From assembly GCA_018267955.1 (NCBI GenBank), contig JAFDXL010000001.1:124001-188000 (forward strand): a DNA stretch of 64,000 nucleotides, written 5' to 3'. Shown piece by piece: positions 1-64,000 of the stretch; the first letter of the stretch is position 1; every line of letters begins with the position of its first letter. A program made the translations under genes and the position numbers. This DNA comes from Bacteroidota bacterium (GTDB lineage Bacteria > Bacteroidota > Bacteroidia > Chitinophagales > Chitinophagaceae). The notes under the pieces were generated by a model. It worked only from the letters and a program-made list of their open reading frames with translations. It made no database searches and was not told the DNA's origin.

Positions 1-1092
1 CACGGAGAACATATACCCTTTCGCCGGGGTATAAGAACGCGACATCAGTGTAGTATCTGTTACGGTAGCAATAAGGGTATTAGCTCCAATGTTAAGCTGC
101 GATTCATTAATGGAAATATTGGTATCCGTTGTGTTGATCGTATTGCCGTTCAATGTCCATTTATACTGCAATGTATTCGGGTTGGGTTTTACGGGCGTAA
201 ATGAAAAACTCAGTGGTGTAGCAGAGCTCTGTATCTTACCGGTATTGGCAGGTATATAAGCATCTATCGGGTTCACCTTATCATAAATTCGGTCAATGAT
301 ATTTTCCTTACACACGGCACAGAGCGGCACATTCAGAAAACGCATTTTACAGTTTTGATGCGGACGATACCAGGATGCTTCTACTCCGCTGGTACCATGT
401 GCATAAATACCAACGCTGCCTGTTCCGATCCATTTATGCCATACATTGGTTACAGTGCTGTTGTCCTGTGTCATATTAGGATGCTCGCCCGGCATATTAT
501 TCCAATATTCGTCCCACAGTTTGCCAAAGGTGTGTCCCAGTTCGTGTACTGCTGTTTCATTGGCAGATGAGTTGATGCTGAAAGTGATATAGTTGCCGCC
601 CGTACCGCCATATTCAGGGTCGTTCACCAATACCATGGGCACATCATACATCGGGAAGTTGGCATTTAACACACTGAAAACACCGGAGCTATTCTGTGCC
701 CATACCGCCCTGTGTACACCGCCATTATCGTAGGTAGATCTGAAGTAGGTATTATGAGATTCGATAGGCGACGCAGGTTCAGTTACATCGGTCGCGGTAC
801 CAGGGTGTGTGGTGCCTGCTTCCGCGGATGGCACCTGTATGCTATATACGTTGAAGAATTTTGCATACTCTTTATACGGGCTTGCATTGAACACATAAGC
901 CTGTATGCTCTTTACTTTGTCCTTGAAAGTATCAAGCTGGGATGATAAGAAACCATCGGGAAGTACCACGATATTAATACGGTTCGTATCGGGGCCGTTA
1001 ATATTAATGTTACTTACAGGAAACGTTTGAGCATTGCCTGCAGAAGCCAGCAAAATACCTGCTGCACACAACCATTGTAATTTTAAAAGCAT
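1..1092 (-). CDS. M64-family secreted metallopeptidase (IgA-peptidase-like), 3' end outside window
   Basis: Reading the minus strand from an ATG at 1092 gives a signal peptide (MLLKLQWLCAAGILLASAGNAQ) and an open frame that runs off the left edge, so the C-terminus is missing. Near residue 183 lies HELGHTFGKLWDEY, a zinc-metalloprotease HExxH motif with the downstream acidic residue expected of peptidase family M64, whose type member cleaves IgA. A Pro/Asn-rich, Ig-like segment follows (IQSSATPLSFSFTPVKPNPN). In this phylum such proteins often end in a T9SS sorting domain, but that part cannot be seen here. The gene starts 1 bp after the stop of the lipoprotein gene upstream, so the two are probably co-transcribed. 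The family call is firm from the motif. The substrate is unknown, and IgA cleavage should not be assumed for what may be an environmental organism. Confidence 0.85.
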   Translation of the reverse strand, partial: MLLKLQWLCAAGILLASAGNAQTFPVSNININGPDTNRINIVVLPDGFLSSQLDTFKDKVKSIQAYVFNASPYKEYAKFFNVYSIQVPSAEAGTTHPGTATDVTEPASPIESHNTYFRSTYDNGGVHRAVWAQNSSGVFSVLNANFPMYDVPMVLVNDPEYGGTGGNYITFSINSSANETAVHELGHTFGKLWDEYWNNMPGEHPNMTQDNSTVTNVWHKWIGTGSVGIYAHGTSGVEASWYRPHQNCKMRFLNVPLCAVCKENIIDRIYDKVNPIDAYIPANTGKIQSSATPLSFSFTPVKPNPNTLQYKWTLNGNTINTTDTNISINESQLNIGANTLIATVTDTTLMSRSYTPAKGYMFSV

Positions 1093-1093
1093 A

Positions 1094-1600
1094 CTATTCT
1101 ATGTTTAAAGGAATAACTGTTATTTGTTTATCGGTTGATTTAGTTTTTTGAATAATTATCTTTTTCATCCCGGCATTGTAATTGGTCCGTACAGAGATAA
1201 AGTCTTCGTTCCTTTTAACAGGAATCGTTTTCAATGCTCCTGTTTCATCTGAGGATTCGATCCAGGTATTGAGCGGGTCTTTGATGTGATACGTAGTAAG
1301 GGCCACATCCTTGTCATCGGCAAATGATACTGTATAATCGTCGCCGGAATTATCATTCTGTCCGGGTTTAAGCTTACCGGCAACTTTATTCACTTTAGAT
1401 ACTTCAAAAGCAATAGAAGAGTCAGCCTTCCTGCTGGCCTTTAGTATTACGGCAAGTATGTACGACCCGGTGGGTTTATTATCACTCGCTGCTGTTGCTT
1501 CGTTTGTCCCCGGATTGCTCCCGGCAGCCGGTTTCGTTGTTTTGCAGGCTACAGAGAGGGTCAAAACTCCGGCGAAGAAGAGGTAAATACGCTTTCTCAT
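1094..1600 (-). CDS. Small hypothetical lipoprotein upstream of the M64 peptidase
   Basis: The open frame begins at 1615, but the likelier start is the internal ATG at 1600 (MRKRIYLFFAGVLTL), which begins a typical lipoprotein signal with the lipobox LSVAC. The mature part is low-complexity at first (KTTKPAAGSNPGTNEATAASDNKP) and then about 120 residues predicted to be beta-rich, with no family I recognise. Its stop lies 1 bp before the M64 peptidase start, which suggests one transcript and a possible role as a surface partner of the protease. That role is inference from position only. The mature protein is probably anchored to the outer or inner membrane through the cysteine. Confidence 0.7.
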   Translation of the reverse strand: MRKRIYLFFAGVLTLSVACKTTKPAAGSNPGTNEATAASDNKPTGSYILAVILKASRKADSSIAFEVSKVNKVAGKLKPGQNDNSGDDYTVSFADDKDVALTTYHIKDPLNTWIESSDETGALKTIPVKRNEDFISVRTNYNAGMKKIIIQKTKSTDKQITVIPLNIE

Positions 1601-1711
1601 AAATAAGGATGGCAATATATATTTAATAATCCAGCATTAAAGCCATTATTTCACATATATGACCGAATAATTACACTGTCAAATATCACCAAAGTCACAA
1701 TACATTTCAGA

Positions 1712-1740
1712 TAATGTTAACTATAGCTGGCGTAAATTTG
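1712..1740 (+). promoter_or_regulatory. Bacteroidota-type promoter for scpB
   Basis: TAAATTTG at 1733-1740 matches the Bacteroidota -7 element TAnnTTTG. A weak -33 like element (TGTTAA) lies about 19 bp upstream. The predicted start is near 1747, giving a leader of about 100 nt before the scpB ATG. Confidence 0.45.
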
Positions 1741-1850
1741 CGGTGTAAAACAAAGGGATAACCTGTTTTTACCCACACCTGTGCATTTCTTTTCGGGTGA
1801 AAGAAGCAGGGCTATCTTATTTTCGATGTGTACCTGAAAGGAGAATAATT

Positions 1851-2492
1851 ATGGATATCGAACAATTAATGCCACACGTAGAAGCACTGATATTTGCCAG
1901 CGAACGTCCTATAACGTTAATGGAGATGACAGACATGCTTTCTCAGGCTTTGGAAGAGATCATAGAAGGGGAACGCGTTGCAACCTGCATCGAGGCTGTC
2001 AGGGAAAAATATGAGGCTGCATACTATCCTTTCCAGCTTAGGGAAGCAGGTGGTGGCTACCAGTTCCTTACCAAAAAAGCATATCATAAGACCGTTCTTC
2101 AGCTGAATGGTGATAAACATATCAAAAAGCTGTCTGCTGCTGCCATGGAAACACTGGCTATCATCGCTTACAAACAGCCGATCACTAAGAGTGAGATCGA
2201 ATTTATCCGCGGCGTGAGTGCTGATTATTCTATTCAGAAACTGCTGGAAAAAGAATTGATCGTTATTGTAGGCCGTAACGAGAATATGATCGGTAAGCCA
2301 CTTACTTATGCCACATCCAAGAATTTTATGGATTACCTGGGCATCAACAATTCAGGAGAATTGCCACAATTAAAAGACATTACGAACATTGAAATAGTGC
2401 TTCCAACAAACGGAAGCGAAGCCCAGCCCGAAGACGAGGCACAAGTACTGGTAACTGCTGAGGGTACCCTCATAGAAAATACCGGAGAATAA
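1851..2492 (+). CDS. scpB: Segregation and condensation protein B
   Basis: ScpB is the winged-helix dimeric subunit of the Smc-ScpA-ScpB condensin that organises and segregates the chromosome. The protein begins MDIEQLMPHVEALIFASERP, the usual ScpB N-terminus, and carries the conserved LSAAAMETLAIIAYKQPITK and IEFIRGV segments of the second winged helix. A longer frame opens at 1797. I place the start at 1851 because the family N-terminus begins there and AAAGGAG lies about 8 bp upstream, an unusually clear Shine-Dalgarno for this phylum. The acidic C-terminal tail (about residues 185-213) is typical. A hairpin terminator follows, so the gene seems monocistronic. scpA is not in the window. 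Confidence 0.95.
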   Translation: MDIEQLMPHVEALIFASERPITLMEMTDMLSQALEEIIEGERVATCIEAVREKYEAAYYPFQLREAGGGYQFLTKKAYHKTVLQLNGDKHIKKLSAAAMETLAIIAYKQPITKSEIEFIRGVSADYSIQKLLEKELIVIVGRNENMIGKPLTYATSKNFMDYLGINNSGELPQLKDITNIEIVLPTNGSEAQPEDEAQVLVTAEGTLIENTGE

Positions 2493-2516
2493 GGGAGCTT
2501 TTACAATCTTAAGAGG

Positions 2517-2547
2517 AGCCTGCTCATTGGAGCGGGCTTTTTGTTTT
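2517..2547 (+). terminator. Rho-independent terminator after scpB
   Basis: AGCCTGCTC and GAGCGGGCT form a 9-bp stem around an ATTG loop, followed by a T-rich run (TTTTTGTTTTT). Confidence 0.85.
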
Positions 2548-2596
2548 TAATAATAAGATTTTAATGCCTGCATCCAACAAGGAGGCGTAAATCATC

Positions 2597-2604
2597 TAAT
2601 TTTG
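2597..2604 (+). promoter_or_regulatory. Bacteroidota -7 element upstream of the M28/PDZ peptidase
   Basis: TAATTTTG fits TAnnTTTG and would give a short leader of about 12 nt before the ATG at 2623. No convincing -33 TTG is visible. Confidence 0.35.
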
Positions 2605-2622
2605 CTAAATCAAATTATAGAA

Positions 2623-4278
2623 ATGAAAGCTCCTCAAACGGCATTGGCTGTTGCATTGTTATCTGCCTTATTTTCTCAACCAACTTTCGCTAAAGGAAAT
2701 AATGATAAAAAAACCATCAAACAGTTAAAGGCTGATATCGGCTACCTGGCATCAGACGCATTGGAAGGCAGGCGTACAGGCAGCAACGGAGAGCATAAAG
2801 CAGCAGATTATATTATTGCTGCATACAATAATGCGGGCATCGCTGCCTATAAGGGGAATTACAAATATCCTTTCACTTTTGTGAATGGGAAAGAGATAGC
2901 GCCTAATACTGTTATTAAGGTCAACGGAAGATCTGTAACAGATCATGAAATGGCTTTCCCATTGCCGTTTAGCGCTACAGCAAAGAAGGCTCATGGAGAA
3001 ATTTTGCCCGGGGTATATGAGCAAAACAATGTTTGGATGATCCCTTTGTATACAGATGCCGATGAAGCGAAAGATCCGCATTTCGATTGGGAAAAGTTTG
3101 TTTTCGATAAGGCCAAAGATGCTGCGAAACAGGGTGCAAATGGTGTGGTTTTTTACGATAGCTATGATTCTAAATACCCGGTTAGCTATAATGCCAAGTC
3201 CGACTATGAGACAATAGATATTCCGGTAGGCATGCTTACTTACAAAGGCTATACTGCCTATGTGCCTGCCGAAGGTGGTGTACAGGTAGAAATGGAAATC
3301 TTCTTTAAAAAGACGGAACTGACAGGTACTAATATCGCTGCTTATATAGATAATGGCGCAAAGTATACAGTGGCTATTGGTGCACATTACGATCACCTGG
3401 GATATGGCGAAGATGGTAATAGCCTGTACGCAAAAAAAGAAAAGGCGATACATAATGGTGCAGACGATAATGCCAGCGGCACTGCAGCATTAATGCAGCT
3501 ATCCAAATGGATCAGGAACGCTAAATTGAAGCATTATAACTATTTGTTCCTAAACTTTTCGGGAGAGGAATTAGGGTTACTAGGGTCTAAAGCTATGGTG
3601 AAAGATGCGGGATTGGATAGTACCAATATTGCCTATATGGTAAATATGGATATGGTAGGCAGGCTGAACGATAGCACACATGCATTGACTGTGGGTGGTG
3701 TTGGCACATCGCCAACATGGTTTAAGGTAATTGATAAGTCCGATCCGCGTTTTAAGATCGTGTACGATTCGTCAGGCATTGGCCCTTCAGACCATACATC
3801 CTTTTACAACAAAGGGATCCCTGTGTTGTTCTTCTTTACCGGCCTGCATACAGATTACCACAAGCCGAGCGATGATGCTGACAAGATCAACTACAAAGGC
3901 GAAGCGCTGGTAATGGACTATATATATGATGTAGTGAAGAAAATGGATAAGATGCCAAGGCCTGTATATACGCCCACAAAGCAATCCACCATTGGCAAAG
4001 TGCGTTTTAAAGTAACGCTTGGCATCATGCCTGATTATTCCTTCCAGGAAGGTGGTGTACGTGTGGATGGCGTAAGCGATGGCCGCCCTGCAATGAAAGC
4101 AGGCCTCAAGGCCGGAGATGTCATCATTCAGCTGGGCGATAACAAGGTCAACGGTATGCAAACTTACATGGAAGCATTGGGCAAATTTGCTGAGGGCGAT
4201 AAGACTATCGTAAAATTCATCAGGAACGGTAAAGAGATGAGCGTTCCTCTTGAATTTACTCCCGCTGAGAAAAAATAG
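2623..4278 (+). CDS. Secreted M28 family zinc aminopeptidase with PA-like insert and C-terminal PDZ domain
   Basis: A signal peptide (MKAPQTALAVALLSALFSQPTFA) precedes a co-catalytic di-zinc M28 peptidase. The metal and catalytic motifs are in order: GAHYDHLG near residue 252, GADDNASG near 278, SGEELGLLG near 313, NMDMVG near 341 and a distal His in TDYH near 410. Residues about 90-235 between the lead-in and the zinc motifs resemble a protease-associated insert. A PDZ domain fills about residues 460-545 (GVRVDGVSDGRPAMKAGLKAGDVI). The organisation fits a periplasmic or secreted aminopeptidase. The open frame can be extended to a TTG at 2602, but the ATG at 2623 begins the signal peptide. 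It converges on the ABC transporter gene with no gap. A second M28 peptidase without PDZ lies at 42604. Confidence 0.93.
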   Translation: MKAPQTALAVALLSALFSQPTFAKGNNDKKTIKQLKADIGYLASDALEGRRTGSNGEHKAADYIIAAYNNAGIAAYKGNYKYPFTFVNGKEIAPNTVIKVNGRSVTDHEMAFPLPFSATAKKAHGEILPGVYEQNNVWMIPLYTDADEAKDPHFDWEKFVFDKAKDAAKQGANGVVFYDSYDSKYPVSYNAKSDYETIDIPVGMLTYKGYTAYVPAEGGVQVEMEIFFKKTELTGTNIAAYIDNGAKYTVAIGAHYDHLGYGEDGNSLYAKKEKAIHNGADDNASGTAALMQLSKWIRNAKLKHYNYLFLNFSGEELGLLGSKAMVKDAGLDSTNIAYMVNMDMVGRLNDSTHALTVGGVGTSPTWFKVIDKSDPRFKIVYDSSGIGPSDHTSFYNKGIPVLFFFTGLHTDYHKPSDDADKINYKGEALVMDYIYDVVKKMDKMPRPVYTPTKQSTIGKVRFKVTLGIMPDYSFQEGGVRVDGVSDGRPAMKAGLKAGDVIIQLGDNKVNGMQTYMEALGKFAEGDKTIVKFIRNGKEMSVPLEFTPAEKK

Positions 4279-6066
4279 TTATTGCTCCGGTGCAGCCTCT
4301 ACCTGGTGACGATAGAGCGCTGCATAGCTGCCATTCAGTTCCATAAGTTGCTCATGCGTTCCCTGTTCTGTAATGGAGCCATCTTCCAGTACGAGTATTT
4401 TATCAAACGCCCAGCTGGTAAATATCCGGTGTGTGATAACGATGGTGCTGGTATGTTTCAGGTACGCAGATAGGTTATGCAAGATGGTTTGCTCCGTCTT
4501 GGTATCTACTGCAGATAACGATTCATCCATCAGTAATATCGGGCTGTTTTTGATCAGTGCCCTTGCCAGTACCATACGCTGTTTCTGTCCGCCCGATAGC
4601 ATTACACCCCGCTCCCCAATGACAGTTTCATAACCGTTGGATAGCGTTTCGATATCCTTGCCGAGGTCGGCCAGTCGTGCGGCTTCCTTCACTTGTTGCT
4701 CGGTTGCTGTGCTCAGCCCGAATTTGATATTGTTATACACGGTATCTGAAAACAGGTAGGCTTCCTGCGGCGCATACGCCACTTGTTGCCTGAAGTCGTG
4801 AAGGTCAAGCTTCTTAATATTAGTATCATCCAGCAACACATCTCCGGTATCGGCATCATACATACGCAGCAGCATATGCGCCAGTGTAGATTTACCCGAT
4901 CCGGTACGGCCGATAATGGCAACCTTCTCGCCGGGGATTATATCAAGGCTGAAGTTTTTCAGTGCCTGTATGCCTGTATGCGGATAGGTGAAACTGACAT
5001 TACGGAAGCTGATCTTTCCTTTTAATGGTTGTTTAACGGCATTACCAGGGGTAACGATGGCAGGCTCTGTATGGAGAAATTCATCGATCCTTTTCTGCGA
5101 GGCGCTGGCCCTTTGTATCATAGAAGCCACCCAGCCAATACTGGATATGGGGAACATCAGCAGGTTGATGTAAATAACAAACTCGGCAATATTACCTACC
5201 GATATAGTACCCTTAATAGCAAAGTAGCCGCCTATCAATACGGTACTGAGCATGCTCAGCCCTATAAACAGGTTCATGGCCGGGAAATAGATGGCTTCGG
5301 TAAGCGATAGGTTGATAGCACTCTTCTTATATTCTTCTGATGTGTTATTGAAGAAACCCAGCATATTTTTTTCCTGCACAAAAGATTTAATAACGCGTAT
5401 GCCCGAATATGATTCCTGTGCCGTAGTGGTAAGCCCGCTTAGCTGTGCCTGTATCTTTTCGCTCTTACGAAAAATGATGCTGTTGACTATGTAAATGGAT
5501 ATAGCGAGTATTGGCAGCGGGGTAACCACATATATGGTGAGCATAGGGCTAACGCGCAGCATACCCCATATGCTCATAATACACAATACAATAAGGTTAA
5601 TGCTGTACATCAATGATGGCCCTGTGTACATGCGCACTCTCGATACGTCCTCAGCTATCCTGTTCATCAGGTCGCCGGTGTAATGCGTTTTATAGAACTG
5701 TGTATTTAATTGCTGGTAATGGTCATAGATCTCGTTCTTCTGATCATACTCAATAAAGCGCGACATCACGATGATGGTCTGCCTCATGAAAAACATAAAC
5801 ACACCTCTCAGCAGGGCTAACCCCAGCAGTAATAAGCTATTCCATAGCACCATGGAAAAGATGTGATCTTTGAAAGCGTCGGCCAGTTTACTATCGGTGA
5901 TGAGGTGATAACCGGCAATATTTTCCTGCACCTGGTCTATTACATTCCTTACCACAACAGGAGATACAACCGCGAAGATGTTTGATATGGAAACGAAAAG
6001 TATGCCCGACAATAAACGCCATTTATACTTAACGAAATATTTATTAAGTGAAGCCAGCTTCTTCAT
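4279..6066 (-). CDS. ABC exporter half-transporter (permease-ATPase fusion)
   Basis: A 595-residue type IV ABC exporter. Residues 1 to about 310 hold six membrane segments, with DLMNRIAEDVSRVR and the QERFSG-like AQESYSGIRVIKSF coupling regions. The ATPase domain follows with Walker A GRTGSGKST near 387, signature LSGGQKQRMVLARAL near 490, Walker B ILLMDE near 512 and an H-loop in IVITHR. It would act as a homodimer exporting a lipid, peptide or drug, and the sequence does not decide which. The frame extends to a TTG at 6075, but ATG at 6066 (MKKLASLNKYF) is the natural start. It stands alone, convergent with the M28 peptidase gene and divergent from gyrB. Confidence 0.93.
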   Translation of the reverse strand: MKKLASLNKYFVKYKWRLLSGILFVSISNIFAVVSPVVVRNVIDQVQENIAGYHLITDSKLADAFKDHIFSMVLWNSLLLLGLALLRGVFMFFMRQTIIVMSRFIEYDQKNEIYDHYQQLNTQFYKTHYTGDLMNRIAEDVSRVRMYTGPSLMYSINLIVLCIMSIWGMLRVSPMLTIYVVTPLPILAISIYIVNSIIFRKSEKIQAQLSGLTTTAQESYSGIRVIKSFVQEKNMLGFFNNTSEEYKKSAINLSLTEAIYFPAMNLFIGLSMLSTVLIGGYFAIKGTISVGNIAEFVIYINLLMFPISSIGWVASMIQRASASQKRIDEFLHTEPAIVTPGNAVKQPLKGKISFRNVSFTYPHTGIQALKNFSLDIIPGEKVAIIGRTGSGKSTLAHMLLRMYDADTGDVLLDDTNIKKLDLHDFRQQVAYAPQEAYLFSDTVYNNIKFGLSTATEQQVKEAARLADLGKDIETLSNGYETVIGERGVMLSGGQKQRMVLARALIKNSPILLMDESLSAVDTKTEQTILHNLSAYLKHTSTIVITHRIFTSWAFDKILVLEDGSITEQGTHEQLMELNGSYAALYRHQVEAAPEQ

Positions 6067-6292
6067 AAAGCGCAAAGGTCGGGGAAAACATCTGTACCCC
6101 GGTGGTTAAATACATTTTATTTGATAATTGTACTATGGATAATGCCGATACCGCAACAGTAACCATAACAGTTCAGACCACTTTTTTACATATTGGATCA
6201 TATTTAGATACCAGCTTTCCCGCACGTTATCCCCAAACTGTTGAAAACCTTACTGGTAAAGGGTTTCAATGATAGGGAATATATCTTTTTTT
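6067..6292. other. Intergenic region between ABC exporter and gyrB
   Basis: The divergent gap runs to 6425. Apart from the gyrB promoter at 6293-6324, I see no ORF, repeat or RNA motif. It should also hold the promoter of the exporter gene, but I found no clear minus-strand consensus. Confidence 0.5.
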
Positions 6293-6324
6293 CTTGTTTT
6301 ATAGGGCGGTTTTTAGTATTTTTG
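6293..6324 (+). promoter_or_regulatory. gyrB promoter (Bacteroidota type)
   Basis: A -33 TTG at 6294-6296 and a -7 TATTTTTG at 6317-6324 are separated by 20 bp, a full match to the Bacteroidota consensus. Transcription would start near 6331, leaving a leader of about 95 nt before the gyrB ATG. Confidence 0.65.
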
Positions 6325-6332
6325 TAAGATAA

Positions 6333-8411
<2,079 letters not shown>

Positions 8412-8486
8412 GTAGGTAGTCGTGAGGTATGAGTAATGAGTCGTAAGTAAAAGTTACTCACTTCCACTTTTGAATTTTGAATTTAT

Positions 8487-8517
8487 AAGCGGCCTTAGGG
8501 TCGCTTTATTTTTTTTA
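8487..8517 (+). terminator. Terminator after gyrB
   Basis: AAGCGGCC pairs with GGTCGCTT across a TTAG loop (8 bp, one G-T pair), followed by a long T-run. Confidence 0.8.
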
Positions 8518-8541
8518 TATTTATGATAATCGCACTATCCT

Positions 8542-9501
8542 ATGTATATCCGTTGTGTTTTCCTGATATTGTTTCTTTCTTCAACACTTACTCATGCCCA
8601 ATTTAGAGAGGATGTAAAAGAATATTATTCCAACATTAATCGGGGGAAAATATTTTATGTGAAGAAGGATTATAGCAAAGCAGCAGATTTTAGCATCGCG
8701 GGGCTTAACTATTTGCAACCATTCCGCGAAGACTTAGATCAGTTGGCCTATTGGTGTAGCCTTGCCGGCAGGCACAAAGAAGCAATAAAATATTATGAGC
8801 ATGCTGTTTACAACGGACTGGAGTATGCTGATACAGCTACATACCCTGATTATTATCGTGCCCGAAGGGGAACAAGAGAATACACGGCTTTTGTAAATAA
8901 GCTCGATTCTCTGTATAAAATGTTCAAACAGAGATTAGATATTGATTTTTGCCTGATGGTGCAAAAGATGATTGCAGAGGACCAAGCATTTCGGAATGAA
9001 CATTTGAATGATAAGGATACGGTAATCCGTAACTTTTCTTCACGTTTACTTGTAGAGGCGGATACTAATAATATGAACACGTTGATAGCGTATATCAACG
9101 GCCAAGGGATTCCGCACGAATATGAAATGACACCTGGTATCGCTACCGCATTTAAAATGCTGATACACCATATGATCTATTATACCAACTACGATTATTC
9201 AAAAGATAAGGCTATTAGGTTGGTACATCTCGTTGATAGTGCGATATATGAAGGCAGGTTGCCAAATTCATTCTTATACAATGGGCTAGATAGGGCACAT
9301 CAGCTTTGTTGCAAAACACAATTATACGGTACTTTTTATAGCAAGACCGCAACAGGTAAAATTACCTATACAGATATAGAAGATGTGCAAAATGTTGATA
9401 GGCGGCGGGAACAATGGCTCTTGCTCCCCCTTTACTGGAGTATGAGGTTTAATTTCGACGACCGGTATCAATTGCCCGAAGGATATACTTATAAAGAGTA
9501 G
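8542..9501 (+). CDS. Secreted TPR-like hypothetical protein
   Basis: A 319-residue protein with a clear signal peptide (MYIRCVFLILFLSSTLTHAQ). The first third has helical pairs resembling tetratricopeptide repeats (SKAADFSIAGLNYL, LAGRHKEAIKYYEHAVYNGL). The rest is rich in Tyr, Asp and Arg and ends with a conserved-looking block (VDRRREQWLLLPLYWSMRFNFD). Similar small TPR-like exported proteins are common and unnamed in this phylum. It is followed by a strong terminator, so it is a single-gene unit. No function can be assigned. Confidence 0.75.
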   Translation: MYIRCVFLILFLSSTLTHAQFREDVKEYYSNINRGKIFYVKKDYSKAADFSIAGLNYLQPFREDLDQLAYWCSLAGRHKEAIKYYEHAVYNGLEYADTATYPDYYRARRGTREYTAFVNKLDSLYKMFKQRLDIDFCLMVQKMIAEDQAFRNEHLNDKDTVIRNFSSRLLVEADTNNMNTLIAYINGQGIPHEYEMTPGIATAFKMLIHHMIYYTNYDYSKDKAIRLVHLVDSAIYEGRLPNSFLYNGLDRAHQLCCKTQLYGTFYSKTATGKITYTDIEDVQNVDRRREQWLLLPLYWSMRFNFDDRYQLPEGYTYKE

Positions 9502-9518
9502 CTGCCATTAAACTAAGA

Positions 9519-9546
9519 AGCCCCGCAGGATTGCGGAGCTTTTTTT
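9519..9546 (+). terminator. Terminator after the TPR-like protein
   Basis: AGCCCCGCA and TGCGGAGCT form a hairpin with one C-A mismatch and a GGAT loop, followed by seven T. Confidence 0.8.
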
Positions 9547-9618
9547 CATTTCAGTTCCCGTATGCAAAAGCAATGAGAACTATTTACCCCTATTGAAACG
9601 AAAGCGTCTTTATATCAG

Positions 9619-9640
9619 AACTTTTGAAACCTCAAAAGTT
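9619..9640. repeat. Perfect 9-bp inverted repeat of unknown role
   Basis: AACTTTTGA, loop AACC, TCAAAAGTT. It lies between two terminators in a 170-bp gap that has no gene. It has no T-run of its own. It could be an operator-like palindrome or a relic. Confidence 0.5.
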
Positions 9641-9713
9641 TAATCGTCGCGTTAAAAAAAGTCTGCTAATGTATAAGTTTCTAAACATATAGAAAACTTA
9701 TTTTCTCTGATAC

Positions 9714-9748
9714 ATAAAAATAACCATACCCTTTTGAGGTATGGTTAT
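9714..9748 (-). terminator. Terminator after yidC
   Basis: A perfect 11-bp stem (ATAACCATACC / GGTATGGTTAT) with a 7-nt loop. Read on the minus strand it ends in a T-rich run, so it terminates yidC. Confidence 0.85.
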
Positions 9749-9769
9749 ATAATCAGGAAAAATTATCAA

Positions 9770-11605
9770 TTATTTCTTAGGCGGTAACTTGCCGCGATCT
9801 GCCTGCATTTTCTGCATTTCTTCCAGCTTGGCCGCCCATTTAGACGGGGTAGCAGGCTTGTTCCTGTTTTCCTGCAGCTTGGCATGTATAGCCTTCTCGT
9901 TGATGATGTACTTCTGTATCACATACTGCTGTGCTATGCTGATCATGTTAGAACAGAAATAGTAAAAGGTAAGCGCCGCAGCCATTTTATTGAATACTCC
10001 AAACAGCATGAAAGGGAACACATAAGGCATCCATTTCATCATCGGGTTGTTAGGATCCTGCATGGTCATATTGCGGTTATACAATGCAAGGAACAGGCTG
10101 GATGCAGTCATCAGGATGGTAAACAAGCTGATGTGGTTACCGAATATGCTCGTGATCACCGGTATATTGCCCGACCAGCTGAATATGCTGTCGTAAGTAG
10201 AAAGGTCATTTGCCCACAGGAACTTTTGCTGGCGCAGCTCTATAGACGATGGGAAGAAATAATACATCGAGAATAGGATCGGCACCTGTAACAATGTAGG
10301 GATACAACCCGCTAATGGGTTTACACCTGCGCTGCGGTACAATTTCATCTGCTCCATACCAAATTTCTGCTGGTCATCGCCGTACTTGGCACGGAGTTCG
10401 TCCATTTCTGGTTTCAGCACACGCATCTTGGCGCTTGATAGGTAGCTCTTATAAGTAAAGAAGGATAACAGCAGGCGAATGAACAACGTCATCAGGATGA
10501 TGATGATACCATAGTTGCTGATAACACCGCTCAATACGTTGAACGTAGGGATGATGAGCCATTTGTTCACATACTTCACAAAAGACATCATACCATAGCC
10601 AAGGGGTACCATCTCGTCCAGTCCTATTTTATAAGACCTCAGTGTTTTGTAATGGTTTGGCCCTACATACCAGCGCAGGTTTGCAGATTGATCCGCTCCC
10701 AGCGGCAGCATCATGGTATTTTTCGCTACAGCTACAATATTCTTGTCATCTATTTTAGTGTTGCCGGTTACAGTAGCCTTGGTAAAGCTGCTGGAATCAC
10801 TGATAAGGGCGGTGCTAAAGTATTGCAGGCGGAAACCTACCCATTCTACAGGCTTATCCAGGTCTTCCTTCTGCTTTTTAATAAAGCTGAAATAATCATG
10901 GTCTTTATCGGCATAGCGATAATAAACCTGGCTGTTATTGCGCTCCATGGTTACTTCCTGCTCTGTATGCAGGGCGGTTATTTGCCAGTTGATTGGCAAA
11001 ACCGCTGTTGGCATACCATCCAGCTTTACATGGTAGCCAAGCATATAGCCTTCTGCCGGCAATTGGTAGCTAATGTGTACTAATTTGCCACCACCCATAT
11101 CAGCCGAAAAAGTAAGTACTTTATCTCCATTGGGGGCTGTACTTTCTGCAGATGTGTAAAACAGGTCTGCTGTGGAGGTAGTATTATTATTTACCGGCAG
11201 CAAAGCGCTCAGCTCATTACCCTTACCATTAAAGAAATATAAAGGGTTCTGATCGTGGGTTTTATAATCCTTCAGTAAAGCGCTTACCGGTTGTGCTCCT
11301 TTGGTAGAAAAGCTCAGGCTGATGTTGTTATTTTCCAGCTTAACGATTTGCTCAGTGCCATTGTATGCAGGTGGCATAGACCTGCGGATAGAATCATTTA
11401 CCAGGGAGTCTGCTGTAGATAATGAAACAGCAGCCGCGGTATTCTGTGCGGGTTGAATTTTGGAATGGGGATGCCTTTTTTCTGCAGCTATAGAGTCTAT
11501 TCTCTTTTGCGCCAGGTATTGGTTTTGCGAATAATTGTTATAACCAACGTAGGCAATTACCAATAAGATAAGCAGGCCGAAGCCAATGACGGTATTACGA
11601 TCCAT
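9770..11605 (-). CDS. yidC: Membrane protein insertase YidC
   Basis: YidC inserts and folds inner-membrane proteins, alone or with SecYEG. The 611-residue protein begins with a membrane anchor (MDRNTVIGFGLLILLVIAYVGY). A large periplasmic beta-sandwich domain (about residues 65-340) follows, then the conserved five-helix core. In the core GVNPLAGCIPTLLQVPILFSMY (near residue 435) and PFMLFGVFNKMAAALTFYYFCSN are diagnostic, and the hydrophilic-groove Arg in FIRLLLSFFTYKS is present. The C-terminus is Lys/Pro-rich (RNKPATPSKW, GKLPPKK), as expected for ribosome contact. It is monocistronic and divergent from the bactofilin gene. Confidence 0.96.
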   Translation of the reverse strand: MDRNTVIGFGLLILLVIAYVGYNNYSQNQYLAQKRIDSIAAEKRHPHSKIQPAQNTAAAVSLSTADSLVNDSIRRSMPPAYNGTEQIVKLENNNISLSFSTKGAQPVSALLKDYKTHDQNPLYFFNGKGNELSALLPVNNNTTSTADLFYTSAESTAPNGDKVLTFSADMGGGKLVHISYQLPAEGYMLGYHVKLDGMPTAVLPINWQITALHTEQEVTMERNNSQVYYRYADKDHDYFSFIKKQKEDLDKPVEWVGFRLQYFSTALISDSSSFTKATVTGNTKIDDKNIVAVAKNTMMLPLGADQSANLRWYVGPNHYKTLRSYKIGLDEMVPLGYGMMSFVKYVNKWLIIPTFNVLSGVISNYGIIIILMTLFIRLLLSFFTYKSYLSSAKMRVLKPEMDELRAKYGDDQQKFGMEQMKLYRSAGVNPLAGCIPTLLQVPILFSMYYFFPSSIELRQQKFLWANDLSTYDSIFSWSGNIPVITSIFGNHISLFTILMTASSLFLALYNRNMTMQDPNNPMMKWMPYVFPFMLFGVFNKMAAALTFYYFCSNMISIAQQYVIQKYIINEKAIHAKLQENRNKPATPSKWAAKLEEMQKMQADRGKLPPKK

Positions 11606-11815
11606 GAATGGGAAAAATCAGGGTGCAAAGGTAGCAAAATGCTTTACATAACCGCCCGGCCACTGGCATAATTGGTTATTATTATATATATTTATCATCC
11701 CTGATGCCCAAACCAATGCTATTGTAACAGTAATTTAACCTTTTCAGGGAAAGAGAAGATACTATTTTAGCGCCCGTTACCATGTACCATTGCTCATTTT
11801 CAAAAAAACTGAGAT

Positions 11816-12232
11816 ATGTTTACTAAAAACAAAACCAGGGATCTAAACAGTCATCCTGCTGCAAGCGTAAGCACTGTTGCCGCAGGTACTACGGTAAATG
11901 GTGATATCGAGTCAGACTCTGATATGCGTATCGACGGTAATATTATAGGGCATGTTTACTGCAAGGCAAAGGTGGTATTAGGCGAATCGGGCATCGTGCA
12001 GGGCGATCTGTATGCTCATAATGCCGATGTGTTCGGTACCGTAAACGGCAATGTATCCTGCAAGGATATGCTTTGCCTGAAGTCCAAATCTACCATAAAT
12101 GGCAATATAGAAACGGCACGCCTGCAGATAGATGCCAATGCGGTATTTAACGGACAATGCAAAATGACATCGGACCAAGCTCCGCAAATACTGGCTCCCA
12201 AAGCCACACAAATGGAATTACAGGAAAATTAA
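11816..12232 (+). CDS. Bactofilin (polymer-forming cytoskeletal protein)
   Basis: Bactofilins polymerise without nucleotide into membrane-associated filaments that localise cell-wall or surface factors. The 138-residue protein has the expected plan: a short polar N-terminus, then a right-handed beta-helix of repeated turns (TTVNGDIESDSDMRIDGNIIGHV, VVLGESGIVQGDL, VFGTVNGNVSC, STINGNIETARLQIDANAVFNG) and a short tail. It is followed after 4 bp by the methylmalonyl-CoA epimerase gene, so the two are likely on one transcript, though no functional link is known. Confidence 0.93.
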   Translation: MFTKNKTRDLNSHPAASVSTVAAGTTVNGDIESDSDMRIDGNIIGHVYCKAKVVLGESGIVQGDLYAHNADVFGTVNGNVSCKDMLCLKSKSTINGNIETARLQIDANAVFNGQCKMTSDQAPQILAPKATQMELQEN

Positions 12233-12236
12233 TGGA

Positions 12237-12638
12237 ATGTTGAAGATAGAACATCTGGGTATAGCTGTTAAAGAATTGACTACAGCCATACCTCTTTTTG
12301 AACAATTACTGAATACACCTTGCTACAAAACCGAGGAAGTAGCTTCTGAAAAAGTAAAGACCGCCTTTTTTATGACCGGCGAATCTAAAATAGAATTACT
12401 GGAAGCAAGCGATGAGAACAGCCCTATCAGTAAATTCATCAATAAAAAAGGAGAAGGCATTCACCACATAGCTTTTGAGGTAGAGAATATTGAAGCAGAG
12501 ATGAAGCGTCTTTCCGCCCTCGGCTTCGAACTAATAAACGAAGCCCCTAAAAAAGGGGCTGATAATAAGATGGTTTGCTTTCTGCACCCTAAAACCACAA
12601 ATGGGGTTTTAGTGGAGCTTTGCCAGGAAATTCGTTAG
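12237..12638 (+). CDS. mce: Methylmalonyl-CoA epimerase
   Basis: A 133-residue vicinal-oxygen-chelate protein that interconverts (R)- and (S)-methylmalonyl-CoA, linking propionyl-CoA and succinyl-CoA metabolism with the B12-dependent mutase. Metal ligands are visible: His in KIEHLGIAV at residue 6, HHIAFEV near residue 80 and the C-terminal Glu in LVELCQ. The segment ASDENSPISKFINKKGEGIHH is a family signature. It follows the bactofilin gene by 4 bp and overlaps the convergent membrane-protein gene by 4 bp. The mutase genes are not in the window. Confidence 0.95.
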   Translation: MLKIEHLGIAVKELTTAIPLFEQLLNTPCYKTEEVASEKVKTAFFMTGESKIELLEASDENSPISKFINKKGEGIHHIAFEVENIEAEMKRLSALGFELINEAPKKGADNKMVCFLHPKTTNGVLVELCQEIR

Positions 12639-13504
12639 CGTTCTTTAAAACGTATTGCCGGCAGTATAATTCCAGCGATCAATGCATAAAATATAAAGCC
12701 GATCACGCTTCCCGCAACGATCATTATTAGGGTTGATCTTTTCTTTTGTACGGAAACTATCGCATCATCAATGATCAGCAGGTTTTGGGGCATCCTTTGC
12801 TTACGCATCAATTCTTGTTTGCGCTTGTATAGCGTGTACGAGAACTCTATCAATGAGTTATCAGCTTGTTGTTCAGATGTTGTGGAATTATCGCTTGGCT
12901 TTGCCTGCGGTACAGGGAGCAGTTCAGCCGATCCCGACTTTTTGTAAACTGTATCAATGGTGCTGAGCTGCTTATTAATGTAATCCAGTTCTTCTTTGTT
13001 TTCCAGCATTTTCACCTCCATCCTTCTGGTCATAAAGTCATCGCCTGTTTCCAGGAAGTGAACAATTGCGTTTTGTAGCGGAATGATCTTAGAACTATCA
13101 TCTGTAACTATCTCTACCACGAAAGGTATATGATCTGTATTCAGGTCCTTGCTCAGGTCGTCACCCAGGATGTTTTTCCCGGTAACATTTTTCAGCGACC
13201 GGGCTGTTTTTTCATCGGTAGCCAGAATATTTTTCAATGTCTGTGTCTGTTCGTGTTGAACAAGCGTATTTAATTTTGCCAGCCTGTCGCCATAAATTTT
13301 TCGAAACAGCTCATCGTAAGCAACAGTAAAGTTTGCCTTATAAAGGTCAGAATCAGAATAGTTTTTAAGCAAAAGAGGTGTAATACCTAAAATCATGCAG
13401 ATAATGAACAAGCCTATATGTTGCCTGATGTTTAATAGTACATTGTGCAGAAACCTGATGAATTTATAATAGATGTTTCCTGACGCTTCGTTTTGCAAAC
13501 TCAT
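12635..13504 (-). CDS. Wzz-like membrane protein (polysaccharide chain-length/co-polymerase type)
   Basis: The 289-residue protein has an N-terminal membrane helix at about residues 28-48 (HIGLFIICMILGITPLLL), a long mostly helical extracytoplasmic part with coiled-coil character, and a C-terminal membrane helix at about 260-282. This two-helix layout is that of Wzz/PCP proteins that set polysaccharide chain length. The usual Pro-rich motif next to the second helix is not obvious, so the assignment comes from topology plus context. It sits beside a glycan cluster with glycosyltransferases. It has no tyrosine-kinase domain. It ends by overlapping the mce gene by 4 bp. Confidence 0.6.
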   Translation of the reverse strand: MSLQNEASGNIYYKFIRFLHNVLLNIRQHIGLFIICMILGITPLLLKNYSDSDLYKANFTVAYDELFRKIYGDRLAKLNTLVQHEQTQTLKNILATDEKTARSLKNVTGKNILGDDLSKDLNTDHIPFVVEIVTDDSSKIIPLQNAIVHFLETGDDFMTRRMEVKMLENKEELDYINKQLSTIDTVYKKSGSAELLPVPQAKPSDNSTTSEQQADNSLIEFSYTLYKRKQELMRKQRMPQNLLIIDDAIVSVQKKRSTLIMIVAGSVIGFIFYALIAGIILPAIRFKER

Positions 13505-13738
13505 GTTTTGTATTTAGTCGGTAAAAATAAAAGGTATTTAAAGAATGTTCAAAATTCATTTAATATTATAAATACATTAAAAACTAAGATAATTGATAGC
13601 AGCATGACAAAGAATGGCATAATATTCGCTATTTTTATTTCCAATACTATATACCTAACGTATTTGCCTGTTTGCTCCTTTGTGTCTGCTTTATGAAGCT
13701 TTATCCCGGTTTCGGGGCTATGAGCTAAACAAAGATTT

Positions 13739-14668
13739 ATGAGAGTTTTACAAAATGATGAAGTAGTAAGTACGATCAGGGCTACGCTGCAGTATTTCCA
13801 TATTTTCAAACATCCGCTTTACCTCGAGGAGATTCATCGGTTTTCGCCAATGGATATTCCCCTCAACGAATTGTATCATACCCTGCGCGAAATGATAATT
13901 ACCGGGGCGATCTATGAGTATGACAACTTCTACATGTTAGAAGACAATAAAGAATTGGTGAACAGAAGGCTGGAGGGTAAACAAAGAGCAGATGCCTTAA
14001 TGGATGAAGCTTATCGCTCCGCATCCAGGATTGCCGGGTTTCCCTTTGTAGAGTCAGTTTGCATTTCAGGCTCACTATCCAAAGGTTATGCCAATGAAAA
14101 ATCTGATATAGACCTTTTTATCATTACAAAAAAGAACAGGTTGTGGATATGCCGCACCATATTACATCTCTTTAAAAAGATGACCTTTTTGTGGAATGCA
14201 CAGCATTCTTTCTGTATGAATTATTTCATTGATGAGTCTAAACTATGTATCGAAGAGCAAAACCGCTTCACAGCTACCGAACTGGCTACTTTGATTCCGG
14301 CATATAATTCTTTTGTGTACAGGCGCCTCATTGATGAAAACCGCGCCTGGCTCGTGAATATGTTCCCTAATATCAACTGGAATAGCGGAACTCTGATAAC
14401 TAAAAAGGAACCGAAAACATTCCGCAGGATATGGGAACAGGGAATTAACCTGATATTCCCGAAACAGATAAATCTGCTATTGATGAACGTAACGAATAAA
14501 TGGTGGCGGTTTAAATGGCAAAGGAAAGGATACCCCATGCAGGATTATGACCTGGCAATGAAAACAAAATGGTACGTTTCTAAAAACCATCCGCTCAACT
14601 ATCAAAAAAAGGTGCTGAAACAGTTGAAAGAACAGAATCATCCGCACCTTGCTACTGCTTTAGGTTAG
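13739..14668 (+). CDS. Nucleotidyltransferase-superfamily protein of the glycan cluster
   Basis: Residues about 95-130 contain GSLSKGYANEKSDIDLFII, the DNA-polymerase-beta-superfamily nucleotidyltransferase motif (GS followed by SDIDL) with both metal-binding aspartates. The N-terminal 90 residues look like a winged-helix module (FHIFKHPLYLEEIHRFS, LYHTLREMIITGAIYEYDNFYML). The C-terminal half is helical, basic and unassigned. Similar proteins occur next to surface-polysaccharide genes in Bacteroidota, but the substrate is unknown. It runs opposite to the minus-strand cluster and converges on it 3 bp from the methyltransferase stop. Start at ATG 13739. Confidence 0.7.
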   Translation: MRVLQNDEVVSTIRATLQYFHIFKHPLYLEEIHRFSPMDIPLNELYHTLREMIITGAIYEYDNFYMLEDNKELVNRRLEGKQRADALMDEAYRSASRIAGFPFVESVCISGSLSKGYANEKSDIDLFIITKKNRLWICRTILHLFKKMTFLWNAQHSFCMNYFIDESKLCIEEQNRFTATELATLIPAYNSFVYRRLIDENRAWLVNMFPNINWNSGTLITKKEPKTFRRIWEQGINLIFPKQINLLLMNVTNKWWRFKWQRKGYPMQDYDLAMKTKWYVSKNHPLNYQKKVLKQLKEQNHPHLATALG

Positions 14669-14671
14669 TCT

Positions 14672-15385
14672 TTATTGTTTTATAGTTTTCCACCATTGTA
14701 ATGGGGTGGCCTTACTAAACAAACCGGGGTGTACTTTCGTATACCCCGCTTTTTTAAGCGAATGCAAGGAATGATGATGGTAATAGCCGGCCATTTCCGG
14801 AAAGCCTAGTGAAGTATAGTATTCCTTGCTGCGCAAAGCGGCTTCCGTTACTTCCCCATCACTGTAAAATATAGAATCCAGCAGGTGTATCTCGCCTCCT
14901 GGTGATAATAATGGTAGTAATTTCTCAGTAAGGCTGGCAATATCTGGAAAATACTGGCAGCTGGCGCCAAAGATGATAAGATCGAATGGCGCGCCGGGAA
15001 TACTATCCGTTAACACATTTGCATACAGCCATTTTAATTTTTCATCAGTGCCAAACACATGTTCTGCCTGTTGTAGCTCTTCCATGTTCAGATCTGTACC
15101 CGTTACATCAAACCCTGCTTCGTAAAGCAAATGGGTCATCCATCCATTACCACAGCCCACATCCAGTATTTTTATACTTGACTGTTTTCTTTTCTTAAGA
15201 TATGCAAGGAATCGCTCCATATTCTTCGCACGAAGCTGCCATTCATTATAATACGGGTTCGAGCTATCTGCATAAGGCAGCTGTTTCAAAGTTTCGTCAG
15301 AGATGATCCTGCCTTCCTTATTGCGTACATTGTAGTACAGTCTTTCTTTCTCCTCGTACAACTTAGGATCTGCTATTATCTGCAT
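14672..15385 (-). CDS. SAM-dependent methyltransferase (class I)
   Basis: A Rossmann-fold methyltransferase: motif I ILDVGCGNGWMTHLL near residue 75, an acidic residue ending beta-2 in FDVTGTDLNMEEL, and motif IV LIIFGASCQYF. The start is set at ATG 15385 (MQIIADPKLYEEKERLYYN), which overlaps the glycosyltransferase gene upstream by 23 bp. A longer frame from 15427 adds an unlikely hydrophobic stretch. It is the last gene of the minus-strand glycan-type operon, so a sugar, lipid carrier or amine of a surface glycan is a plausible target. The acceptor cannot be read from the sequence. Confidence 0.8.
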   Translation of the reverse strand: MQIIADPKLYEEKERLYYNVRNKEGRIISDETLKQLPYADSSNPYYNEWQLRAKNMERFLAYLKKRKQSSIKILDVGCGNGWMTHLLYEAGFDVTGTDLNMEELQQAEHVFGTDEKLKWLYANVLTDSIPGAPFDLIIFGASCQYFPDIASLTEKLLPLLSPGGEIHLLDSIFYSDGEVTEAALRSKEYYTSLGFPEMAGYYHHHSLHSLKKAGYTKVHPGLFSKATPLQWWKTIKQ

Positions 15386-16448
15386 GAGATAGTTTTGAAG
15401 TAAGAATATGATGCACTTGTTCTGCACGATCGTCCATATCGGATACTAATACCCGTTTATGAATGATAGTTTTTGATAAAAGCATTTTGCATTGCTGCAG
15501 CATGTCTTCCATGTCTTTGCACAAAATAAAATTCTCTGTTTCTCTGCTGGCGATTGGCAAAAAAGAAAGTACATAACAGCCGGAATACAACGCCTCTAAT
15601 ATCACTGTACTGTGCCCTTCATATTCAGAAGTATGCACTAAAATCTTCGCCCGGTTCATCAGCTTCAATACCGCTTCATGATTAATCCCACCGGTTAGGG
15701 TAAGGTTATCATCAAGCCCTGCTTCCTTTGTTTGACGGGTTAATTCTCCCTGCAATATCCCTTCACCTGCAACAAAGGCTTTTATGTTGCTGTTGGTCTC
15801 TTTTATTTTTTGCACCAACTCAATAAACAAATGTTGTCGCTTCAATGGTATCAACGAACCTACAGACAGCAGATCAATGTCCCGGTTATCAAAATTTAAT
15901 GCAGGGAAAATGTTTTTATTGATGCCATTGTAAATAATATGGCCGGCTTTGAAACCATGCGCCTTTTTAAATACCTCGTTTTGGTAGTCAGAGATAGCTG
16001 CAAGGTGCTCAGGTGCAGGATGTACATAGCGCACATATTTATTCCCCGCTTTGGCATCTTGTCCATGCATCCATATAAGTATAGGTGCATGGATAGATCT
16101 TGAAATATACTTTGCTGCCAATGCCGCGTCTGTTAGCCAAAACACCATCACGGCATCAATTTTATTTGCACGGTTAACAGACAATCCCTTTCTTATGGCT
16201 CTTAAGATGGTCCCTCCCCTTTGTATACCATTTTTATTCTGGCCACGGAGTGAGTATACTTCAATGCCATTCCAGCAATAGTGTTTCTGATCAAAAGGAT
16301 AATGCAGGGATAGTATAGTAAAAGTAATTTCGGGATGAAGCCTTTTATAGCATAAAATAAATTGCTGCACCGCAGGCAGGCAGGATGTATCGTCCTTATC
16401 TTTTGGGAAGCCCGGGGTAACAATAAGTAAATGCTTTAATGCACGCAT
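15363..16448 (-). CDS. Glycosyltransferase family 4
   Basis: A GT-B fold glycosyltransferase of 361 residues. The N-terminal domain opens with HLLIVTPGFPKDKD. The C-terminal domain has DIDLLSVGSLIPLKRQHLFIELV near residue 185, VAGEGILQGEL, and HTSEYEGHSTVILEALYSGC near 280, in which E-G-H-S-T-V-I-L-E is the GT4 nucleotide-sugar-binding motif. It probably transfers a hexose to a lipid-linked or surface glycan. It lies between two methyltransferase genes, overlapping one and 4 bp from the other, which marks an operon. Confidence 0.9.
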   Translation of the reverse strand: MRALKHLLIVTPGFPKDKDDTSCLPAVQQFILCYKRLHPEITFTILSLHYPFDQKHYCWNGIEVYSLRGQNKNGIQRGGTILRAIRKGLSVNRANKIDAVMVFWLTDAALAAKYISRSIHAPILIWMHGQDAKAGNKYVRYVHPAPEHLAAISDYQNEVFKKAHGFKAGHIIYNGINKNIFPALNFDNRDIDLLSVGSLIPLKRQHLFIELVQKIKETNSNIKAFVAGEGILQGELTRQTKEAGLDDNLTLTGGINHEAVLKLMNRAKILVHTSEYEGHSTVILEALYSGCYVLSFLPIASRETENFILCKDMEDMLQQCKMLLSKTIIHKRVLVSDMDDRAEQVHHILTSKLSHADNSRS

Positions 16449-16452
16449 GCAA

Positions 16453-17256
16453 TTACAGTTTTTGCATGGTGATCATGTAATGGTCGGCCCAGCCATTGAA
16501 TGGGCGCATAGTCCAGATGCTGTTCTCAATTTTTTCCAGCCTTCTGAATAGTTCCGGACGCTTTTCCATAAAGCCCTCAATATATGGCGGAGGCACTACG
16601 ATAGAAAGCCCTTTTAAGGAAGACAGGCTGAACTTACCTTTAAGATGCCTGGTAATAAAAGAAGGGGCGTAATAATAACATTGAAAATGAACACCTTCCA
16701 GGTGAGCAGAAGTTCCTTTATTGCCAAAGCGCCTGAATGCTGTTTTAAAATAACCTTTGAACAGCGTTAGTATTTCCCATGGACAAACTTTGGGCATGAT
16801 GACGAGCGTAAAATATCCCCCGGGTTTTAGCAAACGGGTAATATCGTCCAATACCTTATCCAGTTTATCGGTGCAGTTCAGCCCGCCAAAGTTGGAGAAC
16901 ACATAATCAAATTGCCCTTCGATCTGTTCCAGGTTATTGAAAGAGCATTTTTTAGTAGTGATGTATTGCTGTAGTTGCAAGGTGTCTACTTTAGCATCCA
17001 AAGCCGCCAGCATGCCACCGGCATTATCTGTGGCGGTAACATGATGGCCTCGTTTTGCAAAGAAAATAGAATCAATGCCCGTTCCGCAATTCAGCTCCAG
17101 GATAGATGAAGAAGGCTTTATATAATGCAATACTTCTTTGCGCACTCTTTCACGCATCCAGCCAATAATGCTGTTAGCATCATCAATAGCATCAAAAACT
17201 GTTGATTGCCTTGAAAATGCTTCACTGACATTTATTTCCTGCCTTCCGTCCGTCAT
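16453..17256 (-). CDS. SAM-dependent methyltransferase (class I)
   Basis: A 267-residue methyltransferase with motif I ILELNCGTGIDSIFFAKRG near residue 55, beta-2 VTATDNAGGML and motif IV FDYVFSNFGGLNC. LLKPGGYFTLVIMPKVCPWE is the usual post-motif region. The C-terminal third is an acceptor-binding extension. It is 4 bp from the GT4 gene and about 15 bp from the radical SAM gene. No small-molecule target can be inferred beyond its presence in the glycan-type cluster. Confidence 0.82.
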   Translation of the reverse strand: MTDGRQEINVSEAFSRQSTVFDAIDDANSIIGWMRERVRKEVLHYIKPSSSILELNCGTGIDSIFFAKRGHHVTATDNAGGMLAALDAKVDTLQLQQYITTKKCSFNNLEQIEGQFDYVFSNFGGLNCTDKLDKVLDDITRLLKPGGYFTLVIMPKVCPWEILTLFKGYFKTAFRRFGNKGTSAHLEGVHFQCYYYAPSFITRHLKGKFSLSSLKGLSIVVPPPYIEGFMEKRPELFRRLEKIENSIWTMRPFNGWADHYMITMQKL

Positions 17257-17271
17257 AACTACAAAGTAATA

Positions 17272-18720
17272 TTAGTAAAGCTTCTGCAAAAGTCTTTTTT
17301 GCTGCAGTTCCTTTAATGAATAATAAGGGAACTTCATGGCTGTAAATAAATTCTTCATTCGCAATGAATCTTTGCTGAATATTTTTTTAAGCCTGTCGGC
17401 TGCGGAAGCCTTTTTATAAAATGCATGTACGTACCTGTGCAATTGCTTGTAAAATTCAGGCTTGTAGGTGTTGCTGAACATCAGTGCCAGTTCGTCGCTG
17501 TCTGTCCAGTTGGTTTTGGTTTTTAGCTGTTCCTTTACTTTCTCGTAAAAGCCGGTACCGGGGAGCGGATACGATACAGAGATACCAAGATCCGCCGGCA
17601 GCAATCGCTTCACCATATCCAGTGTCATCTGTATATCTTCTTTGGTTTCGCCCAGGTAGCCGAATTGTAAAAAGAACGCAGGCTTAATGCCATGCAATTT
17701 CAACAAGCGGGTGGCCTCCCCTATCTGTTCAACCGTAGTGCCTTTGTCCATCGCGTCCAGTATTCGTTGCGAACCACTCTCTGCACCCATCCATACTACT
17801 TCACACCCGGCATCGGCCAGGTATTGTATCTGTTCATCTTTTAATAACAGATCAGCACGTGATTGTATCTTAAACCTGAATTTTAGTCCCTCTTCATTCA
17901 CCAGTTCTGCAAAGTGTTTTACCCATCCCGGCTTCAATCCAAAGATGTCGTCACAAAACCAGATATGGTCAAAATGATAACGTTCTTTCAGCATCTTCAA
18001 CTCAACCACTACATGCTCTGGCGTCCTTGCATTATACCTGTTGCCGTAGATAGGCTTGGCGCACCAGTTGCATTTAAACGGGCAACCACGTGTGGTGCCC
18101 ACATTCATAGAAAAATAGCCGGTGCTTTGCATCCATGCATTTCTGTAGTCTGCAACATTTACAAGGTCCCATGCAGGTAGCGGTAAGCTATCCAGGTTAT
18201 TCATTACCGGTCTTGCCCCGGTACGGTGTATATTCCCATCTTGTTGATAAGCCAGTCCTTTCACACCTTCCACATCCGTCTCTTTATTCCCAAATTTCGC
18301 CAGTAACTCCAGCAGGGTCTGCTCTGCTTCACCTATTATTATATAGTCTGCCTTATTTTCCAGGTATTCGCCTGCATGGTCTGTAGAGTCAGAAGAAGAT
18401 ACGACTACCTTGCATCCGGCTTCCTTGGCCATCCGGCTCATCTTAAATGCAGCCTCGCGCATATTGGTAAGGCACATTTTGGTCAGGTAGTTAAAGCCGT
18501 CATCATAGATCACCAGCACATCCGGCTTTACAGATTGCAATACAGGGGCAAGTGTTTCGGGCCCTTCGGAAAACATCACATCATGCAGAAATACCTCGTA
18601 CCCGTTCTGGCGCAATACTGCGGCAGCGTATATAGTGCCCAATGGGGCATAAGGCTGCATCGTACGCCATTGCTTGGGGTCATAACGCAAGAAATAGGAG
18701 TGTGTGAATAATACGCGCAT
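17272..18720 (-). CDS. B12-binding radical SAM protein
   Basis: The 482-residue protein has an N-terminal cobalamin-binding-like Rossmann domain (QPYAPLGTIYAAAVLRQNGYEV, VLVIYDDGFN, CKVVVSSSDS). The radical SAM domain follows, whose cluster motif is CPFKCNWC (C-x3-C-x2-C) near residue 215. Glycine-rich and SAM-binding elements follow (GAESGSQRILDAMDKG). This architecture is shared by methylases such as the BchE/P-methylase-type class. The helical C-terminus (about 420-482) is basic. The product is unknown, but the neighbours (two methyltransferases, three glycosyltransferases) suggest modification of an envelope glycan or lipid. Confidence 0.88.
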   Translation of the reverse strand: MRVLFTHSYFLRYDPKQWRTMQPYAPLGTIYAAAVLRQNGYEVFLHDVMFSEGPETLAPVLQSVKPDVLVIYDDGFNYLTKMCLTNMREAAFKMSRMAKEAGCKVVVSSSDSTDHAGEYLENKADYIIIGEAEQTLLELLAKFGNKETDVEGVKGLAYQQDGNIHRTGARPVMNNLDSLPLPAWDLVNVADYRNAWMQSTGYFSMNVGTTRGCPFKCNWCAKPIYGNRYNARTPEHVVVELKMLKERYHFDHIWFCDDIFGLKPGWVKHFAELVNEEGLKFRFKIQSRADLLLKDEQIQYLADAGCEVVWMGAESGSQRILDAMDKGTTVEQIGEATRLLKLHGIKPAFFLQFGYLGETKEDIQMTLDMVKRLLPADLGISVSYPLPGTGFYEKVKEQLKTKTNWTDSDELALMFSNTYKPEFYKQLHRYVHAFYKKASAADRLKKIFSKDSLRMKNLFTAMKFPYYSLKELQQKRLLQKLY

Positions 18721-18845
18721 CTGGCTAATTCCTTTCTTCTTTTAATTGGATACCTATAAAATTACAATTTTAGCCCGGCGTATAAGCCGGGTTGCGATTA
18801 TAGGGTTATTAATAGCCGATGAATCAGGAAATAGGGCAGATGAAC

Positions 18846-19754
18846 CTACCGCTTTACGATAGACTTGGCAGTTTTTTTGAATGGGACAACACTCAGCTTA
18901 TTATATTGCCACGATGCCCTGAAGGCGGTCCGGGCTTCTTTTTTCATCCCTCGCCTCAGGTATTCTTCCCCCAAGTTGATATGGGTAATGAACAAGATCT
19001 TGTTTGCCAGCAATGTATCCAGTTTGTGTTCCTGTTTATAGCGGCCGACGGTTTCAATATGTTCTTCATAATCTGCCACCCAGTTCATTTTCGTATTGGC
19101 TACAGGATGTATCCTGCGTTGCAATAATACCTCGTAAAGTATCACTCCTTTATACTGCTGTGCAAGATTGGTAATGAAGCTAAAATCTGTAAAAGTGCGG
19201 TTGAGGCGGAAGAGGTTTTCTTCTTGTAACAAACGTTTCCACACCATAACGGTTTGTATAAAAACGCCGGTTTCTCCGCTGCATATAGATTTAAAGAAAT
19301 CAGCGCAGATCGCCCCTGACTGTCTTTGATAATATATCGCCTCGATCACTTTATCCTCATCTCTGAAATTGCACCCGTTGGTAAACGAAAAACCTGCTTC
19401 CGGGTATTGTTGCATTGCCTGCACCTGTTTCTGCAGCTTCTCAGGATGCCATAGATCATCTGAGTCCATAAATGCTATCAGTTCCCCTTTGGCTAATTCA
19501 ATACCCCTGTTCTTAAGCTTGCCCGTTATTCGTTTTACGCCATTGTTATGGTATTGGATACGTTCGTCTGTCTCTTTAAACCTGGCAACAACTTTATTGG
19601 TATCATCGTCAGAGCCGTCATCCATAATGATCAGCTCCCAGTTGGTATAGGTTTGCTTTTGAATACTGATGATGGTCTCCGCAATAAACTTTTCCCTATT
19701 CAGGGTAGGCATTATTATGCTTACAAGCGGCGTATGATTTTGTTCTTTTTCCAA
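18846..19754 (-). CDS. Glycosyltransferase family 2 (paralogue A)
   Basis: A GT-A glycosyltransferase of 302 residues: VSIIMPTLNREKFIAETIISI, WELIIMDDGSDDDT and LIAFMDSDDLWHPEKL, with the DxD-type metal site in DSDD. The only available start is TTG at 19754, because a stop lies two codons upstream. The C-terminus (KLSVVPFKKTAKSIVKR) closely resembles that of the next gene (FSIVPLKKLLKTILHLVSR), so the pair arose by tandem duplication. 14 bp separate the two genes. Confidence 0.9.
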   Translation of the reverse strand: MEKEQNHTPLVSIIMPTLNREKFIAETIISIQKQTYTNWELIIMDDGSDDDTNKVVARFKETDERIQYHNNGVKRITGKLKNRGIELAKGELIAFMDSDDLWHPEKLQKQVQAMQQYPEAGFSFTNGCNFRDEDKVIEAIYYQRQSGAICADFFKSICSGETGVFIQTVMVWKRLLQEENLFRLNRTFTDFSFITNLAQQYKGVILYEVLLQRRIHPVANTKMNWVADYEEHIETVGRYKQEHKLDTLLANKILFITHINLGEEYLRRGMKKEARTAFRASWQYNKLSVVPFKKTAKSIVKR

Positions 19755-19768
19755 GGTTCAAACCTGCT

Positions 19769-20665
19769 TTATCTGCTTACAAGGTGCAGGATCGTTTTTA
19801 GCAATTTCTTCAGCGGTACTATGCTAAAGGGCTTATGCTGCCATCCCGCAAGATAGATATTTATTGCTTTTTGCCATTGTTTTTGCGACAGGTACACATT
19901 ACCGGTGTTCATAGCAGTTGTATATAACAGTTGGTTGGCCAGCGAAGCCTCTATCATTTTCTCCTTTTTAAATAGGCGCACAGCTTCCATATATTCCTGC
20001 GCCAGCTCATTAGAATAAATATGGATACTATTGGTTTGATGCAACCTTCTCAATAATAAAGGCTCGTACAAAATAGCCGCATCAAAATGATAACACAGCT
20101 TGCCGATGAATTCATAATCGTTAAAGATCCGGGTTTCGCGAAAGCGACCACATACAGCAAGACATTCTTTATCAAACAGGAAGGTTTGTATCGGTGGAAA
20201 AAGCTCGCTGCGGAGCATCGGTAGGAACGCATTTTGTATCGCTGTACCTGTTGTCGGCTGATTCAGCGTATGCACTACCTGCAGGTCACCAATAAAGTCC
20301 TGGCTGTTGGTAAAGGAGAATTTTATTTCCGGATTTTCCCTCAGCAGGTTTATTTGTTTTTGCAATTTCTCTGGTAGCCATAGATCATCAGAATCCATCA
20401 GGGCTATGTAGTTTCCACGTGCTTTGCCGAAAGCTATATTCCTGAGGCGGCCTGTAGATGTTGAATTAAACCGGTGGTAAGATATTCGTTCGTCCGCTAT
20501 ATCGTCAATAATTTCTTTTGTATTATCCGTTGAGCCATTATCCATAATCAGCAGCTCCCAATTGGTAAAGGTCTGGGCTTGTATGCTCTCAATAGTCTGC
20601 CGTATAAAATTAGCACGATTATACGTGCACATCACGATGCTTACCAGGTCTTCTTTTAAAACCAT
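19769..20665 (-). CDS. Glycosyltransferase family 2 (paralogue B)
   Basis: A 298-residue GT-A enzyme with VSIVMCTYNRANFIRQTIESI, WELLIMDNGSTDNT and YIALMDSDDLWLPEKLQKQI. It is similar to the adjacent gene over its whole length, including the unusual phrase FSFTN in the middle and the basic C-terminal tail. It overlaps the end of the corA gene by 10 bp, which ties the transporter gene and the glycosyltransferases into one transcript. The acceptor is unknown, and one or both may decorate the same surface glycan. Confidence 0.9.
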   Translation of the reverse strand: MVLKEDLVSIVMCTYNRANFIRQTIESIQAQTFTNWELLIMDNGSTDNTKEIIDDIADERISYHRFNSTSTGRLRNIAFGKARGNYIALMDSDDLWLPEKLQKQINLLRENPEIKFSFTNSQDFIGDLQVVHTLNQPTTGTAIQNAFLPMLRSELFPPIQTFLFDKECLAVCGRFRETRIFNDYEFIGKLCYHFDAAILYEPLLLRRLHQTNSIHIYSNELAQEYMEAVRLFKKEKMIEASLANQLLYTTAMNTGNVYLSQKQWQKAINIYLAGWQHKPFSIVPLKKLLKTILHLVSR

Positions 20666-21762
20666 CCCTTACGCCTGAAGTAGAACATCATAAAAGCCGG
20701 TATCAATAACATAGCGGCTACGGTTACATAAAAACCTTCCCGGTGATGAGATAATGGTATTACATCGAAGTTCATACCGAATATGCCGCCAATAACTGTG
20801 GCAGGTGCCATCAAAGTAGCCAATAGCGTGAAGACTTTCATTACCTCGTTCATGCGCAAGTTTATCTGGCTCATGGAAAGGTCTTGTAAATTCATCAGCA
20901 TTTCCCGGTGGTTTTCAGAATAGTCTATCGCCTGGGTAATATGATCCAGCACATCTTTATAGTATTTATCATGCCGGTCTTCCAGCAAAGAATTCTCGCT
21001 TACAAGAAAGCAGTTCACCAGCTCTCTTACAGGTGTAATAGACCTGCGAAACATCATTACTTCCCTGCGCAATATGCTTATTTTTTCCAGGGTGCCGTAT
21101 TCCTTTTGCTGCATCAGTGCATCTTCCAGCCGTTCTATCCGTTCATTGATCTTGTCAATGATGCCAAAGTAACTGTCAACAATACTATCCAGCAGGCTAT
21201 AGCACAAGTAATCTGCAGAACGTTGCCGGATCTTTGTATATCCACTGCGTATCCTATCGCGGATGTGGTTAAATACATCCCGTTCCGGATCTTCCTGGAA
21301 GGATATGACAAAATCCTTACCTAGTACAATGCTTACCTGCTCCGATTCTATCTCGCCGGTATCTTCATTATAATACAGCATCGGCAGCAGGCAAAAGATC
21401 ACATTATCTATCTCATCCATTTTGGCGCGTTGCCCCTGGCTGAGTATGTCTTCCAGCACCAGCGGGTGTATATTATAATGTGCGCAGAGCTTTTCTACTT
21501 CTTCTTTCCGCAGCCCATCAACATTGATCCAGGTTACATTGCCGCTGTTTTTATAGATATAGCAGGCCTTTTCATCCAATACCTTTTTCTCTACATAATC
21601 ATGTTCGTTATAATCAAAAACCGTATAGATGGGATTAAGATCAGCTTTCCGTTCTGTAGCACGTGTGGGGTTATAGCTTGCCAGGGGCCTTCTTTTGGAT
21701 GAATTCCACGCCCATTCCGGTAACAACTTGGTCAATCCTCTTGCCCTTATCCTTGGCTGCAT
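20656..21762 (-). CDS. corA: CorA-type magnesium/cobalt channel
   Basis: A 368-residue CorA homologue. The large N-terminal cytoplasmic domain (TWINVDGLRKEEVEKLCAHYNIHPLVLEDI) is followed by a long stalk helix with many acidic and basic residues. Two C-terminal membrane helices flank the diagnostic GMN motif (GGIFGMNFDVIP). Homopentamers carry Mg2+, Co2+ or Ni2+ into the cell. The stop overlaps the first glycosyltransferase gene by 10 bp, so corA seems to lead that operon. The N-terminal 30 residues are basic and variable, and the true start could be a little downstream. Confidence 0.94.
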   Translation of the reverse strand: MQPRIRARGLTKLLPEWAWNSSKRRPLASYNPTRATERKADLNPIYTVFDYNEHDYVEKKVLDEKACYIYKNSGNVTWINVDGLRKEEVEKLCAHYNIHPLVLEDILSQGQRAKMDEIDNVIFCLLPMLYYNEDTGEIESEQVSIVLGKDFVISFQEDPERDVFNHIRDRIRSGYTKIRQRSADYLCYSLLDSIVDSYFGIIDKINERIERLEDALMQQKEYGTLEKISILRREVMMFRRSITPVRELVNCFLVSENSLLEDRHDKYYKDVLDHITQAIDYSENHREMLMNLQDLSMSQINLRMNEVMKVFTLLATLMAPATVIGGIFGMNFDVIPLSHHREGFYVTVAAMLLIPAFMMFYFRRKGWF

Positions 21763-21845
21763 ACAATGTATATTGTATGCTAATTTAGTTTTTTGTTGCT
21801 ATGTTCGCACCATAAACGCAGGACATAATATATTAACCATACAAA

Positions 21846-22517
21846 ATGAAAAAACTAATATTAACAGCCCTAAGCTTCTGCCTGGTGACAGTAGCGATTG
21901 CTCAAACCCGCAACAAACAAAAAGTGGAGATCGAAACCAGCTACGGTAAGATCGTCCTTGCCCTGTACGATAATACGCCCAAGCACAGGGATAATATGTT
22001 TAAGCTGATAAAACAGAAGTTTTACGACAGCACCCTGTTTCACCGTGTGATACCTAATTTCGTTATCCAGGGTGGCGATCCTGATTCCAAACATGCTGCC
22101 GCAGGACAGGCACTGGGCGAGGGGGATGTAGGCTATCGCGTACCTGCCGAGATCAACAATAGCGATTTCCACCAGCGTGGCGCTGTAGGTATGGCGCGCG
22201 ACAATAATCCTGAAAAAGCATCCAGCGGCTGCCAGTTTTACATTGTAGTGGGCAAGACGTTTACAGATGATGAGCTGGATAAAATATCAACCTCTACAGG
22301 CCGCAAATTCACACCCATGCAGCGCAATATTTATAAAACAAAAGGAGGTACTCCTCACCTGGATGGTAACTATACTGTATTTGGCATTGTAGAGGAAGGC
22401 ATGGATGTAGTAGATAAAATAGCTGCCGTGGAAAGGGATGGCGCCGACAGGCCAAAAGAAGATATCAGGATGATAAAAGTGCGTATTAAGAAAAAGAAGT
22501 TTTTGGGAATATTCTAA
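21846..22517 (+). CDS. Cyclophilin-type peptidyl-prolyl cis-trans isomerase, exported
   Basis: The 223-residue protein has a signal peptide (MKKLILTALSFCLVTVAIAQ) and a cyclophilin domain. The conserved segments are FHRVIPNFVIQGGDPD, GAVGMARDNNPEKASSGCQFYI and LDGNYTVFGIVEEGMDVVDKI. The catalytic Arg is in FHRV and the substrate-pocket Gln-Phe in CQFYI. It would isomerise proline bonds in exported proteins. An insertion of about 30 residues (TDDELDKISTSTGRKFTPMQRNIYKTKG) before the last strands is typical of Bacteroidota cyclophilins. It is followed after 14 bp by the TIGR02757 gene. Confidence 0.94.
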   Translation: MKKLILTALSFCLVTVAIAQTRNKQKVEIETSYGKIVLALYDNTPKHRDNMFKLIKQKFYDSTLFHRVIPNFVIQGGDPDSKHAAAGQALGEGDVGYRVPAEINNSDFHQRGAVGMARDNNPEKASSGCQFYIVVGKTFTDDELDKISTSTGRKFTPMQRNIYKTKGGTPHLDGNYTVFGIVEEGMDVVDKIAAVERDGADRPKEDIRMIKVRIKKKKFLGIF

Positions 22518-22531
22518 GTCAAAGCAAGAGG

Positions 22532-23305
22532 ATGGAAAATGTGAAGGAGTTGAAAAAATTACTGGATGAAAAAGTAAGGCTGTATAATCAGCCTTCTTTT
22601 ATTTCCGGCGATCCCATACAGGTACCGCACCGTTTTAGCAAAAAGCAGGATATAGAAATAGCAGGTTTGTTTGCAGCTATACTGGCATGGGGCAACCGTA
22701 CCAGCATTATCAATAGCTGCAACAAGCTGATGCGCTGGATGGATGAGTCTCCCTATGACTTTATTCTAAATCACCGCGATACAGACCTGCAAAAGATGCT
22801 GGGCTTTGCGCATCGTACCTTCAATGCCACAGACCTGCTGTACTTCATCCATTTCCTGCAATACCATTATAGCAGTCATGATACGCTGGAAGATGCCTTC
22901 GTACCGCAAAAGAGATACGATCATGAAACGGTTGAAGAGGCATTGATCCACTTTCACAATTATTTCTTTTCCATCGATCACCCCGAACGCACGAAAAAAC
23001 ATATCTCTACACCTGCCCGTAAATCGGCCTGCAAACGCATCAATATGTACCTGCGGTGGATGGTGCGAAAAGACAGGCAGGGGGTCGACTTTGGTATCTG
23101 GAAGAAGATAAAGCCATCGCAACTGGTATGCCCGCTGGATGTGCATGTAGCAAGAGTGGCGTTTCGCCTTCAATTGATCCATGATGAAAAATCGAATTGG
23201 CAAAACGCCCTTACCCTTACCTCCCACTTACGTGCATTAAACCCCGCCGATCCCGCTGTATATGATTATGCACTCTTCGGACTGGGAATGGCCGAACGGT
23301 TTTAA
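22532..23305 (+). CDS. TIGR02757 family protein
   Basis: The 257-residue protein matches the conserved, functionally uncharacterised TIGR02757 family found in Bacteroidota and some other phyla. It starts with LKKLLDEKVRLYNQPSFISGDPIQVPHRF, has the family segments IEIAGLFAAILAWGNRTSII and KRINMYLRWMVRKDRQGVDFGIW, and has the C-terminal LVCPLDVHVARVAFRL. The CPLDxH portion and the helical make-up suggest a HhH/DNA-glycosylase-like fold, but this is inference. It overlaps the convergent hom gene by 4 bp. Confidence 0.85.
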   Translation: MENVKELKKLLDEKVRLYNQPSFISGDPIQVPHRFSKKQDIEIAGLFAAILAWGNRTSIINSCNKLMRWMDESPYDFILNHRDTDLQKMLGFAHRTFNATDLLYFIHFLQYHYSSHDTLEDAFVPQKRYDHETVEEALIHFHNYFFSIDHPERTKKHISTPARKSACKRINMYLRWMVRKDRQGVDFGIWKKIKPSQLVCPLDVHVARVAFRLQLIHDEKSNWQNALTLTSHLRALNPADPAVYDYALFGLGMAERF

Positions 23306-24552
23306 ACCACTGCCAGGAAATCTTCCACCGGTTCTTTTACTACTACATCTGTTACAAAGGCATCCGGCCATACGATCACAGATATACCTTTCTTTTTCCA
23401 CCATTGGCTGTCGCGCAGTTTCGAGAATTTGATAACGCCTATCACATGGCATTTCTTCTCGCTGCTGCTCCATTCTTCTATACGTTCAAATCTTTCATGT
23501 GGCACCTGGAAGAGTCCTTCAAAACTTACATACACCCGCAGGAAGAAATCATTGGTTAAGTTGCCTGCTGTTTTGTTATGCAGTTTTTTGTATTCGTATT
23601 TGTAATCGTACCTCAAGGCAGACAGATCGCTCAATACTGCAGATGCTGTAGGAAAGCTACCCGCACCTTTGCCGTAAAAGAACTGTTTATCTGCCAGCCC
23701 GCTTTCTATTACTACCCCGTTGTACTCGTTACGAACATTATATAATTGATTGGTGCTATCTACAAACTGGGGCAATACAAATGCAGCAACATTACCATCC
23801 TCCAGTTTCTTAGCTTGCGCTACCAGTTTTATTTCAAAGCCTTTTTCCTTGGCAAATACAGCATCATGTGCCTGCAGGTTTTGTATGCCGCTGTGTACGA
23901 TCTCCTGTGGATGCGCTACTATACCATAAGCATGTGTCAGCAGGATGGATAGTTTATTTACCGCGTCTATACCTTCTACATCAAGGGCAGGATTGCTTTC
24001 CGCAAAGCCTTCTATCTGTGCCTGTAACAGCGCTTCTTCAAATGTTAGCTTATCCTGTGCTACACGGGTAAGGATATAATTGGTAGACCCGTTCACAATA
24101 CCACTTACTCCTTGCAGCAGGTCATTATCATAATACTCTTCCAGGTTGCGTATCACAGGTATACTGGCACAGCAGGCAGATTCATACAGGAAGGGAGTAC
24201 CATATTCTTTTTGGATGGCGAGCAGTTCGGGCAAATGTTCTGCGATCATCTTCTTGTTGGCGCTTACTACGGCCTTGCCCGATGTCAGTGCTTTGCTGAC
24301 GATATAATAAGCCGCATCCGCATCATCGATCAGTTCTACGATCACGTTAATGCTTTCATCATTCAGCAATATGTCCGGGTCAACGGTGAATAGCGTTTCC
24401 GGCGCCTCGCGTTTCTTTTCAGGGTGTTTGATACACACTTTTTTTATTTCGGCGTTCAGTGATGGTGTTTGCTGCAATACCTTGTAAAGGCCGGTACCAA
24501 CTACACCAAAGCCAAACAAACCGATGGATAATTTCTTTTGTGGAATAGACAT
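23302..24552 (-). CDS. hom: Homoserine dehydrogenase
   Basis: This enzyme reduces aspartate semialdehyde to homoserine, the branch point to threonine and methionine. The N-terminal NAD(P) fold begins with SIGLFGFGVVGTGLYKVL. The catalytic domain has GIVNGSTNYILTRV near residue 145, EAL-QAQIEGFAESNPALDVEGIDA and YGKGAGSFPTASAVLSD. It is 416 residues long. The last 70 residues carry a degenerate ACT-like region at best, so threonine feedback is uncertain. It is the second gene of the operon behind the SAM-I riboswitch, 39 bp after the metB-like gene, so it should be repressed when SAM is abundant. Confidence 0.94.
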   Translation of the reverse strand: MSIPQKKLSIGLFGFGVVGTGLYKVLQQTPSLNAEIKKVCIKHPEKKREAPETLFTVDPDILLNDESINVIVELIDDADAAYYIVSKALTSGKAVVSANKKMIAEHLPELLAIQKEYGTPFLYESACCASIPVIRNLEEYYDNDLLQGVSGIVNGSTNYILTRVAQDKLTFEEALLQAQIEGFAESNPALDVEGIDAVNKLSILLTHAYGIVAHPQEIVHSGIQNLQAHDAVFAKEKGFEIKLVAQAKKLEDGNVAAFVLPQFVDSTNQLYNVRNEYNGVVIESGLADKQFFYGKGAGSFPTASAVLSDLSALRYDYKYEYKKLHNKTAGNLTNDFFLRVYVSFEGLFQVPHERFERIEEWSSSEKKCHVIGVIKFSKLRDSQWWKKKGISVIVWPDAFVTDVVVKEPVEDFLAVV

Positions 24553-24591
24553 TGTTCTTAGTTATTTATTGTTAGACAGTGAATGAATTAT

Positions 24592-25773
24592 TTATTGAAA
24601 AGCAGCTATATTTTCAGATGCTGCAAGCTCTGTTACTTTATTAAGGGCTTGTTCTATGTCCCGGATAAGGTCGTCTGCATGTTCAAGGCCTATGCTTAAG
24701 CGTATTAAGCTGTCTGACACGCCGGCAGCACGACGTTTTTCTGCCGGTATGGATTTATGCGTCATGTTGGCGGGGTGGCACAGCAGGCTTTTGATACCGC
24801 CAAGGCTTTCCGCAAGTTTGAAGAGTTTGGTGTTGCAGACAACTTGTTTTGCTGCTTCTTCTGTATCGTTCTTTAGTGTAAAGGATATGATACCTCCGAA
24901 ACCCGATTGTTGTTTCGCTGCAATGTGGTGGTTAGAATGTGAAATCAATCCGGGATAATAAACCTTATCTATCACTGGGTGCTGCACAAGAAAGGTCGCA
25001 ACTTTTTCTGCATTCCTGCAATGCTCCTGCATGCGCAGGTGTAATGTTTCCACACCGCGGATGATGAGCCAGCTATCGTTGGGCGACAGGATAGCACCAC
25101 TTGCGTTTTGTATGAATTTTATTTGGTCGCCCAGCTCCTGCGTTGCCGATACTACCAGCCCCGCTATCAGGTCGCTATGGCCGCCAAGATATTTGGTAGC
25201 GCTATGTACTACCAGGTCGGCGCCTAGTTTGATGGGCTGTTGCAATACAGGCGATGCAAAGGTATTGTCTACACAGAGCAGTATACCATATTGCTTTGCT
25301 ATTTTGGCAATGCCTGCTATATCGCTGATCTTCAATGTAGGATTAGTAGGGCTTTCCAGCCATATCAGTTTCGTATTGGGTGTAATGGCATCCAGTACAT
25401 TCGCTACATCGGTAGTATCTACATAGTTTACTTTGATGCCGAACTTTGCGTAGATATGCGTAAACAGGCGAAATGCACCGCCGTAAATATCATCTACTGC
25501 CAATATCTCATCACCGCTTTGCAATAGTTTCACTACTGCGTCTATGGCAGCAAGCCCGCTGGCAAAGGCAGATGTCTTTACACCACCTTCCAGTTTGGCA
25601 ATGATGTTTTCCAGTGTTTCGCGTGTTGGGTTGTTGCTGCGTGCATAATCATAACCCTTGTTCACACCGGGTGCGTCCTGCACAAAAGTGGATGTTTGAT
25701 AGATGGGTACGGATATCGATCCTGTCAGCGGATCTACCGGTATGCTATGTATCAGCTCTGTTGCGTTGCTCAT
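24592..25773 (-). CDS. metB: Trans-sulfuration PLP enzyme (cystathionine gamma-synthase / O-acyl-homoserine sulfhydrylase type)
   Basis: A Cys/Met-metabolism PLP enzyme of 393 residues. The features are YARSNNPTRETLE, SGLAAIDAVVKLL, the PLP-phosphate region, VVHSATKYLGGHSD with the Schiff-base lysine near residue 195, and ESLGGIKSLLCHPANMTH near the C-terminus. It could act as cystathionine gamma-synthase, cystathionine beta/gamma-lyase or O-acetylhomoserine sulfhydrylase. Its position behind a SAM-I riboswitch and directly before hom favours the methionine-forming direction. The 5' leader of about 300 nt holds the riboswitch and a terminator. Confidence 0.9.
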   Translation of the reverse strand: MSNATELIHSIPVDPLTGSISVPIYQTSTFVQDAPGVNKGYDYARSNNPTRETLENIIAKLEGGVKTSAFASGLAAIDAVVKLLQSGDEILAVDDIYGGAFRLFTHIYAKFGIKVNYVDTTDVANVLDAITPNTKLIWLESPTNPTLKISDIAGIAKIAKQYGILLCVDNTFASPVLQQPIKLGADLVVHSATKYLGGHSDLIAGLVVSATQELGDQIKFIQNASGAILSPNDSWLIIRGVETLHLRMQEHCRNAEKVATFLVQHPVIDKVYYPGLISHSNHHIAAKQQSGFGGIISFTLKNDTEEAAKQVVCNTKLFKLAESLGGIKSLLCHPANMTHKSIPAEKRRAAGVSDSLIRLSIGLEHADDLIRDIEQALNKVTELAASENIAAFQ

Positions 25774-25880
25774 TCTTCCTGTTTTTTGATGGTTACGAAT
25801 TGGTGTTTCGATACGATCCGTTACCAGGAAGGCGAGATATTTACCGGAAGAATTCTTTTACCGCCCGGGTACCTAAGGGC

Positions 25881-25916
25881 AATAAAAAAGCTCTTCCGAT
25901 AAATCAGAAGAGCTTT
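25881..25916 (-). terminator. Riboswitch expression-platform terminator
   Basis: On the minus strand AAAGCTCTTC, a 10-nt loop and GAAGAGCTTT form a 10-bp perfect stem followed by a run of T. It lies between the SAM aptamer and the metB-like gene, so it is the intrinsic terminator that ligand binding would favour. Confidence 0.88.
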
Positions 25917-25967
25917 CTACTATGTTTTACAATCCGTAGATTGTTTCAAGCGAAATTGATCCGTCTG

Positions 25968-26080
25968 ACTTATCTGCCCCACATTGCTGTGGGATGGAAT
26001 TAGCACCAGTTCCCGGTTTGCACCGGGGAGGTTGCTAAGGCATCATCGGGCCATAACCCTCCGCCTTTCTTGATAAGAGA
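25968..26080 (-). ncRNA. SAM-I (S-box) riboswitch
   Basis: The minus strand reads CTTATC (P1), AGAAAGGCGGAGGG, GGCCCGATGATGCC, TAGCAACC, a GC-rich P3 hairpin (CCCGGTGCAAACCGGG), TGGTGCTAATTCC, a P4 hairpin (CCCACAGCAATGTGGG) and closing GATAAG. These elements in this order are the S-box consensus that binds S-adenosylmethionine. The aptamer is followed by a terminator hairpin and then the metB-like and hom genes, so it should switch off methionine synthesis when SAM is high. The promoter should lie just beyond 26085 on this strand. Confidence 0.95.
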
Positions 26081-26233
26081 TACTGTAAAGAACTGGTGCA
26101 AAGATATAGGCGTGATTTTCATACTTCCAAAAAAAATTTCTAAAAAAATATTTTAAGGCTGTTTTAATGACAGCTATCATCTATGTATTTGGGCATTTTA
26201 GAGTAACTTGCATCCCCATCCGATCTGCATTTC

Positions 26234-26992
26234 ATGGACCTGCCATCCGGTAAAAGAATTTATTTCGCATCCGATTTTCATTTGGGTATTCCCGATAGGG
26301 AAACAAGCATTGCCCGTGAAAGACGTATATGCAACTGGCTGGATTCTATCAGGGATGATGCTTTTCAACTGTTCCTGGTTGGTGATCTTTTTGATGCCTG
26401 GTTCGAGTACAAACGCGTGGTTCCTAAAGGCTATACACGTTTCCTGGGCAAGCTGGCAGAATTATCTGATGCAGGATTGCATATTGAAGCGTTTACAGGC
26501 AACCACGATCTGTGGATGAGAGGTTATTTTAGTGAAGAGCTGGGTATTCCTGTGCATCATGAGCCCATAGAAAGAACGTTTAACGGGAAGAAGTTTGTAA
26601 TAGCACATGGCGATGGCCTTGGCCCCGGCGATCATGGTTATAAACTGCTGAAGGGTGTGCTCCGTAATAAAGTATCTCAATGGCTTTATCGTCGTATACA
26701 TCCCGATACCGGGGTAGGTATGGCAGAGTGGTTTAGCCGCCTTGGCCCTAAGCATGGTGTGGAAGAAGATCCATTCCTGGGGCCGGAAAAAGAATGGCTG
26801 GTACAGTATTCGCTGGAACGATTGAAGCAGGAGCATATCGACTATTTCATCTTCGGCCACAGGCACATAGCCATAGAATACCCCTTGCCGCAAAACAGCC
26901 TCTACGTGAACCTGGGCGACTGGATCAAGTACGACAGCTATGCTGTTTTTGACGGCGAACATTTGAAACTCCAATTTTATAAAGGCAAGTAA
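26234..26992 (+). CDS. lpxH: UDP-2,3-diacylglucosamine diphosphatase (LpxH type)
   Basis: A 252-residue calcineurin-like metallophosphoesterase. The five metal-site blocks are present: ASDFHLGI near residue 17, VGDLFDAW, TGNHDLWM, IAHGDGLGPGDHGYK and FGHRH. It hydrolyses UDP-2,3-diacyl-GlcN to lipid X in lipid A synthesis at the inner-membrane face. The length and order of motifs match LpxH and not the unrelated LpxI. It starts at ATG 26234 and is followed after 1 bp by the sixA-like gene, then by the RapZ-domain fusion, forming a three-gene operon. Other lpx genes are not in the window. Confidence 0.9.
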   Translation: MDLPSGKRIYFASDFHLGIPDRETSIARERRICNWLDSIRDDAFQLFLVGDLFDAWFEYKRVVPKGYTRFLGKLAELSDAGLHIEAFTGNHDLWMRGYFSEELGIPVHHEPIERTFNGKKFVIAHGDGLGPGDHGYKLLKGVLRNKVSQWLYRRIHPDTGVGMAEWFSRLGPKHGVEEDPFLGPEKEWLVQYSLERLKQEHIDYFIFGHRHIAIEYPLPQNSLYVNLGDWIKYDSYAVFDGEHLKLQFYKGK

Positions 26993-26993
26993 T

Positions 26994-27497
26994 ATGATGC
27001 AACGAACCCTTGTGATGATCAGGCATGCGAAATCGAGTTGGGCTAACCCTTTGCAAAGTGATTTTGAACGCCCCCTGAACGATCGTGGTGAGAAAGATGC
27101 TCCTATGATGGGAGAAGAGTTGAAGAAGAGAAAGCTGGTACCGGATCTTATTATATCCAGTACCGCGAAGAGGGCAAAACAAACTGCAAAAAAGATAGCT
27201 GCGGCTGTAGGTTATGACGAGGCTAATATCCGCTGGTACGAGAAACTGTATCACTGCATTCCTTCTGTGTTTGAAGAAGTGCTGTACGAGGTGCAGGACA
27301 ATGTGAAGACCGTATATATTGTAGCGCATAACCCCGGCATTACAGAGTTTGTGAACGAGCTGTCTGATGAATTTTATATTGATAATATGCCAACCTGCGC
27401 TGTAGCAGGCATCCGTTTCGAAGCCGACCAATGGAACGAATTTCACCGGATAAAGAAAGAAGTATTTTTATTTGAGTATCCTAAGAACATAAAATGA
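26994..27497 (+). CDS. SixA-like histidine phosphatase
   Basis: A 167-residue branch-2-like phosphoglycerate-mutase-fold phosphatase. The catalytic RHA motif is at the N-terminus (VMIRHAKSSW, phospho-accepting His at residue 11). The second catalytic His is in IVAHNPG, with Glu in YEKLYH nearby. SixA proteins remove phosphate from phosphohistidine in phosphotransfer domains, but small-molecule substrates are also possible for this family. The start codon is 1 bp after lpxH. The stop overlaps the start of the fusion gene by 4 bp, which indicates translational coupling. Confidence 0.88.
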   Translation: MMQRTLVMIRHAKSSWANPLQSDFERPLNDRGEKDAPMMGEELKKRKLVPDLIISSTAKRAKQTAKKIAAAVGYDEANIRWYEKLYHCIPSVFEEVLYEVQDNVKTVYIVAHNPGITEFVNELSDEFYIDNMPTCAVAGIRFEADQWNEFHRIKKEVFLFEYPKNIK

Positions 27498-28963
27498 CCG
27501 CAAACAAACCATCTGCACAAACCATTACCGTTTTAGAAAAGTTATTTGAAGATCATTTCGGCGTAAAGCCCGAAAAAACAGAATTATTACCTGTTTCCGG
27601 CTCCGATCGCCGGTACTATCGCATGTCTGCAGATAAGGTATCTGCTATAGGCACTTACAATACCAATGTAGCAGAGAACAATACCTATTTCTACTTCACA
27701 GATCTGTTTCGCAAGCACGAGATCAATGTTCCTGAAGTATTTAGTACCAGCAAAGATCGCCGTTATTACCTGCAGCAAGATCTTGGCAGCACTACTTTAT
27801 TTGATCTGCTAAAACAAGAAGGGCAAACGAATGAAGTAAGGCAATATTTTCATAAAGCGCTGGAGCAGCTTGCTAAAATGCAATGGATAGCAGGACGCGA
27901 AGCCGATTTTTATCAATGCTTCAGCACTCGCCGTTTTGATGAGAAAGCCATTATGGCCGATCTTTTGTACTTCAAATACTACTTTGCCGACCTGCAGAAT
28001 ATACAATACGATAAGGGCTTGCTCATCGACGAGATGGAGCAATTGAGTAAGGAGCTGGGCCGCATACAACCGCAGATGCTTATGTATCGCGATTTCCAGA
28101 GCCGCAACATCATGCTGCACAATGGCAATGTTTATTTTATCGACTACCAGGGTGCTATGCAGGGCCCGCCCCAGTACGATATCGCATCACTGTTATGGCA
28201 GGCAAAGGCCCAGTTGCCCGATGCATGGAAGGAAGATCTGCTGAATGGTTATATTAAGAGCATGGGCAATTTGCACATCAGCCGTGTAGATGAGATTCAT
28301 TTCCGCAAAGGGTATCAGCAGTTCGTATTGCTGCGCATATTGCAAGTATTAGGCGCCTATGGTTTCCGTGGCCTGCTGCAACACAAGCCTCACTTCATCA
28401 GCAGCATTGGCCCTGCGTTAAAGAATCTCGATTCTTTCCTATCCAATAATCCGTCTTTGCCGGCATACCCTGAAATGCGCAAACTGCTGGAACAGCTTTC
28501 TTCTGCAGATATGCAGAGCCGTTACGCACAGCCTGCTGTCAAAAATGAGAATATAAAACTACAGGTACAGATCTCCAGCTTCTCTTACAAGAATGGTATT
28601 CCAAAAGACAAGGGATCGCATGGTGGTGGTTATGTATTCGATTGCCGCGGATTATTAAACCCCGGCCGCTATGTGGCTTACAAGCATCTTACCGGCCAGG
28701 ATGAGCCCGTAAAGCAGTTCCTGGAAAGAGAAACACGCATGCCCGATTTCATGTCGAATGTATATAACCTGGTATCGCTGAATGTGGAAGATTATATCTC
28801 CCGCGGCTTCGAGCATCTCAGCGTAGCATTTGGCTGCACAGGTGGGCAGCATCGTTCTGTATATGCCGCGGAAAACCTGGCCGCATACCTGAAGAGTAAA
28901 TACAGCATCGAAGTGGTAGTATCTCATTTAAATGAAACTAAATGGGTGCTGCAGGAAGGCTAG
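27494..28963 (+). CDS. Aminosugar-kinase-like domain fused to a RapZ C-terminal (GlcN6P-sensing) domain
   Basis: A two-domain protein of 489 residues. Residues about 15-330 are an aminoglycoside-phosphotransferase-fold kinase: VSGSDRRYYR for nucleotide binding, LMYRDFQSRNIM near 198 as the catalytic loop and VYFIDYQGAM near 215 as the metal-binding Asp. These resemble AmgK, the anomeric MurNAc/GlcNAc kinase of cell-wall recycling. Residues about 350-489 match the C-terminal domain of RapZ: SFSYKNGIPKDKG, VFDCRGLLNPGRY, FLERETRMPDF and GCTGGQHRSVYAAE near 447. In E. coli that domain binds glucosamine-6-phosphate and the sRNAs. The fusion lacks the normal RapZ N-terminal P-loop domain. It follows lpxH and sixA in an operon, with a strong terminator after it. 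Confidence 0.88.
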   Translation: MTANKPSAQTITVLEKLFEDHFGVKPEKTELLPVSGSDRRYYRMSADKVSAIGTYNTNVAENNTYFYFTDLFRKHEINVPEVFSTSKDRRYYLQQDLGSTTLFDLLKQEGQTNEVRQYFHKALEQLAKMQWIAGREADFYQCFSTRRFDEKAIMADLLYFKYYFADLQNIQYDKGLLIDEMEQLSKELGRIQPQMLMYRDFQSRNIMLHNGNVYFIDYQGAMQGPPQYDIASLLWQAKAQLPDAWKEDLLNGYIKSMGNLHISRVDEIHFRKGYQQFVLLRILQVLGAYGFRGLLQHKPHFISSIGPALKNLDSFLSNNPSLPAYPEMRKLLEQLSSADMQSRYAQPAVKNENIKLQVQISSFSYKNGIPKDKGSHGGGYVFDCRGLLNPGRYVAYKHLTGQDEPVKQFLERETRMPDFMSNVYNLVSLNVEDYISRGFEHLSVAFGCTGGQHRSVYAAENLAAYLKSKYSIEVVVSHLNETKWVLQEG

Positions 28964-28972
28964 ATAAAAACT

Positions 28973-29004
28973 AAAAAGACCGGAATTTTGTTCCGGTCTT
29001 TTTT
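28973..29004. terminator. Bidirectional terminator between the RapZ-domain fusion and clpP
   Basis: AAAAAGACCGGAA and TTCCGGTCTTTTT form a perfect 13-bp stem with a TTTTG loop. A-rich and T-rich flanks serve both convergent genes. Confidence 0.9.
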
Positions 29005-29025
29005 TATGCTGCTATTCAGTTAAGT

Positions 29026-29733
29026 TTATTTTGCTTCGCCTGCATCAGCTTTGCGCGGGTTGCGTTCCAGCACTTCGTCTACCATACCATACTCTTTTGC
29101 TTCCTGTGCGGTCATCCAGTAGTCGCGGTCGCTGTCTTTTTCAACTTTAGCCAGTTTTTGTCCGCTGTGGAAGGAGATGATCTCATACAGTTCTTTCTTC
29201 AGCTTGCCTATTTCACGTGCTGTGATCTCGATATCACTTGCCTGGCCTTCTGCGCCACCCAATGGCTGGTGTATCATAATACGGCTGTGTTTTAGAGCGG
29301 TACGTTTTCCTTTGGTGCCTGCGCACATCAGCACTGCTGCCATAGATGCACCAATACCGGTACAGATCGTAGAAACATCGGGGTTGATGATCTGCATAGT
29401 ATCGTAGATACCTAAGCCTGCGTATACGCTGCCACCCGGGCTATTGATATACATCTGTACATCGCGGTTGCGGTCTGTACTCTCCAAAAACAGTAGCTGT
29501 GCCGTTACGATGTTCGCTACATAGTCGTTGATAGCCTCGCCCAGGAATATGATGCGGTCCATCATCAAGCGGCTGAACACGTCCATAGAAGCTACGTTCA
29601 GCGGGCGTTCTTCAATGATATATGGAGTAAGCGCTGAAGGATTCTTGTAAAGTGCAGATGAATAATTGTGCAGTGTTGCGCTGCTGATGCCATGATGCTT
29701 CACGGCATATTTCTGAAATTCATTTGGATTCAT
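29026..29733 (-). CDS. clpP: ATP-dependent Clp protease proteolytic subunit
   Basis: ClpP forms the tetradecameric serine-protease barrel that works with ClpX or ClpA. The 235-residue sequence contains MYINSPGGSVYAGLGIYDTMQ, the catalytic Ser in GIGASMAAVLM, the catalytic His in RIMIHQPLGG and the catalytic Asp in the EKDSDRDYWM region. It has an N-terminal extension of about 30 residues compared with E. coli ClpP before processing. The C-terminus is charged (RNPRKADAGEAK). clpX is not adjacent in the window. The gene stands alone between a terminator and a divergent promoter region. Confidence 0.96.
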   Translation of the reverse strand: MNPNEFQKYAVKHHGISSATLHNYSSALYKNPSALTPYIIEERPLNVASMDVFSRLMMDRIIFLGEAINDYVANIVTAQLLFLESTDRNRDVQMYINSPGGSVYAGLGIYDTMQIINPDVSTICTGIGASMAAVLMCAGTKGKRTALKHSRIMIHQPLGGAEGQASDIEITAREIGKLKKELYEIISFHSGQKLAKVEKDSDRDYWMTAQEAKEYGMVDEVLERNPRKADAGEAK

Positions 29734-29918
29734 AAATCGTATTTTTGTGTCTGCTTAATTATAATGTTTGGAATAAAACAATTTTCAATCCACGTTAAAT
29801 ATAATGCCATAACGGCACATTCAGGCATCAAAACTATCAATTCATATATTCGCAAATAGCAAAAAGTCATATTTTATATAAATGGAAAGGCATTATATGA
29901 CACATTGCAGATGATATT

Positions 29919-30899
29919 ATGCAGCTAACACTGGAACTGGACATACCAAAGCTCTCCCCCGCAATACAATACACTGATAAGATATTGCTGATCGGCTCCT
30001 GCTTTACAGAGAACATGAGCGAGCGCCTTATCCAGCATAAATTCAAGGTATTATCCAATCCGCATGGTATTTTGTTCAACCCGCTAAGTGTGGCGCACAG
30101 CCTGGATAGCTATGTGGATGATAAAAGATATGCTAAGGAAGACTTGTTTTACCTGAATGAACTGTATAATAGCTGGGATCATCACACCCGGTTCTCCGAT
30201 GTAGATGCAGATAAAGCCCTTGAAAATATTAATAATTCGCAACAGGAAGCAGGCCGTTTCATCCGGGAGGCCAAGTGGATCGTCATCACGCTTGGTTCGG
30301 CTTTTCAATACTACCTGGTGGATGGTAACAGGCCCGTAGCAAACAACCACCGTGCACCCTCTCAATGGTTTCAGAAGAGATTACTGGGTATTGATGTAAT
30401 AATAACCGCATTAAATAATAGCCTCGATAAGATCATAGCCATCAACCCGGACGTTCAATTCCTTTTTACCATCAGCCCGGTAAGGCATATCCGCGATGGC
30501 GTTGTAGATAATAACCGCAGCAAATCCAGGTTGATAGAGTCTGTGCATCATATCTGCGCACAATACCAGCAGGCACATTATTTCCCCGCTTATGAGCTGA
30601 TAATAGATATACTCCGCGATTACAGGTATTACGACATTGACTTTGTGCACCCCAATTTCCTGGCTACATCCTTTGTCTGGGAACAATTTGTAAAAGCCGG
30701 TATGGACGCGCCTACGCAGCAGTTGATGAAAGAAGTAAGACAAATAAGTATTGCCCGGGAACACAGGTCGCGTTTCCCCGAAACCGAAGCGCACAAACGG
30801 TTTCTAAATACCCACGCGCAAAAGGTAAAAGAGCTGCAGCAGCAATATCCTTTCCTGGACCTGGAAGAAGAACTGGCCTATTTCTCTGCATCGTTGTAG
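29919..30899 (+). CDS. GSCFA-domain protein
   Basis: The name-giving motif is present near residue 28 (ILLIGSCFTENMSERL), followed by the family blocks NPHGILFNPLSV, WDHHTRFS and IVITLGSAFQYY, then DVQFLFTISPVRHIRDG and YDIDFVHPNFLATSFVWE. GSCFA proteins are SGNH/GDSL-hydrolase relatives and probably esterases or acyltransferases acting on surface glycans. No enzymatic role has been settled. The candidate catalytic Ser is in GSCF and the Asp-His pair near the C-terminus is in YDIDFVHPN. Monocistronic, with a hairpin downstream. Confidence 0.88.
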   Translation: MQLTLELDIPKLSPAIQYTDKILLIGSCFTENMSERLIQHKFKVLSNPHGILFNPLSVAHSLDSYVDDKRYAKEDLFYLNELYNSWDHHTRFSDVDADKALENINNSQQEAGRFIREAKWIVITLGSAFQYYLVDGNRPVANNHRAPSQWFQKRLLGIDVIITALNNSLDKIIAINPDVQFLFTISPVRHIRDGVVDNNRSKSRLIESVHHICAQYQQAHYFPAYELIIDILRDYRYYDIDFVHPNFLATSFVWEQFVKAGMDAPTQQLMKEVRQISIAREHRSRFPETEAHKRFLNTHAQKVKELQQQYPFLDLEEELAYFSASL

Positions 30900-30932
30900 C
30901 AACAATAATTTTTACAAATAACTATATTAAAA

Positions 30933-30962
30933 GCTATGATGCCCGGAATGAGCCATCATAGC
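30933..30962. repeat. Inverted repeat between the GSCFA gene and iscS
   Basis: GCTATGATG and CATCATAGC, a perfect 9-bp stem with a 12-nt loop. There is no immediate T-run. It may be the terminator of the GSCFA gene or a leader element of iscS. A TATTTTTG (-7 like) follows at 30973-30980. Confidence 0.5.
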
Positions 30963-31012
30963 ACATTTGGCTTATTTTTGTAAGGACTGAAAACAGTTAA
31001 TTACATAGTATT

Positions 31013-32206
31013 ATGCAACATGAATTGCCCATATACCTGGACAATAATGCCACTACGCGCTGCGACGATGCGGTAGTACAGGCCATGTTGCCTTATTTCA
31101 CACAATATTTCGGGAATGCTGCCAGCACCAGCCACGCATACGGATGGTCTGCTGCTGAGGCTGTAAAAATAGCCCGGGAGCAGATAGCAGCCCTTGTTGG
31201 TGCGGAGCCGCAGGAGATCGTATTTACTTCCGGAGCCACAGAAGGCATAAATCTTGCGTTGAAAGGTGTCTTTGAAACATATGCCTCCAAAGGCAATCAC
31301 ATCATAACCGTAGCCACAGAGCATAAGGCAGTGCTAGATACCTGTGCACATATCGAACGCCTTGGCGGACAGGTTACATACCTAGCCGTAGATGTGCAGG
31401 GGCTTATCGATCTCTCGCAATTGGAGCAGGCGATAACAGATAAAACCATTCTTATTGCCGTGATGTATGGCAATAATGAAACGGGCGTTATTCAGCCCAT
31501 AAAAGAGATCAGCGAAATAGCGCATCAGCACAATGTGCTTTTCTTCTGCGATGCTACCCAGGCAGTGGGCAAGATACCTGTAGATGTCATGACAAACGAC
31601 ATAGATATCATGTCCTTCAGCGCGCATAAAATATATGGGCCTAAGGGCGTAGGTGCATTATACGTTCGCAGAAAGAATCCCCGCGTCAGGCTTGCCGCGC
31701 AAATAGATGGTGGTGGTCACGAAAGAGGTTTTCGCAGTGGCACACTGAATGTTCCCGGTATTGTAGGCTTTGGTAAGGCCTGTGCTATCTGCTCTGAACG
31801 CCTACCACAGGAAGCGGACAGGCTGCGTACAATGAGAGATAAGCTGGAACAGGAACTGCTCCGGTTACCCGGTGTATCTCTGAACGGCCACCCGCAGCAA
31901 AGGCTTCCAAACGTTACCAACCTGTCATTTGAAGGTATGGAAGGGAATATGCTGATTGGGGCGTTGAATAAAGAGATCGCCCTATCCAGTGGTTCTGCCT
32001 GCACCTCGGCCTCCATGGAGCCTTCGCATGTGCTACAGGCAATGGGTGTAAGCGACGAATTGGCACACAATTCGCTTAGGTTCAGCGTTGGCAGGTATAA
32101 CACCAATGAGCAAATAGATTATACCATTAGTACAGTTGCAAAAGCTGTGCGATATTTGCGGGATGGGCAAAAGCCTGAAATCGCATTAAAAGAAACAAAA
32201 CAATAA
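31013..32206 (+). CDS. iscS: Cysteine desulfurase (NifS/IscS type)
   Basis: This PLP enzyme takes sulfur from cysteine and passes it as a persulfide for Fe-S cluster and thiocofactor synthesis. The sequence opens with PIYLDNNATTRCDDAVVQAM and has FTSGATEGINLALKG, the HKAVL histidine, FCDATQAVGKIPVD and the PLP lysine in SFSAHKIYGPKG near residue 205. The persulfide cysteine lies in SSGSACTSASMEPSHVL near 330, a loop of the IscS length. It is followed by an IscA-type gene, but no IscU scaffold is visible in the window. The 397-residue length is normal. Confidence 0.94.
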   Translation: MQHELPIYLDNNATTRCDDAVVQAMLPYFTQYFGNAASTSHAYGWSAAEAVKIAREQIAALVGAEPQEIVFTSGATEGINLALKGVFETYASKGNHIITVATEHKAVLDTCAHIERLGGQVTYLAVDVQGLIDLSQLEQAITDKTILIAVMYGNNETGVIQPIKEISEIAHQHNVLFFCDATQAVGKIPVDVMTNDIDIMSFSAHKIYGPKGVGALYVRRKNPRVRLAAQIDGGGHERGFRSGTLNVPGIVGFGKACAICSERLPQEADRLRTMRDKLEQELLRLPGVSLNGHPQQRLPNVTNLSFEGMEGNMLIGALNKEIALSSGSACTSASMEPSHVLQAMGVSDELAHNSLRFSVGRYNTNEQIDYTISTVAKAVRYLRDGQKPEIALKETKQ

Positions 32207-32222
32207 AACATTCATAATCACA

Positions 32223-32282
32223 ATGGCGGAAGGAAAGAAACCACCATTGTACAAGAAGTGGCAATATGATAACCATCAGTGA
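32223..32282 (+). other. Possible 19-residue leader ORF overlapping the iscA start
   Basis: ATG at 32223 opens a short basic ORF (MAEGKKPPLYKKWQYDNHQ) that ends at TGA 32280-32282, 17 bp inside iscA in another frame. It has no clear ribosome-binding site. It could couple iscA translation to a short peptide, or it may be chance. Confidence 0.2.
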
Positions 32283-32595
32283 AAAAGCAAAAGAAAGGAT
32301 CGTACAGCTAAAAAAAGATGAGGCGCTGGACGATAGTTATTTTCTGCGTGTGGGCGTAGTGGGTGGCGGATGTTCCGGGCTTTCCTATAAGCTGGATTTT
32401 GATAATGAATCGCAGCCAACCGACCAGGTCTTTGAACAGGGCGACGGCATTAAGATCGTGACGGACATCAAAAGTTTTTTATACCTCTGTAATACAACAT
32501 TAGACTATACGGAAGGCCTCAATGGCAAGGGCTTTCATTTCATAAACCCCAATGCCAGCCGCACTTGTGGTTGCGGAGAGAGTTTTTCGGTCTAA
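32266..32595 (+). CDS. iscA: IscA/HesB-type Fe-S carrier
   Basis: The 109-residue A-type carrier delivers clusters to apo-enzymes. The three conserved cysteines are visible: VGGGCSGLSYKL near residue 39 and the CGCG pair in SRTCGCGESFSV at the C-terminus. The rest matches the HesB/IscA fold (KGFHFINPNA). It lies 60 bp downstream of iscS. It could equally be labelled SufA or ErpA, and position next to a cysteine desulfurase does not decide. A stretch of about 160 bp follows with no gene that I can see. Confidence 0.92.
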   Translation: MITISEKAKERIVQLKKDEALDDSYFLRVGVVGGGCSGLSYKLDFDNESQPTDQVFEQGDGIKIVTDIKSFLYLCNTTLDYTEGLNGKGFHFINPNASRTCGCGESFSV

Positions 32596-32756
32596 TTATC
32601 TCTGGCAGAATAATATTGATAGGATATCGATGGTTAGATGCCTTTATGGCGTCTGGCCATTCTGTATAATTTACACATCAGCAAGTAGCATAAGGCGAAG
32701 AGCATAGCCAAGGCTTTTAAAGTCCATCTTCTATCCTGCTAAAATCGCTCTTACCC

Positions 32757-33809
32757 CTAAGATTGCTTAACGGTCTCTGTTTTTGAATTGATCTCTTTGA
32801 TCACTTCATCCAGGTTTATTGCTGCTTCTTCAATACCATCCAGTACCTGCAGGTTGATAGGATCTGCGGGATCTTGTTTATTGAATAGCTGGATAAGCCC
32901 CATGATGGTAGCTACCGGGCTCCGTACCTTGTGCGATTGTATCCAGGCAATGTCTTTCAGCTTCTGGTTTTGCTGCTGTATCTTTTGTATGTATAGCCGT
33001 TGCTCTGTTACATCCTGTAATGTGGCATTGATGGTATTGATCATGCCATTATCGTCCAGCGTCACTTCTCCGCGAACCAACAGGTGCTTGATCTCGTTTT
33101 TGCCGGTAACAATACGGCAGTAAAAATCCGGGAAGAACTTTTTGATGAAGATGGTATCGATCATCTTCTCCAGGTGCTTTACATCTTCCGGGTATACTAT
33201 AGAGGTAAAATTATTGTGCGTGATCTTGATGGTTTCATCCAGCTCCAGCACATGTTTCGCCGCATCAGACAATAATACTTTTTCTTTGATCACGTCCCAT
33301 TGCAGGTAGCCGAGCTTGGCTATCTTTTCAGCCTCCAGTAATAGTTCATTTTTGCGCAGCAGCTCATCTTCGGCATGTTCACGGCTGCGTATTTCGGTTT
33401 CCAGCTCCTCAGGTGTCCTTAGCGAAAATGCAACCGGTATTATCTTGAAAACATAAAACACCGTTACCCAGCTGATGATGCCCGTTACCAGCCTTATCAG
33501 CGCGCTGAAACGATACACTGGTATCCAGAACATCAGCGCGTCTACAAAATAAGTAGCGCCGCAGGCAAGGATGAAGCTGGCAAACAAAATATACAATCCC
33601 GAGAAGCGTAAACGCTGCCTTCGGGTAATGATATAAAACAGTATCAGCAGGGGTATTACAAAGTAGGCAGACCATATCAGCAGGTCGCTGATAATATATA
33701 GCCAGCCATGAAAATGCGTCCAGCTCCCGTTCCGCCAGAATGAACGAAAATCGGAATGCTCGAACAGCTTCCTGAAAAAATCAACAATATCGTTTGCCAA
33801 TTGTGCCAT
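32757..33809 (-). CDS. Ethylene-receptor-like membrane sensor with PAS and HisKA-like regions, no ATPase domain
   Basis: Three membrane helices fill residues about 37-125. They align with the plant ETR1 ethylene-binding domain: ISDLLIWSAYFVIPL matches its first helix (Asp42 and Tyr49 stand for ETR1 Asp25 and Tyr32), and LACGATYFVDALMFW matches the second (Cys83 for ETR1 Cys65). The second copper ligand, His69 in ETR1, is Tyr87 here. A PAS domain occupies about 165-275. The C-terminus ends in a dimerisation-like helix pair with His293 (IQSHKVRSPVATIMGL) and stops before any HATPase domain. Start set at ATG 33809; a GTG at 33824 is possible. It may act through a partner kinase or as a non-catalytic sensor. 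The gene stands alone. Confidence 0.75.
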   Translation of the reverse strand: MAQLANDIVDFFRKLFEHSDFRSFWRNGSWTHFHGWLYIISDLLIWSAYFVIPLLILFYIITRRQRLRFSGLYILFASFILACGATYFVDALMFWIPVYRFSALIRLVTGIISWVTVFYVFKIIPVAFSLRTPEELETEIRSREHAEDELLRKNELLLEAEKIAKLGYLQWDVIKEKVLLSDAAKHVLELDETIKITHNNFTSIVYPEDVKHLEKMIDTIFIKKFFPDFYCRIVTGKNEIKHLLVRGEVTLDDNGMINTINATLQDVTEQRLYIQKIQQQNQKLKDIAWIQSHKVRSPVATIMGLIQLFNKQDPADPINLQVLDGIEEAAINLDEVIKEINSKTETVKQS

Positions 33810-33954
33810 GATCTTACGCCTCACTGTCCCCTATATGTAAGCGATTGTAAAACAGCAAAAAACGAAAGTAGGCTTATGCACCCCAAATATAAAGTTGTTA
33901 TCGGGTTTTAACCAATCTATTGTAAGGCAGACAACAACCTGTTAACAAAAAAAG

Positions 33955-36072
33955 CTATTTGAAGAGTTGGTATATCACGAAGGAACATAAGTAGGCGATG
34001 CCTGCCATATATATAAACTGGATCACGGGATAGCGCCAGCTGCCGGTTTCCCTGCGCACTATAGCCATGGTACTCATACATTGCATGGCAAATACATAAA
34101 ATATCAGCAGCGATAACCCGGCTGCGAGTGTATAAACAGGTGTTCCGTCGGCACGTTTTGCGGCGCGCATTTTTTCGCGCAGAGTGGCGTCATTGCCGGA
34201 ATCATCGCCCACGCTATATAGTGTAGCCATGGTACCAACGAACACTTCACGTGCGGCAAAAGAGGTGATCAGGGCGATGCCTATCTTCCAGTCATAACCC
34301 AGCGGGCGAATAGCCGGTTCTATAGCGTGCCCCATAATACCTGCAAAAGAATGTTCCAGCTTTTCGGTTTGGTATTCTTTGTCCAGCTCCTGTATATTTT
34401 GCGGTTGCTTGTGCTTCAGCAGTGCATATTTAGCATCCACAGCCTGCATCTGGGCCGGCGGTCCAAAGGTTGCCAGCCCCCATAGCAGTACAGAGATGAT
34501 CATGATTACTTTACCGGCATCTGTTACAAATACTTTCGCTTTTTCGATCATCGTGATGCCTACATTCTTCCACCTTGGTGCACGGTACACGGGCAGTTCC
34601 ATCAGGAAGAAGGTACGCTCTTTCACTTTCACTATCCAGCTCATCACTTTGGCCACAATCAGCGCCATTACAAAGCCCAGCAGGTACAGGCCCATAAGCA
34701 CTAGCCCCTGCAGGTTAAATATGACCAGTTTTTTATCAGGCACCACCAGGCCTATCAATATGGTGTATACCGGCAGCCTTGCCGAGCAGCTCATGAGTGG
34801 CGTCACCATAATGGTGATCAATCGTTCCTTCCGGTTTTGTATCGTGCGGGTGGCCATAATGGCGGGCACTGCGCAAGCCATACCGCTGATCAATGGCATA
34901 ACGCTTCTGCCATTCAACCCTACGCTTCGCATAATGCGATCTGTAAGGAAGCTGATGCGCGCCATATAGCCGCTATCTTCCATGATGGTGATGAACCCAA
35001 ACAATATCATGATCTGCGGTATAAATACCGCGATACCGCTAATACCCGCCAATATGCCGTTTACCAGCAGGTCTTTAAAGAACCCGTCAGGCAGCAAATC
35101 ATTCAGCCATCCGGATGCATACCGGAAGCCCGATTCTACCCAGTCCATCGGGTATTCTGCCAGCCAAAAGATGCTCTGGAATAGCAGGAACAGCACTGCC
35201 AGCAGTATGATATTGCCCCATAACGGGTGCAGCAGTATTTTATCTATGCGTTCGCTTTGTATAGTGCGCTTCAGCGGACTCACTTCTACCACGCATTGCT
35301 GCATGATCTGGCTTATACGCTGGTATCGCTGCATTACTTCCTCTGCCTGTATCTTCCCTTTGTGGAAGCCTACTTCATCCAGTAATGCAGCGATGCGTAT
35401 TCTTTGTGCTGCATTCAGGTAAGAAAGCTCCAGGTAATTGCAGGCTACATGCAGTGCACCGTAATTACTTGGCAATACGCACAGCTCCCGCACTTCATTG
35501 ATCCAGTCACCGGTTATGCCGGCAATATTGATGAATTCAGAAGGTATGGCCGGTATTTTGGCAGACTGTACTTCTGCTATCTTCTTTTTTAATTGCGGTA
35601 TGCCCTTATTTTTCCTGGGGTTGATCGGTACTACAGGCACACCCATCAGGCGTTCCAGTCCCGGTATGTCGATTGTTATGCCTTTTTTACGGGCAATATC
35701 ATTCATGGTGAGCGCAATGATAACGGGTATCTTCAGGTCCATTATCTGCGAGCAGAAGAGCAGGTTGCGTTTCAGGTTGGATGCATCTGCTATTACCACG
35801 ATCATATCCGGGCGCTCTGCATTATTCCTGTTCAGCAATACTTCATAGGTTACCTGCTCATCAGCGCTTTTGGGGTAAAGGCTGTATGTGCCGGGCAGGT
35901 CTATAATATGCGCGGTAAAATCGTCTGAAATGCGCGATGTCCCCGTTTTTTTATCAACAGTTACGCCGGGGAAATTGCCCACTTTTTGATTAAGGCCCGT
36001 AAGCGCATTAAAGAGCGAGCTCTTCCCGCTATTGGGATTACCTACTAAAGCTATGGAATATGTGCGCTGCAT
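33955..36072 (-). CDS. feoB: Ferrous iron transport protein B
   Basis: FeoB is the main Fe2+ importer. The N-terminal G domain has VGNPNSGKSSLFNALTG (G1), the switch threonine in FPGVTVDKKTG (G2), DLPGTYSL (G3) and TMND (G4). A helical spacer follows, then the membrane part with the two Gate-type regions (MPLISGMACAVPAIMATRTI and MTPLMSCSARLPVYTILIGL), in which the cysteines are conserved. The length of 705 residues is normal for Bacteroidota. FeoA is not fused to this protein and no feoA gene is adjacent in the window, which is uncommon. The C-terminal TM segment carries AMQCMSTMAIVRRETG, another family signature. Confidence 0.95.
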   Translation of the reverse strand: MQRTYSIALVGNPNSGKSSLFNALTGLNQKVGNFPGVTVDKKTGTSRISDDFTAHIIDLPGTYSLYPKSADEQVTYEVLLNRNNAERPDMIVVIADASNLKRNLLFCSQIMDLKIPVIIALTMNDIARKKGITIDIPGLERLMGVPVVPINPRKNKGIPQLKKKIAEVQSAKIPAIPSEFINIAGITGDWINEVRELCVLPSNYGALHVACNYLELSYLNAAQRIRIAALLDEVGFHKGKIQAEEVMQRYQRISQIMQQCVVEVSPLKRTIQSERIDKILLHPLWGNIILLAVLFLLFQSIFWLAEYPMDWVESGFRYASGWLNDLLPDGFFKDLLVNGILAGISGIAVFIPQIMILFGFITIMEDSGYMARISFLTDRIMRSVGLNGRSVMPLISGMACAVPAIMATRTIQNRKERLITIMVTPLMSCSARLPVYTILIGLVVPDKKLVIFNLQGLVLMGLYLLGFVMALIVAKVMSWIVKVKERTFFLMELPVYRAPRWKNVGITMIEKAKVFVTDAGKVIMIISVLLWGLATFGPPAQMQAVDAKYALLKHKQPQNIQELDKEYQTEKLEHSFAGIMGHAIEPAIRPLGYDWKIGIALITSFAAREVFVGTMATLYSVGDDSGNDATLREKMRAAKRADGTPVYTLAAGLSLLIFYVFAMQCMSTMAIVRRETGSWRYPVIQFIYMAGIAYLCSFVIYQLFK

Positions 36073-36160
36073 TAATCGATGCGCAAAGTTACCAATAGAT
36101 ATCGGGCTGTGTTAATTCTGTATTATATAAAGGGATTATTTTTCCCGATTCTGTAAACGC

Positions 36161-37971
36161 CTACCGCAGCAGGGAGATCGTACCCTTGAGTATTTTATTG
36201 ATATGAGTGGTTTCAGGCGTATATTCTATCACATATACATACACCCCCCGTTCTAGGTACCGCCCTTCAATGGTGCCTGTCCATTGTTGTTTAATATCCC
36301 GGCTCTCAAATACCCGCTGCCCCCACCTGTTATATATCGAAATATGATATTGTGATATAGGGCAGGTCTCGAAGACGCCAAATTTATCGTTTACATCATC
36401 CCCGTCGGGTGTAAAGGCATTGGGCACTGCCAGGCATTCTTCGCAGGGGTTAAATACCACTCGGGTAGAATCGCCATAAGTGCCACACTCATTGCTGGTA
36501 ACAAGCCTGTAGAAACCTTCGTGGCGAGGTACAATGCAGCAACTCTGCTCGCCGGTGCTCCAATAGTATTTTACATCGGGGTAAGGGTTGCCTATGCTGA
36601 TGGGTTGCGATACGCACATCTGGTATTCCGCATCCAGTTCATGCTTGGGGGTATAACGGATATCGATATTTACAGGCACCTTCTCACTCTCACATTTACC
36701 TATGGTTTGGGTAATGTAATAGGTGATGGTATTCACATCCTTTGTATAGATGCCGGGTTGAATAGGGCTGCCTATAGGAGAAAACTTGCTAGTGTACCAT
36801 TTCAGGTCTTGCCCTTTAATATCCTTCAGCAACGGGTCTTTTGTCAGCTGGCATATCATGGTATCATGGGCTGCCGGTTTGGGGGTGGGTGATTGTATAT
36901 ACACCCTTACGGTATCTGCCTGTGTACCGCAGGCGTTAGTGGTTTGCAGCCAGTAGGTACCGGGTGTTGCTACGGTAATAGCAGGGCTGGTTGCCCCGGT
37001 ACTCCATTTATAGGTAGTGTAGGGATGATTGGCTTTAATAGTTACGGGCCCATTGTTACAGTCAACAATTTCCCTGCCAAGGTTCAATTTCGAATTGGGG
37101 TCATTTTTCACGATGAAGGTATCCAGGTACACTTTGCAGTCCATCAGGTTTTTGCACCAGTAAATGCCATCTGCCGTCACAGTAATATCCGCAGTGGTGG
37201 CTCCGTTGTTCCATACAAAATCACCGTATTTATTAGCCGTCTGTAAATGCATAGGCAAGGCGCTGCTATTGCAGTAGGTAGAATCGTGCGTACCGGTGAC
37301 GGTGTCTGTCTGGCTAATGCGATACACATTCACATCGTCTATGTACACATATTGCCGGTATGGTATAGAGGGATTGGGCGCAGCGGGAGTGATCATGATA
37401 TGTGCAGGCATACCGTTGTTAAAGCGTCCTATCGTCAGCCATTGTTCACCACCCCGCGCGCGATACACCCCATTCACTTTTATCCAGCCTGCTGTATCGG
37501 TAAGATAGTTCCCGGGAGCATTTTGCAGATGGTAAGGCAGGGATAGAAAGCTTCCCGAAGCCTGCGATACCTGGCTGTTGCTGAAGCTAAGGCCAATATC
37601 ATCTATGGCCATGTAATTAAAATTAAGATTGCTGGTAACTGTTGCACTCACGTAAAAGCTCACACAGTAATCCTGTCCTGCGAGCATGGAAGTGGTGAGT
37701 TTTGTTTCCAGGTATTCGCCAAAGCTATAGGTATTGCCGGGAGTTGTCGATTCTTCCCATAATATAATACCTGCGTAAGCTTCTCCTGTTTTTGGCCTTT
37801 GATAGCCAAAGGCTACTTCCGGTATATGTACGCCCGATGCAGGTACTGCGCATACATTACAATAGTCGGGCGAGGTATATTTCAGTGGGTTCACCCAGTC
37901 TTTTACGGTGGGGAAGGAGCTATAGCCGGGAGAGAAATCGATGCCCGAGATACCATTGGGACAAAAATTAT
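36161..37971 (-). pseudogene. 3' part of a T9SS type B (gliding-motility C-terminal domain) gene, cut by a transposon
   Basis: The minus-strand frame continues upstream to the transposon boundary at 37971 and lacks its own start and signal peptide. The first readable residues are NFCPNGISGIDFSPGYSSF. The middle holds repeated PKD/Ig-like segments of the type TYKWSTGATSPAITVATPGTYWL. The C-terminus is the type B sorting domain (VPNAFTPDGDDVNDKFGVF, ISIYNRWGQRVFES, LERGVYVYVIEY, KGTISLLR). Such proteins are exported by the type IX secretion system and attached to the cell surface or form adhesin-like structures. The missing 36 codons lie at 42331-42438. An internal GTG at 37894 could start translation but would give no signal peptide. 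Confidence 0.9.
37964..37971. repeat. Target-site duplication, left copy
   Basis: AAAATTAT directly before the left inverted repeat. An identical copy follows the right end at 42331-42338. Confidence 0.95.
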
Positions 37972-37994
37972 GGTAACTATACCTTCTTACACGC
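37972..37994 (+). repeat. Left terminal inverted repeat
   Basis: Begins GGTAACTATACC and continues to 37994. It is identical over 23 bp to the reverse complement of 42308-42330, and the match ends at the 24th base. Confidence 0.95.
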
Positions 37995-38049
37995 TATTTT
38001 ACTGATGGCACAACAACTAGCCCGTTATTGTGCTGATATGATAATTTAA

Positions 38050-38331
38050 TTACGATTCTAACCCAAGCCAAGGATTGGCCGATAAAACAATTAGCTTTTT
38101 TAATATAATATTATGCCCTTGACTATTTAATTGTGCTATAATTTGTTCAATATCTGTTTTCCCAGCTGCAAGTTCAACATTAGGTTTCCAAACACAATTT
38201 ATAGGCAATTCATACTTTCGTTTTTGAGGGACATTGCTATCAAACCAATTACTATAATACCCTTTATTAATCATCTCTGTACGAACCATATCCTGTTTGT
38301 CGGATACTTCAAATGTTATAAAAACGTTCAT
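38050..38331 (-). CDS. Transposon cargo gene 3: small protein, possibly Cas2/VapD-like fold
   Basis: A 93-residue protein beginning NVFITFEVSDKQDMVRTEMI, a beta-strand followed by a helix as at the start of Cas2/VapD-type ferredoxin-like proteins. Later ELPINCVWKPN and LKKLIVLSANPWLG could be the second half of such a fold. I have only a visual resemblance, so the family call is weak. Its ATG is 1 bp past the stop of cargo gene 2, making it the third cistron of a tight cassette. Nuclease residues cannot be named with confidence: the only obvious candidates are the acidic residues near the first strand. Confidence 0.55.
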   Translation of the reverse strand: MNVFITFEVSDKQDMVRTEMINKGYYSNWFDSNVPQKRKYELPINCVWKPNVELAAGKTDIEQIIAQLNSQGHNIILKKLIVLSANPWLGLES

Positions 38332-38332
38332 C

Positions 38333-38629
38333 CTAATATAGTGTATTTGTAAGATATTTTTTTAACGTCGACGTAATGCCAAGTATCGTTCCAGTAACTC
38401 CTGATGTATCAATACCTCGTCTCTTTCTTTCATACAAATAATCTTCAAAACTTGACAAGCCATTTTCCTTAATTTTTTCATTAAGATATGTACTTAGTCC
38501 TTGCGTCTGAATAAATTTATCAAACCTTAAATATTCAGATAATTCAGCTTCGTTATTCCTTACTTTTTTTTCAAAAAGCTCTAGGTCTGATAAAGTGAAC
38601 TGTATATTTTCTTCAACTGCCATCATCAA
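38333..38629 (-). CDS. Transposon cargo gene 2: small helical protein of unknown function
   Basis: A 98-residue protein, mostly charged helices (LSDLELFEKKVRNNEAELSEYLRF, FEDYLYERKRRGID), with a glycine/threonine-rich end (DTSGVTGTILGITSTLKKYL) that could be a short membrane-associated helix. It overlaps cargo gene 1 by 4 bp (ATGA-type coupling) and is 1 bp from gene 3. No relatives are recognised. The coupling suggests that the three proteins are needed in fixed proportion. Confidence 0.55.
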   Translation of the reverse strand: MMMAVEENIQFTLSDLELFEKKVRNNEAELSEYLRFDKFIQTQGLSTYLNEKIKENGLSSFEDYLYERKRRGIDTSGVTGTILGITSTLKKYLTNTLY

Positions 38630-39102
38630 CTTGCCGTTTGTTGGTTGCTTTTTACTTCTTTTTTCATTTTTTGGGCTAATTCTGCATCAGCCTTAACCTG
38701 ACTTAAAAGTATCTTTACTTGTTCTGCGTCATCCTCTATTTTCTTCTTATAACTATCAAAATGTTGTTCAAAGTGTCTTTTAACTTCATTTTCTGCTTTA
38801 ACATAAACACCAACATTTATTGCTAATAATAACGTAATAATTATGCCACCAAATATAAGTATATCATCAAATCTTTTGTTAATAGACACAATCTTTTCAT
38901 CTATATTGTTATTGGCAATTTTTAGCGTAATTATATCTTGAACAAGTTCATTTTTATTATTTGTAGTCGTATCAGACGCAGAAAAGGTAGGGTGAAACTC
39001 CTCTACATAAAGCGTTTTTCTGTAATAAAACAATAAACTCAGAGTAATTAATATTCCGATAGCAATACCCAACAAGAGTTTTACTTCTCCAGATAATTTC
39101 AT
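38626..39102 (-). CDS. Transposon cargo gene 1: membrane protein with two TM helices and coiled coil
   Basis: A 158-residue protein. TM1 is at about residues 8-26 (LLLGIAIGILITLSLLFYY) and TM2 at about 83-101 (ILIFGGIIITLLLAINVGVYV). A C-terminal heptad-like coiled coil with many Lys/Glu follows (VKRHFEQHFDSYKKKIEDDA). It heads the three-gene cassette. The 176 bp upstream (39103-39278) are very AT-rich, with TTATATTATATTATAT just ahead of the start. A membrane protein plus two small soluble proteins resembles many accessory or defence-type cassettes, but there is no homology behind that idea. Confidence 0.6.
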   Translation of the reverse strand: MKLSGEVKLLLGIAIGILITLSLLFYYRKTLYVEEFHPTFSASDTTTNNKNELVQDIITLKIANNNIDEKIVSINKRFDDILIFGGIIITLLLAINVGVYVKAENEVKRHFEQHFDSYKKKIEDDAEQVKILLSQVKADAELAQKMKKEVKSNQQTAS

Positions 39103-39278
39103 GGTATTATATTATATTATATAGAGCTTAAATTTAATGGCTGATATTGTAAAAAACAATAGCTTGTAGCTTTAGAGTCGCAAATATAAGGGATAGTTAT
39201 TTCTTAGGATAATACTATATCTCTATAATTGGCTTAATGACTTCTTTTGCCCAAATTGTATATGTATAACTTAATCAT

Positions 39279-40244
39279 TTAGCCTTTTGTTAATTTCTTG
39301 TACGTTATTCTCTCTATATCTGCATTCCTTACAACATGTAGAAATCGAGAGATATTTGAAGTATCCCGCAAATTGTAGCGTGTGGCAAATTCGTTACAAT
39401 ACCTGTGCAGATGCTTAGGGCTCATATAGTGATATATGCCGACATACCCTCTCTTTAACTGGCTCCAAAAGTTCTCAATATTTTGAGTATGAAACTTGTG
39501 GCCATTTTGTTCTGTTATATAACCTCCATTTTCGTGTTTTACGGTGATGTGATGATAAGCATTGCCAATAGTTGAGTATGATCTATAAGCATCTGTTACT
39601 ATCGTTGCGCCTTCTGCAACATTATTATTGATGATCTCATTTAAAGTGTCAGCATCAGTATTTTGAGTAACAAAGGTCATAACCTTACCACCTTTTTCTA
39701 TCAGCCCAACTACGGGTGTTTTATCTGCTGCCGAACGCCCTTGAGAACCTTCTATCTTTTTGTTCTTGTGCCTATTCTTGTTCTTGCCACCCACGTATGT
39801 TTCGTCTGCCTGTACCATATCATTTTCCCCCAATAATTCCGGAGCCGTATCTGCAAGCATGTTACGTATCTTATGGTTCATTAGCCATGATGTCTTTTGA
39901 CTTACTCCTATGCGAGTAGCCAACTCCATAGAACTTATCCCTTTTTTACTGGTTGTAATTTCATAGATCGCCTGAAACCATTTGCGCAATTCTACTTTGC
40001 TACCTTCAAAAATACTATTAGTCCTAACTGTAAAAGGCAGATCGCAAACTCTCTCTGAACATCTGTATGATGGTATATCTTTAAACTTTCCTCTTGGCTT
40101 TACTATATATGGCTTTTTCATAGAACCGCAGTGAGGACATACCGGGCCATCTGTCCATAATTCAGATTCTAAAAACTGATAGCATGTCTTTTCATCCTTG
40201 AAGAAATCATTGAACTGATGTAAGGTTTTGAATGTGAATTCCAT
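39279..40244 (-). CDS. IS1595-family transposase
   Basis: The 321-residue transposase has the family's N-terminal zinc ribbon (CPHCG at residues 36-40 and a C-x4-C pair at 62-67). A helix-turn-helix region follows (ATRIGVSQKTSWLMNHKIRNML), then an ISXO2-like DDE domain. Candidate catalytic residues are Asp147 (VQADETYVGG), Asp218 (IVTDAYRSY) and Glu257 or Asn258 with Lys264 (IENFWSQLKRG); the IS1595 family is known for E/N variation at the third position. It is full length with no frameshift, so the element may still be active. It lies inside perfect 23-bp inverted repeats. Confidence 0.95.
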   Translation of the reverse strand: MEFTFKTLHQFNDFFKDEKTCYQFLESELWTDGPVCPHCGSMKKPYIVKPRGKFKDIPSYRCSERVCDLPFTVRTNSIFEGSKVELRKWFQAIYEITTSKKGISSMELATRIGVSQKTSWLMNHKIRNMLADTAPELLGENDMVQADETYVGGKNKNRHKNKKIEGSQGRSAADKTPVVGLIEKGGKVMTFVTQNTDADTLNEIINNNVAEGATIVTDAYRSYSTIGNAYHHITVKHENGGYITEQNGHKFHTQNIENFWSQLKRGYVGIYHYMSPKHLHRYCNEFATRYNLRDTSNISRFLHVVRNADIERITYKKLTKG

Positions 40245-40359
40245 TGTATTGAATTGTCCTATAAATTTACATTTTGCGTGTAAATTGTACTAATTTATTT
40301 TCTTAAAGTTTCCATAAAAACATGGGAAATAGATAGTAATTCTTATCTTTATGTCATAG

Positions 40360-40432
40360 TACGCCCGCTCGGAATCGAACCGAGATCTGCAACTTAGTAG
40401 GGAGCTGCTCTTTCCTTTTGAGCTACAGGCGT
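40360..40432 (-). tRNA. tRNA-like sequence in the transposon, anticodon position ACU, probably defective
   Basis: On the minus strand 73 nt fold as a class I tRNA: acceptor ACGCCTG/CGGGCGT, D arm GCTC/GAGC with GG in the loop, T arm CTCGG-TTCGATT-CCGAG, a 4-nt variable loop and discriminator A. The invariant T8, A14, G18, G19, T33, T54, T55, C56 and A58 are present. The anticodon stem GCTCC/GTTGC has two mismatched pairs (T29-T41, C30-T40). The loop CTACTAA would present ACU, which is unusual and does not fit a tRNA-Ser because the long variable arm is absent. It is therefore a decayed tRNA or a tRNA mimic. CCA is not encoded. Confidence 0.6.
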
Positions 40433-40533
40433 ATTCAACGAATTACCACTTGTTACCGCAAGTGGTTTTTTCATTTATACAAAGCTCTCTTGCTAATTCA
40501 ATAAAAAACAGGAAAAAATAACCGGGAATTTTT

Positions 40534-40606
40534 GTACACTAAAAAAGTATACAAAATGACGTATACAAATTATGTATACAAATTTGTAGAGTAATTTTGT
40601 GTACAC
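40534..40606. repeat. Cluster of five GTAYAC palindrome-type repeats
   Basis: GTACAC at 40534, GTATAC at 40547, 40561 and 40574, and GTACAC at 40601. The three central copies share GTATACAAA with 14- and 13-bp spacing. It lies in a 394-bp stretch with no protein gene, upstream (on the minus strand) of the tRNA-like sequence and the transposase. It looks like a protein-binding site array, and its role is unknown. Confidence 0.6.
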
Positions 40607-40638
40607 GAAAAAGAATTAAATTTCGGAGACTTGAATTA

Positions 40639-41355
40639 TTAAGTTTTGTCGTTCAATGAGTTATAATGTTTTTGAAATAAATGCTTAGTTGATTTGGCAA
40701 GGTATTCGGTATAATATATGGATGAGGATTGTGTAGACTTGTAGTCTTTTTCAGTTAGTAACAAACCAAATGATACTAAGATGCAACCTGCTATAATGTG
40801 GAGTTTATTTGTAGTTGGATAGTCTCTTTTTCTGGTTGCTTTGTGTTTAAGTTGAGGCTTAAAATTATCGACAATCATTTTGATAAGATTGTCTTTATCC
40901 TTTGTAGTAAGTTGACCTATATCTATATCGGATGAAAGTATTGTTTCAAAGAACCTACTTATTATATCATCTGAATTAATAGTGCTTGTGATTACTGATG
41001 CTGGGAAAGATATTCCATTTGGGAAACTGTTATCAGGGGGGATAATAAATGTTTCCATTCTAATTTTAGTCTGAAAAGAGAAATGTTGATCGTAACGGTT
41101 AATTAACGATAAGGTATTTTCTTTAACCTTCATTATATTTTCATAGTGCTCTAACTGAGGTCTCTCAATTATTTTTTTCATCAAAGCACAGTATTTTTCG
41201 ATAACAGCACTACTAATTTTTTCTTTTGCTTCTATTCTTCTATCAAAAAAATTATGTAGCCTATAAAATGCACAAAATTCATCTTGTGAAAACTTCAGTT
41301 CAAGAATATAGTTCTCTCCATCGTACTTAAACATGAAAACGCAATTTATTAGCAT
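40639..41355 (-). CDS. Transposon cargo: unknown protein with one C-terminal membrane helix
   Basis: The 238-residue protein has no domain I recognise. The N-terminus may truly begin at Met8 (MFKYDGENYILELKFSQDEFC). The central region is helical and contains DIISRFFETIL and LTTKDKDNLIKMIVDNFKPQL. A single hydrophobic helix lies near residue 190 (LHIIAGCILVSFGLLL), followed by a short Ser/Thr/Tyr-rich tail. It is strongly AT-rich and lies inside the transposon, 49 bp downstream of the EGF-like gene on the same strand. It might be co-transcribed with that gene. Confidence 0.6.
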   Translation of the reverse strand: MLINCVFMFKYDGENYILELKFSQDEFCAFYRLHNFFDRRIEAKEKISSAVIEKYCALMKKIIERPQLEHYENIMKVKENTLSLINRYDQHFSFQTKIRMETFIIPPDNSFPNGISFPASVITSTINSDDIISRFFETILSSDIDIGQLTTKDKDNLIKMIVDNFKPQLKHKATRKRDYPTTNKLHIIAGCILVSFGLLLTEKDYKSTQSSSIYYTEYLAKSTKHLFQKHYNSLNDKT

Positions 41356-41403
41356 GAAACTAATAAATTGCTTTTAAATACATTATTTTATACAAGTATT
41401 GAA

Positions 41404-41895
41404 TTATTTGGTTCCTACAAAATTGCAAGATGCCTTGTTCCCATCACTATCAATAACTGTATAATTGATAGACAAAGTATTTCCCGATAAAGATGCACTT
41501 CCGGAAAAGGTATAATAATCTGTATCTATTAATAATGATTGCGAGGGGAAGGAAACAGTAGTTCCTGATACCGTTCCGTAAATATGGCCGCTGAAAGCAT
41601 CAGGTACAGTTATCCATATGGTTTTAGTATCAGCCTGTGCTTTTACTACATACGTTTCAGTGCTACCACAATCATTACCTACATAATTACCTGTAAATTT
41701 ATCATTCTCTTTTTCATTACAAGTCGTACCCTCGTATCCTGTTGGACATTTACAGGTTCCACTTTTACAAGTTCCGCCATGTAAGCATTTAATATCGTTA
41801 CATGGATCTTTAGTACATTGGCTAAATAAGGTAAGACCAAAGAAAAGAATTGTCGTTGCTGCTGTAGCAAGAATTGAAGAAATTTGTTTTTGCAT
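41404..41895 (-). CDS. Transposon cargo: EGF-like domain surface protein
   Basis: A 163-residue exported protein. The N-terminal signal (ILATAATTILFFGLTLFSQC) ends in a cysteine compatible with lipidation, although LFSQC is a poor lipobox. A six-cysteine EGF-like module follows (CNDIKCLHGGTCKSGTCKCP, then GYEGTTCN). The rest is about 110 residues predicted to be a beta-rich domain with SGHIYGTVSGTTVSFPSQ and a final Cys. Bacteroidota often have small EGF-bearing lipoproteins of this type. It is unusual as transposon cargo and could alter the cell surface of the host. Confidence 0.75.
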   Translation of the reverse strand: MQKQISSILATAATTILFFGLTLFSQCTKDPCNDIKCLHGGTCKSGTCKCPTGYEGTTCNEKENDKFTGNYVGNDCGSTETYVVKAQADTKTIWITVPDAFSGHIYGTVSGTTVSFPSQSLLIDTDYYTFSGSASLSGNTLSINYTVIDSDGNKASCNFVGTK

Positions 41896-41898
41896 TTT

Positions 41899-42057
41899 GT
41901 GGTTATTTCAGGATGAAAGAAAAAAAGTAGCGTAGCCATAGTTCTTTTTGTACCTGAGGCTAACCACAGCCCACCAACGCAAAGACATAGCTACGCCATA
42001 ACAGCGTATCAAGTCATATTGTGCGTCAGTGTACTTAAGTGGTTATTTCAGGTACAA
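41899..42057. repeat. Structured intergenic region with repeated GTGGTTA..CAGG motifs
   Basis: GTGGTTATTTCAGG occurs at 41899-41912 and 42039-42052. An inverted relative is at 41948-41967, and it can pair with 42039-42057 as TTGTACCTG/CAGGTACAA plus TAACCAC/GTGGTTA. A second inverted pair, GCGTAGC at 41930-41936 and GCTACGC at 41990-41996, overlaps the first, giving alternative hairpins. It lies between two divergent cargo genes. It might be an operator, a small RNA or a recombination site. Confidence 0.6.
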
Positions 42058-42112
42058 CGCCATGATTAATACTACAGCGCAAAAGTATAACAGAAAAATG
42101 GTAAATTTGATT

Positions 42113-42268
42113 ATGCCTGATAACAGTGAAAATAAACAGCCTGCAAAGAAAGAAAGGGCAAAAAAATACGACAAAAAGCTTGTCGTTAAAGGATCTTTTA
42201 TGGAGGTAATTAAAGCATCAGTAAAAGATGCAAAAAGCAAATCAGCTCCAAAGAAAAAGCCTGAATAA
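42113..42268 (+). CDS. Transposon cargo: small lysine-rich protein
   Basis: A 51-residue very basic protein (MPDNSENKQPAKKERAKKYD at its start, AKSKSAPKKKPE at its end) with a hydrophobic middle KLVVKGSFMEVIKASVKDA. Short proteins of this kind, with a K-[FY]-[DE]-x-K-[LI] plus GSF/GTF pattern, recur in Bacteroidota, but I know of no function. The open frame extends upstream to 42029, with other ATGs at 42059 and 42098; I chose the one that removes the non-conserved N-terminus. TAAATTTG at 42102-42109 lies only 4 bp before this ATG, too close for a normal leader. It is the only plus-strand gene in the element and ends inside a hairpin. Confidence 0.55.
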   Translation: MPDNSENKQPAKKERAKKYDKKLVVKGSFMEVIKASVKDAKSKSAPKKKPE

Positions 42269-42283
42269 TTCTAATCAGGCTTT
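42256..42283 (+). terminator. Hairpin at the right end of the transposon
   Basis: AAAGCCTGA and TCAGGCTTT, 9-bp perfect stem with a 10-nt loop. It covers the stop codon of the small basic gene. The T-run is short on the plus strand and better on the minus strand, so it may block transcription both ways. Confidence 0.6.
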
Positions 42284-42307
42284 AAATTATACATTTATCA
42301 ATATTTT

Positions 42308-42330
42308 GCGTGTAAGAAGGTATAGTTACC
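42308..42330 (-). repeat. Right terminal inverted repeat
   Basis: Reverse complement of 37972-37994 over all 23 bp; ends TATAGTTACC at 42330. Confidence 0.95.
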
Positions 42331-42438
42331 AAAATTATAGTCCTCAAAACTGGGATTGGGTACCAGGTTTTGGCACAGGGCAATGCAAGGGTACATAGAT
42401 AGCAATAGCATCCATATACATAACCTGATATGCCTCAT
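42331..42438 (-). pseudogene. 5' part of the transposon-split T9SS type B gene
   Basis: From ATG 42438 the minus strand encodes exactly 36 codons to the insertion point: a signal peptide (MRHIRLCIWMLLLSMYPC, then IALCQ) and NLVPNPSFEDYNF, a typical mature N-terminus of gliding-motility-type surface proteins. In the present allele translation would run on into the transposon for 10 codons and stop at 42298. Joined to 37963 downward through a single AAAATTAT, the frame continues as CPNGISGIDF without any shift. The same interval includes the right copy of the target duplication (42331-42338). Confidence 0.92.
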
Positions 42439-42603
42439 GTGTGTTTATAACCTTTAGATATAAAGACCTTTATTTATAAATATATGTTGGGTATACAGGT
42501 GTTTTTTTTAGCAAATAGTTGCAGGACAGTATATTTCAACGGCTAGCAGATTTTACAGAACACATCCTAATCTTTATTTTTACGCCGTTCGGATATTTCA
42601 GTT

Positions 42604-43896
42604 ATGTACAGGTCTATTGTTGCTTCGATCGTTTTTTTGTTTCTATTTTCTCAGTCCAATGCTCAAAATGAAAAGCGTTGGATCAAACACCAGATTGTTA
42701 CTCTTTCCGGCAGCAATATGCACGGCAGGGGTTATGTAAATAAAGGCGGCGAACATGCTGCCAATTATATCGCAAGAAATTTTGCTTCTTTCGGCCTATC
42801 TGCTTTTGGTAAAGACAGCCAGTACAAGCAGCCATATACCATGTCTATCAATACTTTTCCGCGGGAAATATTGCTGAAAGTAAACAGGAATGTGTTAGTT
42901 CCGGGAACAGACTTCCTGGTGCATGCTGCCAGCAGTTCTTTCATTACAGATGGTAAAATAAAATTGCACAGGCTGAATCTGAAAAAAGTAAAAGACTCGG
43001 CATCCTGGGCAGAGGTAAAATCTACATTCACGCCCGGCGAAGGATACTTTTTAAAGAATGCGGATACACTGAATAAGTATATGAAGTTCTCGCTACGCGG
43101 GATCGCTAAAGAATTCCCATCCGGCTTGTTCATTATACCTGTTCATGGTAAGATGACCTGGTTTGCCTGTACGGACACTACGGCGGCAACAATTGTATAT
43201 GCCCAGGATAGCGCTTTACCACGCAGGCCTCGAAAAGCCGCGGCAAATATTGTAGCTAAGTTCATCCCGGCATTCAGAAATCAGAATGTGATAGGATACG
43301 TACCCGGCACAGAACAACCCGATAGTTTTATAGTATTTTCTGCACACTATGATCATTTGGGGCAAATGGGCAGCAACGCCATATTCCCAGGCGCGCACGA
43401 TAATGCCAGCGGCACTTCTTTGGTGCTCTACCTCGCTAAATATTTTTCAGAGCATCCGCAACGTTATTCTGTAGCCTTTATGTTGTTTAGCGGAGAAGAA
43501 GCCGGTTTGCTGGGTTCTGAGTATTATGTGAACCATCCCGTTTTCCCTTTGTCGCAGATCAGGTTTTTAGTAAACCTCGATATGACAGGCGATGCCACCA
43601 ATGGCATCACGATGGTCAATGCACCGCAAAACGAGCATGAGTACAATATCATGGCGAAGATCAATGCGGAAAGGGGTTATCTGCCTGAAATTAAAAAACG
43701 CGACCAGACACGTAATAGTGATCATTATTCTTTTTGCGATAAAGGCGTTCACGGTGTATTCATCTACGGTAATGGCACCAAACCATATTACCACGATGTG
43801 TTTGATGTAGCCAAAGAAATATCACTCGAGCATATTGATGATCTCGCCAAATTGCTGATAGATTTTACTGCAGAAGAATCCGGAAGCAAAAAATAA
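42604..43896 (+). CDS. Secreted M28 family zinc peptidase
   Basis: A 430-residue exported peptidase (signal MYRSIVASIVFLFLFSQSNA). The di-zinc motifs are FSAHYDHLGQMG near residue 247, GAHDNASGTS near 263, MLFSGEEAGLLGSEY near 295 and NLDMTGD near 324, with the last His in KPYYHDVFDV. It resembles the catalytic half of the M28/PDZ protein at 2623 but has no PDZ domain. The sequence before the first motif (about residues 90-235) is a variable insert. It likely trims peptides outside the inner membrane. It starts 165 bp from the broken surface-protein gene and is divergent from it. It is 66 bp upstream of the ACE-like gene, so those two could be co-transcribed. Confidence 0.92.
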   Translation: MYRSIVASIVFLFLFSQSNAQNEKRWIKHQIVTLSGSNMHGRGYVNKGGEHAANYIARNFASFGLSAFGKDSQYKQPYTMSINTFPREILLKVNRNVLVPGTDFLVHAASSSFITDGKIKLHRLNLKKVKDSASWAEVKSTFTPGEGYFLKNADTLNKYMKFSLRGIAKEFPSGLFIIPVHGKMTWFACTDTTAATIVYAQDSALPRRPRKAAANIVAKFIPAFRNQNVIGYVPGTEQPDSFIVFSAHYDHLGQMGSNAIFPGAHDNASGTSLVLYLAKYFSEHPQRYSVAFMLFSGEEAGLLGSEYYVNHPVFPLSQIRFLVNLDMTGDATNGITMVNAPQNEHEYNIMAKINAERGYLPEIKKRDQTRNSDHYSFCDKGVHGVFIYGNGTKPYYHDVFDVAKEISLEHIDDLAKLLIDFTAEESGSKK

Positions 43897-43962
43897 CCCT
43901 GTTTCTAACTCATCATCTTAGTTAAGTTTATTATAGATTTACGCTTTCAAAAATCTATAATA

Positions 43963-45777
43963 ATGAAGCAATATTTGCCCATACTGGCACTGTGTGCCTG
44001 TACATTATTTTCCTGCAACAGCAATACCGGCGAAAACAAAACCGGCACGCAGGATGTGCAGCAATTTATAGACAGCTATACTACAGAGTATGTAAAGCTA
44101 TATACTGCTGAGCAGGAAGCACAATGGAAATCAAATACCGAGATTGTTGAAGGAGACTCTACCAATACAATCAATGCGCAAAAAGCCGATGAGGCCATGG
44201 CTGCATTTACTGGCAGTAAGGAAAATATTGAGCAGGCTAAAAAATTCCTGGAACAAAAAGATAAGCTGACCGATGTACAGGTAAAGCAACTGGAATTGAT
44301 CTTATACAATGCTGCCAATAATCCGCAGACAATAGCAGATGTGGTAAAAAAACGCATCAAAGCAGAGAATGAGCAAACACGCTTGCTCTATGGCTTTCAG
44401 TATATGTTCAATGGTAAGAAGACAAGCACCAATTACCTGGATAGCGTATTGAAGGCAGAGAACAATGTAAGTAGCCGTCTTGCCGCATGGGAAGCAAGCA
44501 AAGAAGTAGGTAAGACCTTAAAAGGCGGACTTGTTCAGTTGCGCGATCTGCGTAACCAAACCGTACAGGCACTAGGCTATCATGATTTCTTCACTTACCA
44601 GGTGAGCGATTATGGTATGAAGACAGACGAGATGATGCAGACAATGGATCGCCTGATGAATGAGCTTTATCCGCTCTACAGGGAACTGCATACATGGATG
44701 CGTTATGAGCTGGCTAAAAAATATGGTGTAAAGGAAGTGCCTGATTACTTGCCTGCACACTGGTTGCCAAATCGCTGGGCGCAGGACTGGAGCTCTGAAG
44801 TAACAGTAAAAGGTATAGACCTGGATAAAGTGCTGAAAACAAAAACACCGGAATGGATCGTAAAGCAAGGGGAAGAATTATACACCAGCATTGGTTATCA
44901 GCCACTGCCACCAACTTTCTGGCAGAAATCAAGCCTCTACCCTTACCCTGCAGATAGCAATGTGAAAAAGAATAACCACGCATCTGCATGGCACATGGAT
45001 CTCGATCATGATGTGCGCAGCCTGATGAGTGTAGAGAACAATGCAGAATGGTACGAAACAGCTAACCACGAACTGGGCCATATTTATTACTATCTTACTT
45101 ATACCAATAAAGATGTACCGCCACTGCTGCGCCAGGGAGCTAACCGTGCATATCATGAAGCTATAGGCACTATGATGGGCCTTGCTGCTATGCAAAAACC
45201 TTACCTCGCCGGCAGGGGATTGATAGATGCCAATGTAAAAACAGACAGCATCCAGTCGCTGCTGAAAGAGGCTTTAAACTCTGTAGTGTTCATCTTCTTC
45301 TCATCTGGCACTATGAGCAATTTTGAAAAATCATTGTATGTAGATAACCTGCCGGCTGACCAGTTCAATGCCAAATGGTGGGAGCTGGCTAAAAAATACC
45401 AGGGTGTTGTGCCACCAACAAACCGTGGCGAAGAGTATTGCGATGCAGCAACCAAAACACATATCAATGACGACCCTGCACAGTATTACGACTATGCATT
45501 GTCTTATGTGATCTTATACCAGCTGCACAACCATATTGCTAAAGAGATCCTGCACCAGGATCCGCGCGCTACCAACTATTACGGGCAAAAAGGCATCGGC
45601 GATTTTCTGAAAAAGATACAATACCCCGGCGCTTCTAAAGACTGGCGCAAAGTGCTGAAGGAATCTACGGGTGATGAGCTGAATGCTAAAGCAATGCTCG
45701 AATACTTCCAGCCATTGGTAAGCTGGCTGCAGGAGCAGAACAAGGGCAGGAAATATACTTTGCCCGAAAAATTATAA
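43963..45777 (+). CDS. Peptidase family M2 (angiotensin-converting-enzyme-like) lipoprotein
   Basis: The 604-residue protein carries a lipoprotein signal (MKQYLPILALCACTLFSC). It then matches the bacterial relatives of animal ACE: LYHTWMR-like helices, RWAQDWSS near residue 268, and the zinc site NHELGHIYYYLTY near 368 with the downstream Glu in AYHEAIGTMMGL. Further conserved blocks are FSSGTMSNFEKSLY and PPTNRGEEYCDA, the latter with the basic and acidic residues that hold substrate. These enzymes remove C-terminal dipeptides. Full length and intact. The lipid anchor suggests activity at the outer or inner membrane, perhaps feeding on peptides together with the M28 enzyme just upstream. Confidence 0.93.
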   Translation: MKQYLPILALCACTLFSCNSNTGENKTGTQDVQQFIDSYTTEYVKLYTAEQEAQWKSNTEIVEGDSTNTINAQKADEAMAAFTGSKENIEQAKKFLEQKDKLTDVQVKQLELILYNAANNPQTIADVVKKRIKAENEQTRLLYGFQYMFNGKKTSTNYLDSVLKAENNVSSRLAAWEASKEVGKTLKGGLVQLRDLRNQTVQALGYHDFFTYQVSDYGMKTDEMMQTMDRLMNELYPLYRELHTWMRYELAKKYGVKEVPDYLPAHWLPNRWAQDWSSEVTVKGIDLDKVLKTKTPEWIVKQGEELYTSIGYQPLPPTFWQKSSLYPYPADSNVKKNNHASAWHMDLDHDVRSLMSVENNAEWYETANHELGHIYYYLTYTNKDVPPLLRQGANRAYHEAIGTMMGLAAMQKPYLAGRGLIDANVKTDSIQSLLKEALNSVVFIFFSSGTMSNFEKSLYVDNLPADQFNAKWWELAKKYQGVVPPTNRGEEYCDAATKTHINDDPAQYYDYALSYVILYQLHNHIAKEILHQDPRATNYYGQKGIGDFLKKIQYPGASKDWRKVLKESTGDELNAKAMLEYFQPLVSWLQEQNKGRKYTLPEKL

Positions 45778-45782
45778 TACTG

Positions 45783-45815
45783 AAAAGCTCTGCAACGCAG
45801 GGCTTTTATTTTATC
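45783..45815 (+). terminator. Terminator after the ACE-like peptidase
   Basis: AAAAGCTCTG, loop CAACG, CAGGGCTTTT; 10-bp stem with one G-T pair, followed by ATTTTATCC. It overlaps the stop of the convergent lipoprotein gene. Confidence 0.75.
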
Positions 45816-46339
45816 CTTTTATATTGTGTGTTTGAATGACTTGCTTGGCCAGCTGCTATAAGAATTGCTGCGTACAATCCAGCCTTACTATCTACCAATA
45901 GATTGCCTTCTGAGGTAAGTGCGAATTGCATCTTCAAACTCTTTTCTATATTTAAAAAAAGTGGAATACCAATAAACAGGAACTTCTTCCTGGTGACAAA
46001 ATAACCCTCTTTTACTTTGCCTTTCAATATGTGATTGTATTGTAAGCTATCACTTAATAGTAGTGTTACATTTATCCGCTTGTCATTCAATACTTGTAGC
46101 TTTATTTCCCCTCTCGCGCCGGAAATCTGCTTTTTAAAACGCATATGATTGATGACATTCCATAAATTAGGCTCAAAATGCCTATCCTGCGTATCTGAGA
46201 TATTGCTATAATGTCCGTTCAGGCTCTTAAGATTATCCTTAGTTATTGCTATCATATTATCATGTTTTGCAGGTAGTATGGCATAACAACCTGTAAGCAT
46301 TGGCAACATGAGAACGAATATGTAAAGAGGATATTTCAA
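45806..46339 (-). CDS. Hypothetical lipoprotein
   Basis: The 177-residue protein uses TTG 46339 as the only start that gives a full signal (MKYPLYIFVLMLPMLTGC), with lipobox MLTGC. The mature protein has a Lys-rich beta-strand character (LQVLNDKRINVTLLLSDSL, LKGKVKEGYFVTRKKFLF) and a hydrophobic C-terminus (LYAAILIAAGQ). No family recognised. It converges on the ACE-like gene and is divergent from asd. Probably an envelope protein of unknown role. Confidence 0.6.
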   Translation of the reverse strand: MKYPLYIFVLMLPMLTGCYAILPAKHDNMIAITKDNLKSLNGHYSNISDTQDRHFEPNLWNVINHMRFKKQISGARGEIKLQVLNDKRINVTLLLSDSLQYNHILKGKVKEGYFVTRKKFLFIGIPLFLNIEKSLKMQFALTSEGNLLVDSKAGLYAAILIAAGQASHSNTQYKRIK

Positions 46340-46441
46340 TGATTGTTAGTTGTATATGAAGCTATACAATCAAACCTACAAAATGGTGTTTGTTTTGCAT
46401 TACTTATATTTGCACCCCGATTAAAAAAACATCATATAACA

Positions 46442-47431
46442 ATGCGCGTAGCGGTAGTAGGTGCCACAGGCCTTGTAGGCAGCACCATGTTGCAAATACT
46501 GGAGGAAAGACAATTTCCTGTAACAGAACTGATTCCTGTAGCTTCTGAAAGGTCAGCAGGCACGAAGGTGAAGTTCATGGGTAAGGAATACGAAGTAGTA
46601 AATGCCGACACCGCTATCAGCATGAAGCCTGCCGTGGCTATATTCTCTGCTGGTGGCAGCATATCCCTCGAGCTGGCTCCTAAATTCGCTGCTATAGGTT
46701 GCTACGTGATAGATAACTCCTCTGCGTGGCGCATGGATCCTGCCAAAAAACTGGTAGTGCCCGAAGTAAATGGTAATGTACTTACCAAAGAAGATCTGAT
46801 CATAGCTAACCCTAATTGCAGCACTATCCAGATGGTGATGGTATTAAAGCCGCTTTACGATCACTATGGTATCAAACGCGTGGTTGTAAGCACTTACCAA
46901 TCCGTTACAGGTACCGGACAAAAAGCGGTAAAAGAACTGATGGACCAACGTGCCGGTGGGGACGGCCTGGGAGTATACCCGCATCGAATAGACCTCAACG
47001 TATTGCCGCATATAGATGTGTTCCAGGATAATGGATATACCAAAGAAGAAATGAAAATGGTGCTGGAAACGAACAAGATCATGGGCGATGACAGCATCAA
47101 AGTTACTGCAACAACGGTACGTGTACCGGTAATGGGCGGCCACAGCGAAAGCGTGAACATTGAGCTGAACAAGGATTTTGATGAAAACGATGTAAGGGAA
47201 TACCTTTCTAATATGCCGGGTGTGGTAGTGGTTGATAACCCCAAAAACAATGCCTACCCAATGCCTTTAGACGCCGCCGGTAGGGATGAGGTATTCGTTG
47301 GCCGCATCCGCAGGGATTATTCACAGCCCAACACACTCAATTGCTGGATAGTAGCTGATAACCTGCGTAAAGGAGCTGCTACCAATGCGGTACAGATAGC
47401 GAAATACCTCCATAACCAGGGTTGGATATAG
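46442..47431 (+). CDS. asd: Aspartate-semialdehyde dehydrogenase
   Basis: This enzyme makes aspartate semialdehyde for lysine/diaminopimelate, threonine and methionine. The 329-residue protein starts MRVAVVGATGLVGSTMLQIL with the NADP-binding GxTGxVG. The catalytic Cys is in NPNCSTIQM near residue 127, Gln in YQSVTG and His in PVMGGHSESV. The frame is open from 46343, but the family start is ATG 46442. It feeds the hom enzyme encoded at 23302, although the loci are not linked. Not preceded by an obvious riboswitch. Confidence 0.95.
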   Translation: MRVAVVGATGLVGSTMLQILEERQFPVTELIPVASERSAGTKVKFMGKEYEVVNADTAISMKPAVAIFSAGGSISLELAPKFAAIGCYVIDNSSAWRMDPAKKLVVPEVNGNVLTKEDLIIANPNCSTIQMVMVLKPLYDHYGIKRVVVSTYQSVTGTGQKAVKELMDQRAGGDGLGVYPHRIDLNVLPHIDVFQDNGYTKEEMKMVLETNKIMGDDSIKVTATTVRVPVMGGHSESVNIELNKDFDENDVREYLSNMPGVVVVDNPKNNAYPMPLDAAGRDEVFVGRIRRDYSQPNTLNCWIVADNLRKGAATNAVQIAKYLHNQGWI

Positions 47432-47483
47432 CAGTGTAATTCTGTCATACTATTGTAAATACTTGTCTTTTTTCAGGTCTATC

Positions 47484-47522
47484 GAAAAGGGTAAGGTTAC
47501 CTTTGGGTAACTAAAGCTTTTC
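47484..47522 (+). other. Two-part inverted repeat just upstream of the HmuY-like gene
   Basis: Inner stem GTTACC/GGTAAC at 47496-47511 with a TTTG loop and outer stem GAAAAG/CTTTTC at 47484-47522, ending 4 nt before the ATG. It could be the terminator of asd or a leader structure that limits translation. Confidence 0.4.
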
Positions 47523-47526
47523 ATAG

Positions 47527-48840
47527 ATGAATTTTAAAACTTTACTATTTTCCGCAGTTACGCTTTTCAGCCTGCAGGCCAATGCTCAGATGTCTGCCTG
47601 GGTGGCAGATTCTGTTCAGATGAGCAGTGGTTACGCAAACGATATTTTTTATAGCTTAAAGAATGGTGCTGTAGGCTCGCCGGTTTCTAATACCAACTGG
47701 CACCTAGGCTTTGAAATGATACCTGGTGGTCCCGGCTTTGGTGGCGTGAGTGTGATTGCTAACCATGTTCAAAATGGAGTGAAGGTATATTCATTGCATA
47801 CTACTGCAACTGCCAAGTTCGCTTCTCTTGCTCCGTCAGATACCATGTCCATGACGCTGTTGCATAATTCTGACAGCAGTTGGGATTGGGGTGCTTTGAA
47901 TGCCAATACCAGCGGTGCATTATTTGATTACGGATGGGGTAAATATAATACGACCAGCCACATGGTAGACGGGGATTCGCTGTACCTGCTATATGTAGGA
48001 GGGGCTCCTTACAAAATGACCATCTCTCATTACGAGAGCTATCCTACCGCAAGCATTTATTATGCTTTCCACATCGCCAGCTTTGATGGTACAATAGACC
48101 ACCAGGATACGATCCGTAAGAGTCCGAGCTTTACAAGCAAGAACTTCGGTTACTTCGATGTAATAAACAACACTGTTGTAGATCGCGAGCCTGACCAAAA
48201 AACATGGGACGTTGTATTTACACGCTATATAGAGTACATCAGCATGGGCCCTGGTCCGTTGGTTCCTTATCCTGTAATGGGTGTATTATCTAATCTGGGC
48301 GTGCAGGTGGCTGATGTTCGTGGTGTTAACCCGGATACTACCACATTCGCAGGTCGCACATTTACACATAATATGCACGAGATAGGTTCTGACTGGAAAG
48401 TATTTAATACAACTACATTTACTTACGATCTGGATACAACCGCTACCTTTTTCGTAAAAACAATTGTAGATACAGGGGCTATATACCAGATCAAATTTAC
48501 CGGCTTCACAAGTAGCCAGGGCAAAGCTGTGTTTGCAAAACGCATCGTACAATTCCCTGCTAATGTCCATGATGTAAACAATATCGTTACAGCACATACA
48601 CTGGTACCAAACCCTGCAACAACAAATGCAGACCTGGTGATCAATACTAAAGAAGCTGCTGATGCAAGGTTTATCGTAACGGATATTACGGGTAAAGTGA
48701 TGCAAAACACTCCTGTGAAACTGAACAGTGGCCTGAACGCATTACGTATTAATACAGCCAACTATGCTGCCGGTACTTATATAGTAACGGTAACCAATGG
48801 TAGCTGGAAAATAAATGAAAAACTGACAGTACAGCATTAA
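47527..48840 (+). CDS. HmuY-like secreted protein with T9SS type A sorting domain
   Basis: The 437-residue protein has a signal peptide (MNFKTLLFSAVTLFSLQANA). The body contains paired phrases of the HmuY family (SNTNWHLGFEM near residue 56 and KTWDVVFTRYIEY near 226), in which the tryptophan-containing blocks recur as in haem-binding HmuY proteins. The C-terminus is a type A sorting domain (VPNPATTNADLVI, DARFIVTDITGKVMQ, YAAGTYIVTVT) that directs export by T9SS. The downstream neighbour encodes a TonB-dependent receptor, the same order as the haem-uptake pair hmuY-hmuR. Haem binding is inference. I see no proof of the axial histidines. Confidence 0.7.
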   Translation: MNFKTLLFSAVTLFSLQANAQMSAWVADSVQMSSGYANDIFYSLKNGAVGSPVSNTNWHLGFEMIPGGPGFGGVSVIANHVQNGVKVYSLHTTATAKFASLAPSDTMSMTLLHNSDSSWDWGALNANTSGALFDYGWGKYNTTSHMVDGDSLYLLYVGGAPYKMTISHYESYPTASIYYAFHIASFDGTIDHQDTIRKSPSFTSKNFGYFDVINNTVVDREPDQKTWDVVFTRYIEYISMGPGPLVPYPVMGVLSNLGVQVADVRGVNPDTTTFAGRTFTHNMHEIGSDWKVFNTTTFTYDLDTTATFFVKTIVDTGAIYQIKFTGFTSSQGKAVFAKRIVQFPANVHDVNNIVTAHTLVPNPATTNADLVINTKEAADARFIVTDITGKVMQNTPVKLNSGLNALRINTANYAAGTYIVTVTNGSWKINEKLTVQH

Positions 48841-48865
48841 TACTACTGTCAATAAGAATAAATAA

Positions 48866-48905
48866 AAAAGTTCAGCCATTTCTATCAGATGGCTGAACTT
48901 TTTGA
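48866..48905 (+). terminator. Intercistronic terminator hairpin between the HmuY-like gene and the TonB receptor
   Basis: AAAAGTTCAGCCAT and ATGGCTGAACTTTT form a perfect 14-bp stem with a 9-nt loop, followed by TTTG. It would trim receptor expression relative to the HmuY-like protein. The in-frame ATG at 48889 lies inside the hairpin and is not a plausible start. Confidence 0.8.
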
Positions 48906-48918
48906 ACTAATAGAGACC

Positions 48919-51189
48919 ATGTTTCGCAAGCTATATATCATTATTGTTCCTTTGATCCTGTCGGTGGCATCCATCGCGCAGGAGCTGCACTTTACCGTGC
49001 GCGATAAGGATAATAATGAACCTATCCCTTTTGCGTATGTTCATCTTTATAAGAACAGCCTGCTAACCAAAACAGAGCAAACAGATGAGAACGGCAAGGT
49101 ATCGCTTGCTATCAATGTTTATCCTGCAACAGTAAAGGTCACCATTGCAGGCTACGATCCTTACGTGGTTCAATACGACTCTGCCGCTGCAGGCCCTCTT
49201 GATACAACTTTTTATATCCAAAAGAAATTCAGTGCACTTAATGAGGTAGTGGTAACCGGTGTTGCTGCGCCAACCAAATTGCAGGATGCACTATCTGCCT
49301 ACCAGGTAATACCACGCGCTATGATACAGGCGCAGGGTGCGGTAAGCCTCAATGAGGTGCTCTCCAAGCAGTTAAACATCAGCATGTCGGGCGATGGCGA
49401 TATACTGGGTACCAGTATGCGTATGCAGGGCATGGGTGGCGATAAGGTGAAAATACTCGTAGATGGTATGCCGGTAAATGGCCGCGAGAATGGGAATATA
49501 GATCTGTCGCAGATAAGCATGTACAATGTAGAGCGTATAGAAGTAGTGCAGGGCCCCATGAGCATTGTGTACGGTACAGATGCTATGGGCGGTGTTATCA
49601 ATATCATTACCCGTCAGCAGCACAAACCCTTTGGCCTGCATATTGGCGGGCTGGCATCTACTACAGATAACTACAACTGGGATGGCTCGCTCACTTTTGC
49701 CATCAGGCAGCGCAGCCAGGTGACCATAGGTGCAGCACGCAATTTCTTCCAGGGATGGAAGAATATTGATTCGGCAAAAGGTTATCACAATGATACCATC
49801 AATACAAATCGCTGTTTCTTATTTAAGCCCGATGAACAACTGATTGGCAACTTTAATTATACCTATACTGCGCCTTCCCATTTCAGGCTGTCACTTGCGT
49901 CCGACCTGATGAAAGAGACAATAACAGACCGGGGCAGCCTGCGTAGCTGGGATCCATTCGGCGCTTATGCTATAGACAATTACTTTTATACAGACAGGAT
50001 ACTGAACCGCTTATCTATGCAGGGCGACCTGGGTAAGACAGGGCACTGGACCAGCCAGAATAGCTTTGCATATTATCACCGGGTGCATAAAACCATTAAT
50101 AAAGATATGGTGACGATGCAGGAAAATCTTACCACCAATCCCGGAGACCAGGATACTACTTCTTCTTACGATTATTCGTTCAGGGGGGGCTATACCAATC
50201 ATATCGACAGGTTTAAATACACAGTGGGCTATGATATCAATATGCAATATTTCAATAGCCTCAAGTTACGCGGACGCACGAATACGATACAAGACTATGC
50301 TGCTTATGCAGACCTTTCCTATGTAGTATTGCCCGATATGCTTACGGTCAATACAGGGCTTAGAAGCTCTTATAATACTAAATACCACCCGCCGCTGATA
50401 CCTGCATTCAACCTATTGCTCACGCCGCTTAAAAAGATGCAGATACGTGCATCTTATGCACAGGGGTATAGAGCTCCGTCTTTAAAGGAATTATACCTTG
50501 ATTTCGAAGATACGAATCACGATATCACGGGGAATGATAGCTTGAAAGAAGAGCATAGCAACCAGTGGCAGTTGTCAGCATCTTACCAGGCAATCGAGAA
50601 GCAGTCCAACTATCTGCAGTTTATCCTTACAGGATATTATAACGATGTGAACAATGAGATATCATTAGTGCATATCATCGATCCTTTTAATCCTATTGCC
50701 TACACTTATAAGAATGCATCCCATGTTGCCAATGCAATAGCAAATGCACAGGCCGATGGACAATATGAAAACTTCCATGGTATGGTTGGTTATTCCTTTA
50801 CGCGGGTATTCCAGGCAGGCAATGGCTTTGATCCTTTTAATGTAAGCGAGATCACAACTACTTTACAATATTCCCTGCCTAAAGTGGGCATCAACTTCAA
50901 TGTATTTTATAAGCTTACAGGCGCGCAACCGTTCTTGTTTCTGGATGATGATGGCAAACAGCAATTCAATGGCCGCCAGGCAGCTTTCAGTATTATGGAT
51001 GCCACGATTCAGAAGAAGCTATATCACAAGCGTGTGTTGTTAACTGCCGGGGTAAAGAATATATTCAATGTACAATCTGCCCAGGTTACCGGCATCACGC
51101 AGTTTAGTGCGCACGGTGGTACAGGTGTTGGCAACTTCCTGCCACGCAGGTACTTTGCATCAATAAGTATCGATATTAATCACTATTAG
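48919..51189 (+). CDS. TonB-dependent outer-membrane receptor (possible haem receptor)
   Basis: The start at ATG 48919 gives a signal peptide (MFRKLYIIIVPLILSVASIAQ). Residues about 22-105 form a carboxypeptidase-regulatory-like domain. The plug domain follows: LNEVVVTGVAAPTKLQDA, VKILVDGMPVNGRENG, VERIEVVQGPMSIVYGTDAMGGVINI. The 22-strand barrel ends with a normal C-terminal aromatic segment (PRRYFASISIDI). It takes up a ligand using TonB energy. The gene is behind the HmuY-like gene, so haem or a similar ligand is a plausible substrate, but siderophores or B12 cannot be excluded. It overlaps the convergent glycosyltransferase gene by 4 bp. Confidence 0.9.
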   Translation: MFRKLYIIIVPLILSVASIAQELHFTVRDKDNNEPIPFAYVHLYKNSLLTKTEQTDENGKVSLAINVYPATVKVTIAGYDPYVVQYDSAAAGPLDTTFYIQKKFSALNEVVVTGVAAPTKLQDALSAYQVIPRAMIQAQGAVSLNEVLSKQLNISMSGDGDILGTSMRMQGMGGDKVKILVDGMPVNGRENGNIDLSQISMYNVERIEVVQGPMSIVYGTDAMGGVINIITRQQHKPFGLHIGGLASTTDNYNWDGSLTFAIRQRSQVTIGAARNFFQGWKNIDSAKGYHNDTINTNRCFLFKPDEQLIGNFNYTYTAPSHFRLSLASDLMKETITDRGSLRSWDPFGAYAIDNYFYTDRILNRLSMQGDLGKTGHWTSQNSFAYYHRVHKTINKDMVTMQENLTTNPGDQDTTSSYDYSFRGGYTNHIDRFKYTVGYDINMQYFNSLKLRGRTNTIQDYAAYADLSYVVLPDMLTVNTGLRSSYNTKYHPPLIPAFNLLLTPLKKMQIRASYAQGYRAPSLKELYLDFEDTNHDITGNDSLKEEHSNQWQLSASYQAIEKQSNYLQFILTGYYNDVNNEISLVHIIDPFNPIAYTYKNASHVANAIANAQADGQYENFHGMVGYSFTRVFQAGNGFDPFNVSEITTTLQYSLPKVGINFNVFYKLTGAQPFLFLDDDGKQQFNGRQAAFSIMDATIQKKLYHKRVLLTAGVKNIFNVQSAQVTGITQFSAHGGTGVGNFLPRRYFASISIDINHY

Positions 51190-52130
51190 AAGCGTTCCTC
51201 TACCAGGTAATTATTGCGGTCTGCAGCGCTGCGGCTAACAAGCTCGCCCAAAAAGCCAGCCAGGAAAAATTGCGTACCTATTACCATAGTAGTAAGTGCC
51301 AGGTAAAAAGTAACGCGGTTGGTCAATCCAAAATCAGCACCTGTGCTAATGCGTTCTATTACCAGCCAGATGATGGAAGCAAAGCCAATAAAGAAAGCAA
51401 TGGTACCCAGCAGTCCAAAGAAGTGCATAGGTTTCTTGCCAAAGCGGCTGATGAATTGTATAGAAAGCAAATCCAGGAAACCATTGATAAAACGTTCCCA
51501 TCCAAATTTAGAGACACCATACTTACGTGCCCTGTGCACTACTACTTTTTCACCTATAGTACGGAAGCCGGCAGATTTGGCCAGCACGGGTATAAACCGG
51601 TGCATCTCTCCGTACACCTCTATGCTTTTTACTACTTTCTTTTTATAAGCTTTCAGGCCGCAGTTCATATCATGCAGTTTAATGCCCGATATCCACCTGT
51701 TGACGCCGTTATACAGTTTGGAAGGAAGATTTTTTGTAAGCGCGTTATCATGACGCACTTTCTTCCACCCGCTTACGAGGTCATATCCTTCCGCGGTCAC
51801 CATTCGGTATAGTTCCGGTATCTCATCGGGGCTGTCCTGCAGGTCGGCATCCATGGTAATGACCACATTGCCTTTGGCCGCTTTAAATCCTTCATTCAGC
51901 GCAGCGCTTTTGCCGTAATTGCGTTGAAATTTGATGCCTTTTACAGCCGTGTAATCTTTGGACAATTGTTTGATCACGTTCCAGCTGCTGTCTGTGCTTC
52001 CGTCATCTATCATGATGATCTCATGCGAATATCCATGTTCCGCGCACACACGTTCTATCCAGTCCACCAGTTCCGGCAGGGATTCCTCTTCGTTGTATAA
52101 GGGTACTACTATGGATATATCTACAGACAT
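51186..52130 (-). CDS. Glycosyltransferase family 2 (GtrB/DPM-like) with two membrane helices
   Basis: A 314-residue enzyme. The GT-A domain has ISIVVPLYNEEESLPELVDWI, MIDDGSTDSSW, KGIKFQRNYGKSAALNEGF and ITMDADLQDSPDEIPEL (the DxD metal site). Two C-terminal membrane helices follow at about 235-257 and 270-295 (LLGTIAFFIGFASIIWL, FYLALTTMVIGTQFFLAGFLG). This is the layout of enzymes that load a sugar onto polyprenyl phosphate (dolichol-phosphate-mannose-synthase-like, GtrB/ArnC). Together with GT39-type membrane transferases, such as that at 59597, it could feed lipid A or glycoprotein modification. It is followed by two DUF4199 genes upstream in the same direction. Confidence 0.88.
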   Translation of the reverse strand: MSVDISIVVPLYNEEESLPELVDWIERVCAEHGYSHEIIMIDDGSTDSSWNVIKQLSKDYTAVKGIKFQRNYGKSAALNEGFKAAKGNVVITMDADLQDSPDEIPELYRMVTAEGYDLVSGWKKVRHDNALTKNLPSKLYNGVNRWISGIKLHDMNCGLKAYKKKVVKSIEVYGEMHRFIPVLAKSAGFRTIGEKVVVHRARKYGVSKFGWERFINGFLDLLSIQFISRFGKKPMHFFGLLGTIAFFIGFASIIWLVIERISTGADFGLTNRVTFYLALTTMVIGTQFFLAGFLGELVSRSAADRNNYLVEERF

Positions 52131-52136
52131 ATATGG

Positions 52137-52688
52137 TTATGCGGTTGTCGGTTTATTCCTGCCCAGCGCGAGCGCAAAAATAATACCTAATATACTATAC
52201 TTAATAATACTGTTCAGCAAACCTGCCAGCATATTGCCAATGGATACCGGTTGCTTCAACTCCTGCTGGTATTCCTCTGTTAGTTCTTTTATCTTCTGTG
52301 CAGAATTACGGGTTGTTTTTGCGAGTGCTACCTTGCCATGGTAGATGCGTTCACTCATCCCGGGATCCATTTTCATAGACACCTGGTCGAAGATGAAATT
52401 GCTGACTACCACAATTAAGATAGCGATAAATATCGCCTGGAAGGCTTCTTTGATGGTTATAGTATTGCCAAATTTCTTCTTTTGCATGCTGCCCGTAACA
52501 AAAAGCAGGATAGCGCCAATTAAAAGAGAAGATATAAACAGCACCATACTCGCCCGGTAACTTTCCAGGAAGTATTTGTACTGAATAGCGCTGAGTATAA
52601 TTTTTACAATGGCAATGATAATACCCATAACAACGGGTATAGAAAATTTGTTTCCTTTATCCGTTACTGCAAAAGCCTTCTGCTCCAA
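52137..52688 (-). CDS. DUF4199 membrane protein (A)
   Basis: A 183-residue protein with four membrane helices: IPVVMGIIIAIVKIILSAI, MVLFISSLLIGAILLFV, AIFIAILIVVVSNFIFD and YSILGIIFALALG. It starts at a TTG (MEQKAFAVTDKGNKFS). The stretch TITIKEAFQAIFIAIL is the DUF4199 signature region. It is 6 bp from the glycosyltransferase gene and 21 bp from DUF4199 protein B, so an operon is likely. Tandem DUF4199 genes before a GtrB-like transferase are common in this phylum. Their role is unknown. Confidence 0.75.
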   Translation of the reverse strand: MEQKAFAVTDKGNKFSIPVVMGIIIAIVKIILSAIQYKYFLESYRASMVLFISSLLIGAILLFVTGSMQKKKFGNTITIKEAFQAIFIAILIVVVSNFIFDQVSMKMDPGMSERIYHGKVALAKTTRNSAQKIKELTEEYQQELKQPVSIGNMLAGLLNSIIKYSILGIIFALALGRNKPTTA

Positions 52689-52709
52689 GTTCGTTTGAAT
52701 TTGTTTTGA

Positions 52710-53219
52710 TTATTGTTGTATATGTTGTGGTTGTGGGTTCTTTTTGGCGACGCCGCTGGCTATCAAAGAAAATATAACACCGATGAAGAGATCCCATATA
52801 AATGCCATCGTTGCCATCCATGGCATATTCATGAATTTTTTCGTCATAGCTATACCCTGATCTATCTGATCCTCGTCCATGCCTTTTTGAGCCATACGAT
52901 CAGATGTCATGGTAAGCATTTTATCAATAAACTCGGGAAAGAGAATGATGAAAATGGCCGTCCATACTGCGGCCATAACGGATATAATAAGAGAGGCCTT
53001 AAAACAGCTGCCAAATGCTTGGCCGAATGTGATATCTGCATTGTTTGCCTTTGAGTAGGCATTTGCATTGAGAATGACCCCTATTAAATAGGGTATCAGT
53101 AATATATAACCGCCCCAGCTGGTGAAAGTGAGTCCTGTGATATACCATACCAGGTTTAATACAATCAAAACGATACCTGTGATTAAGGCATATTTGACAT
53201 GTGTTTGTATTTTTTTCAT
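52710..53219 (-). CDS. DUF4199 membrane protein (B)
   Basis: A 169-residue relative of the neighbouring DUF4199 protein: helices at YALITGIVLIVLNLVWYITG, WGGYILLIPYLIGVI, LIISVMAAVWTAIFIILF and MATMAFIWDLFIGVIFSLIA, with the DITFGQAFGSCFKASLI core. It starts at ATG 53219, 4 bp after the end of the dihydroorotase-like gene, so the whole minus-strand run from the VWA gene down to the glycosyltransferase may be one transcript. No function is known. Confidence 0.78.
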   Translation of the reverse strand: MKKIQTHVKYALITGIVLIVLNLVWYITGLTFTSWGGYILLIPYLIGVILNANAYSKANNADITFGQAFGSCFKASLIISVMAAVWTAIFIILFPEFIDKMLTMTSDRMAQKGMDEDQIDQGIAMTKKFMNMPWMATMAFIWDLFIGVIFSLIASGVAKKNPQPQHIQQ

Positions 53220-53223
53220 GATG

Positions 53224-54471
53224 TTATTTATTTAAGTGAATATGATCATTATTAATAATTCCTATCACTCTTCCGGTCAGTTCCTGGCCAATAAAAGGGT
53301 TATTCCTGGATGCTGATTGCATTTGATCGGCCACAGTGGTACCATCAGTTGCAAAAATGGTAAGGTCTGCGGTCGCACCCTTTTCAATATTAGTAGCCGG
53401 CAGGCCAAATATATCACGCGCGGCAGTTAACATTTCTGCCAGCCTTTCCACACCTACAGCCTGTAAGGCCACCTGGTAGGCTATTTCCTGTATGTTCATG
53501 CCATCAGCGGCATATTCAAATTCTTTTTCCTTGGCGTCCCATTCCTGCGGGCGGTGATGCGATGTAATGCAATCTATCGTTCCGTCTGCCACAGCTTTCA
53601 GCAAAGCTTTGCTGTCCGCCTCGCTGCGTAATACCGGGCTTACTTTATAGCGGCTGCTATATCCTTTCAGGTCATTATCTGACAGCACCAAATGGTATGG
53701 GGTAACCGAGCAGGTTATCCGCAAACCTTCTTTTTTGGCCTTGCGTATCATGTTCACACCCTCCGCGGTAGATACACCGGTTACATGCAGCTTAGATCCT
53801 GTGTAGCGTAGCAGTTCTATATCGCGGTATAGTTGTATGGTTTCTGCCAGTGCAGGCACACCGGGCATTCCTAGTTGCACGGAAATCGGTCCCTCGTTCA
53901 TCAGTCCACCCGCTGCCAGGTCACTGTTCAATGGTATTTGTATCAGGGTGCCGTCAAATGCTTTTACATATTCCAGCGCTTTTAGCATCAGTTGCGGATT
54001 GTCAACTGTTTTCCAGCCGTCCGTAAATGCTATCGCGCCGTGCGTATGCATATCCAGCATTTCCGCAAGGTTTTTACCTTCTATGTTCTGGGTAATACTG
54101 CCCAATGGGTGCAGGCTTACTACATTGCCCTTGGCTTTTTGTAATATGAATTCTACAACCGATTTGGTACTTACTGCCGGTTGCGTATTAGGCAAGGTAA
54201 ATACATGGGTAAAGCCACCTGCCGCCGCGGCTTTCAATCCGCTGGCTATGGTTTCCTTATGTTCATATCCCGGCTCGCGGTAGTCTGCAAACAGGTCTAC
54301 CCAGCCGGTGCTCACATACATGCCCTTAGCTTCTATAGTTTGTTTCGCCTTAACTTTCAGAGATGCGGCTATATCCTTGATGATGCCATCTTCAATAAAT
54401 ATATCAACAACTCTGTTATGAAATTTGGATCGTTGGTCGCAGATCCTCGCCTGTCGGATGAGCACTTGCAT
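53224..54471 (-). CDS. Dihydroorotase homologue lacking metal ligands (pseudo-DHOase)
   Basis: The protein has the overall amidohydrolase/DHOase layout (415 residues from ATG 54471): GLKAAAAGGFTHVFTLPNTQP near residue 77, LHVTGVSTAEGVNMI, YKVSPVLRSEADSKALL. In active dihydroorotases the metal-binding HxH sits in DxHxHxREPG. Here that place reads DLFADYREPG, with Phe61 and Asp63 in place of the two His. The catalytic DHAP region is replaced by ITSHHRP. It should therefore be catalytically weak or dead. Inactive DHOase-like partners of aspartate transcarbamoylase are known in other bacteria, and many Bacteroidota carry a gene of this type. The frame opens at 54573 but overlaps the VWA gene, so ATG 54471 is preferred. 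Confidence 0.85.
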   Translation of the reverse strand: MQVLIRQARICDQRSKFHNRVVDIFIEDGIIKDIAASLKVKAKQTIEAKGMYVSTGWVDLFADYREPGYEHKETIASGLKAAAAGGFTHVFTLPNTQPAVSTKSVVEFILQKAKGNVVSLHPLGSITQNIEGKNLAEMLDMHTHGAIAFTDGWKTVDNPQLMLKALEYVKAFDGTLIQIPLNSDLAAGGLMNEGPISVQLGMPGVPALAETIQLYRDIELLRYTGSKLHVTGVSTAEGVNMIRKAKKEGLRITCSVTPYHLVLSDNDLKGYSSRYKVSPVLRSEADSKALLKAVADGTIDCITSHHRPQEWDAKEKEFEYAADGMNIQEIAYQVALQAVGVERLAEMLTAARDIFGLPATNIEKGATADLTIFATDGTTVADQMQSASRNNPFIGQELTGRVIGIINNDHIHLNK

Positions 54472-54476
54472 AGTGG

Positions 54477-56516
54477 CTATTGAGTAGCAGCAGATTGTTT
54501 GCGAAAGCCGCCTGCCAGCAAAAATGTTTCGGCAGTTAGCATTAACACGGCTAAAATAGCACAAACTTTCCAAAGCGGGAAACTACCGAGTGTAGAACCG
54601 GCTTTTGCGCCGGTAGTGCCGGCAGCATTCAGCCAGTAAATATTGTCGCCTTTCCAGCGGTTTTTCAGGTCTGCTAGCTTCCATGTTGCCAGCTTCGATT
54701 CTGTCCGGTCGCTATTCAGGGCAATAACTGCCGTATCGGTGCCTGCTGCTGTGAGGGTATAAAATCCGGGCTGCTGCACCGCAGGGTCTGCAAATACATC
54801 CAGGCCTTTGCCCGCCGGCCTTTGTGCCGGTATCACATCTATGCCATTACCTTTAATATGTATCATATTCCGCTCCCCGGCGTTGTCAAATGGTACAAAG
54901 GCGGGCTGCTGCCTGCCTAACGTCAGGGCATACATATCCCCCCCGCGCGATTGCATGGCCATCTGGTACAGGAAGGGTACAAAGAAATAGCTACCCGAAA
55001 AGTTACCGGCATCCAGGTCGGCCGAGGATGCACATATATATAATTGCCCCTTGGATGGGCTATACCTTGCCAGGAACGGTGCCCCATTACGGAAGCTGAG
55101 CACGGCTTGTTGGTTGGCAGATATCCCTGCATCTACAACATAATGCCAGTTGCTGGTAGGCAGCTGCACGTTTTCCGGTACGCTTTCAAACATGTCCCGC
55201 ACCAGGTCGCTGCCTTGCTGCAGGCTGGCAACGGTCTGTGTTGCCGTATCCAGCCCTGTAAAGCGTATATCGGCCACCTGTTGCAGCCCTTCATTAAATG
55301 CATCGTAATTAGATGTTTTGGCCGGGAAGATGCAGATGCTCAATCCGTTTTGCAGGGCTTTGGCAAGCTCAGAGCCCAATGTTTTATCCATATGCGTGAT
55401 GCCATTCAGTATCACCAGGTTATAGGCGCTCCAGTCGGTGTTGCCTGCGCCTGTGTGCTGCTGCGTCAGCTGAAAGCCATTGTAAGAACTAAAAGCCGCC
55501 TGTATATACGGGCTCTCCTGCGATTCGTTCAATACCAATACCGACAGGCTGGGTGCACTTCTTGCTGCTATACGGAAGGTATCATCGAATCGAACGGCTG
55601 CATCATTTACATTCAGTACAATACGTTGCCAGTCATTGCCACTTACCTGGAAGGCCAGGGTATCTGTGCGTTCATTCTTCTCATCAAAGTTCAGCGTAGC
55701 GGCACTCTTTACCTGCCCGTTGATGCTTAGCTGCAATACCGGTGCTTCTTTGGGTGCACTTCCCTCCATCCTGCTGCGTACCACCAGTTTATTCTGCATG
55801 CCACTCTGTAGTACCGGCGCATCTATGTAGGCGGTATCTATGTACACATTACCGGCAGCGTCCGACTGTACAGGTATGCCATAGAACCGTATATTTTTCA
55901 GCTGGGTTTTATCGTCTGCTGCAAAAGTGCTTTCCTGGAAGTCTGAATAATAGTACACATCTGCCGCTGTGACAGACTCGCTTTGCAGGATGCTCTGTAT
56001 GGTGGCAAATATCTTTTCTGATGATTTACTGGCACCGGTCAGGTCAAGGCTGTTCATCTCTGTCAATACCTTATCTGCAGGCTGCGGCTGATAGCTGAGT
56101 GGCTTATCGTTGGTGAGTATAACAAACCGGCTGCCCGTGAGCGATTGCAGCACTTGTTTGCGCGCTGCCTCCCTCGCTACTTCAAATAGTGTACGCGCTC
56201 CTTTCTTCACGCCCATGCTGCCGGAGTTGTCTATATAGATCACCTGCAGGCGATTGCCCGTATCTTTTTTATTGCCGCTGTTAAAGAACGGCTGCGCAAA
56301 AGCCAGTATCAGCGATGCCAGGAATAACAGCCTCAGCGCCAGCAGCCATTTATATTTTAATTGTGATTGCTTCTGAGATTTCAGCTGGATGGTTTTCAGG
56401 AACCTGGTACTGGGAAACATGACCACCTTGTACCTGCGCAGGTTGAACAGGTGTATCAGTATGGGGATAGCCAGGGTTAATCCTGCTACAAGAAACAGCG
56501 GATAGAGAAAACTCAC
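54477..56516 (-). CDS. BatA-like membrane protein with von Willebrand A domain
   Basis: A 679-residue protein. The N-terminal double helix (FLYPLFLVAGLTLAIPILIHLFNLRR and YKWLLALRLLFLASLILAFAQPFF) is the aerotolerance-regulator BatA signature. A VWA domain follows with the MIDAS motif VIYIDNSGSMGVKKG near residue 91. The long C-terminal part is beta-rich and a final helix (VCAILAVLMLTAETFLLAGGF) closes it. BatA proteins form surface or periplasmic complexes with MoxR ATPases. No MoxR gene is in the window. The start is a GTG at 56516. It stops 5 bp before the dihydroorotase-like gene, so they are linked. Confidence 0.88.
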   Translation of the reverse strand: MSFLYPLFLVAGLTLAIPILIHLFNLRRYKVVMFPSTRFLKTIQLKSQKQSQLKYKWLLALRLLFLASLILAFAQPFFNSGNKKDTGNRLQVIYIDNSGSMGVKKGARTLFEVAREAARKQVLQSLTGSRFVILTNDKPLSYQPQPADKVLTEMNSLDLTGASKSSEKIFATIQSILQSESVTAADVYYYSDFQESTFAADDKTQLKNIRFYGIPVQSDAAGNVYIDTAYIDAPVLQSGMQNKLVVRSRMEGSAPKEAPVLQLSINGQVKSAATLNFDEKNERTDTLAFQVSGNDWQRIVLNVNDAAVRFDDTFRIAARSAPSLSVLVLNESQESPYIQAAFSSYNGFQLTQQHTGAGNTDWSAYNLVILNGITHMDKTLGSELAKALQNGLSICIFPAKTSNYDAFNEGLQQVADIRFTGLDTATQTVASLQQGSDLVRDMFESVPENVQLPTSNWHYVVDAGISANQQAVLSFRNGAPFLARYSPSKGQLYICASSADLDAGNFSGSYFFVPFLYQMAMQSRGGDMYALTLGRQQPAFVPFDNAGERNMIHIKGNGIDVIPAQRPAGKGLDVFADPAVQQPGFYTLTAAGTDTAVIALNSDRTESKLATWKLADLKNRWKGDNIYWLNAAGTTGAKAGSTLGSFPLWKVCAILAVLMLTAETFLLAGGFRKQSAATQ

Positions 56517-56580
56517 GTATCAAATATAAGGTTAATGAGCTGATTAGTAGATGTGATAATTAGCTAAGGAAATGATAAAG

Positions 56581-57303
56581 CTAGTGAATCTCCAATCTCT
56601 CCGACCACTCCAAACCATCGGGTAGTTCCTTATTTGAAAATTCTATATGAATAACCCTCCGTGCTCTATTGTTCGTTGTTCTGGATGAACTATGCAGAAG
56701 CAGCGGTTTCATCAGCATAGCGCCACCTTTAGGCACTGCACATACCACCTCTGTTTCTTTATTCCAGTCAATGTTTTCTGGTCGGTATATCTTTTTTGCA
56801 TGCGATTTTGGTATCACTTTTAACGCCCCGTTATCGCCATCGGTATCATCAAGATGTATGCGAATCGTCACAATATTCTCAAGTATTTCAATAGGTGGCT
56901 GCACCGCGAATTGGTTTTGTTTTACCGTCCATGGGCCATAACCTGTTATGTCCAGCTTTTTGTCTACAGAAATGGTTAGGTCCTGATGATAGGCGACATA
57001 CCAATTTGATGTTTGAGGCTTATCGAAATAAATGCTTTTAACTATAAAATAGTCTCCGTCCATTAGTGTTCGGATAACCGTTTTTAGCTTAGTATTCAAA
57101 ACAAGTTCCTGTATCTCAGGAATTTCTTTTAAAAACTGTAGAATCGCAAAAAGGTCTTTCGATCTTCTAAATGTTTCTCTTTCCGAATTTGCCTGATCGA
57201 TAATTTTTATAATACGGTCTATTTCAATTTGGGAATAAATATTTTCAATTATAGAGAACCCCATCTCTGTAATTCTCATGTTATGATCGGTAAGGGTGGT
57301 CAT
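56581..57303 (-). CDS. Phytanoyl-CoA dioxygenase (PhyH) family protein
   Basis: The 240-residue protein has the Fe(II)/2-oxoglutarate jelly-roll signature: the His-x-Asp pair in YHQDLTI near residue 105 and the distal His in LLHSSSRTTNNRARRVIHIEF near 205. The N-terminal GFSIIENIYSQIEIDRII and KVIPKSHAKKIY are also typical of PhyH. It could hydroxylate a small molecule, a lipid or an amino acid. The gene is alone between the VWA gene and the AraC-regulator gene. It is more AT-rich than its neighbours, but not enough to call transfer. Confidence 0.85.
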   Translation of the reverse strand: MTTLTDHNMRITEMGFSIIENIYSQIEIDRIIKIIDQANSERETFRRSKDLFAILQFLKEIPEIQELVLNTKLKTVIRTLMDGDYFIVKSIYFDKPQTSNWYVAYHQDLTISVDKKLDITGYGPWTVKQNQFAVQPPIEILENIVTIRIHLDDTDGDNGALKVIPKSHAKKIYRPENIDWNKETEVVCAVPKGGAMLMKPLLLHSSSRTTNNRARRVIHIEFSNKELPDGLEWSERLEIH

Positions 57304-57375
57304 GCCATATTATTTCTGTAAAACTATAATATTGTCCGTGCAATAGAGCCATTGCTATCTACAATCCTATAGTTT

Positions 57376-58260
57376 TTAAATGCTTGCACTTTCCGCACGC
57401 GCAGCACCTACCATGTCTCTGTAGATCTGCGGAGATACCTCTGCGTTCTTTTTAAAAAACCTGCTGAAATAATATTCATCATCAAAACCTAATTCGTAAG
57501 CGATGGATTTTACCGGTTTGGAAGTAAGGTACAGTTCGCGCTTAGCTTCTATTACAATGCGCTCTGCAATAAGATCGCTCAATGTTTTGTTGAAATGGGT
57601 TTTAGTGATCTTACCAAGTGCTTTGGGAGAGATATTCAGCATGGTAGCATAATCACTCGGTGCATGTTTCGACCGGTAATGTTCTTCTATGGCATCCTTT
57701 AGATTTTGTAGGATAAATGGTTCTTTGGGCAATTGTCCTTCCTGCATGGGTTGTTGGCTTACTTTCAGGCGGGATGCATGTATCAAAAATATCTTCAGGT
57801 AAGAAACCAGCAGTTCATATTGCGCAAGCGCGGGGTTTTGCATCTCGGCCTGCATTTGCTGTACCAATCCGTTTAAGACGCCTTCATCATTTTCTGTAAC
57901 AGACAAAAGCGGCGATTCATAAATATTATTGAATAGCACACCATTGCATGCTACTTCTTTCTGGTGCTTGTGGATGCAAAAAAAATCGGGGTGGAAATTA
58001 AGGACCACACCTTTTATAGGTTCCTGTGTACTGATCATAAAAGGCTGATAGGGAGAAAAGAACAGGAGTGTTTTCTCCTGCAGCGCATACTCAGAGAAAT
58101 CGGCCTTCAGCCTGCCGCTTCCTTCTGATACCAGGATCACAGAATAGTAATTTAATCGCTGTATATGATCAAAATACCCGTTGTCCTCAAAACAGTATAT
58201 CCTGAATGCAAGATTACCGTTTTGAGGATTCACTAATGTCAAAGGGTTGTTGCCGCTCAT
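57376..58260 (-). CDS. AraC-family transcriptional regulator
   Basis: A 294-residue regulator. The N-terminal half (about residues 25-120) is a cupin-like ligand domain ([23 protein letters not shown]). The C-terminus has the paired helix-turn-helix ([22 protein letters not shown] near 215, and [23 protein letters not shown] near 255), whose last block is the AraC signature. The ATG overlaps the stop of the NTF2-like gene by 4 bp, so both share a transcript. It could regulate the AhpD-like and NTF2-like genes just upstream. The ligand is unknown. Confidence 0.9.
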
Positions 58261-58667
58261 AGTTTTCTTTCCGTTTCTTTAATGGGCATATCATTGATGC
58301 TGGCAAAGCGTTTTTGCATATAGCCATCTTCATCAAATTCCCAAAGTTCATTGCCATAGCTGCGGTACCATTGCCCGCTCTCGTCATGCCATTCATATTC
58401 AAAACGTACTGCCATCCTGTTTTCCCTAAAACCCCAGAGTTCTTTCTTCAGTTTATAATCCAGTTCCTTAGCCCACTTGCGGCGAAGGAATTCTTTTACT
58501 TCTTCCCTGCCATTTATAAATTCAGTACGGTTGCGCCATTCTGTATCTATGGTATATGCCAGGCATACTTTCCCGGGATCTTTGGTATTCCACGCATCTT
58601 CTGCAGCCTGCACTTTTTGAAAAGCTGTTTCCATAGTAAACGGCGGTATCGGGTATCTTTTTTCCAT
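58257..58667 (-). CDS. NTF2-like protein (DUF1348)
   Basis: From ATG 58667 the protein begins [20 protein letters not shown] and is 136 residues long. [36 protein letters not shown] and the basic [19 protein letters not shown] match DUF1348, a NTF2-fold family. The C-terminal [21 protein letters not shown] supports it. These proteins are possible isomerases or ligand-binding proteins without an established reaction. It overlaps the AraC gene and is 67 bp downstream of the AhpD-like gene. Confidence 0.86.
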
Positions 58668-58734
58668 TGTTATTACAATTAAGAAGATGATGAGCAAATT
58701 AGTCTTATTTGCCCATCATCATGTTCAACAAAAT

Positions 58735-59280
58735 TTATGCAGGTATTGCTTTTAGTGGTTCTGCCACCGGGAAGTCGATTGGTATTTGCGTCAGGTTGTG
58801 CAGGTAGTTCATCGCTATTTTATCACTTATCTGCATTACCAGGTCTACAAGATTGGCGTTGGTATACCCCGCATTGTAGAAGGCATTCAGGTTAGTTTCA
58901 GCCACCCTTCCTTTATTTTCAGTAATGTCTTTTGCCAGCTTCACCAATGTATCCAGTTTGGCATTATTGCTTTTACCGCCGCGTAGCTCCAGTACGTCTT
59001 CGTCAGTAAAACCATTCATTTTACCTATTACGGTGTGTGCGCTCTGGCAATATTTACAACCATTCACTTCGCTTACTACCAGGTTCACTGCTTCTTTCTC
59101 CTTATTGTTCAGGGTTGTTCTCGCATTCTGGAAGGCAAGATATTTTCCTAAAGCATGGTCTGAATATGCGATCGTTGCATACAGGTTAGGAACAAAGCCT
59201 AAAGCACCCTGTAGCTTGTCGAATATGGCTTGGTTTTCTGCGGAAACGTTTTCCCTTGTTGGTACTGAAAATTTGCTCAT
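58735..59280 (-). CDS. AhpD-like carboxymuconolactone decarboxylase-family protein
   Basis: The start at ATG 59280 (MSKFSVPTRENVSAENQAIF) gives 181 residues. The redox-active pair is in NGCKYCQSAHTVIGKMNG near residue 84, with the neighbouring Glu-x-Ser-x-His arrangement of AhpD-type peroxidases. The family segment NKEKEAVNLVVSEVNGC precedes it. Such proteins act as alkylhydroperoxide reductase partners or decarboxylases, and the CxxC pair favours redox work. It probably begins the set with the NTF2-like and AraC genes. The frame extends to 59412 but without any conserved start. Confidence 0.87.
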   Translation of the reverse strand: MSKFSVPTRENVSAENQAIFDKLQGALGFVPNLYATIAYSDHALGKYLAFQNARTTLNNKEKEAVNLVVSEVNGCKYCQSAHTVIGKMNGFTDEDVLELRGGKSNNAKLDTLVKLAKDITENKGRVAETNLNAFYNAGYTNANLVDLVMQISDKIAMNYLHNLTQIPIDFPVAEPLKAIPA

Positions 59281-59596
59281 CGTTATTTTTTTTATTGTTA
59301 ACTGATGATGCAAAATTGCGACGCTTCGAGGCCGTATAAAATGGAGCATCGGCGCATTAAGATGGACGATTTTCCCTTCAAGGTAAGCATGATTTTTTTG
59401 CTGGCCAGGCAATACCTGTGTACCTTTGCAACATAAACCTTAATAAACTTTGAACTATGAGAATATCTTATTCATTCGCCTCCGATTCCCGGGATAGCTA
59501 TTGGAATCTTCCAGCTAAAAGATGATATAATTTCTGTGTTAGCATTGTTAGCAAATGATAACAACAAATAAGCTTAATCTATATTTATTACTTCGG
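59281..59596. other. 316-bp intergenic region with a promoter-like plus-strand element
   Basis: TTG at 59398-59400 and TACCTTTG at 59421-59428 are 20 bp apart, a full Bacteroidota promoter match on the plus strand. It points at a region with only a 22-residue ORF (59457-59525, MRISYSFASDSRDSYWNLP and 3 more residues), convergent with the GT39-like gene. No other gene is visible. The start of the AhpD-like gene (minus strand) lies at the left end. Confidence 0.4.
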
Positions 59597-61315
59597 CTAT
59601 TGTTCTAAGACGGTCACTTCCATCTTCTCAATAACGCCTTCATAATCCCCGTCCCTGTTGATGTATACGGATAGGTTACTTGCCTGGAAGAATGCTGGCA
59701 CTTGCATATAGAAGGTGTATTCATTGTTCTTTCCTTCCTGGCTGATCGGGTTATTAAGCCTTACCCTTGTGTGTTTTACAGAATCGCCTTTTTTCAGTTC
59801 AGCATCCAGGTAAGCACCCCAGAAACCATTATGTGTCAGGATATGGGCATCTACCTTTATCCAGCTGCCGGCTTTGGTGTTAATGGGCATCTCTGCAATG
59901 GTTCCCTTACTGTTACCGGTAAACTGTACGGTGGTGGGCGAAGTAAAGCTCAGTAAGGTCTTTCTGGAATATCCCTTTTCATTGGTCAATACCTCCTCAT
60001 CATCGAGCAGGCTCATATCAAGAGGCGTAGGATGAGTGTTCAGGTAGATGCGGCCGTAGTATTTACGGTTCATATCGTAGTAGTGCAGTATGGTTTTGGA
60101 ATATTGTTCCAGCTGAAAGAGGTTAACGCAAATAAGGTAAATGCCCAATGCATAAAACAGCCAGCGCCATCTCTTGGTTTCTATGTGTTCTATAAAGGCG
60201 GTAAATGGTAATGCAAATATGGGATAGCTCTGCATCAATGCGCGGGTGCTATAACTGCCGCCATAACGCCAGTCAGCCCACGATATGATGATGTAGATAT
60301 TGAGTATACAAAACCAGGTAGCAGATTTGCGGAAGGGATAATCCTTCACGAAGAACAGTCCTATGATAAAGAATATAGTAATGGGCGTGTACACAAACCA
60401 TCCCTTTTCCCAGCCGGTAAGCACGCGTACGTGTGGCGTCAGGAAACTCCATGCACTGCCGACATCATATATAAAGGAACCGGTAACCACCTTCCAGTAT
60501 ATAAGCTGGGGGGCGATGCCGATCAGCCCGAAGGCTATAGTGATGTAAATATGGCCTTTGTGTTGCTTTACCATTGCCCACTTGGCTCTGGCAGGCTCTT
60601 CGGTATGGGTATTCCATAACAGTGGGATGAATAGCATGACTGCTTCTGTAGGCCGGCATATAGTAGCCAGTCCTATGATATACCCTATAAGGGCAGCCCA
60701 TATAGCTTTGGGATGGTCATGCCATTTTTTGGTAACCCATAGTATCAATGCATATAGTGGGAATATATAAGCATGGCTCATGCCGCCATCTACCGCCACG
60801 TATTGCAGGAAGTTGGTCGCGAGGCATAGCAGGAGCAGCGATATAGCAACATTCAGATCTTTGAAATACAGTAACAGGAAAGCCCTCACGAAGAACACAC
60901 CCAATAAGGCATAGAACATCGCGGCTATCGCTACGGCCCACTGATAGGGTGGTGAAAACCCATCTACCGGGTAATGATAATAGTGCGCTACCCAGTCGCC
61001 TGCAAAGAAGAAGGGCGTTTGCATCAGGGCCACACCACCCAGGTATTTAGATACCATGTTGCCGTTCTCCACCTTATTGGCCTGGTACAATTGCCCGCCT
61101 ATCATGTGATATTGACTGTCTATAGGCCGTATCCAGTTAAGGGCCTTAATATCATGATACGTGAATATCCCCGGCAGGTATAGGTAATAACCAAGGTTAT
61201 CCCAGTCAGTCTGTTTCAGTGGCTCGCCCGGTTTGGGGCCTACATGCGCCATCCTGTGCTGCAGCACAAACGCACATATTATAAAACAGGCTATGAGTGA
61301 GAAAGGCTTTTTCAA
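59597..61315 (-). CDS. Multi-pass membrane protein, GT39/PMT-like
   Basis: The 572-residue protein starts at a TTG (MKKPFSLIACFIICAFVLQH). It has about twelve hydrophobic helices in the first 420 residues with polar loops (TDWDNLGYYLYLPGIFTYHD, GLATICRPTEAVMLFIPLLW). The end is a soluble beta-rich domain (TVQFTGNSKGTIAEMPINTK, SNLSVYINRDGDYEGVIEKM). The loop DWDNLGYYLY after the first helix fits the Asp-containing first loop of dolichyl/undecaprenyl-phosphate sugar transferases of the GT39/ArnT/PMT superfamily. It might use a lipid-linked sugar made by the GtrB-like enzyme at 51186. The specific acceptor is unknown. Confidence 0.7.
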   Translation of the reverse strand: MKKPFSLIACFIICAFVLQHRMAHVGPKPGEPLKQTDWDNLGYYLYLPGIFTYHDIKALNWIRPIDSQYHMIGGQLYQANKVENGNMVSKYLGGVALMQTPFFFAGDWVAHYYHYPVDGFSPPYQWAVAIAAMFYALLGVFFVRAFLLLYFKDLNVAISLLLLCLATNFLQYVAVDGGMSHAYIFPLYALILWVTKKWHDHPKAIWAALIGYIIGLATICRPTEAVMLFIPLLWNTHTEEPARAKWAMVKQHKGHIYITIAFGLIGIAPQLIYWKVVTGSFIYDVGSAWSFLTPHVRVLTGWEKGWFVYTPITIFFIIGLFFVKDYPFRKSATWFCILNIYIIISWADWRYGGSYSTRALMQSYPIFALPFTAFIEHIETKRWRWLFYALGIYLICVNLFQLEQYSKTILHYYDMNRKYYGRIYLNTHPTPLDMSLLDDEEVLTNEKGYSRKTLLSFTSPTTVQFTGNSKGTIAEMPINTKAGSWIKVDAHILTHNGFWGAYLDAELKKGDSVKHTRVRLNNPISQEGKNNEYTFYMQVPAFFQASNLSVYINRDGDYEGVIEKMEVTVLEQ

Positions 61316-61409
61316 TTTTATTAAAGGCCGGATTTTCCTCTAAAATAAATGATAGTCGCAATATGGCTGTTTTAATCTTGAATAAGCTTAGTAGGAGTTG
61401 CCGTTTAAA

Positions 61410-62738
61410 TCAATCGTAGATGGTGTAGCGGTCAGGATCATTGCAGTCGCAGTTCTCAGTATCGTTGTTTGGTAAGGGAGGTAAGGTACAAGGACATTCA
61501 AAATCGGTTCGCTTCTCTGAATGTTGCCAGTTGATGGTTGTGCTAATGTCAAGGATAGTCTTGCTTATGCTGCCCAATGCCAAGAATGGAACTATTGGAG
61601 AACAAATGATTCTCTTGACTTTCCCATCATCAAAATAAAGCGAGAGTATATAGGTACCTCTTTCCGACCAGGAACATCTATAATCGGGTTTGGCTGATTC
61701 CAGATTGGCGTAAGTCAATAAATTCCATAGTCCATGTGCAGTTTTTTCATCGATAGTGCCTGAAAAGCTGGAACACTGTTTTTTTATAGGGTATTGTAAA
61801 AAACATTGGCCATCCTTGTGTATTTCCATGCAGCTGCTCCTATCAACCCAGGTGCCTCCATATACAGTGTTGTAGGCTATTTTTATAATGTGTGCTGATT
61901 TGTATGGAATATGGTATTTCGTAAACCCACCATATTTATACACTATTGTATCGATCTTGTTGTAAAGATGCATATCAATAGTATCTGCATAAGGATGCGG
62001 TATTTTATTATTAGGAAGGTAGCACTTGCCAAAAAATTCGGTATCAACGCCATTTAGTATTTTATATAAGGTATCAATTTTTATCTCTGTTTTGGTATGG
62101 GTATTGATTGTTACGTAAGTAGCCTTTCCGTTTGACACGTGCCATTTAGGGATACACTTGTTATAATCGTGTCTGAATAACAACGCAGTAGCGCCATCAG
62201 GCAATTTTGCTAAACTTCGAAAACTAAAGGAGTTTGTGTTATATAGTGAATTGAGGATGTAACCTTCAAATTGGCCTCCTACGTCCATTACAACCAGGGT
62301 TATATCAGCATAAAATATCAGGTCAGTTAACCCGTTTTGGTCTATATCCGCTTTACAGAAATAGATAGGATATCTATGCGAAACGAAATCTTGTATGTCT
62401 CCCCATGGTGGCAAATTGTAGTAATGGGATGTATCCTCCCTGTGGATGGTCTTGTAAGGGTTCTTTATATAAGTGCTATACCTTAATACGTCCTGGTTTG
62501 TCGCATGGTCTGTTACCCTTGTAGTATCGTTAAGGGTATCCGGATGGGAAAAATAGCTTTGGATCTTGAACGTTTGTGATAGGTTGGGAAAGTTATATAA
62601 AAATGCGATTTTGCTCTTGTCGAGGTGGAAAGCTAAAAATTCCAATACCTCTTCTTTCGTCGTGAGAGAGTCAATCTTATTGGCATACCCTTTTTGTAAA
62701 ATCACAATAGTTACTACAAAAAGGATAACAGCCTTCAT
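61410..62738 (-). CDS. Secreted hypothetical protein with DUF6438-like C-terminal region
   Basis: A 442-residue protein with a signal peptide (MKAVILFVVTIVILQKGYA). Residues about 115-130 hold FCKADIDQNGLTDLIFYADI, resembling a Ca2+-binding FG-GAP/VCBS strand. The last 170 residues, from SCMEIHKDGQCFLQYPIK through DDGKVKRIICS, look like the DUF6438 domain that is common in exported proteins of this phylum. The very C-terminus is Cys-rich (CPCTLPPLPNNDTENCDCND). No function known. It stands alone, opposite to alaS, with a 149-bp divergent gap. Confidence 0.6.
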   Translation of the reverse strand: MKAVILFVVTIVILQKGYANKIDSLTTKEEVLEFLAFHLDKSKIAFLYNFPNLSQTFKIQSYFSHPDTLNDTTRVTDHATNQDVLRYSTYIKNPYKTIHREDTSHYYNLPPWGDIQDFVSHRYPIYFCKADIDQNGLTDLIFYADITLVVMDVGGQFEGYILNSLYNTNSFSFRSLAKLPDGATALLFRHDYNKCIPKWHVSNGKATYVTINTHTKTEIKIDTLYKILNGVDTEFFGKCYLPNNKIPHPYADTIDMHLYNKIDTIVYKYGGFTKYHIPYKSAHIIKIAYNTVYGGTWVDRSSCMEIHKDGQCFLQYPIKKQCSSFSGTIDEKTAHGLWNLLTYANLESAKPDYRCSWSERGTYILSLYFDDGKVKRIICSPIVPFLALGSISKTILDISTTINWQHSEKRTDFECPCTLPPLPNNDTENCDCNDPDRYTIYD

Positions 62739-62842
62739 AATATAAATTTATAAACTATATTTTGAAACATATACATAAAGCCAATTCCTATTTCAGTCTC
62801 CGCCCTTTGCAGGTCATGCTTACATTATAAAAATTAATCTAA

Positions 62843-62880
62843 CTTTTGAGTTTTGGCTTTTGAGTTTTGGCTTAGTTTTG
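62843..62880 (+). promoter_or_regulatory. alaS promoter with 14-bp tandem repeat
   Basis: CTTTTGAGTTTTGG occurs twice in a row (62843-62856 and 62857-62870) and begins again as CTTAGTTTTG. The last copy holds TAGTTTTG at 62873-62880, a TAnnTTTG -7 element, with TTG at 62853-62855 17 bp upstream. The start would lie near 62887, so alaS would have almost no leader. Confidence 0.5.
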
Positions 62881-62887
62881 CAGCCTT

Positions 62888-64000
62888 ATGTTAACAGGCA
62901 ACGAGATACGTCAGCAGTTTTTAGATTTCTTTCGCAGCAAGGGGCATACCATTGTGCCTTCTGCACCTATAGTAGTGAAGAATGATCCTACCCTGCTTTT
63001 TACCAATGCAGGTATGAACCAATTCAAGGATTATTTCCTGGGGAATAAACAAGCGCCTAACCCGCGTGTAGCCGATACTCAAAAATGCCTACGCGTAAGC
63101 GGTAAACATAACGACCTGGAAGAAGTGGGCGTAGATACCTACCACCATACCATGTTTGAGATGCTGGGCAACTGGAGCTTTGGCGACTACTTCAAGAAAG
63201 AAGCTATAGAATGGAGCTGGGAGTTGCTTACCGATGTATATAAGATACCCAAGGACAAGCTATACGTTACGGTATTTGGCGGCGACGAGAAAGAAGGCTT
63301 GCCAATGGACCAGGAAGCGTATGATTTCTGGAAGCAACATATTGCCGAAGACCGGATCCTTATGGGTAATAAGAAGGATAACTTCTGGGAAATGGGCGAT
63401 ACAGGCCCTTGTGGCCCTTGTAGCGAGATACATGTGGACTGTCGCACGGAAGCTGAGCGCAATACTGTCGATGGCAAGACACTGGTGAATGCAGATCACC
63501 CGCAGGTGATAGAAATATGGAATAACGTATTCATGCAGTTCAACCGCCTGAAAGATGGCAGCTTGCAAAACCTGCCTGCTATGCATGTGGATACCGGTAT
63601 GGGCCTGGAGCGCCTGGTACGTGTACTGCAGGGCAAGCAGAGTAACTATGATACAGACCTGTTTACTGGTACTATCACAGCGATAGAAAAGATCACGAAG
63701 AAACAATATGGTTATACAGACAGCAAACAGGATATCGCCTTCCGCGTACTGAGCGATCATATACGTGCTATCAGCTTTACCATTGCAGATGGCCAGCTGC
63801 CAAGCAATACAGGTGCCGGGTATGTAATACGCCGCATCCTGCGCAGGGCAGCACGTTATTACTATTCTTACCTGGATTATAAGCAGCCGTTACTTACTCA
63901 ACTAGTGCCGGTAATTGCAGAACAATTCAGGAATGTATTCCCTGAACTACAGCAGCAGGTAGACCTTGTGAGCAAAGTGATCAAAGAAGAGGAGGATGCT
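62888..64000 (+). CDS. alaS: Alanine--tRNA ligase, 5' part (3' end outside window)
   Basis: The first 371 codons of AlaRS, the class II enzyme that charges tRNA-Ala. It begins [20 protein letters not shown] and contains the class II motifs [20 protein letters not shown] (motif 1 region), [36 protein letters not shown] (motif 2) and [16 protein letters not shown] (motif 3). The C-terminal editing and tRNA-binding domains lie beyond the window. Start at ATG 62888, eight bases after a Bacteroidota -7 element, which suggests a nearly leaderless mRNA. The sequence is open to the right edge with no defect. Confidence 0.97.

What the first reader, a model, noticed from the sequence alone, without database searches (positions are those of the whole stretch)
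37964..42338. A 4.36-kb IS1595-family transposon with cargo interrupts a type IX secreted surface-protein gene
The ends are exact: 23-bp perfect inverted repeats, AAAATTAT duplicated on both sides, an intact IS1595-type transposase inside. The flanks belong to one gene: 36 codons with a signal peptide at 42331-42438 and the rest at 36161-37971. With one duplication removed the frame runs NLVPNPSFEDYNF-CPNGISGIDF with no shift. The lack of any decay in either gene half suggests a recent event, and it removes a gliding-motility-type surface protein in this strain. Passenger-bearing IS1595 elements are known, but this size and cargo set looks unusual.
Basis: partly seen in the sequence, partly recalled or inferred. 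Interest (0 to 1): 0.85.

Follow-up and report, generated by a model that had tools for sequence, protein, structure and literature searches.

The report
Cargo transposon carrying an RNA switch

Summary
A 4,359-bp element (37972-42330) with 23-bp perfect inverted repeats, an 8-bp duplication and an IS1595-family transposase splits a type IX-sorted protein gene. A sister species has the empty site and an intact 636-codon gene. Its size is ordinary: 31 comparable elements span 2.4-6.7 kb, and this genome holds five IS1595 transposases.

The unexpected part is a ~150-nt structured RNA (41920-42065, minus strand) just ahead of a lipoprotein cargo gene. It shows strong covariation (0 of 500 shuffles), matched no Rfam 15 family in the four copies tested, and occurs in 55 of 394 sampled genomes of the bacterial family. 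Of 96 distinct copies, 31 lie in precisely bounded IS1595-type elements. Its loop M pairs with its own 5' end (U) and, in 48 of 81 testable copies, with a repeat of U (D) beside the next start codon. The pairing code differs between copies. Homology between copies fades at the start codon; the genes behind differ, and 74 of 87 look exported or membrane-bound.

I infer a cis-acting leader switch for exchangeable envelope cargo. No expression data were available, and one test for selection on M:D pairing was negative.

The parts
37964..37971 (.). left copy of the 8-bp target duplication AAAATTAT
42331..42338 (.). right copy of the target duplication
37972..42330 (.). IS1595-type cargo transposon, 4,359 bp
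37972..37994 (.). left terminal inverted repeat, 23 bp
42308..42330 (.). right terminal inverted repeat, 23 bp
39279..40244 (-). IS1595-family transposase, 321 aa
   Evidence: NF033547 200.8 bits; PF12762
40359..40432 (-). tRNA-like gene, predicted anticodon ACT, 115 nt before the transposase start
   Evidence: ARAGORN; Rfam tRNA 52 bits, cut-off 29
41920..42065 (-). structured leader RNA (covariance-model match, 112 bits)
42039..42052 (-). U: core of the 5' strand CCTGAAATAACCAC
41983..42008 (-). conserved core TACGCTGTTATGGCGTAGCTATGTCT: hairpin P3, whose 3' strand is also the 5' arm of the terminator-like helix T
41950..41967 (-). M: bipartite guide GTGGTTA-GCC-TCAGGTAC, complementary to U and D
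41920..41939 (-). 3' arm of helix T followed by a run of seven U
41899..41912 (-). D: CCTGAAATAACCAC, second copy of the U core, ending 3 nt before the start codon
41404..41895 (-). RNA-led cargo gene: 163-aa lipoprotein-like protein with a weak EGF-like match just under cut-off
40639..41355 (-). cargo ORF, 238 aa, no Pfam match
38626..39102 (-). cargo ORF, 158 aa, no match over cut-off
38333..38629 (-). cargo ORF, 98 aa from a TTG start, no match over cut-off
38050..38331 (-). cargo ORF, 93 aa, no match over cut-off
42098..42268 (+). small Lys-rich ORF beside the right end; similar ORFs in 4 other elements
36161..37971 (-). C-terminal part of the interrupted T9SS-sorted protein gene
42331..42438 (-). 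N-terminal 36 codons of the interrupted gene

Best explanation
The insertion is an IS1595-family cargo transposon. It carries a module of promoter-like sequence, structured RNA, start-codon region and one envelope-protein gene. Shown: the element, the covarying RNA helices (U:M, P2, T), the repeat of U at the start codon, and the spread of the same RNA with different genes in many IS1595-type elements. Inferred: the RNA is a cis-acting leader. In one fold, U pairs with M and the core forms hairpin P3, which holds one strand of T away, so the polymerase reads on and the gene is made. In the other fold, T closes before the U-run and stops transcription, while the freed M can pair with D and cover the start site. 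Each copy has its own U/M/D code, so the switch answers only to itself. The signal that sets it is unknown.
For: Covariation on 38 sequences: 19 of 28 pairs of P1+P2+P3 have changes on both sides and 0 of 500 shuffles reach any of the five measures; with helix T instead of P3, 21 of 32 pairs, 0 of 500. P1b is paired in all cells. P3 and T share a strand, so they exclude each other. T ends in a U-run in nearly all aligned copies. M:D: in 48 of 81 copies with a start codon 5-60 nt behind, own M:D energy is -14 kcal/mol or lower; mean -19.3 against -10.5 when D is permuted among these 48, lowest of 2,000 permutations -11.9. In 44 of those 48 the paired part of D ends within 3 nt of the start codon. 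Exact bipartite target of M in the own genome: only U and D, besides M's own complement. 74 of 87 RNA-led genes have an N-terminal hydrophobic stretch or lipobox, against 350 of 959 other ORFs nearby (Fisher 6e-19). Among 153 pairs of D-bearing loci with unrelated genes, homology ends between -10 and +20 of the start codon in 92 and never beyond +80.
Against: No transcript, terminator or reporter data. Where D differs from U (52 of 551 positions compared), D keeps pairing with M in 14, against 11.0 expected at random, so selection on M:D pairing itself is not shown. 33 of the 81 testable copies lack such a D. The P1+P3 fold is the more stable in 36 of 38 copies, but in the window's own copy the two folds tie (-42.3 and -42.7 kcal/mol). 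P3 is almost invariant, so covariation does not speak for it. No ligand or trigger is suggested.
Confidence: 0.6

Rival explanations
1. The RNA is a separate small RNA acting in trans, for example on other copies of the same element (dosage control). The terminated 150-nt RNA exposes M, which blocks D on the mRNA of sister copies.
For: T with its U-run would release a short RNA. The code differs between elements, as in plasmid antisense control (recalled). M reaches the start codon of the next gene.
Against: The element is single-copy in its genome and M has no other exact target there (near matches were not sought). U would occupy M within the same molecule: M:U is more stable than M:D in most D-bearing copies.
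Confidence: 0.2
2. The module is a DNA recombination unit: U and D are direct repeats and the folded strand is a substrate by which genes are exchanged behind a fixed leader.
For: Homology fades at the start codon while genes differ. D resembles U by identity, not by independent retention of pairing with M.
Against: A U-run after helix T, G-U pairs in the helices and the fixed spacing to a start codon point to RNA. No recombinase other than the IS1595 transposase was recognised among the window element's ORFs.
Confidence: 0.12
3. Nothing new: an ordinary passenger-bearing IS1595 element, with chance repeats before the lipoprotein gene.
For: Passenger-bearing IS1595-type elements are in print (MTnSag1, tISCpe8; PMC5704250, passages seen).
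Against: The RNA recurs in 55 of 394 family genomes with covariation that 0 of 500 shuffles reach.
Confidence: 0.03

Closest known systems
IS1595 family, IS1016-like, passenger-bearing members (MTnSag1, tISCpe8)
   Same: Transposase family, 8-bp A/T-rich target duplications, inverted repeats beginning GG, passenger genes (PMC12561309 and PMC5704250, passages seen).
   Different: Cargo is a leader-RNA module with an envelope-protein gene; close relatives (transposase 86% identical, L081) carry quite different cargo.
Transcription attenuators and riboswitch leaders
   Same: A 5' leader just ahead of a gene, mutually exclusive helices, one of them ending in a U-run.
   Different: Linked to a mobile element and to gene after unrelated gene; a private pairing code per copy; no sign of a ligand pocket or shared pathway.
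hok/sok-type leader RNAs with alternative pairings (recalled)
   Same: A repeated sequence at the 5' end competes with the start region for one partner strand.
   Different: No antisense gene; the downstream proteins are not one toxin family.
IS110 bridge RNA (recalled)
   Same: A transposon-borne structured RNA with a bipartite internal guide.
   Different: The enzyme is a DDE transposase with 8-bp duplications, and the guide matches the RNA's own flanks, not insertion targets.

Membership tests
IS1595 family transposon | IS1595-type transposase | tested here: met
   NF033547 200.8 bits, cut-off 75; PF12762 133.2 bits
IS1595 family transposon | 8-bp target duplication | tested here: met
   AAAATTAT on both sides; empty site in L200
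IS1595 family transposon | terminal inverted repeats beginning GG | tested here: met
   23 of 23 bases
IS1595 family transposon | catalytic motif as printed for ISApl4 | tested here: met
   By eye: ADETYVGG, VTDAY, HTQNIENFWSQLK, CNEFATRYN against the motif passage in PMC12561309
IS1595 family transposon | match to a named ISfinder element | not testable with these tools
   ISfinder is not held
any Rfam 15 RNA family | covariance-model match over the leader | tested here: not met
   No match overlapping the RNA in the window copy (E up to 1) or in L130, L131, L143 (E up to 0.5); the other copies were not scanned
riboswitch or attenuator | mutually exclusive helices, one a terminator | tested here: inconclusive
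   Helix T covaries; P3 hardly varies; termination not observed
riboswitch or attenuator | regulation of the downstream gene by a signal | not testable with these tools
   no expression data
T9SS cargo protein (interrupted gene) | C-terminal sorting domain | tested here: met
   TIGR04131 50.4 bits, cut-off 35
T9SS cargo protein (interrupted gene) | N-terminal signal peptide | tested here: inconclusive
   N-terminus MRHIRLCIWMLLLSMYPCIALCQ looks like one by eye; no predictor was run

The most novel reading that the evidence does not exclude
A class of transposon-borne, exchangeable RNA switches: a ready-made leader from promoter to start codon, carried by IS1595 elements across Bacteroidota, that brings any newly captured envelope-protein gene under the control of a folded RNA whose U/M/D pairing code is private to each element.
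Probability: 0.45. Interest if true: 0.85.

Novelty: new variant of a known kind. Interest (0 to 1): 0.72.

Why it matters
Cargo genes on mobile elements must be expressed, or kept silent, in each new host. If this reading holds, a common group of transposons has solved that with a portable RNA leader that works ahead of many unrelated surface-protein genes. It would be a new RNA family to characterise, an example of specificity kept by self-complementary codes, and a route by which Bacteroidota surfaces change.

Tried and rejected
Rejected: chance repeats. Rejected: that size makes the element unusual. A link of the RNA to phages or plasmids: no match in either collection in distant blastn; one of two viral-contig pattern hits carried the RNA (L068), the other (L069) was judged chance. 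PADLOC gave only weak matches for six cargo ORFs (best E 0.0045). Attempted test of selection on M:D: not supportive. A search for D-left remnants in the D-lacking copies was by eye only and is not claimed.

Rows dropped: from 42 distinct pattern hits I left out four before alignment A1: L062, L063 and L069 (no U/M structure by eye) and L065 (cut at a contig end). From 97 model matches one duplicate (L036 of L139) was dropped. M:D tests used 81 of 96 copies (start codon 5-60 nt behind); the export count used 87 of 96 (start -3 to 60). 'Bounded' counts only ends beginning GG (30) or GA (1, L125); looser hits such as L139, L183, L197, L156 and L129 were not counted.

Weak points of method: the control is invalid (reversing a sequence keeps inverted repeats); it was replaced by mismatched flanks: 37 of 480 had some hit, 2 of 480 one beginning GG (GA was not counted there). 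The helices counted were picked on the same alignment. The background ORFs have mechanical starts, which may hide signal peptides. The query 'lys79' was out of frame and is ignored. Pairs are not independent. Promoter-like TATYRTA upstream: 48 of 96, no null made.

Literature: eight searches, of the held library only, gave no listing that describes this RNA or a tRNA-like gene before an IS1595 transposase; subscription papers, Siguier 2009 among them, were not available. Passages only were seen of PMC12561309, PMC5704250 and PMC10045372; other papers as listings.
Full report
The element. The element proper is 37972-42330 (4,359 bp), with 23 of 23 matching bases at its ends and AAAATTAT on both sides. 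Its transposase is of the IS1595 family, and by eye carries the catalytic motif printed for ISApl4 (PMC12561309, passages). The split gene has a type B T9SS sorting domain. Joining the flanks gives a 636-aa frame; locus L200 of genome G679, whose protein is 95% identical, is colinear at 89.6% over 2,833 bp without the element and has a 636-aa gene. Two contig lengths of G679 equal those of the MAG 'Bacteroidetes bacterium 43-93'.

The size is not unusual. The genome has five IS1595 transposases. Four lie in bounded elements that also hold the RNA described below (window; L006; L071; L123), and the fifth (L235) in a 3,723-bp bounded element without it. In a sample drawn without regard to the RNA (97 genomes, 41 transposases over cut-off) I took 37 loci: all 36 outside the own genome plus L235. 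Of the 36 with a transposase hit, 19 were bounded, 1,735-4,948 bp long.

A repeated stretch. Searching the genome with the element gave, besides itself and its ends, two partial matches, both in the noncoding stretch ahead of the 163-aa lipoprotein gene. Both lie ahead of other small exported-looking genes. A 26-base core pattern found 15 places in 10 of 195 genomes of the family, own included, and none with the pattern reversed, 34 stretches in GTDB genome contigs and two in viral contigs. After removing duplicates and four dropped hits (see Tried and rejected), 38 sequences were aligned.

The RNA. Read on the gene's strand it has: U, near the 5' end; helix P2; hairpin P3 (TACGCC/GGCGTA); M in a GGC...GCC hairpin; then GCTACGC with a U-run. 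M is bipartite and complementary to U. On the 38 sequences the 14 U:M pairs include 13 with changes on both sides, the inner seven are paired in every cell, and none of 500 shuffles reaches any measure. The helix T between the GGCGTARCTR strand and the 3' arm is paired in 98.7% of cells with two pairs changed on both sides. P3 barely varies. P3 and T use the same strand. Folding one copy alone gives z = -4.3.

A covariance model finds six copies in the own genome, matches in 55 of 394 genomes of the family at E up to 0.001, and in 6 of 395 of a phylum sample at E up to 0.01, of which two are the own genome and a family member. Fetching these and six contig loci gave 97 matches, 96 distinct.

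D. Just before the start codon of the next gene many copies repeat U. With a start codon 5-60 nt behind the RNA (81 of 96), 48 have M:D of -14 kcal/mol or lower. Their mean, -19.3, falls to -10.5 when D is permuted among them, and the lowest of 2,000 permutations is -11.9; over all 81 the figures are -13.8 and -7.9. In the own genome the exact bipartite target of the window's M occurs only as U and D, plus M's own complement. Against this, D may simply be a copy of U: at the 52 of 551 compared positions where they differ, pairing with M is kept in 14, against 11.0 expected.

Association with IS1595 elements. Of 96 copies, 36 have an IS1595 transposase within the fetched 8 kb and 31 lie in a bounded element (30 with GG ends, one with GA); 38 have one or the other. 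With mismatched flanks 2 of 480 trials gave a GG-ended hit. Many flanks were shorter than 8 kb; among 59 copies with at least 7 kb on both sides the numbers are 26 and 24. D-bearing copies have a transposase nearby more often (26 of 48) than the others (7 of 33; Fisher 0.005).

Cargo. 74 of 87 RNA-led genes have an N-terminal hydrophobic stretch or lipobox, 45 of 48 in the D-bearing class, against 350 of 959 other ORFs in the same loci. They fall into many families; the two largest groups are nine collagen-like and six EGF-like lipoproteins. Single cases match a superinfection-immunity protein (62 bits) and an RDD protein (48.9 bits). In pairs of D-bearing loci with unrelated genes, homology ends between -10 and +20 of the start codon in 92 of 153, earlier in 56, later in 5, none beyond +80. 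The window's element and L081 share transposase (86% of residues; 74% of bases) and RNA through D (83%), while the rest does not align.

How it most likely works. I read the module as a leader switch: U:M with P3 for read-through, T with a free M for termination, and M:D as a cover on the start site. The folds exclude each other on paper. The P1+P3 fold is more stable in 36 of 38 copies, but equal to the other in the window's own copy. The promoter, the termination and the effect on the gene are inferred. Alternatives are a trans-acting small RNA and a DNA exchange unit.

Known or new. Passenger-bearing IS1595 elements are known (PMC5704250, passages). The RNA matched no Rfam 15 family in the four copies scanned, and eight searches of the held papers listed nothing that describes it. 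I call the whole a new variant of a known kind: transposon with cargo, plus leader RNA.

Noticed in passing
window 40359-40432 (-); L081 6776-6848 (-); L134 9761-9833 (-); L155 9471-9545 (-): A tRNA gene predicted by ARAGORN lies 106-120 nt before the IS1595 transposase, same strand, in 4 of 36 transposases near the RNA; two more (L173, L080) show a T-arm motif at a like distance. None of 36 in the unbiased sample. The anticodon-arm sequence of the first two is the same and poorly paired.
   Followed up: partly
L131 6426-6499 (-): A 74-nt tRNA-Ser(GCT)-like gene inside a bounded element in which no IS1595 transposase was found. Serine tRNAs are normally longer (recalled).
   Followed up: no
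window 42098-42268; L006, L071, L078, L140: A small Lys-rich ORF with a K..K[LV]....[ST]F motif, within 500 bp of an element end, in 5 of 31 bounded elements.
   Followed up: partly
L006 4828-10389: Second cargo element of the genome, 5,562 bp, duplication AAAAAATT, with ORFs resembling by eye a Fic protein, a PIN-like protein with a partner, and a GHKL-type ATPase.
   Followed up: no
L219, L236, L237, L252: IS1595 elements of several genomes share nearly the same target duplication, GTTGCGTC or its complement.
   Followed up: no
L048 and L139, after the RNA: Two copies have a long, mutually similar untranslated stretch (TTTGTGA.ATATTATTTAGCTATC) before the next ORF.
   Followed up: no
L123 8196-8353 (-), G000:C2:43195-43352: A sixth copy of the RNA in the window's genome, outside the window, in a bounded element of about 3.15 kb with an EGF-like lipoprotein gene.
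   Followed up: partly
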